36,116 nt of DNA, from assembly GCA_001872945.1 (NCBI GenBank), contig MNYC01000026.1:1-36116 (forward strand), given 5' to 3'. Below, piece after piece: positions 1 through 36,116 of the stretch. The first letter of the stretch is position 1. Each line of letters starts with the position of its first letter. The notes below the pieces were generated by a model. The model was not told the DNA's origin and ran no database searches. It saw only the letters and a list, made by a program, of their open reading frames with translations. Both the position numbers and the translations under genes were made by a program. The stretch comes from a bacterium CG2_30_37_16. Lineage in GTDB: Bacteria > Patescibacteriota > CPR2.

Positions 1-51
1 TCAAAAGTTCAGGTTAAAAATCAAAAGTAAGAAATTAGTGGCAATGCTTAT

Positions 52-222
52 TACTCCCTTCCCGCTGTCTCATGATATTCTTACCAGACGGGTCGTATGA
101 CGAGCGAAGTGAAACGAAGTAGAGAAGCACGAACTTCAAGCCTGTCCTGAGCTTGCCGAAGGGTTCTCCACCCTCTTCGAGGAGTCGAACAATATATACC
201 ATGGTTTAGTGGAAAGGGAGTA
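52..222. repeat. MITE/REP-like noncoding segment with imperfect 12-bp terminal inverted repeats
   Basis: TACTCCCTTCCC (52-63) versus GGAAAGGGAGTA (211-222). The interior contains a hairpin around GAACTTCAAGCCTGTCCTGAGCTTGCCGAAGGGTTC, which resembles dispersed REP sequences. Flanks are AT-rich inverted AAAAATCAAAAG/CTTTTGAATTTTT. Confidence 0.45.
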
Positions 223-287
223 GCTGTTTTATAAATTTTTAAATTTTGAATTGTACTTTTGCCTTTTTACTTTTGCCTTTTGAATTT

Positions 288-866
288 TTATCGGTATTTC
301 CTTATTACCGCCGTCACTACGCCGGCAATATTTAGACTTTCTTTGGGTCTAATAATTTGATATTTCGGATTTGCCGGTACCAAAACAATTTTACCTTGGT
401 GAATTTCGAAAGTTTTAATGGTCCATTCGTTATCGACCTCGGCAATTACAATGTCACCATGCCTTGCCTGCCTTCCTTTTTCAATTAAAACTAAGTCCCC
501 GGGTTTTATGCCGGCTCCTATCATAGAATCCCCGGACACCTTAAGAATAAAAGTGGCTTCTTTTTTTCTAATTAAATAATCGTCAAGGGTAATTGTGTCG
601 GCCAGTTCTTCTTCGGCGGGGGAGGGAAAGCCCGCTTCCACCGTGCCCAAAATTTTAATTCCGGAAATTATATTACCGGGCACAAGATGACCGTAATCAT
701 CTCTTTTAAGAAAGCCTTCCTCAACAAACTTTTTTACTATAAAAAAGATGGAGTTTTTGGATTTTAGAGAAAATAGAGAAGTCATTTCGGAATAGGTGGG
801 CAGTCTTTTATTAGTATTGAAAAAATCTGCCAGTTGTATTTTTCTTTTATTGTAAATTTTATCCAT
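288..866 (-). CDS. lexA: LexA-like SOS repressor, S24 peptidase
   Basis: Ala-Gly cleavage site VEAGFPSPAEE, SGDSMIGAGIKPGDLVLIEKG catalytic Ser region, Lys in the VIAEVDNEWTIKTF region. Start moved from 902 to ATG 866 because the upstream codons overlap the promoter. Confidence 0.9.
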   Translation of the reverse strand: MDKIYNKRKIQLADFFNTNKRLPTYSEMTSLFSLKSKNSIFFIVKKFVEEGFLKRDDYGHLVPGNIISGIKILGTVEAGFPSPAEEELADTITLDDYLIRKKEATFILKVSGDSMIGAGIKPGDLVLIEKGRQARHGDIVIAEVDNEWTIKTFEIHQGKIVLVPANPKYQIIRPKESLNIAGVVTAVIRKYR

Positions 867-902
867 AACCCAATAATAATAGAACGAACGTTCTGTTGTC
901 AA
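867..902 (-). promoter_or_regulatory. lexA promoter with a LexA box in the spacer
   Basis: Minus strand: TTGACA (902-897), 18-nt spacer holding AGAACgttcGTTCT (+ strand 881-894; GAAC-N4-GTTC SOS box), TATTAT (878-873), then 6 nt to ATG 866. Confidence 0.75.
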
Positions 903-967
903 TATAAAAAAAGAGTTTTAGAAAATTAGTAAGCTATTTTATTAGCATTTCTAAAACCCCTAAGGAA

Positions 968-1357
968 TTAATAACTGTTTTTAATGTGCAGGTTATGAAA
1001 ACGTTTGTCATCAAACAGTTTAATTTGCTCGCATTTTGTACTAACTGGCAGTTCTTCTATCTCTGGAGTTTGTTCTTTGTTTGTGGTCCATTTCGCTATT
1101 CCAATTATATTAATCTCTACATTTTTCTTGAGGTTTCTTTGATGATCGTTCCAGAGGGTGAGGAAAGGAATATTTCTTTTAGGATTTTCTTTCTTCATTT
1201 TTTCCCTGGCTTGATGCAAAGCTCCTCTCACATAGCTATTAAAGCAGTTTTTTGCCATCATGTTCGCCGTTTCCTCGGATACCACTATTTTAGTAGAAAA
1301 TCCCAGAACATTTACTGATATCTCGACTACAGTGTCTTGTTTTCTTTCCTTTTGCAA
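968..1357 (-). CDS. hypothetical protein, TTG start
   Basis: 129-aa ORF; AGGAGGGG Shine-Dalgarno upstream of a TTG codon; in-frame stops immediately upstream. Confidence 0.6.
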   Translation of the reverse strand: MQKERKQDTVVEISVNVLGFSTKIVVSEETANMMAKNCFNSYVRGALHQAREKMKKENPKRNIPFLTLWNDHQRNLKKNVEINIIGIAKWTTNKEQTPEIEELPVSTKCEQIKLFDDKRFHNLHIKNSY

Positions 1358-1495
1358 AACTCATCACCCCTCCTAAATTGTAAAAGACCTAAACGCTAGT
1401 TTATTATATAACATCATTATCGCTTTGTCAAATTTTTTTCCTTCTGTTTTTTTGCTTTGCTGGACAAAATAATCTGGTGGGTTTATTATAAAAAC

Positions 1496-1876
1496 ATGGA
1501 TGAGGAATTACAGAGTTTAGAAGAAAAAAGAGAACAGCAGCTTTACGGCAAAAGCGCAGAGCTTATTGAAGCGGGTGAATTTACCAAAGATATTAATTTT
1601 GGCGAAATCGAAAAAAAGGATTTGCTGTATAAATGCTGTCATTACGGTTTGCCGATTATTTTTAACGTTACGGCAATGGCGATCATAATTGCCAATATGG
1701 CCAAATTTCAACCATCTGTTTTTAATATCCTTCTTACTTTAATTGTTTTAAGTATTTGGGTGTCAATCAGTCATATTTTGTCTTATTTAACTAAGAAAAG
1801 TTTCTTTTTATTCTTTTTACTTGTTGGTCTGCCGGGTCTTTGCTATGCAATTTTCTCAATATTTTTTTATAAGTAA
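1496..1876 (+). CDS. hypothetical membrane protein
   Basis: MDEELQSLEEKREQQLYGK... plus about three hydrophobic segments; ATG 1496 lies 6 nt after TATTAT (1484-1489). Confidence 0.65.
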   Translation: MDEELQSLEEKREQQLYGKSAELIEAGEFTKDINFGEIEKKDLLYKCCHYGLPIIFNVTAMAIIIANMAKFQPSVFNILLTLIVLSIWVSISHILSYLTKKSFFLFFLLVGLPGLCYAIFSIFFYK

Positions 1877-1879
1877 ACC

Positions 1880-2473
1880 ATGGAACTAAAAACAATAAAA
1901 GTCGGTCCCATAAGGACTAATTGCTATATTATAAAGAAGAACGACAAGACTCTTGTTATTGATCCGGGTGAAGATGCGGAGAAAATTTTAAAAATCAGTG
2001 GAAAAATAGACTATGTTTTACTTACTCATGGTCATTTCGATCATGTGGGGGCCTTAAAAAAGTTAAAAGAAAATAATAGTTTAACAAAGATTTATTTGCA
2101 AAAGGAAGCTTTAGGCGAATACAAAAAGGCTAATCTTTTTGCCGGTTTTGTGGGGCAACGAATTGATAAGCCGCCAAAGCCGGATGTCATCTACCAAGAG
2201 TTGCCCAATTTAATTAATGGCCTTGAGATTATAAAAACGCCGGGCCATACGAAGGGATCGATTTGTTTTTTGCTTAATGGTTATTTATTTTCAGGAGATA
2301 CTTTGTTTAAAGGGACTTATGGCAGGGTGGATTTGCCGTATTCGAATCCCGAAGACATGTTGGAGTCTTTAAAAAAATTGAGTCAGCTTGATGATGATCT
2401 AAAAATTATGCCAGGCCATGGTGATGGCTCGATATTAAAAAAAGAAAAGCCTTGGATTAAGGCTTTATTTTAG
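1880..2473 (+). CDS. MBL-fold metallo-hydrolase (glyoxalase II-like)
   Basis: THGHFDHVGA, TPGHTKGSICF, FSGDTLF and MPGHGDGS motifs. Confidence 0.9.
   Translation: MELKTIKVGPIRTNCYIIKKNDKTLVIDPGEDAEKILKISGKIDYVLLTHGHFDHVGALKKLKENNSLTKIYLQKEALGEYKKANLFAGFVGQRIDKPPKPDVIYQELPNLINGLEIIKTPGHTKGSICFLLNGYLFSGDTLFKGTYGRVDLPYSNPEDMLESLKKLSQLDDDLKIMPGHGDGSILKKEKPWIKALF
2446..2473 (+). terminator. intrinsic terminator embedded in the CDS 3' end
   Basis: AAAGCCTT-ggatt-AAGGCTTT followed by ATTTTAG. Confidence 0.6.
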
Positions 2474-2487
2474 GAATCTTGAAGTTT

Positions 2488-2889
2488 TTATAACTCGAAG
2501 GCGCGACCGACAATGCTTCCCTTTGAGTCTAAAACCTCTTTAACGGTTTCAACAACTTCTTCGGGCGTATGTTCAACTTTAACCATAAATTCGGTTGCCC
2601 CTCTTAGGAACCCTTCCGTAATGTTATCCATATCTCCATAATTTGTCAGGATAATAATTGGGATTTCTTTGGTTTCTTTATGTTTTCGCAGTTTCTTTAA
2701 AACTTCAAATCCGTTCATTAAAGGCAACATTACGTCTAGAAGAATAATGTCTGGTTTAATTTCTTTGGCTAGTCTTAACCCAGAAGGGCCATCGCTGGCA
2801 ATTTGAGCTTTAAATTTTTCTATCTCAAACTTGGACTTATATAGCTTTGCCAAAGAATCATCATCTTCAACTATTAACACTGTAACCAT
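2488..2889 (-). CDS. single-domain response regulator (REC only)
   Basis: VLIVEDDDSLAKLY, PDIILLDVMLP, ILTN, Lys in FMVKVEHT; no output domain. Confidence 0.9.
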   Translation of the reverse strand: MVTVLIVEDDDSLAKLYKSKFEIEKFKAQIASDGPSGLRLAKEIKPDIILLDVMLPLMNGFEVLKKLRKHKETKEIPIIILTNYGDMDNITEGFLRGATEFMVKVEHTPEEVVETVKEVLDSKGSIVGRAFEL

Positions 2890-2920
2890 ATTTTAAGTAT
2901 AATTCCATTATTATATTATT

Positions 2921-3643
2921 TCAACAAGTATCTTTTATTTGAGCTTGTTTTAATGAGCCATCGGCGGCTTTGTATAAAAATAACCCAATTAGTATTAGCC
3001 ATAAGCCCGATAGGCCGGTAATAACAATAGAATATAAGCCAATTGAAACAAATGTCAGAGCAATAATTTTTCCTAAAGCTGCTGCAATTTTCGTGCTTTT
3101 TAAAAAGTTGCCGGAAATATACCAGATAAATGATCTAAATATCCTTCCGCCGTCCATGGGAAACCCCGGGATTAAATTGAAAAAAGCCAGAATTAAATTG
3201 ATGTTAAATAAAAAAAGACCGGGAAGGTGCAAATATTGATAATTTTCAAAAATTTGGCTGAATATGAAAAAAAATAGAGCCAAAAAAAGGCTGGAAGCGG
3301 GACCAAGAACCGATATTCTAAATTCGGTTCCCGGTGTTTTGGGTTCATCATCAATTAGGGCAGCGCCGCCAAAAACGAAAAGCGTAATTTTTTTTACAGC
3401 CAAACCTTCTTTTATGGCAATTATCGAGTGAGCTAATTCATGAAAGATGACCGAAGAAAAAAATAAAATTGCCGTAACAACGGAAAGGGTGATGTTTATA
3501 TTGAAAGTAATGCCGGGAAGATTTAATTTATAAAGGCTGGTTGATAGGGTCCAAACGACAAAGAAGAAAATTATAAACCATGAGGCATCCAGTTCAATAC
3601 TTATTCCAAAAATTTTAAACAGTTTAAATGATTTTGAGAACAT
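2921..3643 (-). CDS. site-2 protease family M50 membrane metalloprotease
   Basis: HELAH zinc motif, NLIPGFPMDGGR motif, multiple TM segments. Likely start ATG 3643 (MFSKSFKLFKIFGISIELDASW). Confidence 0.88.
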   Translation of the reverse strand: MFSKSFKLFKIFGISIELDASWFIIFFFVVWTLSTSLYKLNLPGITFNINITLSVVTAILFFSSVIFHELAHSIIAIKEGLAVKKITLFVFGGAALIDDEPKTPGTEFRISVLGPASSLFLALFFFIFSQIFENYQYLHLPGLFLFNINLILAFFNLIPGFPMDGGRIFRSFIWYISGNFLKSTKIAAALGKIIALTFVSIGLYSIVITGLSGLWLILIGLFLYKAADGSLKQAQIKDTC

Positions 3644-3729
3644 AATAAAAATTAGCTTTCTTTTAGTCTTGGAAGCATTATAAATAAATAGAGGCAAGTA
3701 TTTATTGGAGGATTCTACAAAAAATTAAG

Positions 3730-4386
3730 TCATTTTTTGGATATTGCTTTGTAATAGATAGATATAACGAGTCCAAACAGAAAGCCGGCTATGTGAGCCC
3801 AGTAAGCAATAAGACTTTCGGTTATGGTTGTATCAAGCGAGTAGAGTCCGTTCAAAAGTTGCAAAATAAACCAGAACCCAAGCACAATATAAGCGGGGAC
3901 TTCGATTAGAGTGACAAATATAACGATAAACACAAGGGTTAGTATTTTCGATCTTGGGAATAAAAGGATATAGCTGCCCAAAACTCCGGCAATTGCACCT
4001 GAAGCTCCAATAATAGGAGTGGCGGATGCCGGACCCGCGGTATATTGGGCAAATGCGGCAATAAAGGCTGCAGCCAAATAAAATAATAGAAATTTAAAAT
4101 GCCCGAATTTGTCCTCGACATTATCTCCGAAAACGATTAAAAACCACATATTCCCCAATATGTGTAACCAACCGCCGTGTAGAAAAGCGCTAGTTAAGAA
4201 CGGGTAAAGAGAATAATAATTGTTAAAATTTACATTCGCTGGAATTAAAGCATATTTTTCCACAAACGTATCGAGACCGGTGGCAAGAGTTAACTCCTGA
4301 ATAAAGATTAGGATGTTTAAAAAAACAATTAAATAAGTGACAAAAGGAAAAGTTTTAGAGGGGATGTTGTCTTTTAGTGGAAACAT
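3730..4386 (-). CDS. rhomboid family intramembrane serine protease
   Basis: GASGAIAGVLG catalytic Ser, HGGWLHILGNMWFL, AHIAGFLFG catalytic His. Confidence 0.92.
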   Translation of the reverse strand: MFPLKDNIPSKTFPFVTYLIVFLNILIFIQELTLATGLDTFVEKYALIPANVNFNNYYSLYPFLTSAFLHGGWLHILGNMWFLIVFGDNVEDKFGHFKFLLFYLAAAFIAAFAQYTAGPASATPIIGASGAIAGVLGSYILLFPRSKILTLVFIVIFVTLIEVPAYIVLGFWFILQLLNGLYSLDTTITESLIAYWAHIAGFLFGLVISIYYKAISKK

Positions 4387-4452
4387 ATTTATATTTTACG
4401 CTAAAAAAAACAAAAAACATCCAAGGTTTTGCAGAATTTATAGTGCTTATGA

Positions 4453-4487
4453 TTGAAAAAATCGCGATTTTAAGGTAAATTATAGGC
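4453..4487 (+). promoter_or_regulatory. promoter for a leaderless histidine kinase mRNA
   Basis: TTGAAA (4453-4458), 17 nt, TAAATT (4476-4481), 6 nt, ATG 4488. Confidence 0.6.
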
Positions 4488-6020
4488 ATGCTGAAATTTA
4501 ATATTACAAAAAGAGAAATTGACAAAATTATTCATGAAAATAAGCTACTTTTTGAGACCCTAGAAAAGGAAAAAAAAGAATTAAAGCTTATTCAAAACTC
4601 AATGCAAGACGGCTTGATTATTTTAGATACAAAGGGAACGGTTTTGAGTTGCAATGACTCTGTAAAAAAAATGTTGGGCATGAAAGATTGTTTCATTGGC
4701 GCAAAGAGGGATTTAAATAATATTCAAGAATTCTTTAATAAAAAAATAATTTTTGGAAAAGATGCACCGGCTACTTTTGATGAAATAGTAAATCTTAATA
4801 AAAGAAAGATTGATTATAATATAATAGCTATTGATGACAAGGGTGGGGAAACTATTTTGCATGTAATTATCTCACCCATAATCGAAAATAAAGAAGTGGT
4901 CGGAATTTTGGCGAGCCATAGGGACATTACAGAGTTGGAAAATGAAAAAAGGAATGCAAAAATTGAAAAACGCAAATGGGAAGCCGTTTTTGATCATACG
5001 GCAGATGGAGTAGTCGTGATTACAAATAGGAATCGTTTGATTGTTGGCGCCAATCCGGCTTTTGAAAAAATTATTGGGTTTAGAGAAGCAGAGATGGTCG
5101 GGAAAGATATTCATGGATATATGGAGATTCATGAATCTGATAGAGAAGATGAGTGTTTAATAAAAAAATCGATAGAAAGAAACGGGGAGGAAATTGAGGG
5201 ATTATTAAAAAGAAGTAACGGAGAACATTTTTGGGCGGCATTGACGGCGTCTTCTGTAGCCGATCATAGCATCTATCACGAAGGTTTAATTATAATTACT
5301 GTAAGAGATATAACCAAAGAGAAAGAAATCGAGCAAACAAAAAATGAATTTATTTCTATTGTTTCTCATGAGCTTCGGACTCCGCTAACAGCAATTAAAG
5401 GTTATTTATCTATGATGATAAAGGGGGATTCCGGTCCTTTAGAGCCAAAGCAATTACATTTTTTAAATAGAATTTATCTTAGTACCGAAAGAATGGTTAA
5501 TTTGGCAGAGGATTTACTAGTAATAAATAGGCTGGAAACAAATAGGCTTGTTTTAAATATGATTCCATTAGATTTGCCAAAGATTCTAAATGAAGTTCTT
5601 GATGAGCTGGCGCTTAAAGGTCTCTCGAGGCAAATATCTTTAAATCAGATAGTCTCAAAAAACATCCCTAAGGTTTTGGCCGATTCGGATAGATTAAGAC
5701 AAGTTCTATTTAACCTCATTGATAATGCCATTAAGTATAGTTACAACGGTTCAAGAGTTGATATTACTGTTAGTGCGGAAAATGACTTCATTCAAGTACA
5801 AATAAAAGATAGCGGAGTGGGCATTTCGGATTTCGATCGGGAAAAATTGTTCAAAAAATTTGTTCGAATTCAAAATGAATTGAGCATAAAGGCAGGAGGA
5901 TCCGGGCTGGGACTTTATATAACAAAAAATCTAATAGAAGCCCAAGGTGGAAGCATAGTGGTTGAAAGTGAAATTGGAAAAGGTTCAACATTTATAATTA
6001 AATTACCAAAGAATAAATAA
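4488..6020 (+). CDS. soluble PAS-PAS sensor histidine kinase
   Basis: Two PAS segments, FISIVSHELRTPLTAIKGYL HisKA box, LFNLIDNAIKYS, GSGLGLYITKNLIEAQGG. Confidence 0.92.
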   Translation: MLKFNITKREIDKIIHENKLLFETLEKEKKELKLIQNSMQDGLIILDTKGTVLSCNDSVKKMLGMKDCFIGAKRDLNNIQEFFNKKIIFGKDAPATFDEIVNLNKRKIDYNIIAIDDKGGETILHVIISPIIENKEVVGILASHRDITELENEKRNAKIEKRKWEAVFDHTADGVVVITNRNRLIVGANPAFEKIIGFREAEMVGKDIHGYMEIHESDREDECLIKKSIERNGEEIEGLLKRSNGEHFWAALTASSVADHSIYHEGLIIITVRDITKEKEIEQTKNEFISIVSHELRTPLTAIKGYLSMMIKGDSGPLEPKQLHFLNRIYLSTERMVNLAEDLLVINRLETNRLVLNMIPLDLPKILNEVLDELALKGLSRQISLNQIVSKNIPKVLADSDRLRQVLFNLIDNAIKYSYNGSRVDITVSAENDFIQVQIKDSGVGISDFDREKLFKKFVRIQNELSIKAGGSGLGLYITKNLIEAQGGSIVVESEIGKGSTFIIKLPKNK

Positions 6021-6035
6021 TAAGGAGAATAAAAA

Positions 6036-6416
6036 ATGTCTCAGAAAATATTAATAGTTGAAGATGACGCAATATTAGTGGAAATGTATCAAACCAAATT
6101 TGAAATGGAGGGGTTCGAAGTAACAACGGCATATTCAGGGAAGGAAGCGCTTCAAAAGCTTAAAGAAGGTTTCGTGCCCGATCTTATCGTGCTTGATATT
6201 TTAATGCCCGACGTTAATGGCTTCGAGGTTTTAAAAGAAATGAAACAAGAGCCAAATTATAGGCAGATTCCGGTAATTATGCTTACAAATTTGGGCGAAT
6301 CCAAAATTGACATGAATAAAGAACTGTCTTATGCCTTAGGCGTTAGGGATTTTCTTATTAAGTCCAAGCATACTCCCGATGAAATAGTTGAAAAAATTAG
6401 GCAGGTTTTGTCTTAG
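6036..6416 (+). CDS. single-domain response regulator (REC only)
   Basis: ILIVEDDAILVEMY, PDLIVLDILMPDVNGFEV, FLIKSKHTPDEIVEKI; SD AAGGAG. Confidence 0.92.
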   Translation: MSQKILIVEDDAILVEMYQTKFEMEGFEVTTAYSGKEALQKLKEGFVPDLIVLDILMPDVNGFEVLKEMKQEPNYRQIPVIMLTNLGESKIDMNKELSYALGVRDFLIKSKHTPDEIVEKIRQVLS

Positions 6417-7154
6417 ATGACTTACAAGACCCAAGGCGTAGTCATAAGGAGGTCAAATTACAAAGAAGCGGATTTTTTAATTAAGCTTTTTACTAAGGAA
6501 AAAGGTAAAATTGCCGTAATTGCTAAAGGAGCAAGAAAAATTAAAAGTAAGCTCGGAAGCAGCCTAGAACCCTTTTATTTAAACGAGTATATGTTAGCGG
6601 AAGGAAAAACTTTGGATACTGTATGCAGCAGTCAGCCAAAAAAAAGACGACTCTTCTTAAGAAATGATTTAAGGAAAATGGCTTATGCATATTATTTATC
6701 GGAAATTATTGATAAATTGCTCCCGGAAAGAGAAAGGAATCTGAAAATATACGATTTATATAATGATGCATTAGACTTTTTAGAGCAGGACGAGGAACTG
6801 GCGGCAGTATATTTCGAATTAAATATATTCAAGATCTTAGGTTTTGGACCGGTGACGGACAATTGCGTCAGTTGTCATGAGGATATTTTAGAATCTGACA
6901 GTTGCGGCTTGTCTTGTGACTTTGGTGGAACAATATGCCCAGACTGCATAAAAAAGGGCTTAAGGTATCAGGATATTTCGATTGGAGCGATAAAATATAT
7001 GAGGATACTTAGCAGATTTGATTTATCAGTTGCTTTAAAAGTTCGAGAAAAAGAAAAAATGATTAGAGCAATTAGGTCATTTAATAAAGAATATTTAAAA
7101 ATAATTTCTCATTATCCAATTAAAACTGAAAAATTTATTGCTAATTTAAGTTAA
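6417..7154 (+). CDS. recO: DNA repair protein RecO
   Basis: MTYKTQGVVIRRSNYKEADFLIKLFTKEKGKI..., Cys cluster CVSCHED...CPDC. Confidence 0.9.
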   Translation: MTYKTQGVVIRRSNYKEADFLIKLFTKEKGKIAVIAKGARKIKSKLGSSLEPFYLNEYMLAEGKTLDTVCSSQPKKRRLFLRNDLRKMAYAYYLSEIIDKLLPERERNLKIYDLYNDALDFLEQDEELAAVYFELNIFKILGFGPVTDNCVSCHEDILESDSCGLSCDFGGTICPDCIKKGLRYQDISIGAIKYMRILSRFDLSVALKVREKEKMIRAIRSFNKEYLKIISHYPIKTEKFIANLS

Positions 7155-7165
7155 AAAGGGATGAC

Positions 7166-7513
7166 ATGAAAGAAAAAAACAACAAACAAAAAAAATGGAA
7201 CAGCGAGAACTTGGGAGGGAAAGCCAGTCTCTCATGGACTTTAGCAGATTTCGAGATTTGGGAAGAAGAACCGCCTGATTGTCTTCTGAAGTATCAAGGT
7301 AAAACGGAAGGTCAGTTAATGTCTGATGCAGAAATTGAGGATTGGGCGGCTGATAATTTTAAAGCTCTGTCGGTATTAAAAGAAGAAAATAGTGAAACTT
7401 TTGAAAGGGTTTATCAAGATTTCTTAAGCGATCTCATCTATTTAAAGCAGCTTGGGAGAATTGAGGAAGAAATTTTTGACGAACTCTCCAACCGAGATAT
7501 TTATGATTTTTAA
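7166..7513 (+). CDS. hypothetical acidic protein
   Basis: 115-aa ORF with SD-like AAGGG; followed by a terminator. Confidence 0.6.
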   Translation: MKEKNNKQKKWNSENLGGKASLSWTLADFEIWEEEPPDCLLKYQGKTEGQLMSDAEIEDWAADNFKALSVLKEENSETFERVYQDFLSDLIYLKQLGRIEEEIFDELSNRDIYDF

Positions 7514-7534
7514 ATAAGGTTAAATTTCCTATTA

Positions 7535-7559
7535 AAATCTCCCTTACTGGGAGATTTTT
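7535..7559 (+). terminator. intrinsic terminator
   Basis: AAATCTCCC-ttact-GGGAGATTTTT. Confidence 0.8.
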
Positions 7560-7619
7560 GGTTAAAGAGTCTGAACATACTCTCATTTTTCAAAAATGCC
7601 AATATATCACATAGCTGTC

Positions 7620-7639
7620 ATTCCCGCGAAGGCGGGAAT
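7620..7639. repeat. REP-like palindrome
   Basis: ATTCCCGC-gaag-GCGGGAAT; widely dispersed bacterial repeat type. Confidence 0.6.
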
Positions 7640-7738
7640 CTAGTAGTTTTGATTAAGACCAAGTTTTTTGATCGCTGTTTTTATGGGGATGTCAGCAGGG
7701 TATAAGGATAGTTTGGTTTAACATTTTGTTTAAAAGTG

Positions 7739-7814
7739 TTGACCAGTGGTAACTGGGTGGTATATAATGGATTCAAGTGGTTGAAAGTGGGGATAAGTGG
7801 TAGAGAAAAGTGGA
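7739..7814 (+). promoter_or_regulatory. mraZ promoter with 10-bp-phased MraZ-box-like GTGG repeats
   Basis: TTGACC (7739-7744), 18 nt, TATAAT (7763-7768). (G/A)TGG ends at 7760, 7770, 7780, 7790 and 7800, plus AGTGG at 7809-7813. Confidence 0.8.
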
Positions 7815-7837
7815 TAAAGCTACCAAAGAGGGGATAA

Positions 7838-8269
7838 ATGTTTATAGGAGAATTCCAACACAATATTGATGATAAGGGTAGGCTAGCAGTTCCTTCTAAA
7901 TTTCGATCTAAATTATCTGAAGGGGCAGTAGTAACAAGGGGTTTGGATAACTGCCTGTTTCTTTACACGAAAGAAGAATGGCAAAAAATGGCCGAAAAGC
8001 TAAGCAATCTTCCCGTTAGCCAGTCCGGTGCAAGAGCGTTTTCAAGATTAATGCTTGCAGGCGCGATGGAAGTTGACATAGATAAACAAGGAAGAGTAAT
8101 TTTACCGGCATATTTAAGAGAATACGCAGGAATTAAGAAAGAAGTAGTTGTTGCCGGTCTTTACAGCCGTATAGAAATTTGGTCCGGAGAAAAATGGAGT
8201 AACTATAAGAAAGAAACCGAGAAAGATAGTAACGAAATTGCTGAGCAGCTAGGAAATTTAGGAATATAA
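7838..8269 (+). CDS. mraZ: transcriptional regulator MraZ
   Basis: MFIGEFQHNIDDKGRLAVPSKFR and MEVDIDKQGRVILPAYLREYAGI repeats. Confidence 0.95.
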   Translation: MFIGEFQHNIDDKGRLAVPSKFRSKLSEGAVVTRGLDNCLFLYTKEEWQKMAEKLSNLPVSQSGARAFSRLMLAGAMEVDIDKQGRVILPAYLREYAGIKKEVVVAGLYSRIEIWSGEKWSNYKKETEKDSNEIAEQLGNLGI

Positions 8270-8292
8270 CCTTAAAAATTAAATAAAGTAAT

Positions 8293-8481
8293 ATATCGGC
8301 TAACATCTAGCAGCCAGGAACAGATCTTTGCACCTCAAAAAAAATAAAATCCACCTCTTTGCAAAAAACTTTCCACCCAAAAAAAACAAAAACAAAATAA
8401 AATCTGACTGCTAGATGTTAGGAGATATACGCCGGAGGGTGGTTAGGTCCCGTTTTGGCCCCCCAAAATTGGGGGGCCAAA
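8293..8481 (+). other. structured intergenic element in the mraZ-ftsL gap
   Basis: 25-nt inverted arms 8293-8317/8404-8428 with a perfect core CTAACATCTAGCAG/CTGCTAGATGTTAG, an 86-nt A/C-rich loop, then GGAGGGTGGTTAGGTCCCG, then an 11-bp hairpin TTTGGCCCCCC-aaaatt-GGGGGGCCAAA (8454-8481). Confidence 0.7.
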
Positions 8482-8505
8482 TACTAAAATAAAAATAAAA
8501 AAATT

Positions 8506-8835
8506 ATGAAAAGAAATCCAAAAATTTACAGACAATATCAAAAAACCTTTATGGTTGGGCCAATTAGTTTAAGCTTCATAACTATTTCTGTTGTGGTTGT
8601 TTTAAGCCTTCTTTATATGTCGCAATCAAGCAAACTTCTTGCTCGTAATTACGATTTTGATGAATTAGACCAGAAAAAGGCTCAAATAGAATTAGAAACC
8701 GCAAAGCTTGAAACGGAAGTAGCTAAGCTTCAATCTATAACTGAAATTCAAAAATCTCAAAATTCCGGTAAAAATCTTGAGCAGATTAAGAAAATAAATT
8801 ATTTGCCTTCAACATCATCTTTGGCCTTAAAATAA
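8506..8835 (+). CDS. ftsL: FtsL/DivIC-like septum formation initiator
   Basis: Short N-terminus, one TM, then coiled coil; position between mraZ and pbp2. Confidence 0.6.
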   Translation: MKRNPKIYRQYQKTFMVGPISLSFITISVVVVLSLLYMSQSSKLLARNYDFDELDQKKAQIELETAKLETEVAKLQSITEIQKSQNSGKNLEQIKKINYLPSTSSLALK

Positions 8836-8856
8836 GTTTGTGCTATTATATATAAA

Positions 8857-10587
8857 ATGGCAGGCTACAGAACATTTAATACGCGAAAGAGGATTTCCTC
8901 TCTAATATTCTTTTCTATTTTTTTAACCCTTGTTATTATGGGGCGGCTTTTTTATTTGCAGATTATAAAACATGATTATTATACGGCGGTTGCAGAAGAC
9001 CAATATTATAAGAATTCCGATTTGCCTGCAAAAAGAGGTGAGATTTATGTAAAGGATAATTATGCTGAAGGAGGGAAGTCAAAAATAGCCATGAATAACG
9101 TAAGTGACGAACTCTTTGCCGATCCGGTTATGGTGGGTGATAAGAAAAAAGCAGCAGCAAGAATATCCTCAGTGATTAGTCTTTCCACAGAAGAAGTGCT
9201 GGATAAATTAAATAATCCTTCGTCGCCCAGGTATGTAAAGATAAAAGAAGGTTTAAGTATGGAGGAGGGTGAAAAAATTAAAGAAATTAATTTAGGTGGA
9301 TTCAGGATTGCGCCTAGGGCTTCAAGGTCGTGGCCGGAAAAAGCATTAATGGCTCAAGTGATAGGATTCGTAAATAAAACCGGTACTGCCCAATATGGAA
9401 TAGAGCAGGAGTTTGATAGTATTTTAAAGGGTAAACCGGGAAAACTTAAAGCTGAAAGAGATGCCATGGGTACGATAATTGCAACAGGGAACAATGTCTT
9501 GGTAAATCCGGTTGATGGCGATTCGTTGGTTCTTACAATCGATAAAAATGTACAGGCAACAATTGAAGAGCTTTTGAAAAATGCCGTTGAAAAACACAGT
9601 GCCGACAGCGGCTCAGTTTTAGTAATGGATCCGAAAACCGGCAGTATAATTGCCATGGCCAGTTATTTTCTAAAGCAGCCCGAACTTGATCTAAATAATT
9701 ATAATAAAATTGAAGATTATAAGTTTTTCAACAATTTAAATTTAAGGCAATATGAGCCGGGTTCTGTTTTTAAAGTCATTACAATGGCGGCCGGCCTTGA
9801 TTCCGGCAAGATAAAACCGGAAGATACATTTAATGATCCTCAGTATATTATAGTTGGCGGAAACAAGATTTATAATGCAGACAGAAAAAGTCACGGCACA
9901 GTGTCAATGAGTTATATTTTAGAGCAATCGTTAAATTTAGGAACAGCTTATATTGAAGGCAAATTAGGCAAAGAGGATTTTTTTAAATATTTGAATAAAA
10001 CATTCGGTTTTGGCATGAAAACTGGCATAGAATTTGATGGCGAGGATGAAGGTAAGGTTTATGGTCCGGAGGAAACGAATGATCATACCTATGCCGTAAT
10101 GAGTTTCGGGCAAAGTATTACTGTCACGCCGCTTCAAATGTCGTCTGCAGTTTCGGTAATAGCCAATGGCGGAAATTTGGTAAGGCCCAAGATAATTGAT
10201 AGTTTCATAAGGCAGGGGATTAAAGAAGAAAAAAAGGAAACTGAGGTAATAAAAAGGGCAATATCTGAAGAGACTGCAAAAGAAGTAACAAAAATGATGA
10301 TCGATACCGTGGAAAAGGGTCATGGAAAACAGGCAAAAATTTCGGGTTATAAGGTAGCCGGAAAAACAGGAACCGCACAGGTTCCGATCCCCGGCGGCTA
10401 CGATCCGAATAAAACCATCGGTTCATTTGTCGGCTTTGCTCCGGCAACCAGTCCGCGCTTCGTCATTTATACAAAAATTGACAATCCAAAGGACGTTGAA
10501 TGGGCAGAATCGTCTGCAGCGCCCTTATTTCACGACGTCTTAGCAAACCTGCTAATGTATTATAATGTACCGCCGGATGATAATTAA
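8857..10587 (+). CDS. ftsI: class B penicillin-binding protein (FtsI/PBP2)
   Basis: YEPGSVFKV (SxxK), SLN, AGKTGTAQVP; N-terminal TM and dimerization domain. Confidence 0.92.
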   Translation: MAGYRTFNTRKRISSLIFFSIFLTLVIMGRLFYLQIIKHDYYTAVAEDQYYKNSDLPAKRGEIYVKDNYAEGGKSKIAMNNVSDELFADPVMVGDKKKAAARISSVISLSTEEVLDKLNNPSSPRYVKIKEGLSMEEGEKIKEINLGGFRIAPRASRSWPEKALMAQVIGFVNKTGTAQYGIEQEFDSILKGKPGKLKAERDAMGTIIATGNNVLVNPVDGDSLVLTIDKNVQATIEELLKNAVEKHSADSGSVLVMDPKTGSIIAMASYFLKQPELDLNNYNKIEDYKFFNNLNLRQYEPGSVFKVITMAAGLDSGKIKPEDTFNDPQYIIVGGNKIYNADRKSHGTVSMSYILEQSLNLGTAYIEGKLGKEDFFKYLNKTFGFGMKTGIEFDGEDEGKVYGPEETNDHTYAVMSFGQSITVTPLQMSSAVSVIANGGNLVRPKIIDSFIRQGIKEEKKETEVIKRAISEETAKEVTKMMIDTVEKGHGKQAKISGYKVAGKTGTAQVPIPGGYDPNKTIGSFVGFAPATSPRFVIYTKIDNPKDVEWAESSAAPLFHDVLANLLMYYNVPPDDN

Positions 10588-10627
10588 TTGTTAATAAACA
10601 TAATTTAAGGTAAAATTGGTATTGAAT

Positions 10628-11668
10628 ATGCAAATAGATCAATTTTTTCTAGAGAAGTTTTTGAGGGCAGGGCTAGCGGCTTTTGTTACCTTTTTGCTAT
10701 CTATTTCTTTAACGCCTCTTTTTACTTATTTTGCCTATAAATATGAATGGTGGAAAAAGGTAAAAGATACGGCATGGATTGGCGGCGGGACAGAAAAGGC
10801 GCCTATCTTTCATAAATTGCATGCAAAAAAGCACGAGCGTAATATTCCAACAATGGCCGGAATTTTAATTTGGGTACCGGTGGCCGTGTTTACTCTTATT
10901 TTCAACTTAAATAGACAGCAAACATGGTTACCGTTATTTGTTTTAGTTGCGGTTGGTATTTTGGGTTTATTTGATGATTATATCAATATAAAAAGTGAAA
11001 ATGGCGGAATTGCCGGCATTAAAAGCCGGGTAAAAATGGCGTGGCTTTTATTTTTAAGTTTGATTGGTGGAATATGGTTTCATTTCAATTTGGGAAAAGA
11101 GTTTCTGGAAATACCATTTTGGAGTAATTTCAATATGGGCTTATTATACATTCCTTTGTTTATGTTTGTTGTTGTTGCGGCGGCCAATGCGGTCAATATT
11201 ACGGATGGCCTGGACGGCCTGTCAGGAGGACTGCTTATATTTGCTTACGGCGCATATACCGTAATTGCAATGGTTCAGGGATATTTTGGAATTGCCATAT
11301 TTTGTGCTTCTGTAGTGGGGACGATGCTATCTTATACATGGTTTAATATTTATCCGGCTCGTTTTTTTATGGGCGATACTGGTGCTGTGGCTCTCGGGGC
11401 GACACTCGGCGTTATAGCAATGCTTACTGACACTGTCTTTTTACTTCCAGTAATTGCAAGCGTATTTGTTTTTGAAACTTTGTCGGTGATAATCCAACTT
11501 TTTTCGAGGAAATATCTTGGTAAAAAAGTATTTTTATCTACTCCAATTCATCATCATTTCGAGGCTAAAGGCTGGCCGGAGACAAAAGTAACGATGCGTT
11601 TTTGGGTAATTGGCGCCGTGTCGGCGGTAACGGGGATAATATTATATTTATTTGAAAATATTTCTTAA
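10628..11668 (+). CDS. mraY: phospho-N-acetylmuramoyl-pentapeptide-transferase
   Basis: TMAGILIW, LGLFDDYIN, NAVNITDGLDGLSGG, FMGDTGAVALG, PIHHHFEAKGWPE. Confidence 0.95.
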   Translation: MQIDQFFLEKFLRAGLAAFVTFLLSISLTPLFTYFAYKYEWWKKVKDTAWIGGGTEKAPIFHKLHAKKHERNIPTMAGILIWVPVAVFTLIFNLNRQQTWLPLFVLVAVGILGLFDDYINIKSENGGIAGIKSRVKMAWLLFLSLIGGIWFHFNLGKEFLEIPFWSNFNMGLLYIPLFMFVVVAAANAVNITDGLDGLSGGLLIFAYGAYTVIAMVQGYFGIAIFCASVVGTMLSYTWFNIYPARFFMGDTGAVALGATLGVIAMLTDTVFLLPVIASVFVFETLSVIIQLFSRKYLGKKVFLSTPIHHHFEAKGWPETKVTMRFWVIGAVSAVTGIILYLFENIS

Positions 11669-12885
11669 TGAGAAATCCCATTTCATCAAATAGGCTTCCT
11701 CGGCCTCATAGACCCAACTACTATTTGGCGATAGCGGTTATTGGACTATGTTTTTTTGGTCTTACGATGGTTTTTTCTGCTTCAGTTACTAAAAGCTATG
11801 CCGAAAGTGGCGGACAATCAACAACAACTTACCTTTATCATCAGTTAACATCGTTAATTATTGGGGTTTGTTTTTGGATTGCCGCTTACAAAATTGATTA
11901 TCCTGTTTGGAGAAGACTTGCTCCAAAGCTATTTTACTTGTCAATTTTTATATTGATCATGGTTCTTTTTATGGGGAGAACCGCCGGTGGCGCTCAAAGA
12001 TGGCTAGATCTTGGCGTAAGAACTTTTCAGCCGACCGAATTAATTAAAATTACGTTTATTTTATTCATGGCTTTTTGGTTTGAACAAAGACTCTCCCAGA
12101 TTAATTCTTCGAATGTAGCCATTCCTTTTGTATCAATTATTGCTTTTTTGGGAATATTAATTTTAGAGCAGCCGAACTTATCGACTACCATTATTATTTC
12201 TGCCATTGGCATGTCGATGTTTTTTGTTGCCGGAGCGAGACTAACAACTATTTTTTCTCTTTTCGGGGCGGGTGCCTTGGCTGTAGCGTTCCTTATTAAA
12301 AACGAAAGCTATCGTTTTCAGCGTATGATGGTTTTTCTAAATCCCGGTGCCGACAAAACCGACATGGGTTATCAAATTAATCAGGCTTTAATTGCAATCG
12401 GATCCGGGGGTCTTTTGGGTCTAGGTTTTTCAGAAAGCCGTCAAAAACTTTATTATTTACCGGAAGTAACAACCGATGCCATTTTCCCTATAATTGCCGA
12501 AGAATTGGGCTTCATCAGAGCAATTTTAATTATTTTAGTTTACTTGTTTATTGTTGTTCAAGGTTTTAAAATAGCAAAGAAGGCTCCGGATGAATTTTCG
12601 AGGCTTATAGCCGTCGGAATTTCTACATGGTTTATGGTTCAAGTATTTGTCAATATTGGGGCAATGTTATCCATTTTGCCTTTAACCGGAGTTCCGTTAA
12701 TTTTTATAAGTTTCGGCGGATCATCGTTGGTGTTTTCCTTGACTGCAGTGGGTATTCTGCTTAATATATCAAAATATACTAAAGAGGAGGTCTTAAGTGA
12801 GAATTCTGGTCGCCGGTGGGGGAACGGGGGGTCATATCTACCCGGCTTTAGCAGTAATAGAAGAGCTAGAAAAAAGCGGATATAA
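11668..12885 (+). CDS. ftsW: FtsW/RodA family lipid II flippase/glycosyltransferase
   Basis: SEDS topology; GGAQRWLDLGVRTFQPTELIKI, FPIIAEELGFI, GVPLIFISFGGSSL. Confidence 0.93.
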   Translation: MRNPISSNRLPRPHRPNYYLAIAVIGLCFFGLTMVFSASVTKSYAESGGQSTTTYLYHQLTSLIIGVCFWIAAYKIDYPVWRRLAPKLFYLSIFILIMVLFMGRTAGGAQRWLDLGVRTFQPTELIKITFILFMAFWFEQRLSQINSSNVAIPFVSIIAFLGILILEQPNLSTTIIISAIGMSMFFVAGARLTTIFSLFGAGALAVAFLIKNESYRFQRMMVFLNPGADKTDMGYQINQALIAIGSGGLLGLGFSESRQKLYYLPEVTTDAIFPIIAEELGFIRAILIILVYLFIVVQGFKIAKKAPDEFSRLIAVGISTWFMVQVFVNIGAMLSILPLTGVPLIFISFGGSSLVFSLTAVGILLNISKYTKEEVLSENSGRRWGNGGSYLPGFSSNRRARKKRI

Positions 12886-13960
12886 AGATATAATTTATGT
12901 TGGTTCAAACGCTGGAATGGAGATTAAGATCATTCCTCAATTGGATTTAAAATTTCATTTTATTCATGCGGGTAAATTTAGGAGATATCACAGCAATGTC
13001 ATCATCAACCTTATTAATCCTCAAACAATTTTATCTAATATTGGGGATGTGTTTAAGGTAATAAGGGGTTTTTTTCAGTCAAGGGCTATAATAAGGGAAT
13101 ATCAGCCGGAAATTGTTTTCATAAAAGGGGGATATGTGGGTTTGCCCGTGGGGCTGGCTGCAGCGTCAATGGGATATCCGTTGTTTATTCATGAGTCAGA
13201 CAGTGAAATGGGTCTTTCCAACAGAATATTATCACGTTTCGCGGAAAGAATAATGGTTTCCTATCCGGAAAATTTTTATACAGATCTGCCAAAGGCAAAA
13301 CTTATTTTTACTGGTAATCCCGTAAGGAAAGATCTCTTAAAAGGCAGTAAAGATGAGGGAGAGAAGATATTTGAGCTTAAGGGGTCGGACCCCGTGATAT
13401 TTATTGTTGGTGGCAGTCAGGGTTCGCATTTTATTAATTCCCTAGTGGCTGAATCAGTTAACGATTTACTAAAAAAATATCAGGTTATTCATGTATGTGG
13501 AGACAATGATTTCTCTTGGCTCATGTATCTTAAGTCCGGCTTAACTGTTGAAGCGCAAAAAAGATACCATCTTTATAGTTTTTTGACCGGAGAATTAAAG
13601 GACGCTTATGCGGTTTCTGATTTAGTTATTTCCAGAGCAGGGCAAAATTTTATTTCAGAGTTTTGTGCTCTAGGAAAACCGATGCTTCTTATTCCTTTGG
13701 GCTCATCAGCAAATTCGCATCAGTATCGGAATGCGCAAATAATGATGAGACAAGGAGCCGCTTATTCGCTGGAAGAACGCGAATTAAATAAAGACCTTTT
13801 GATGTCTCAACTGGAGTTAATATTTGAAAAAGAAGGTGAAATTGAATTTCTATCTAAAAAAAGTAAAGAATTTGGCAGAACTGATGCCGCAAAAGAAATG
13901 GCAGGTGTAATAGTGGATTATTTGGAAATGGTAGCCAAAGAAAAGGAAAAAAAGAAATGA
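12797..13960 (+). CDS. murG: UDP-GlcNAc:undecaprenyl-PP-MurNAc transferase, GTG start
   Basis: MRILVAGGGTGGHIYPALAV, GGSQGSHFIN, SRAGQNFISEF; overlaps ftsW by 89 nt. Confidence 0.93.
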   Translation: MRILVAGGGTGGHIYPALAVIEELEKSGYKDIIYVGSNAGMEIKIIPQLDLKFHFIHAGKFRRYHSNVIINLINPQTILSNIGDVFKVIRGFFQSRAIIREYQPEIVFIKGGYVGLPVGLAAASMGYPLFIHESDSEMGLSNRILSRFAERIMVSYPENFYTDLPKAKLIFTGNPVRKDLLKGSKDEGEKIFELKGSDPVIFIVGGSQGSHFINSLVAESVNDLLKKYQVIHVCGDNDFSWLMYLKSGLTVEAQKRYHLYSFLTGELKDAYAVSDLVISRAGQNFISEFCALGKPMLLIPLGSSANSHQYRNAQIMMRQGAAYSLEERELNKDLLMSQLELIFEKEGEIEFLSKKSKEFGRTDAAKEMAGVIVDYLEMVAKEKEKKK

Positions 13961-15318
13961 AATATTATTTTATTGGCATTGGCGGATCGGGAATGGCGCC
14001 AATGGCGAACATATTATTAGATCAAGGCCATGAAGTATCCGGATCGGATAGGGAAGATTCGGAAAATGTAAAAAAACTAAAGGAGAGAGGCGCCAAAATC
14101 TTTTTAACTCATTCCTCGGATAATATTGAAGCTGATTTGGATGTCGTTGTTTATAGCTCGGCGATACCTCAAGATAATGTCGAATTGGTGAAAGCAAGAG
14201 AATTGAATAAAAAAATTGTTCTCCGCTCTGAACTTTTAGGTGAATTAATGCAAGAAAGTAAAGGAATTGCAATTGCAGGGACTCATGGCAAGACAACCAC
14301 AACGTCGCTTATTGCCCTTGCCTTAAAAGATGCCGGACTAGATCCGTCGGCTATAATTGGCGGCGAAATTCAGAAAATTAACTCAAATTATTTAAGCGGA
14401 AAAGGTGAATATTTTGTTGCTGAGGCTTGCGAATACCAGCGTGCGTTTCTAGATTTATCTCCTTTTGCCGTCATAATAACGAATATAGAGGCGGACCATT
14501 TAGATTATTTTAAAGACATTAATGATATTGTTGATGCTTTTGAGACTTTTGTTTCCAAAATTAATCCGAATGGGTTTTTAATAATAAACGGGGATTCGGA
14601 GATCACAAGACGCCTAGGATCTGTAGCAAAATGCAAGGTTGTTTGCGTCGGTTTTGGCATATCAAATGATTGTCGAATAACCAATTTGGAAAATGACGGG
14701 ATCGGATTAACTTTCACGGTAATTATGGATAATCAATCATATGATGTAAAATTAGGAATTTCAGGTTTGCATAATGCGTTCAATGCAGGTTTGGTTATTG
14801 CCTGTCTTATCCAGTTGGGTGTAGATGTTTCGTCTATTCTGGCTACCTTTAGGGACTTTAGAGGCGCTAAAAGACGACTAGAGGTTATAAGCGACGACCC
14901 GTTAATTATTGATGATTATGGTCATCATCCAACCGAGATAGGTGCAACTTTTGATGCATTAAAGAGAGCCTACAATCTTCCTATTTTCGCTATTTTTCAA
15001 CCGCACCAATACTCTCGGACAAAAGAATTTTTTAATGAATTTGCTTCTGTGCTTTCTAAGGCAGATAATGTAGTTTTAGCTAAGATTTACGAGGCTAGAG
15101 ATTTCGATAATACGAATAGAGAAAATCTTGAGGATGAGTTAGTAAAAAAAATTAACAGTTTAGGGGGGAAAGCAGTGTTTATAGATTCTTTTGAAGAGAC
15201 TGCCGATTATGTTTTTAAAAAGTACAAAAGCGGAGTTATTTTAACTATTGGAGCAGGCACTATTAATAAACTGGGACCAATGATATTGGATAGATATGGC
15301 AAAACAGCAAGTTCGTAG
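13957..15318 (+). CDS. murC: UDP-N-acetylmuramate--L-alanine ligase
   Basis: FIGIGGSGMAPMA, GTHGKTTTTSLIA, DDYGHHPTEI, FQPHQYSRTK. Confidence 0.95.
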   Translation: MKYYFIGIGGSGMAPMANILLDQGHEVSGSDREDSENVKKLKERGAKIFLTHSSDNIEADLDVVVYSSAIPQDNVELVKARELNKKIVLRSELLGELMQESKGIAIAGTHGKTTTTSLIALALKDAGLDPSAIIGGEIQKINSNYLSGKGEYFVAEACEYQRAFLDLSPFAVIITNIEADHLDYFKDINDIVDAFETFVSKINPNGFLIINGDSEITRRLGSVAKCKVVCVGFGISNDCRITNLENDGIGLTFTVIMDNQSYDVKLGISGLHNAFNAGLVIACLIQLGVDVSSILATFRDFRGAKRRLEVISDDPLIIDDYGHHPTEIGATFDALKRAYNLPIFAIFQPHQYSRTKEFFNEFASVLSKADNVVLAKIYEARDFDNTNRENLEDELVKKINSLGGKAVFIDSFEETADYVFKKYKSGVILTIGAGTINKLGPMILDRYGKTASS

Positions 15319-16108
15319 AAAAAGAAATAATAATTATAGAAAAAGACTCATAATGCCCTCGAGCCCTCTAGAGTACAAGAAATCCAGGTCATTCAAGAGT
15401 TTTTTTATAAAAATCTTTAGCTTGGCTCTCTTAACCTTTTTATATTGGTTTTTTATCTCCGATGACATGATGATAAAAAAAATAAACGTTAAGGGCGTTG
15501 AGGGAGAAGCAAGAATTAAAATAGAAAGCCAGGCAGGAAACTATATCTCCAGCGGAATTCTTTCAAGAAACTTTTATTTTTTATCGACGAATAAACTGAA
15601 AAGCAGACTTCAAGACAATATGCCAGAACTTAAAGAAATTGCAGTTACAAAAACATCTGCCAATAAGGAAGTGCTTATTGAAGGATTTCTTCGGGATATA
15701 AAATTTAACTGGATTACCGGCACAGAAAGCTACGTTGTTGATAAGGATGGTATAGTTGTTGCTTCAGGAGCTCAAGGCCTAGTTTTAAATATTATTGATA
15801 AAACCAATACACCAATTAACGTAGGGGACAAGGTAGGCTCTCCGGATTTAATGTTATTTATTGATAATTTGGGCAGTAGTTTTTCGTCAACCGGCTTAGA
15901 GGCAAAGGAAATAATTATTAAAAATGAATTTAAAAGAGACATTGAAGTGAAAACAACAAATAATTTTTCCGTTTATTTGGATTCTACTAGAAACCTCGAA
16001 AATCAACTTTCTAATTTAACGAGAATTGTAGTGGAGACAAAAAGAGATAATAAAAAGATTAGCGAATATATTGACCTAAGAATTGAAAATAAAATTTTCA
16101 TGAAATAA
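15296..16108 (+). CDS. ftsQ: FtsQ-like division protein with POTRA domain
   Basis: Basic N-terminus, one TM, IKKINVKGVEGE POTRA-like start; downstream of murC. Confidence 0.7.
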   Translation: MAKQQVRRKRNNNYRKRLIMPSSPLEYKKSRSFKSFFIKIFSLALLTFLYWFFISDDMMIKKINVKGVEGEARIKIESQAGNYISSGILSRNFYFLSTNKLKSRLQDNMPELKEIAVTKTSANKEVLIEGFLRDIKFNWITGTESYVVDKDGIVVASGAQGLVLNIIDKTNTPINVGDKVGSPDLMLFIDNLGSSFSSTGLEAKEIIIKNEFKRDIEVKTTNNFSVYLDSTRNLENQLSNLTRIVVETKRDNKKISEYIDLRIENKIFMK

Positions 16109-16135
16109 TTGTGAAACATATAAATTGTTTCACAA
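16109..16135. repeat. perfect inverted repeat
   Basis: TTGTGAAACA-tataaat-TGTTTCACAA directly after the ftsQ stop. Confidence 0.75.
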
Positions 16136-16373
16136 AATAGAAGAGCGGAGTACTCAGAAAACGGCCTTTTTTTAATGTTAAAATAAGACAAATAAAATTT
16201 AAAAATTTTTTCGGTCGGTGGGTTGGGGGACTATTGCCTTTATTTTATTTAATGGCTGATAATATCTGATTAACCATTTGGTAAACATATGTATTGGAAC
16301 AATGAAAAAAAATAAATGATAGGTCATAAGAAGGCAGTGAAACTGTAATAAGTTTAGATGTTTATATCAAGTT

Positions 16374-16393
16374 AGCTCTGCAAGAGCTTTTTT
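16374..16393 (+). terminator. intrinsic terminator
   Basis: AGCTCT-gca-AGAGCTTTTTT. Confidence 0.7.
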
Positions 16394-16493
16394 AGCAATG
16401 CAAAGGTAAAAAAAGATGACTCATATTACCTCTTTTTTCAATAACCGGCAAGGACGCATAAGATACATTGTGCGACATGACCTACTGCAGTAA

Positions 16494-16520
16494 AAAGAGG
16501 TCTACTTTTTTTACCTCTTT
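16494..16520 (-). terminator. probable terminator of the TraG-like operon
   Basis: Minus strand AAAGAGGTaaaaaaagtagACCTCTTTTT; sits downstream of the stop at 16564. Confidence 0.6.
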
Positions 16521-16563
16521 GTGTCTTGCCTGTTTGGCGATGAAATAAATATTTAATTATTAA

Positions 16564-19500
16564 CTATTTAAAAACTATCGTTTCCCCCGGCTTTATCTCG
16601 CGGGATCCGTCATCTTTAATATTATTATCATTATTTATTATATTATTGTTATTTTTATCGCTGGCCGTATTGGGCCGATTATTCGTATTTGTGGCTTCAT
16701 TTGAACTATCGCCTTGCTTCTTGGCTAAGGCAGACTGAATGGCGTCTCTTAAATTCTGCTCGTTTGGTTTTACCGCGGCATGTTTATTGCTGCTCGTGTT
16801 TCTAGAAGAATTGTTATAATCAGTGTGGTTGCTTCTATACGGTTTTTTAAATTGTGAATAATTTGAATTCTGATTTTCATTAGGTCTGCTATGAAATTGT
16901 TTCACGGGCTGTTTCATAGTTTTCTCTTGCGTCTGATTTCTCTCTATAATTTGTGAGGAATTGTCATGATGACGCGGAAGCTGGGGTTCATTTCTTTTCT
17001 CTACCCTTGGCTTATATACCGGACGTTCTTCCCGATTAAAATTAGACGGCTTCTTATCTTCTACCGGTCTTTTGGTCGCATAATTGTTGGTCCTTCTTTC
17101 TCCTCCTGCATCAGAATCTGAAACTTCTTCACCGTTTTCGTTTTGGGGAATGCTGGTACTGAATTTATTAATTAAGTCCTCTACTTCATCTTTTGAGCGA
17201 GCAAAATTATCCCTTGAATATTTATAAATTTCCTTGGAGTGGTCAATTTTTGATGGCAGAAGGTTTAATATTTGTGCTGAAAAAGGTTGTCTTGTAACGC
17301 CGTCAATAAGCATTTTTAAGTAAATGTGTCTATTATCCAAGTTTATGAGGTCTTCGGACGTGAAAAGCTTAGAGAATTCATTTTCTAAGAAGGTTGCATC
17401 TTTTGCTCCCACACGGTAGGAAATTAAGGTGCCGACGTTACCAAAAACTGCATCTCTTACCGTCTCTTCCATTTGAGTGATATATTGGTTGGCAACGATT
17501 AAATCTAGACGATATTTTCTGGCTTCGGATAGAATTTTTGCAAATGATTCGGTGGCAAAGTTTTGGAACTCGTCGACATAAAGGTAAAAGTCTTTTCGTT
17601 CTTCTGCCGGTATATCTGCCCTGGACATGGCGGCAAGCTGAATTTTAGTTATCATCATAGAACCAAGAAGGGCCGAGTTGTCCTCACCTATTCGACCGGA
17701 TGACAGATTAATAATTAATATTTTTTCTTCATCCATTATTTTCCGAACATCCACGGTGCTTACTGGCTGTCCAACGATATTTCTAATTAAAGGCGAGGCA
17801 ATAAATTGACCAACCTTGTTTAAAATTGGAGCAACTGCCTCGGTAGCAAAACGGTCATTATATGTTGCGTATTCTTTTTCCCAGAAATTTCTTACAACAG
17901 GGTCCTTAATGTTTTTTATTATTTTCTGTCTGAAATTTTTCTCGGTAAGCATACGGATAACGCCAAGCATGGTTGAATCGGGAGTATCAAGTAATGCAAG
18001 AATTGTGTATCTCAGTACGTATTCCAGTCTTGGTCCCCAGCTATAACCGAATTGTTTTTTGAATATGGAGACAAATCCTGAAGCGATCATTTCTTTAAAA
18101 TCGGGGTTTGGGCATTCTAAGGCATTGAAGGCAATTGGGAATAAAGTATCGGCGGGATTAAAATAGACAACATCTTTAATTCGATATTCCGGAATATATT
18201 TTATAACCATTTCGGCCAAATCTCCGTGCGGATCGATAATACATACTCCGTGGCCGGCATAAATGTCGGAAATCGATAAAAGAGCTAAAGAGTAAGATTT
18301 ACCTACTCCGGACTTACCTATTATATACATGTGGCGGCTGCGGTCTTCTTTTTTTATACCGAATTTTTGCTTGTTTCCTCTAAAATTGGTTTGACCAAAT
18401 AAGGTTAGCTCTTCAGGTGACGAAGACCCTTCAAGCGGCAAGTTTGCCGGCGGTGCGGATTTTTTTGATGAAACCCAGTTAATATTTGGTGTTTCAACGG
18501 AAACGTGCGGCAAATGATAAATGCTTGCTAATTCCTCAATATTTAATATGAACCCATCGTCGAAAAATCTGGCTCGGTATTCATCCAATACGGTTTTACC
18601 CGGTATGGTTTTGCTGGAAACAAAGCCGTTTAGCGTTGTATTGAACTGCTTAAAGCTGCCGGCAACAGCTTGCAGTCTGTATTTGACTTTCCCCGGGTTC
18701 TTCGAGGCGTAAATTACCCTGATTTTAACATTGTATCCTAGTTTCATAGCCTTGGTGTCTATGGCGGTCATTTCAGCCTCTTCATGTTTGGACAGGCTTG
18801 GCTTAGCGGCCGGACCGCTTGATGGCTCGGGTGCTTTTAAGGCCATGGAAATTAAGGTCTTTGGCAATGTAAAGGGAGCAGATTTAATAGATCCGAATAT
18901 GGAGTTAAGAGTCATGGGGCTATTACCTGACCTGACATTCGAGGTATGGCTTTGAGATTTTGACTGCCAGTCATTGCCTTCCGGCTGAATTAAATATTGA
19001 ATCCAAATTTGCTCATTTAAGTCATCTAACTTGCTAAGAACGCTTGTAATAGAAGCTAATGGATCTACTTCAAAGCTGATAAATGACTTGATGGGAAGCA
19101 TGTGATCTTTCTCTAGAGAAATTTCGGTACCATATATATGATATCCGTCATCGCCGTTTCCTATTTGGGTAGAATAGTCATTGACTATCGTAATTTCGGC
19201 GGAAGGATATTGGGCATATAGCTGACCTTCGAGATAGTCCTTTAAATAAACAGGAAGCCAAATATAAAAACTTATGTTATTTAAAGAAGCGACAATTTCG
19301 AAAGAAATATGTTCTTGAATACTCCCCTCTCTTCTTTGATCTTCGGCGTCTTTTAATATTCCGTGCAGAGAGGCAAACATCATTTCGGCAGCAACTGGCC
19401 CCTTTTCATTATTTTTTGGAACCTCAACCTTTAATATTACATGGTCCATGTTTTCTACCCAATCGGTTTTTCGTCTGTTTTGGTAAGCCTCCCAAGCGAA

Positions 19501-19593
19501 AATGAGTACAAAAATCCACCAGGTATAGGAAAAGAAAAAAATCCCAATCTTAATAATTTCTTGAATTATCGAATATATCAAATCTAAAGACAT
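16564..19593 (-). CDS. TraG/VirD4-like or DUF87-type membrane ATPase with disordered Asn-rich C-terminus
   Basis: MYIIGKSGVGKSYSL Walker A, IDPHGDLAEMVI, DFYLYVDEFQNFA Walker B, LIVANQYITQM; N-terminal TM. Confidence 0.8.
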   Translation of the reverse strand: MSLDLIYSIIQEIIKIGIFFFSYTWWIFVLIFAWEAYQNRRKTDWVENMDHVILKVEVPKNNEKGPVAAEMMFASLHGILKDAEDQRREGSIQEHISFEIVASLNNISFYIWLPVYLKDYLEGQLYAQYPSAEITIVNDYSTQIGNGDDGYHIYGTEISLEKDHMLPIKSFISFEVDPLASITSVLSKLDDLNEQIWIQYLIQPEGNDWQSKSQSHTSNVRSGNSPMTLNSIFGSIKSAPFTLPKTLISMALKAPEPSSGPAAKPSLSKHEEAEMTAIDTKAMKLGYNVKIRVIYASKNPGKVKYRLQAVAGSFKQFNTTLNGFVSSKTIPGKTVLDEYRARFFDDGFILNIEELASIYHLPHVSVETPNINWVSSKKSAPPANLPLEGSSSPEELTLFGQTNFRGNKQKFGIKKEDRSRHMYIIGKSGVGKSYSLALLSISDIYAGHGVCIIDPHGDLAEMVIKYIPEYRIKDVVYFNPADTLFPIAFNALECPNPDFKEMIASGFVSIFKKQFGYSWGPRLEYVLRYTILALLDTPDSTMLGVIRMLTEKNFRQKIIKNIKDPVVRNFWEKEYATYNDRFATEAVAPILNKVGQFIASPLIRNIVGQPVSTVDVRKIMDEEKILIINLSSGRIGEDNSALLGSMMITKIQLAAMSRADIPAEERKDFYLYVDEFQNFATESFAKILSEARKYRLDLIVANQYITQMEETVRDAVFGNVGTLISYRVGAKDATFLENEFSKLFTSEDLINLDNRHIYLKMLIDGVTRQPFSAQILNLLPSKIDHSKEIYKYSRDNFARSKDEVEDLINKFSTSIPQNENGEEVSDSDAGGERRTNNYATKRPVEDKKPSNFNREERPVYKPRVEKRNEPQLPRHHDNSSQIIERNQTQEKTMKQPVKQFHSRPNENQNSNYSQFKKPYRSNHTDYNNSSRNTSSNKHAAVKPNEQNLRDAIQSALAKKQGDSSNEATNTNNRPNTASDKNNNNIINNDNNIKDDGSREIKPGETIVFK

Positions 19594-19598
19594 GAAGT

Positions 19599-20612
19599 TT
19601 ACTCCTCAGGTAAGGAGTAGGTGGCCTTGCCTACTCGGATAAATTTGTTTTTGTTTTGAAGGTTTAATACGATAGTAGTTTGTTTAACCTCTCTCTTCTC
19701 TAACACTTTTTGAATAATATCATTTTTATGGAGAACCCGATATTCGGTAAGGATTTCGGTAATAATATCTGTTACAGTACCCGGCCTGTAACCCCAATCG
19801 GTTAAGGCATAAATACCTCTACCGATAAGAACAAATCGCTCATCACGGATAAGTTCATTATGAACAGCCTGTCTAGTTATGGATTTTTTAGACATGGTTT
19901 TTACTCTTGCGGCAATATCCGAAAAGTGCAGCGGTTTTCCCTGTTTTATTAAAATATAATGAGTTTTATCCTTGATGCTTTTTGGATTAACAGACGGCCA
20001 AATTGCCAGTCCGACATTATTTTCATCTATGACAATGGTTTTACTTAGTTTAATTGCTTTTTCAATTAGTTCATTTAAAGGTTCAGTATTAAGAATTTCT
20101 TTAATTTTAGTAGTCAAAGTGTCTAACGCCATCGGTTTGCCGTGTTCTTTTAATATCTCGGTAGCCTTCATGGTGATCTTTTTTATATCTTTAAAGCTAT
20201 AGTCGTTACTTATAAAGCAAGCTCTTATATGGTCATCTTCTGAAATTTCTTCAATATCAGATGACAAGTTGAGAAGTAGTCTAATGTTGTTGAAATTTTG
20301 TTCTCCAAATAGTTCTTCTGCACTTTTGGCACTTAGAATTCCTTCTTTGGTAACAATACTAAATAATGCTTGATATTCTTCTTTTTCTCCAAGCTTTGCA
20401 TTTTTTAACTTACCGAGAGCTGCTTTTTCAATTTGTCTGACTCGTTCTCTGGTAATATGGTATCTTTGACCAATTTTTTCTAAAGTCATTCTTGATCCGT
20501 CTAAACCAAATCGAAGAATAAGCACTTCCCTACTTCTATCTTTTTTTAGAAGCTTAAGTGCCTCGTTAGTTAGCTGTTTTAAATCATATTTTGATAAGAC
20601 AGATTTTTGCAT
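19599..20612 (-). CDS. sigma-70 region 4-like HTH protein with HARE-HTH-like wHTH segments
   Basis: REVLILRFGLDGSRMTLEKIGQRYHITRERVRQIEKAALGKLK matches sigma region 4; KTHYILIKQGKPLHFSDIAARV...ALTDWGYRPGTVTDII resembles HARE-HTH. Confidence 0.72.
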   Translation of the reverse strand: MQKSVLSKYDLKQLTNEALKLLKKDRSREVLILRFGLDGSRMTLEKIGQRYHITRERVRQIEKAALGKLKNAKLGEKEEYQALFSIVTKEGILSAKSAEELFGEQNFNNIRLLLNLSSDIEEISEDDHIRACFISNDYSFKDIKKITMKATEILKEHGKPMALDTLTTKIKEILNTEPLNELIEKAIKLSKTIVIDENNVGLAIWPSVNPKSIKDKTHYILIKQGKPLHFSDIAARVKTMSKKSITRQAVHNELIRDERFVLIGRGIYALTDWGYRPGTVTDIITEILTEYRVLHKNDIIQKVLEKREVKQTTIVLNLQNKNKFIRVGKATYSLPEE

Positions 20613-20641
20613 TTTTTTTTAGCTAATTAATAGATGCACAA

Positions 20642-20670
20642 ATTATAGCATCTTGATGATAATTTGTCAA
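20642..20670 (-). promoter_or_regulatory. consensus sigma-70 promoter
   Basis: Minus strand TTGACA (20670-20665), 17 nt, TATAAT (20647-20642). Confidence 0.8.
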
Positions 20671-20676
20671 CGGTTT

Positions 20677-22764
20677 CTAGAGAATTTCTTTTTCATCACC
20701 ATTTTTAGCTTCTTCGTACTTACAATTAGAGCAAACGATTTTCTTTCCTTTTTCTACCATTAATGTCTGGCATTTGGGACATTTTTTGTCAACCGGCTTA
20801 TCCCAGCTGGCAAAATCGCACTCAGGCCACCTAGAGCAGCCAAAGAATATTTTGCCTTTTCGACTCTTTTTCTCGACTATGTCGCCTTCATTGCATTTGG
20901 GACATTTTATATTTAAAGGAATAGAGAATGGTTTTGTAAATTTACAATCCGGCCATCCGGAACAAGCAAGAAATGTTCCAAATCTACCCTTCTTAATTGC
21001 CAGTTGTTTGCCGCATTCGGGGCATTTTTCTTCAACTAGTTCCGGTGGTATTTCCACTCTTTCTATGGTTTCACTCTTTTCGGCCAGTTGCTTAGAGAAC
21101 GGATCCCAAAAATGTTTAATAACGTCTTGCCATTTTGTCTCTCCTTCAGCGACGTCGTCAAGTTCCTTCTCCATTTGCGCCGTAAAAGTAATATTTATTA
21201 TATTGGAAAAGTTTTCGGTAAGTAAATCGGAAACGATAAATCCAATTTCTTGCGGAATTAACTTACGGTCAATGATTTGAACATATTCCCTATCCTTTAA
21301 GGTGCTTAGGATTGGTGCGTAAGTTGAAGGACGTCCAATTCCTTCTTCTTCCAAAACTTTAATTAAACTGGCCTCGGAATATCTTGGGGGTGGTTGAGTA
21401 AAATGTTGATTCGGCAGCAAGTCCAACAATTTTAGCATTTCGCCAATTTCTATTTCGGGTAGAATTCTCTTTTCTTCTTCTTCCTCTCTTGCATGACTTT
21501 CTTCATATACTTTGGTAAATCCCGGAAATATAATTCTGTTCCCGTTGGCTCTTAGTGCGTAGTCTGATGCTTCAATATCTATGGCGGTTTGTTCCATTTT
21601 TGCCGATGCCATTTGGCAAGCAATTGCCCTTTTCCAAATAAGCGAATAAAGTTTTAATTGGTCTTTTGTTAGGTATTTAGTTATAGCCTCCGGTTCAAGC
21701 TCCGGATAGGTTGGTCTTATTGCTTCGTGTGCTTCTTGAGCAGCCTTTACCTTTTTATAAACTCTTACTTTTTCCGGAAGATATTCCTTACCATACTTAG
21801 TTTCAATTACGCTTCTAATTTTATTCAATGCTTGGCTGGAAAGACTTGTGCTATCGGTTCTCATATAGGTTATAAGGCCGGTGTTTCCTCTATCCCCTAT
21901 TTCAATTCCTTCATACAGCTGCTGTGCCAACATCATAGTTTTTTTTGCGCTAAAGCTCAATTTTCTTCCGGCGTCTTGTTGCAGAGTTGAAGTAATAAAT
22001 GGTGCAACCGGATTTCGGTTAACTTCTTTTTTTGTAACATCCTTGACTTTAAAAGTGGATTTTTTCAGTTCCTCTACTATTTTGTTGGCTTCTTTTTCGT
22101 TCTTTATGTCAATCTTTTTACCTTTAAAACTCTGTACAAAGGCGGTAATTTCTCCCTTTTTAGCTTTGAGCAGTGCACTAATTGACCAATATTCCTCGGG
22201 TTTAAAAGCCTCTATTTCTCTTTCTCTTTCTACGATTAAACGCAATGCAACAGATTGGACCCTGCCTGCCGATAAGCCTCTTCTTACTTTAGTCCAAAGC
22301 AGAGGGCTCAGTTTATATCCAACAAGCCTATCTAAAATACGCCTGCCTTGCTGGGCATCAACAAGGTCTTTATTTATTTTTCTGGGATGAGACACAGCAT
22401 CGGTTAGTGCCTCTTTAGTGATCTCGTGGAAAGTAATTCTTTTTGCTTTATCGCTGGTATGATCAAGCCCGGTAGCTTTTAGTATGTGCCAGGAAATAGC
22501 CTCCCCTTCTCTATCAAGGTCCGTTGCCAGAAAAACGGTTTTTGCCTTTTCAACTTCTTTTTTTAAATCATTTATGACTTTTTGAGCTTTCTTGGGAATA
22601 ATATAAGTAGGTTTAAAATTTTTATCTACATCAATACCCAGTTTGGTTTTCGGAAGATCTCTTATATGTCCAAAACTGGCTTTAACTTTATAATCGGGTC
22701 CCAAAAATCTCTCGATTGTTTTGGCCTTTGCCGGTGATTCAACTATTAATAAATTTTTTGCCAT
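20677..22764 (-). CDS. topA: DNA topoisomerase I
   Basis: LLIVESPAKAKTIERFLG, TDLDREGEAISWH, YMRTDSTSLS, IGRPSTYAPIL, three C-terminal CPxC zinc ribbons. Confidence 0.97.
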   Translation of the reverse strand: MAKNLLIVESPAKAKTIERFLGPDYKVKASFGHIRDLPKTKLGIDVDKNFKPTYIIPKKAQKVINDLKKEVEKAKTVFLATDLDREGEAISWHILKATGLDHTSDKAKRITFHEITKEALTDAVSHPRKINKDLVDAQQGRRILDRLVGYKLSPLLWTKVRRGLSAGRVQSVALRLIVEREREIEAFKPEEYWSISALLKAKKGEITAFVQSFKGKKIDIKNEKEANKIVEELKKSTFKVKDVTKKEVNRNPVAPFITSTLQQDAGRKLSFSAKKTMMLAQQLYEGIEIGDRGNTGLITYMRTDSTSLSSQALNKIRSVIETKYGKEYLPEKVRVYKKVKAAQEAHEAIRPTYPELEPEAITKYLTKDQLKLYSLIWKRAIACQMASAKMEQTAIDIEASDYALRANGNRIIFPGFTKVYEESHAREEEEEKRILPEIEIGEMLKLLDLLPNQHFTQPPPRYSEASLIKVLEEEGIGRPSTYAPILSTLKDREYVQIIDRKLIPQEIGFIVSDLLTENFSNIINITFTAQMEKELDDVAEGETKWQDVIKHFWDPFSKQLAEKSETIERVEIPPELVEEKCPECGKQLAIKKGRFGTFLACSGWPDCKFTKPFSIPLNIKCPKCNEGDIVEKKSRKGKIFFGCSRWPECDFASWDKPVDKKCPKCQTLMVEKGKKIVCSNCKYEEAKNGDEKEIL

Positions 22765-22854
22765 AAGTAATACTTTAAGTAAATTTTAGATTTCGTCAAG
22801 TTTTGTTTTGTTAATTAATATAATATAAAGATTATTTGATGTAGAGGCAAGCGT

Positions 22855-23934
22855 TTATTTAGACGGATAAATTACACCATTTATATTTTTAACTTGACCT
22901 TTAAGTTCCATGCTTGAAACTAAAACGCTTATTTTTGATATGGATCGATTTAGCTCTATTGCCAATTTTTCTATGTCTAATGGAGTTATTAGTGCTGATA
23001 TCAGTTCCCTTTCCGCGTCTGACAGTTCTTGTGTTTTTGAATTTTGATTAGTTAGTAAAATATAATCTTCTAAAATATCATTAGCCGAAGTAACCGGCTT
23101 TGCACCTGTTTTAATTAAGTTATTCGTTCCCCTGGAGTTAAGGCTTAATGGACTTCCCGGAACGCTGTAAACATCCTTGCCAAAATCTAAAGCAAAATCC
23201 GCCGTAATTAAAGCACCGGATTTTTCAGCGGCTTCAACTATAAGAACTCCATCACTTAAGGATGCAATTATTCGATTTCTGCCGACAAAGTGGTATCTCT
23301 GTGTGATAATTCCGGGGGGATATTCTGAAACAATAGTGCTTCCCGTATCAAGTATTTTGTTTGCCAAAGTAATATTGTGTGATGGATAGATACGATCTAT
23401 CGGAGTTCCAAGGACAGCAATAGTCTTACCGCCTCCTTCCAAGCAGCCGCGGTGAGCTTCACTGTCGATTCCTTCTGCAAGTCCGGAAACAATTACCATT
23501 CCGGCTCTAGCTAAAGTGGTGGCAATTTCATTTGTTATCATTCGTCCGTCTGTAGTGACCTTTCTAGCTCCCACAATTCCAATAGCGGGTGTTTCAAGTT
23601 CGAAACTCGGGTTGCCTCTTATGTATAGTAAAATCGGTGGATCGGATATGTTTTTAAGTTTTTCCGGATAATCCTCATCAAATAGTGAAACTACCTTAAT
23701 ATTTTTTTCGCTGAGTGTTTTTGCGATACTCGAAGGCTCAACAATCTTTTTTTGATCAAAATAAATATTTATTTCATTTTCTCTAACGAGGCCGCATTCT
23801 GATAATGTTTTCTTGGAAGCGTTCCAGAAATTTCTTGCAGATTTAAAGTAAGTGAGTAATTTTAAAATAGTGGAAGACGAAAAAAGTTGCATTTTGTCAA
23901 TTGCTATCAAAATTTCTTTATCTTTTTTGTCCAT
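22855..23934 (-). CDS. dprA: DNA processing protein DprA
   Basis: GIVGARKVT, IVSGLAEGIDSEAHRGCL, GRNRIIASLSDGVLIVEAAEKSGALITADFALD. Confidence 0.95.
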   Translation of the reverse strand: MDKKDKEILIAIDKMQLFSSSTILKLLTYFKSARNFWNASKKTLSECGLVRENEINIYFDQKKIVEPSSIAKTLSEKNIKVVSLFDEDYPEKLKNISDPPILLYIRGNPSFELETPAIGIVGARKVTTDGRMITNEIATTLARAGMVIVSGLAEGIDSEAHRGCLEGGGKTIAVLGTPIDRIYPSHNITLANKILDTGSTIVSEYPPGIITQRYHFVGRNRIIASLSDGVLIVEAAEKSGALITADFALDFGKDVYSVPGSPLSLNSRGTNNLIKTGAKPVTSANDILEDYILLTNQNSKTQELSDAERELISALITPLDIEKLAIELNRSISKISVLVSSMELKGQVKNINGVIYPSK

Positions 23935-23958
23935 AAAAACATAATATCACAAAAACCA

Positions 23959-23987
23959 TTGACACAAAAATACTTTTATGTTAACAT
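23959..23987 (+). promoter_or_regulatory. promoter of the structured leader
   Basis: TTGACA (23959-23964), 17 nt, TAACAT (23982-23987). Confidence 0.65.
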
Positions 23988-24022
23988 AACGTAGTTAGTT
24001 GATAATTTAATCGTATTCTTTT

Positions 24023-24150
24023 AACGAAAGCTATGACCCACGACACATTATGTGGTCACCTTATGGTCGCGGGTAGCTAGTGGTGAAATCGGTCGTTTTT
24101 TTTGTTACCTTTTTTAGAAGTAGCAAGCTTTCGTTTAGCTTGCTTTTTTT
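24023..24150 (+). ncRNA. candidate riboswitch-like structured 5' leader ending in an intrinsic terminator
   Basis: AACGAAAGCT (24023-24032) pairs perfectly with AGCTTTCGTT (24126-24135). Terminator is AGCAAGC (24122-24128)-loop-GCTTGCT (24138-24144)-T7. Internal stems AGCTA/TAGCT, CCC/GGG, CGAC/GTCG; possible pseudoknot TCACC/GGTGA. Confidence 0.6.
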
Positions 24151-24220
24151 ATTGAAAAAAGTTCATTTAAGGTGAATTTCTTCCAGTAAAAAAGATTGGA
24201 TCTTAAAAAGGAGGTGGAAG

Positions 24221-25030
24221 ATGGAAAGTTCGACAAAAATTCTTGTTTTTGTTGCAATCTTTTTCGTGGGCATTTTTGCCTACAGTCAAACGTCAATTGG
24301 CGAGAAGCTTACTCAGCTGAAGGAGGTTAAAGAAAAGATTACGGAACTTGCAGACACTAAAACACAAAATAGTTCTGCTAAAACGAATGATATCTACGCT
24401 TACAAAGCTACGTCTAAAAAATATGCGGCTTCTCTATATCTTCATCGGTATGAAGAGCATATCAAGTTAAAAAGTTGCTATAAGAGTCATTTGAGGCAAA
24501 CTAATAATAAGGTAGAGAAAATGGCCATAATAGATGGACTAGTTATGCTTTCGCAGATTTCCGGAATGCCATATGCTGGCTACGAAAGTAATCTAACCGC
24601 TCTTCTTATAAGAGACCAATCTCCATTAGGAAAAAAAAGGTTAAGATTGCACTTTGTGGCATTGGGGTTGGCTAAAAAACAATACCCAAAACAGCAAAAA
24701 AAGGTTTCTATTGCAGGATCTACGCCGGAAATGGATGCTATTGATCCGCTCGTAAGGCTTTATTGGCCGCATAATCCCAATGACGCATTATCTGTATATT
24801 GGAGAGAATCAAGCGGACTACCCTATGAATTAAATCACGGTGGGTGCCAAGATTTTGGCATAACACAGATTAATCTGAAATGGCAAAAGCATTATATGCA
24901 AAAATATGGCTTGACCTTAACAGATCTTTACGATCCGGTAATAAATGTTGCTTTCGGTAGAATTGTTTATTCCAACTGGAAGTGTTCATTTAAACCGTGG
25001 GTAGCTTCAAGAAAATTAGGAATACACTAG
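24221..25030 (+). CDS. lysozyme-like/lytic transglycosylase (SLT fold), N-terminal anchor
   Basis: VYWRESSGLPYELNHGGCQDFGITQINLKW resembles the SLT catalytic Glu region; SD AAGGAGGTGG. Confidence 0.7.
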   Translation: MESSTKILVFVAIFFVGIFAYSQTSIGEKLTQLKEVKEKITELADTKTQNSSAKTNDIYAYKATSKKYAASLYLHRYEEHIKLKSCYKSHLRQTNNKVEKMAIIDGLVMLSQISGMPYAGYESNLTALLIRDQSPLGKKRLRLHFVALGLAKKQYPKQQKKVSIAGSTPEMDAIDPLVRLYWPHNPNDALSVYWRESSGLPYELNHGGCQDFGITQINLKWQKHYMQKYGLTLTDLYDPVINVAFGRIVYSNWKCSFKPWVASRKLGIH

Positions 25031-25047
25031 AAAAGGAAGGGATTAGA

Positions 25048-25584
25048 ATGAAAAGCATGTTTGTTTCTTCGGCAAAAATGGCACTAAAGGACTTAAATAG
25101 TCTAATAGCGGATCTTTTTGACAAGTCGCTAACGACCGGTTTCGGGCATAAATTGTTCGGTCCACTAATTATTGTGCTGATCAAATTTATGATTCCGCTT
25201 CTTATCATTCTGTTAATGTATTTATGGAGTAGAAGGTATGGAAAGAGGCCGGCAGTGCATTTTATGTGCGTGGTATTGCTGACATCTGTTGTCTTTGTTT
25301 TTAAGGCAATGTTTTCTCTATTGTGGTCATTTGTTTGGCAAACTATTGATGAAGTTAGAGAGATCTTTAACAACTTAAGCCATATGAAGAGAGTTGTTGC
25401 CAGGAAGAAACTGGATGACAAACTGGCCGAGGAAATGAAAAAGCTAGAGTCAGTAGAGAAAAAAGCAAAGCAATTAAAGCAAGTTGAGGAAATAGATACG
25501 AGTAATAGTGAAAAGATTGAAAAACGACGTAGCCGCATAATTAGTAAGTATGATGGATATCTTCCAGACAAAGATATTAAGTAG
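25048..25584 (+). CDS. hypothetical two-TM membrane protein with coiled-coil tail
   Basis: Two hydrophobic segments then a charged coiled coil; SD AAGGAAGGG before ATG 25048. Confidence 0.6.
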   Translation: MKSMFVSSAKMALKDLNSLIADLFDKSLTTGFGHKLFGPLIIVLIKFMIPLLIILLMYLWSRRYGKRPAVHFMCVVLLTSVVFVFKAMFSLLWSFVWQTIDEVREIFNNLSHMKRVVARKKLDDKLAEEMKKLESVEKKAKQLKQVEEIDTSNSEKIEKRRSRIISKYDGYLPDKDIK

Positions 25585-25598
25585 CTTTTAGCTACCCC

Positions 25599-25636
25599 GG
25601 GGAGTTTCTTTAAATGAGGGACTCCCCTCTTTTTTT
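25599..25636 (+). terminator. intrinsic terminator
   Basis: GGGGAGT ... ACTCCCC then TCTTTTTTT. Confidence 0.75.
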
Positions 25637-25667
25637 AGGAAGAAAAACTTTTTTGTCAAAAAAGTGC

Positions 25668-25766
25668 TTGACAAAATAGGAATTATTTGCTATGATACTC
25701 TATCAATCAATTGGTTGATAAATTTTTTAAAAAATAGTTGACAAAAGAATAATGGTTTGATAAAAT
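25668..25766 (+). promoter_or_regulatory. tandem sigma-70-like promoters with a palindromic operator-like site
   Basis: P1: TTGACA (25668-25673), 17 nt, TATGAT (25691-25696). Near-palindrome TATCAATCAATTGGTTGATA (25701-25720) over P1 +1. P2: TTGACA (25738-25743), 17 nt, TAAAAT (25761-25766). Confidence 0.7.
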
Positions 25767-25772
25767 TTCTTG

Positions 25773-26007
25773 ATGGTTATTAAAAAACCGTAATTTGATA
25801 AGCAAACCCCTCCGTTGTTCGGAGAATTCTGCTAACGAGCGGGACCTTAACCACCCTCCTTAAGGCCACTCGTTAGTATAATTCTCCCAGCAACACGTCT
25901 GCCTAATAATTTTATAGAGGCAGATCAAGTCAATTTGACAGTTGTTGTATTTTGGGAGGCCTTTGCAAACTCGAGAAAGACCCCGCGTAAGCGGGGTCTT
26001 TCTTTTT
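25773..26007 (+). ncRNA. orphan structured small RNA with C-rich apical loop
   Basis: No ORF. P1 GCAAA..CCTCC/GGAGG..TTTGC (25802-25813/25955-25966). Rod GGAGAATT/AATTCTCC, CTAACGAG/CTCGTTAG, CCTTAA/TTAAGG with loop CCACCCTCC. Side hairpin TCTGCC/GGCAGA. Confidence 0.7.
25975..26007 (+). terminator. strong intrinsic terminator of the ncRNA
   Basis: GAAAGACCCCGC-gtaa-GCGGGGTCTTTC followed by TTTTT. Confidence 0.9.
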
Positions 26008-26009
26008 GT

Positions 26010-26564
26010 CTAGGTACTTACGTTTGCCGGCCCATCTTTTATAAAAGATATGAGAAGGTCATAGAGTTTATTAAAAGAAGCATCAATAGTTTCTTGTTCT
26101 ACTTCCCCTAATTTTCCAAGAACATATTTTTCGGTTGGGATTTGACTAAGGCTTTCTGTTTTAATGCCTATTCTTATCCTAAAAAAGTTATCGTTATTTA
26201 AATTATTGATTATTGAATCAATTCCCTTGTGTCCGCCGGAAGAACCACTTTGTCTTGTTCTAATTTTGCCAAGTGTTAGGTCCGCATCATCATAAATAAC
26301 CCAAATTTTTTCTACCGGTATTTTGTAATAATTAGCAATTTTTAATGCTGCATTGCCGGATGAATTCATATAGGTTTGCGGTTTAGCAAATATAATTTCC
26401 TTTCCTTCAATGGACGTATCAACAATTTGGGCATTAAATTTTTTATTAAAAGAAAAGCTCAAACCGTATTTTGCAGCAAGTGCGTTTAAAAACATAAAAC
26501 CGACATTATGTCTTGTTTTCTCATAATCTTTGCCCGGATTTCCAAGTCCCAAAATTAATATCAT
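26010..26564 (-). CDS. pth: peptidyl-tRNA hydrolase
   Basis: LILGLGNPGKDYEKTRHNVGFMFL, KPQTYMNSSG, VIYDDADL, GGHKGIDSI. Confidence 0.96.
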   Translation of the reverse strand: MILILGLGNPGKDYEKTRHNVGFMFLNALAAKYGLSFSFNKKFNAQIVDTSIEGKEIIFAKPQTYMNSSGNAALKIANYYKIPVEKIWVIYDDADLTLGKIRTRQSGSSGGHKGIDSIINNLNNDNFFRIRIGIKTESLSQIPTEKYVLGKLGEVEQETIDASFNKLYDLLISFIKDGPANVST

Positions 26565-27898
26565 TTGTTCTGCCTCTTTTTTAAGACTATTTTAATTGGG
26601 GTTCCGGTAAAATCATTTTCCGCTCTAATGCTGTTTTCCAGATATCTAATATAGGAAAAGTGAATATATTCAGGGTAGTTGCAAAATAACGTAAACTCTG
26701 GCGGATTAGTATCGGTTTGTGTCGCATAAAATATTTTCGGCCTTGTACCTTTTTTCATTCCCGGAGGTCTTTTGGTTGTAATCTTCTCGATCATGTTATT
26801 TAATTTGGATGTTTGAACCTTAGTTTCTCTGTTTTCGCTTACAGTTTGTATAACCGAGCCTATTTTATCCAAATTTTTTCCAGTTAAGGCAGATACAAAA
26901 ATCACAGGTGCCCAATAGACAAAAGCATATTTATCGCGAAGCATTGATAAATAGTGATCCATGGGCTGTTCTTCTTTGTCGATAGCATCCCACTTGTTTA
27001 CAATGATGATAAGACCCTTCCCCATTTCTTTAATCATGCCGGCAATGTTTAAATCCTTAGCTACGGCGCCCTCGGTAGCATCAAGTACCAAAAGCACAAT
27101 GTCCGCTCTTTCAGCGGCCTTAAGTGACCTTAAAACGCTATATTTTTCAATTCCCGCCTCTATCTTTCCACTCCTTCTAATGCCTGCCGTATCAATAAGT
27201 AAAATTTTCTTGTCTCCTTCTCGAAAAATAACCTCATTGATGTCGCGTGTAGTTCCGGGGATATTTGAAATAATTGCCTTATTTTGCCCCGATAATTTAT
27301 TAAGTATAGAAGACTTGCCGACATTTGGTCTTCCGAGAAAGGCAACGACAATATCAGCCGTTTTGGGCTCAACTAACTTTCCCGGAATTTTTTTAATTTT
27401 TTGTACTAATAAGTCTAAGAAATCCCCCACTCCTCTTCCGTGAATCGACGAAATGGCGATTGGTTCTCCAAGTCCAAGCTTATAAAAATTAACTATAGAA
27501 TTCTCAAGTTCCTGATTATCAGCTTTATTGGCAACTAAAATATATGGTTTCTTTTTCTTTCTTAAAATCTGGGCTGCTCTTTCGTCTTCAATGGTTATTT
27601 CGGTCCCGGCCTGAACCATAAAAATAAAAAAATCAGCTTCATCAAGGGCAAAATTTATTTGATCCTGAATATTTGCAGCTAGTTCGTCCTCGATATCTTT
27701 ATCAATTCCCGCTGTATCTACCAGCATGAAGCTTGTGTTTTTCCATTCAACCTCTTCATATATTCGATCTCTGGTTGTGCCGGCAACATTGGAGGTAATA
27801 GCGTTTCTTTGGCCAATAATTCTATTAAACAAAGAGGACTTACCAACATTTGGCCTGCCTACGATTGTTACAATCGGTTTTTCTTTTTTACCAGACAT
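26561..27898 (-). CDS. der: ribosome-associated GTPase Der (EngA)
   Basis: Two GTPase domains, each with GRPNVGKSS, DTAGI and NKxD motifs; KH-like C-terminus. Confidence 0.97.
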   Translation of the reverse strand: MSGKKEKPIVTIVGRPNVGKSSLFNRIIGQRNAITSNVAGTTRDRIYEEVEWKNTSFMLVDTAGIDKDIEDELAANIQDQINFALDEADFFIFMVQAGTEITIEDERAAQILRKKKKPYILVANKADNQELENSIVNFYKLGLGEPIAISSIHGRGVGDFLDLLVQKIKKIPGKLVEPKTADIVVAFLGRPNVGKSSILNKLSGQNKAIISNIPGTTRDINEVIFREGDKKILLIDTAGIRRSGKIEAGIEKYSVLRSLKAAERADIVLLVLDATEGAVAKDLNIAGMIKEMGKGLIIIVNKWDAIDKEEQPMDHYLSMLRDKYAFVYWAPVIFVSALTGKNLDKIGSVIQTVSENRETKVQTSKLNNMIEKITTKRPPGMKKGTRPKIFYATQTDTNPPEFTLFCNYPEYIHFSYIRYLENSIRAENDFTGTPIKIVLKKRQNK

Positions 27899-28799
27899 AT
27901 GAGCTTCCTATCCATGAAATAATATTGGTGGTTTCCGTGAAGCGATTTTTTGACCCCATAACAATTATAAGGACGTCATGATTCTTTATCCTAGCAAGCG
28001 TTATAAGGCACTCTCCTGCTAAATTTGTTTTTCCGGTTTTAACTCCGAAAATCATACCATTATCTAACAATTTGTTAGTATTTGCAAGGTGATGTATATA
28101 ACCCGAGGTTGATTTGGCATCAAATTCCTTTGTTTTGACAATATTTTTGAACTCATTGTCGTTAAGCAGGATCCTTGCTAGTGTGGCTAAATCTCTGGCA
28201 CTGGAATAGTGAGAAGGCGAGTCGACCCCGCTTGGATTTTCAAAATTAGTTGAAGTGAGGCCAATTTTTTTGGCAGTTTCATTCATTCTTGAAACGAACT
28301 TTAGATCAGTATCACTTATTTCCCTGCCAAGAATAATGGCGGCATCTCCGGCTGATTCTACTAAAAGGCCATAAAGCAGATCTCTAATAGAAATTTTTTC
28401 ACCGGGAAACAATCCCATATATGATTCTTCCGATGAAAGATTGAATTGCGAAACTGTAGCAATATCATCCAATTGGAGATTTTCGAAGGTAAGATAAGCA
28501 GTCATCAGTTTAGTTAGGCTTGCCATAGGAACTTTTGAGTAGCTATTTTTATCGAGAAGAACAAAATTAGTATTCAAATCTATGGCAAAAAGAGTGTCGC
28601 TAAGATTAGTATAAAATATTTGTTCAGAATTTTTTACTGGTAAATTTGATAGCTCAATTTGTTTTCCTTTAGTTAGTATGACTTTTTGAGTTTTAGTATT
28701 CGGTTCTAGGCTAACATACTTTTCCTGAATGTTTTTTGCCCAAATTGAAGGTAGTAGTAGGTCTGAAACTATGAACAATGTAATAAGCAGGTTACTCAT
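27888..28799 (-). CDS. D-alanyl-D-alanine carboxypeptidase (peptidase S11)
   Basis: MASLTKLMTAYL (SxxK), VESAGDAA at the SxN position, GVKTGKTNLAG (KTG). Confidence 0.88.
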   Translation of the reverse strand: MSNLLITLFIVSDLLLPSIWAKNIQEKYVSLEPNTKTQKVILTKGKQIELSNLPVKNSEQIFYTNLSDTLFAIDLNTNFVLLDKNSYSKVPMASLTKLMTAYLTFENLQLDDIATVSQFNLSSEESYMGLFPGEKISIRDLLYGLLVESAGDAAIILGREISDTDLKFVSRMNETAKKIGLTSTNFENPSGVDSPSHYSSARDLATLARILLNDNEFKNIVKTKEFDAKSTSGYIHHLANTNKLLDNGMIFGVKTGKTNLAGECLITLARIKNHDVLIIVMGSKNRFTETTNIISWIGSSYVW

Positions 28800-29478
28800 C
28801 TTTTAATTTACAAATCTCCTTTTCAGTTAGGTATCTAAGCTCGCCTTCTCTTAAATCGCCCAGTTTTAAAAATGATATTCTTGTTCTTTTTAATTCTATC
28901 ACCTCAAAGCCAAAGTAGGCAAACATGCGCCTTATAAGTCTGTTTCTGCCTTCAGAAATGGTGATATTAATTTTACCGTTTCTTAACTCAATTTTTTTGG
29001 GCTTTATAAATCCGTCCTCAAGCTCAAAACCGCCCAACATCTTTTCTAATACCGATTTGTCAATTTTTGGTTTCGTTTTTACTTCATATTCTTTTTCTTT
29101 TTCATATCTTGGGTGAGTGAGTTTATTCGCCATGATCCCATCATTCGTCAAAAGTATTAGGCCGGAAGTTTCTTTATCTAAACGTCCAACTGGCTTTAAA
29201 TGTTTTAAATCTTTGGGAAGCAAGTCCGTAATTATTTGTTTTGCGTGATCATCTTTAAGAGTAGTCACATAACCTGTTGGTTTGTTGATTAAAACGTATT
29301 CGAATTTTTTTGGTAGTAATGGTTTGTCATCAAGTATTATTATGTTGTTTGAACTAACCATATCTGTCAAAGAAGCTTTTCTTCCATCAATAAAAATTTG
29401 TCCATTTTGAATGAATCTTTCAACTTTTCTTCTAGAGCCAAGGTCGCACTTGGCTAAATACTTATTAATTCTTTCCAT
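28792..29478 (-). CDS. RsuA/RluB family pseudouridine synthase
   Basis: MERINKYLAKCDLGSRRKVERFIQNGQIFIDG S4 domain, PVGRLDKETSGLILLTNDG. Confidence 0.92.
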   Translation of the reverse strand: MERINKYLAKCDLGSRRKVERFIQNGQIFIDGRKASLTDMVSSNNIIILDDKPLLPKKFEYVLINKPTGYVTTLKDDHAKQIITDLLPKDLKHLKPVGRLDKETSGLILLTNDGIMANKLTHPRYEKEKEYEVKTKPKIDKSVLEKMLGGFELEDGFIKPKKIELRNGKINITISEGRNRLIRRMFAYFGFEVIELKRTRISFLKLGDLREGELRYLTEKEICKLKDE

Positions 29479-29501
29479 ACATCAAGTTCCTATAAATGGA
29501 T

Positions 29502-30005
29502 TTAATCATTTTTATCCTCAGTTTTCGGTAGTTCATCTAAGGATTTAATACCGAAATGTTTAAGTAAATTTGAGTTAGTACCGTATAAAATGGGCTTACC
29601 TAAAGATTCTTTTCGTCCCTTTTCTTCAATTATTCCGCGGATAAGGAGAGACCTAACCGCATAATCGCAGTTAACACCTCTTATATTTTCGATTTCGCTT
29701 TTTGTAACCGGTTGTTTATATATGACAATAGCCAATGTCTCCAAGGCTCCTTGGTTTAAATCTTTTCTGGTTTCCTCGTTTAAGAATAAGCTAACAAATT
29801 TAGCATTAGAGGGACTAGTAATCATTTCGTACTTACTGTCATGTTGAATAATGTTAATACCCCTATTCTTATAATCCTCTATAAGACCATTTAAAGCCTC
29901 AAGAGCGTTCGTTTCATCGGTTTTTAGTATATCCGCTAGTTCAGAGGGACTTACTGGCTTATTTGCGACTAAAAGCAAACTTTCAATTATCTCTTTAATA
30001 TTCAT
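29502..30005 (-). CDS. scpB: segregation and condensation protein B
   Basis: ALETLAIVIYKQPVTKSEIENIRGVNCDYAVRSLL; adjacent to scpA. Confidence 0.92.
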   Translation of the reverse strand: MNIKEIIESLLLVANKPVSPSELADILKTDETNALEALNGLIEDYKNRGINIIQHDSKYEMITSPSNAKFVSLFLNEETRKDLNQGALETLAIVIYKQPVTKSEIENIRGVNCDYAVRSLLIRGIIEEKGRKESLGKPILYGTNSNLLKHFGIKSLDELPKTEDKND

Positions 30006-30697
30006 CGCAAATCCTCAATTTTAGCATTATCAAAATTCTCCTTTTGGCTAACCCTTATGGCCTTTTGTTTTATCATCTCCAGTATTGCTAAAAAATAAAC
30101 CACAATTTCAATTTTCGATTTCGCCTTTTTTATTTCATCAAGCAAGTTTAGTGTTTTGTTTTTCTTAAGGGCACTATTTATTCGATCAATTATTTGCTCA
30201 ATTGTTACTTGTTTTTGTATGGTTTTTTCTTCCAGCGGTTTGTCTGGCATCTTTTTTAGGATTTGTTGAAATAATATAGTTAAGTCTTTTAACTCGGTTT
30301 CCGGCGGATGAAAGAAAATGGCTTTATCAAATTGCCTTTCGCCGGGACTTCGAGAAAATTTACCTTCTGCTAAGATATCTTTTAAATGTTCGGCCGCTTC
30401 TTTGTATCTCTTATATTCTTCTAACTGGGTCTTGAATTCTTTTATTTCTTCTTCGGACTCATCGTTTATGAGTGAGGGCAACAAAGCTTTTGATTTTAAG
30501 TAAATTAGCTTTGAGGCAATGTTTAGGAATTCTACAAGTTGATCGGTATTAATTTTAAATTCGTCGATATATTTTAGATATTCCCGGGTGATTTTAGCCA
30601 AGGAAAGATCTGTAATGCTTAACTTCTCTTTTTCAATTAAAGAAAGAAGAAGATCAAAGGGTCCCTCAAATTGTTGAATTTTAACCGTATAGGTCAT
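30002..30697 (-). CDS. scpA: segregation and condensation protein A
   Basis: VKIQQFEGPFDLLLSLIEKEKLSITDLSLAKITREYL. Confidence 0.95.
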   Translation of the reverse strand: MTYTVKIQQFEGPFDLLLSLIEKEKLSITDLSLAKITREYLKYIDEFKINTDQLVEFLNIASKLIYLKSKALLPSLINDESEEEIKEFKTQLEEYKRYKEAAEHLKDILAEGKFSRSPGERQFDKAIFFHPPETELKDLTILFQQILKKMPDKPLEEKTIQKQVTIEQIIDRINSALKKNKTLNLLDEIKKAKSKIEIVVYFLAILEMIKQKAIRVSQKENFDNAKIEDLR

Positions 30698-30699
30698 AA

Positions 30700-32001
30700 C
30701 TATGGTTTTAGTCTATTCATATCCCTGGGAAAAAGGCTTGCTTCTTTAACGTTATCTAATTCCAGAAAGCGTGCAGTTAGTCTTTCCAGTCCTTGGCAAA
30801 AGCCTCCATGAGGCGGCATTCCATATTTAAATACGTTTAAGTAGTCTTCAAATCCTTCTGTGCTCATGCCTCGTTTTTTCATCTTGGACATGTGATCTTT
30901 GTATCTGTGAAGCCTTTGACTTCCGGTTGTTACCTCAAGACCTCTAAATAAAAGGTCAAAGCTTAAGGTTTCTTCCGGACTTTCAGGGTCATCCATCGTA
31001 TAAAATGGCCGTTTTTTACTTGGATAGTGAGTGATAAAAATAAATTCGCTATTCCATTTTTTTGTCGAATATTCACAAAGCTGCTTTTCATGCTTTGGTT
31101 CTAAGTCCGGTTCGCCGATGCATTTTTCGCCATATTCCTTTTCTAGAATTTCCTGTGCTTCTCGAAGTTTAATAACCGGAATTTTAACAAAGTCCGGAAT
31201 TTTTGCTCCTAAAAGATCAAACTCTTTCTTGGAATTTTTCTTAAGCCTATCAATTACATATTTAATTAAATCTTGATGCATATCAATTAAATCTGTCCAA
31301 CTATTAATAAAAGCCATTTCAATATCAAGGCTCATATATTCGTTTATGTGTCTGGAAGTAGAATGAGGCTCGGCTCGATACACGAAGGCTGTTTCGAAAA
31401 CTCTTTCAAATACGCCAGCCATAATTTCTTTGTAAAGTTGAGGGCTTTGTGCAAGATAGGCTTTTTTCTTAAAGTACTTTACCTCGAACATTTCTGCCCC
31501 GCCCGTTTCAGCTCCGGCGCCAACTATTTTTGGTGTGTTTATCTCTGTAAAATCAAGCTCTTTAAAGAAATCTCTCCATGCAGAAAGAATTTCGGCTTGT
31601 ACTTTAAAAATTGCCTTTTGACTAAAAGCCCTTAATGTTAGCGGTCTAAAATCTAGAAGGGTATCTAAATTGACATTAAGATCTTTTTTATTAATTTCTA
31701 TCGGTATGTCTTCGGTTACTGGTGATAAGATTTCAACATTTTGTACATGTATTTCTGCTCCGCCCGGTGCCCTGTCTTCTTTTACCACTTTGCCCGTAAT
31801 GGAAACAACCGATTCGGTGGTGAGCTCTTTTAATTTATCTAAGTCTTCCGTTTTTTCGACAATTGCCTGAACCAGACCGCCTCTATCTCTAAGCACAATA
31901 AAATTAATACCGCCAAGTTTGCGGATTTTATGTATCCATCCGGATACCATTACTTCTTTGCCGATTCTTTCGGCAACGTTTATTGAAAGTGTTCTTTCCA
32001 T
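30700..32001 (-). CDS. aspS: archaeal-type aspartyl-tRNA synthetase, probably non-discriminating
   Basis: 433 aa without the bacterial GAD insertion; GWIHKIRKLGGINFIVLRDRGG, AESPQLYKE-like AQSPQLYKEIM, FRAEPHSTSRHINEY, GGFCQGLERL. Confidence 0.9.
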   Translation of the reverse strand: MERTLSINVAERIGKEVMVSGWIHKIRKLGGINFIVLRDRGGLVQAIVEKTEDLDKLKELTTESVVSITGKVVKEDRAPGGAEIHVQNVEILSPVTEDIPIEINKKDLNVNLDTLLDFRPLTLRAFSQKAIFKVQAEILSAWRDFFKELDFTEINTPKIVGAGAETGGAEMFEVKYFKKKAYLAQSPQLYKEIMAGVFERVFETAFVYRAEPHSTSRHINEYMSLDIEMAFINSWTDLIDMHQDLIKYVIDRLKKNSKKEFDLLGAKIPDFVKIPVIKLREAQEILEKEYGEKCIGEPDLEPKHEKQLCEYSTKKWNSEFIFITHYPSKKRPFYTMDDPESPEETLSFDLLFRGLEVTTGSQRLHRYKDHMSKMKKRGMSTEGFEDYLNVFKYGMPPHGGFCQGLERLTARFLELDNVKEASLFPRDMNRLKP

Positions 32002-32048
32002 AGGTTCATTATATGTTATTTCTTACTAGTTTACTAGGTAAAAATAAA

Positions 32049-32074
32049 AAAAGCCTGCATTAAGGGCTTTTTTA
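32049..32074 (-). terminator. intrinsic terminator (probably bidirectional)
   Basis: AAAAAGCC-tgcattaag-GGCTTTTT. Confidence 0.65.
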
Positions 32075-32083
32075 GGAAAATAA

Positions 32084-32452
32084 TTAACTAGCGAGAACTT
32101 GTTTGACTTTTTCTACTACCTCAGAAAGTGTAACCTGGGATTTTACCAGATATTCATCCGCTCCAAGGGCTTTCCCTTTTTCTACATCCGATGGTTGCGA
32201 CAATGCAGACATAACAATAATCTTTGTTATTTTAGTTTCCGGAGTAGCTCTTAATATGTCCAGCACGTCAAAACCGCTAATTTTTGGCATCATAATATCC
32301 AAGAGAACTATGTCCGGTTTTTCTTTGACAGCAATGGACAGAGCTTCTTCGCCATCCGAGGCTACCACAACATTATAATTTTCTGCACCAAAACGAGCAG
32401 AATATATATCTCTTAAAGCAACATCATCTTCAACTAACATTATTTTTGGCAT
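32084..32452 (-). CDS. single-domain response regulator (REC only)
   Basis: IMLVEDDVALRDIY, PDIVLLDIMMPKISGFDV, YLVKSQVT. Confidence 0.92.
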   Translation of the reverse strand: MPKIMLVEDDVALRDIYSARFGAENYNVVVASDGEEALSIAVKEKPDIVLLDIMMPKISGFDVLDILRATPETKITKIIVMSALSQPSDVEKGKALGADEYLVKSQVTLSEVVEKVKQVLAS

Positions 32453-32516
32453 ATGAGCTCCTTAAAACCATTATCTAAACTATTGTGACTTTAGTCAAGC
32501 ACTTCTCATTTACATT

Positions 32517-34163
32517 TTAATCAATTGATCTTGGTAATGTAAAGAGAAATTTTGAGCCGGCACCTTTTTTACTCTCTATCCAAATTTTTCCACCGTTAAG
32601 TTCCACCAGCGATCTGGTTATATAAAGCCCAAGTCCGGTTCCGCCAACTTCCCTGGTTTCGAAATCGGCTACCTGATAAAACTTTTGAAATAAATGCTTT
32701 TGATCGTCTTCGGAGATGCCAATTCCGGTGTCTGCAATGCAAACCGTGGCAAAGTCCTGATCGAAAGTAATCGAAATTTGAATGCTGCCCTCTTCTGTAT
32801 ATTTGATAGCATTTTCAATTAAGTTGTTAAGAATTTCCCTTACCTTATCCATGTCTGCGGAAACCTTTGTTGAAACTCCAATTGCTTTTTTACCGCCAAA
32901 ATTTATATTGGATTCACTAAACATTAATTTTAATTTCTTTTCGTCAGCCTTAGGTTTCATTATTTCGATAACAGACTTTATTAGATCTGTAATTTCAAAT
33001 GATGCTTTTTTAAGTTCAACCTTCTTGTCCTCTATTCTGGAAACATTAAGAAGGTCTTGCATTAAATGAGCCATTTGTCTGACCTGTGCATAGGCTTTTT
33101 CTAAAAAATCCCTAGTTTTTGGATCAATTTGGGCTGTTGGGCCCTTGGCTAAATCAATATAACCTTCAAGCGCAGTTAAGGGAGTCCTCATTTCGTGAGA
33201 TGCTGTTGAAATAAATTCTTCCTTTTGTCTTTCTAGGGCGTGTTGCTCGGTAATGTCTCGAAATACGCACAAACCCCCGCTTACTTCGCCCCCGTTATCT
33301 TTTATAGGCATATATGAACCGGAGACCTGAATTGCTTTTTTAAATTTATTAACGAAGCACATGTCGTTTCTTACAACGTTTTCCCCCGAAGACCACGTAA
33401 CAAGCATTGGGCAGCTTTTCTCGCAGACGCTTAAATCCTGATCGTCTCTTAATTTCATAACATTACCGCAAAATAAGCCACAAGCATCGGCCGATTTCCA
33501 GCCGGTTAATTCTTCAGCTGCTTCATTAAAAATGACTATTTTTCTTTCAGAATCTACCACGTAAACACCATCTGCCATGCTGGACAAAATAGCGTCATCC
33601 TTACTTTTGTCGGCAGTGAGTTTTTGAACCATTCCCTGCATTTGGGATTTTTCAGTCACGGTGCTTTTGATCAGCTTAGAATAATATGCAGCAATGATCG
33701 AAGCAAAGATAATTCCGCCTAGTTGATATCCAATTAAAACAATATTTTCCTTGTTAAAATTACCGTTAGTATCTAAAAACTGCTGATAAATAATATAGAA
33801 AACAGTCATTAAGGCAATTGCAATGCCCAGTTGTATAGAATAAATAAAAGCAAAGACAATACCAAAATAAGCCAGAAAAAATAACGGACTGTTATATCCG
33901 CCGTTTAGATTGATTAAAAGAAAACCGAGTACAGAATATATTAAAATTTCAAATTTTATAAAAAGACCTTCGTTTCTTTTTTTGATAACCCCGGCAACAG
34001 TTGTATTAAAAACGACCAATGATACAAGCGCTACTCCTAGCGGCGTATAGGGAGCGGAATTAAATTTGTTATCGGTATAATACAAAAGAACATAATAAAC
34101 AATTATTCCTAACCCTCCGAGCGAGGAAGCTATTCTGATAAACCAATACAGAAACTTACTCAT
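32517..34163 (-). CDS. membrane sensor histidine kinase with PAS domain
   Basis: Multiple N-terminal TMs, PAS, FISTASHEMRTPLTALEGYI, LIENAIKYT, GGTGLGLYITRSLVELNGG. Confidence 0.92.
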   Translation of the reverse strand: MSKFLYWFIRIASSLGGLGIIVYYVLLYYTDNKFNSAPYTPLGVALVSLVVFNTTVAGVIKKRNEGLFIKFEILIYSVLGFLLINLNGGYNSPLFFLAYFGIVFAFIYSIQLGIAIALMTVFYIIYQQFLDTNGNFNKENIVLIGYQLGGIIFASIIAAYYSKLIKSTVTEKSQMQGMVQKLTADKSKDDAILSSMADGVYVVDSERKIVIFNEAAEELTGWKSADACGLFCGNVMKLRDDQDLSVCEKSCPMLVTWSSGENVVRNDMCFVNKFKKAIQVSGSYMPIKDNGGEVSGGLCVFRDITEQHALERQKEEFISTASHEMRTPLTALEGYIDLAKGPTAQIDPKTRDFLEKAYAQVRQMAHLMQDLLNVSRIEDKKVELKKASFEITDLIKSVIEIMKPKADEKKLKLMFSESNINFGGKKAIGVSTKVSADMDKVREILNNLIENAIKYTEEGSIQISITFDQDFATVCIADTGIGISEDDQKHLFQKFYQVADFETREVGGTGLGLYITRSLVELNGGKIWIESKKGAGSKFLFTLPRSID

Positions 34164-34214
34164 TAATTCAATTTTACAGTTTGCCTAGTTCTTTGGCAAG
34201 TTGGTTTTTTAGAG

Positions 34215-34412
34215 TTATGATTCCTTTGCGGCTACCACGTATATAAGATAAAGACCGCTTAGTCCTACAAGAGAATAAACAATTCTTGCAAGTGCGGTTG
34301 CTTCGCCTAAAATTCTAGCTACGATATCGAAGTTAAATAAACCGACAAATCCCCAGTTTAAAGCTCCAACTATAACTAAAACATAAGCAATCCAATCCAC
34401 AGCGTTCTTTTT
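34215..34412 (-). CDS. DUF378-like small membrane protein
   Basis: MKKNAVDWIAYVLVIVGALNWGFVGLFNFDIVARILG; SD AAGGAGGTGG. Confidence 0.8.
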   Translation of the reverse strand, partial: KKNAVDWIAYVLVIVGALNWGFVGLFNFDIVARILGEATALARIVYSLVGLSGLYLIYVVAAKES

Positions 34413-34505
34413 CATTTCCACCACCTCCTTTCTAATCCCCAAGATGATATAAAAATACAATAACTCTGCCTTAAAATCTTCCGCCAAACAACCAAAACAT
34501 TTTTA

Positions 34506-34540
34506 TTAAAAAAGCAGGCTGCCTAAATTGACTGCCTGCC
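34506..34540 (-). terminator. intrinsic terminator
   Basis: Minus strand GCAGGC...GCCTGC then TTTTTT. Confidence 0.7.
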
Positions 34541-34550
34541 ATATTGACTC

Positions 34551-34781
34551 TTAAAATACTCGAAAATCCGTTCCATCCGGTCTTACCACAAATACTTTGT
34601 CCTGAATCCCTAGCGGGTCTTGTCCTCCAGATTGGCTTGATGGCTGAGTTTCTTCTAGTTCTTTAAGTTTTTCTTTGCCGCCTGCTATTGCTAGTTCTTC
34701 GGTTTCAAACGATCCCTTGAGGCCATAATATTCTTCTTCAAAAGTATCAAAATCTTTCAAGTGCCATTTTCCGCAACTCAT
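34551..34781 (-). CDS. hypothetical small acidic protein
   Basis: 76-aa ORF with SD GGAGATGATTGT before ATG. Confidence 0.6.
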   Translation of the reverse strand: MSCGKWHLKDFDTFEEEYYGLKGSFETEELAIAGGKEKLKELEETQPSSQSGGQDPLGIQDKVFVVRPDGTDFRVF

Positions 34782-34793
34782 ACAATCATCTCC

Positions 34794-35092
34794 CTAAATT
34801 CTTGTAGCGGCTTCCGCTATTTTTAGTCTAGAATATGTCTCTTTTTTGTATTCTTCTGATAACTCCTTTAGACAATTGATTGCCGCTTCCAATACTTCTT
34901 TTGATATCTCATCAATGTTATCCGCGACTTCTTTTAGAGCAAGTATTTTTTCTCGCCATTTTTGTAATTTACTTTTTGTAAAATAATCACGTATTCCACT
35001 ATTCCGTTTCGAAAAGTTCTCTTTAATGCATTGATCATTGCTGATTCACCCATTGCCAAGAAAAACCCGTCAGAACGTTCGCTCAAAGTCAT
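34794..35092 (-). pseudogene. hypothetical gene interrupted by an apparent -1 frameshift
   Basis: SD GGGGAG then MTLSERSDGFFLAMGESAMINAL in one frame; KENFSKRNSGIRDYFTKSKLQKWREKILALKEVADNIDEISKEVLEAAINCLKELSEEYKKETYSRLKIAEAATRI* in the -1 frame. Span of 299 nt. Confidence 0.6.
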
Positions 35093-35224
35093 TAGTATCA
35101 ACTCCCCATGATTAAGATCTTCTTCCGCCAGGATTTAGTGGTTTTTGTATTCTCCTTTTAAGGTACCTTTTGGATGCATTTTATAAGTTAAAAAGCAAAG
35201 AGTCAATTAACTGTTGTCTTTAAA

Positions 35225-35550
35225 TTAATAAATTAGCGCTAGTAGAACAATAATAAATTCTAGAATTACCCAAAAAGCATTATTGATGACAATGGCCCTT
35301 TCTTTGTGGGCTACCCCATAAATTATCCAAAACGATGCGGTAAATATGTAAAGAGACCATGTTAGAATTGATATGCCGCTGGCGCTTTTGGTAATTATTA
35401 TCTGATAGATTTGAGGTACGGAGTGAGCGGGGCTAAAACGCCAACAATAATTGCCCATTTATCAATAATTTGTACTGACTTTTTTGAATGAAGCTCTTTA
35501 AAAGTTTCTTCATTTTTTTGGTGAGAATGTAAGTGCGATGCAAGCGACAT
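35225..35550 (-). pseudogene. SemiSWEET/PQ-loop transporter with an apparent -1 frameshift
   Basis: Frame A: MSLASHLHSHQKNEETFKELHSKKSVQIIDKWAIIVGVLAP; frame B: (A)HSVPQIYQIIITKSASGISILTWSLYIFTASFWIIYGVAHKE. TATAAT lies 6 nt before ATG 35550. Confidence 0.7.
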
Positions 35551-35669
35551 ATAAAAATTATAATGATTGTGAGTGTTTTAAGCAAATATTGATTAGTTTA
35601 GTAACAAAAAATGGCTTCCTTCGGGAGCTATTAGCTATAAGCTATCGGTAAAAATCTTTAATTTTTCTA

Positions 35670-35745
35670 TGGCAGCCCTAACGGGATTTGAACCCGTGTT
35701 ACCACCTTGAGAGGGTGGCGTCCTGGACCTCTAGACGATAGGGCC
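35670..35745 (-). tRNA. tRNA-Glu (anticodon CTC), CCA encoded
   Basis: GGCCCTATCGTCTAGAGGTCCAGGACGCCACCCTCTCAAGGTGGTAACACGGGTTCGAATCCCGTTAGGGCTGCCA folds as a cloverleaf. Confidence 0.95.
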
Positions 35746-35818
35746 TCGTCGGAATACCTTACAAGGTTTCATAATTGCTTTATTAGCAATTATTTCATCT
35801 TTCCAGGATTCCTCCTTT

Positions 35819-35846
35819 TAGCAAAAAATTTATAAATTTTTTGCTA
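35819..35846. repeat. perfect 28-bp palindrome
   Basis: TAGCAAAAAATTTATAAATTTTTTGCTA. Confidence 0.8.
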
Positions 35847-36020
35847 GTTATTTAACACAGGATATCTTACCATAATATCAAATTCTCCTCAATGATGTTG
35901 CGTGTGAGACCGTTGAAAAACTCCCCAAAATCCTTACTTTTTTAAAATTTCTTGAAAAAAAGCTGTCTAAAAAACATAAAAAAGGCTCATTAAATAACTT
36001 AGAAAGCGCCCCTAAAATGC

Positions 36021-36049
36021 TTGACATTTTGGCCTTAGGAAGCTAAAAT
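36021..36049 (+). promoter_or_regulatory. sigma-70-like promoter
   Basis: TTGACA (36021-36026), 17 nt, TAAAAT (36044-36049). Confidence 0.7.
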
Positions 36050-36083
36050 ATAAATAAGTTAGTTATTAATTTTGGAGGGTTAG

Positions 36084-36116
36084 ATGGCTTTTAAAAAACA
36101 TACCACCGATTCATTT
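36084..36116 (+). CDS. start of a CDS truncated by the window end
   Basis: SD GGAGGG, then ATG GCT TTT AAA AAA CAT ACC ACC GAT TCA TTT. Confidence 0.6.
   Translation, partial: MAFKKHTTDSF

Follow-up and report, generated by a model that had tools for sequence, protein, structure and literature searches.

The leader upstream of an SLT gene in the window (the whole 36,116-nucleotide stretch analysed here, from the genome of a CPR2 bacterium) is probably a c-di-GMP-II riboswitch that turns off, at the level of transcription, an operon of two genes, which encode the SLT protein and a small membrane protein. As read from its sequence, the locus would place a known riboswitch class in an unusual lineage, where it is predicted to turn off a wall-hydrolase operon. 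An apparently orphan leader thereby gains a ligand class and a corrected polarity, and an operon that encodes a peptidoglycan hydrolase would be linked to c-di-GMP in an uncultivated CPR lineage. The features of the locus are listed in Table 1.

Table 1. Features of the leader and the operon (positions in the window)
Feature	Position	Strand	Basis
Sigma-70-like promoter, TTGACA-17-TAACAT, TG ahead of –10	23959–23987	+	10/12 consensus matches
c-di-GMP-II riboswitch aptamer	24017–24103	+	cmscan RF01786 48.7 bits, RF03169 41.8 bits; covariation
Antiterminator 5' strand AACGAAAGCT (5' strand of the initial annotation's "P1")	24023–24032	+	Exact complement; run-length shuffles
Aptamer P1 5' strand AACGA, common to the antiterminator	24023–24027	+	cmscan alignment; pairs with 24093–24097
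Inner helix 5' strand AGC, also in the antiterminator	24029–24031	+	Helix 2, 95.7% of cells paired
Hairpin CCACGAC...GTCGCGG	24038–24072	+	Helix 3, 87% of cells paired; two-sided changes in 7/7 pairs
Pseudoknot 5' strand TCACC	24056–24060	+	Helix 4, 98.3% of cells paired
Inner helix 3' strand GCT, partner of AGC	24076–24078	+	cmscan alignment; covariation
Pseudoknot 3' strand GGTGA	24082–24086	+	Helix 4
Ligand-contact stretch AAATCGG (C68–A74 of 3Q3Z)	24086–24092	+	Contact mapping; alignment
Aptamer P1 3' strand TCGTT	24093–24097	+	cmscan alignment; covariation, helix 1
Intrinsic terminator AGCAAGCTTTCGTTTAGCTTGCT and U-tract	24122–24151 (hairpin 24122–24144)	+	Hairpin –10.5 kcal/mol
Antiterminator 3' strand AGCTTTCGTT, within terminator 5' arm and loop	24126–24135	+	Exact complement; run-length shuffles
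SLT (lytic transglycosylase) gene, 269 aa	24221–25030	+	Pfam SLT match above the cut-off, 23.4 bits
Second operon gene, small membrane/coiled-coil protein of 178 aa	25048–25584	+	G001 orthologue 72% identical
Strong terminator-like hairpin 3' of the operon	25977–26008	+	Hairpin search

Profile match and covariation place the leader in the c-di-GMP-II class. In a 401-base search, the RF01786 model aligns with the window aptamer over its full length (1–84) at 48.7 bits (E = 7.9e-10), against a curated cut-off of 53.5; the orthologous leader of G001, a genome of the same genus, and the second copy in the window's own genome (G000) exceed this cut-off at 56.7 and 68.1 bits, respectively. The P1, the inner AGC/GCU helix and the hairpin are present in the arrangement of the family, and the helices covary among 23 Patescibacteria copies (score 0.617 vs 0.237 for shuffled alignments; 122 vs 43.7 two-sided cells). 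The TCACC/GGTGA pairing, put forward in the initial annotation as a possible pseudoknot, is the family pseudoknot, with two-sided changes in three of its five pairs across the 23 sequences. The same annotation had recognised no riboswitch consensus and had left the ligand unnamed. Matches to both RF01786 and RF03169 (c-di-GMP-II-GAG) rule out an orphan class, and because the leader matches a known class its ligand can be named. We infer that the window leader binds c-di-GMP. The fold, the pseudoknot and the core contacts are shared with the RF01786 systems of C. acetobutylicum (3Q3Z) and C. difficile, from which the window differs in controlling a peptidoglycan hydrolase operon and in its place in Patescibacteria.

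Filing under the GAG variant was considered and rejected. The window exceeds the RF03169 cut-off (41.8 bits vs 40) and shares the U-A type pseudoknot pair with this model, but scores higher with RF01786. The GAG-model core is GCGAGACCG and that of the window is GUGAAAUCG; the model consensus has ...CGAGACCG, whereas the window has ...UGAAAUCG, with A where the model has G. A G at the A69-equivalent position is the mark of the variant as we deduce it from the RF03169 consensus, and our literature search on the origin of the name yielded a passing mention only. Since this position (24087, in the core GAA at 24085–24087) is A in the window, the aptamer is filed under c-di-GMP-II.

Ligand contacts were mapped through the 3Q3Z sequence, which was compared with the published residue letters. 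The reported contacts are A13, A14, U37, G39, U60, A61, C68, A69, A70, C71, C72, G73 and A74 (PMC7288161, review). Ten of these 13 (A13, A14, U37, G39, U60, A61, A69, A70, C72 and G73) are identical in the window. The C68 equivalent is A and its pseudoknot partner a compensating U, a combination present in 21 of the 23 sequences; the A74 equivalent is G, as in 16 of the 23. The only unusual core base is the C71 equivalent (24089), which is T in the window and C in the other 22 sequences; binding by the window copy may therefore be weaker, with a reduced affinity for c-di-GMP.

This substitution bears on two further readings. It is rather unlikely that the copy is decaying, with binding weakened by the C-to-T change and the leader by now acting largely as a constitutive attenuator: T occurs at 24089 in one sequence of 23, and the window copy is the lower scorer of the two in its genome, but P1, the pseudoknot, the other contacts, the antiterminator and the terminator remain intact, and the orthologue conserves them. 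It is less likely still that U24089 or the CPR2 core is tuned to a related ligand, another cyclic or linear dinucleotide, within the same fold. The reported lower selectivity of the class II aptamer for analogues (PMC11477304), the window's score above the GAG cut-off and the three CPR2 genomes without an intact diguanylate cyclase would fit such tuning. Against it, the A69 equivalent is A in all 23 sequences, the canonical AACCG core is present in the other CPR2 copies, and members of the class precede GGDEF and PilZ genes in the phylum.

The promoter, long-range helix, terminator and pseudoknot of the initial annotation were all found in place. The promoter is the sole sigma-70-like match in 23900–24260; as 1.3 such matches are expected from shuffled sequence, the match alone is weak and its support is mainly positional. 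Its TTGACA is retained in the orthologous leader of G001. The terminator (AGCAAGC-TTTCGTTTA-GCTTGCT, then a T-tract) begins 18 nt past the end of the aptamer and is the one such element found, where 0.2 were expected. The two strands of the long-range helix, which the initial annotation had already named, form an exact 10-bp complement; none of 5000 shuffles of the terminator 5' arm and loop equals the length of this complement to the aptamer 5' strand, and window-wide only 14 of 35,916 10-mers have an exact reverse complement 60–150 nt downstream. Because this helix and the terminator (5' arm and loop) overlap, formation of one precludes the other, which upholds the description of an attenuating, riboswitch-like leader. 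That the elements are chance hairpins without switching is exceedingly improbable: an AT-rich region and a promoter match no better than chance would fit this reading, but the Rfam E-value, the covariation, the synteny in two genera described below and the shuffle result for the complement all speak for a riboswitch.

Where the analysis departs from the initial annotation is in the role of the long-range helix and the polarity. The annotation had taken this helix for the P1 that closes the aptamer, and the leader for an ON switch. The P1 of the class is the local AACGA/TCGTT helix, of which the outer part comprises 5 bp only. Since the long-range helix uses the 5' strand of this P1, it is the antiterminator, and a closed aptamer leaves the terminator free. 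The ligand would stabilise AACGA/TCGTT and AGC/GCT and so consume the antiterminator 5' strand; hence OFF, not ON, is predicted. By sequence logic, the antiterminator competes with the aptamer helices and the terminator lies outside the aptamer, from which we infer OFF polarity for the window leader. At low c-di-GMP, the aptamer would be loose and AACGAAAGCU would pair with AGCUUUCGUU, blocking the terminator hairpin and allowing transcription of the operon. With c-di-GMP bound, P1 (AACGA/UCGUU), the inner AGC/GCU helix and the pseudoknot would sequester the antiterminator 5' strand, so that the terminator hairpin forms and transcription stops.

Folding energies are compatible with either state, as nearest-neighbour folding without pseudoknots cannot settle the balance between antiterminator and terminator. 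Unconstrained folding of 23994–24150 gives the antiterminator form as the optimum (–37.9 kcal/mol); the aptamer-plus-terminator form, with pseudoknot and ligand excluded, has –30.7 kcal/mol, and another fold, with the terminator preserved, comes within 1 kcal/mol of the optimum. When the 5' end is shifted slightly, the optimum becomes a terminator-bearing fold (–38.0), as it is for four of the six leaders folded in that comparison. Because a terminator-bearing fold is thus near or at the optimum, the polarity is read from helix exclusion and not from energies.

The related CPR2 leaders support the OFF arrangement. All seven read as OFF (ligand leading to the terminator). In five of them, the aptamer 5' strand is the pairing partner of the terminator arm or loop. 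The orthologue retains the upstream complement along with the terminator, and the complement tracks the P1 strand in the sibling leaders: the terminator loop matches the aptamer strand as AACG/CGUU in the window and the orthologue, and as AGCG/CGCU in L013. In the other two, L005 and L011, the antiterminator uses the aptamer 3' core (–20.9 and –24.5 kcal/mol, respectively). Pooled over the seven leaders, a run-length test counts 51 paired positions where 25.3 are expected, a total reached in none of 5000 shuffles; the test was framed after the pattern was known in the relatives, so their P values are not blind, whereas the window helix had been named beforehand. A duplex-energy shuffle test gives P = 0.06 for the antiterminator of the window alone; such a short, AU-rich segment makes this test weak for single leaders. 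The terminator search missed the weaker U-tract of L001. Two side observations concern these leaders: the L011 copy, with its long antiterminator, precedes an RNase III-like gene (L011; L015:10889–11731), and TTAACAA is a recurrent motif ahead of the CPR2 aptamers in L001, L005, L007, L010, L011 and L013 but not ahead of the window copy.

An ON switch, in which the ligand would stabilise the helix 24023–24032/24126–24135 and thereby prevent termination, is very unlikely for the window leader. It would share the mutually exclusive helices, class II switches of C. difficile are ON (PMC11477304), and ON arrangements exist among other Patescibacteria, as in G146, G153, G173, G326, G288 and G355, where the aptamer itself supplies the terminator, from its AACCG core and P1 3' strand. 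In those relatives, however, the terminator overlaps the aptamer, while that of the window starts beyond it; and the class P1 of the window competes with the very helix that the ligand would have to stabilise. ON polarity is therefore rejected in favour of the predicted OFF switch, which sets the window apart from C. difficile class II. By comparison, c-di-GMP-I (RF01051) is OFF in C. difficile through c-di-GMP-triggered termination (PMC11477304), a likeness in working only, since the fold is another. RF01051 had no match in ten genomes including CPR2, an absence that is unproven as the control genomes likewise gave no match. The ON-type copies in other Patescibacteria are L036, L038, L039, L040, L044, L046 and L048, several of them before large secreted proteins.

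The lysozyme-like gene that the initial annotation placed downstream of the leader is an SLT gene, with a Pfam match over the cut-off. Its product has an N-terminal hydrophobic segment and a WRESS motif with a candidate catalytic Glu196, and matches EtgA weakly in the PDB (E 0.02). The motif and this weak match hint at a specialised, locally acting transglycosylase, which would presumably open the wall locally at low c-di-GMP. The SLT orthologue in G001 is 59% identical; the small membrane protein, which also has its orthologue there, gave no confident Pfam match. The gene order dprA–riboswitch–wall hydrolase–small membrane protein–pth–engA is conserved in G000 (0.896 Mb, 97.75% complete), G001 and G002, the last representing another genus of the same family, so that synteny of the locus extends to a second CPR2 genus. 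The hydrolase is of the SLT type in G000 and G001; that of G002 combines amidase_2 with SLT. Behind the riboswitch of the distant G030 come a VanY-like plus SLT protein and another small membrane protein. Homology of the small membrane proteins of G002 and G030 to that of the window finds no support in their sequences (23% in a forced alignment, no significant BLAST match); they resemble it in position and general make-up only.

The three CPR2 genomes (97–100% complete) carry two to three c-di-GMP-II riboswitches each; the second copy in the window's genome (L001:1501–1587, G000:C60:6288–6374) precedes a 138-aa protein without a Pfam match. Each genome also encodes exactly one GGDEF protein (L003:1345–1941 in G000:C45, L033 and L032), with RFENDKF or RFETNKF instead of RxGGDEF. 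By the residue roles of PleD-type cyclases, the first metal-site Asp and the guanine-site Asn are lost, and an RxxD just upstream is kept. With this I-site-like RxxD, the degenerate protein is a possible c-di-GMP receptor. No EAL domain was found by profile search in seven genomes including CPR2, nor any PilZ, SMODS or HD-GYP domain in the CPR2 genomes; as these were six-frame profile searches on draft genomes, a missed or unfamiliar enzyme is possible. CPR2 would thus possess the RNA sensor, and perhaps a receptor protein as well, with neither a recognisable synthase nor a recognisable hydrolase; that no intact GGDEF cyclase was found counts against the proposed reading. Should the absence of a cyclase prove real, an unknown synthase must be present, or else these reduced bacteria respond to a signal that others make. 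It is conceivable, if doubtful, that CPR2 bacteria, presumed small symbionts, read c-di-GMP from a host, a neighbour or an unknown synthase to time a wall-cutting enzyme. The open-access literature yielded nothing joining Patescibacteria, riboswitches and c-di-GMP, with subscription papers mostly outside the scope of the search.

Across 381 sampled Patescibacteria genomes, RF01786 was found in 20 and GGDEF in 131. GGDEF occurs in 13 of the 20 RF01786 genomes and in 118 of the 361 others (Fisher p = 0.006, a small test that ignores phylogeny). Half of the RF01786 genomes (10 of 20) have no intact diguanylate cyclase that we could find, seven having none and three a degenerate one; G146, a single contig at 99% completeness, contains RF01786 and lacks any GGDEF match. 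Elsewhere in the phylum, RF01786 copies lie directly upstream of intact GGDEF genes in G031 and G263 (loci L006 and L037) and of a PilZ gene in G284 (L035), which supports c-di-GMP as the ligand in the phylum.
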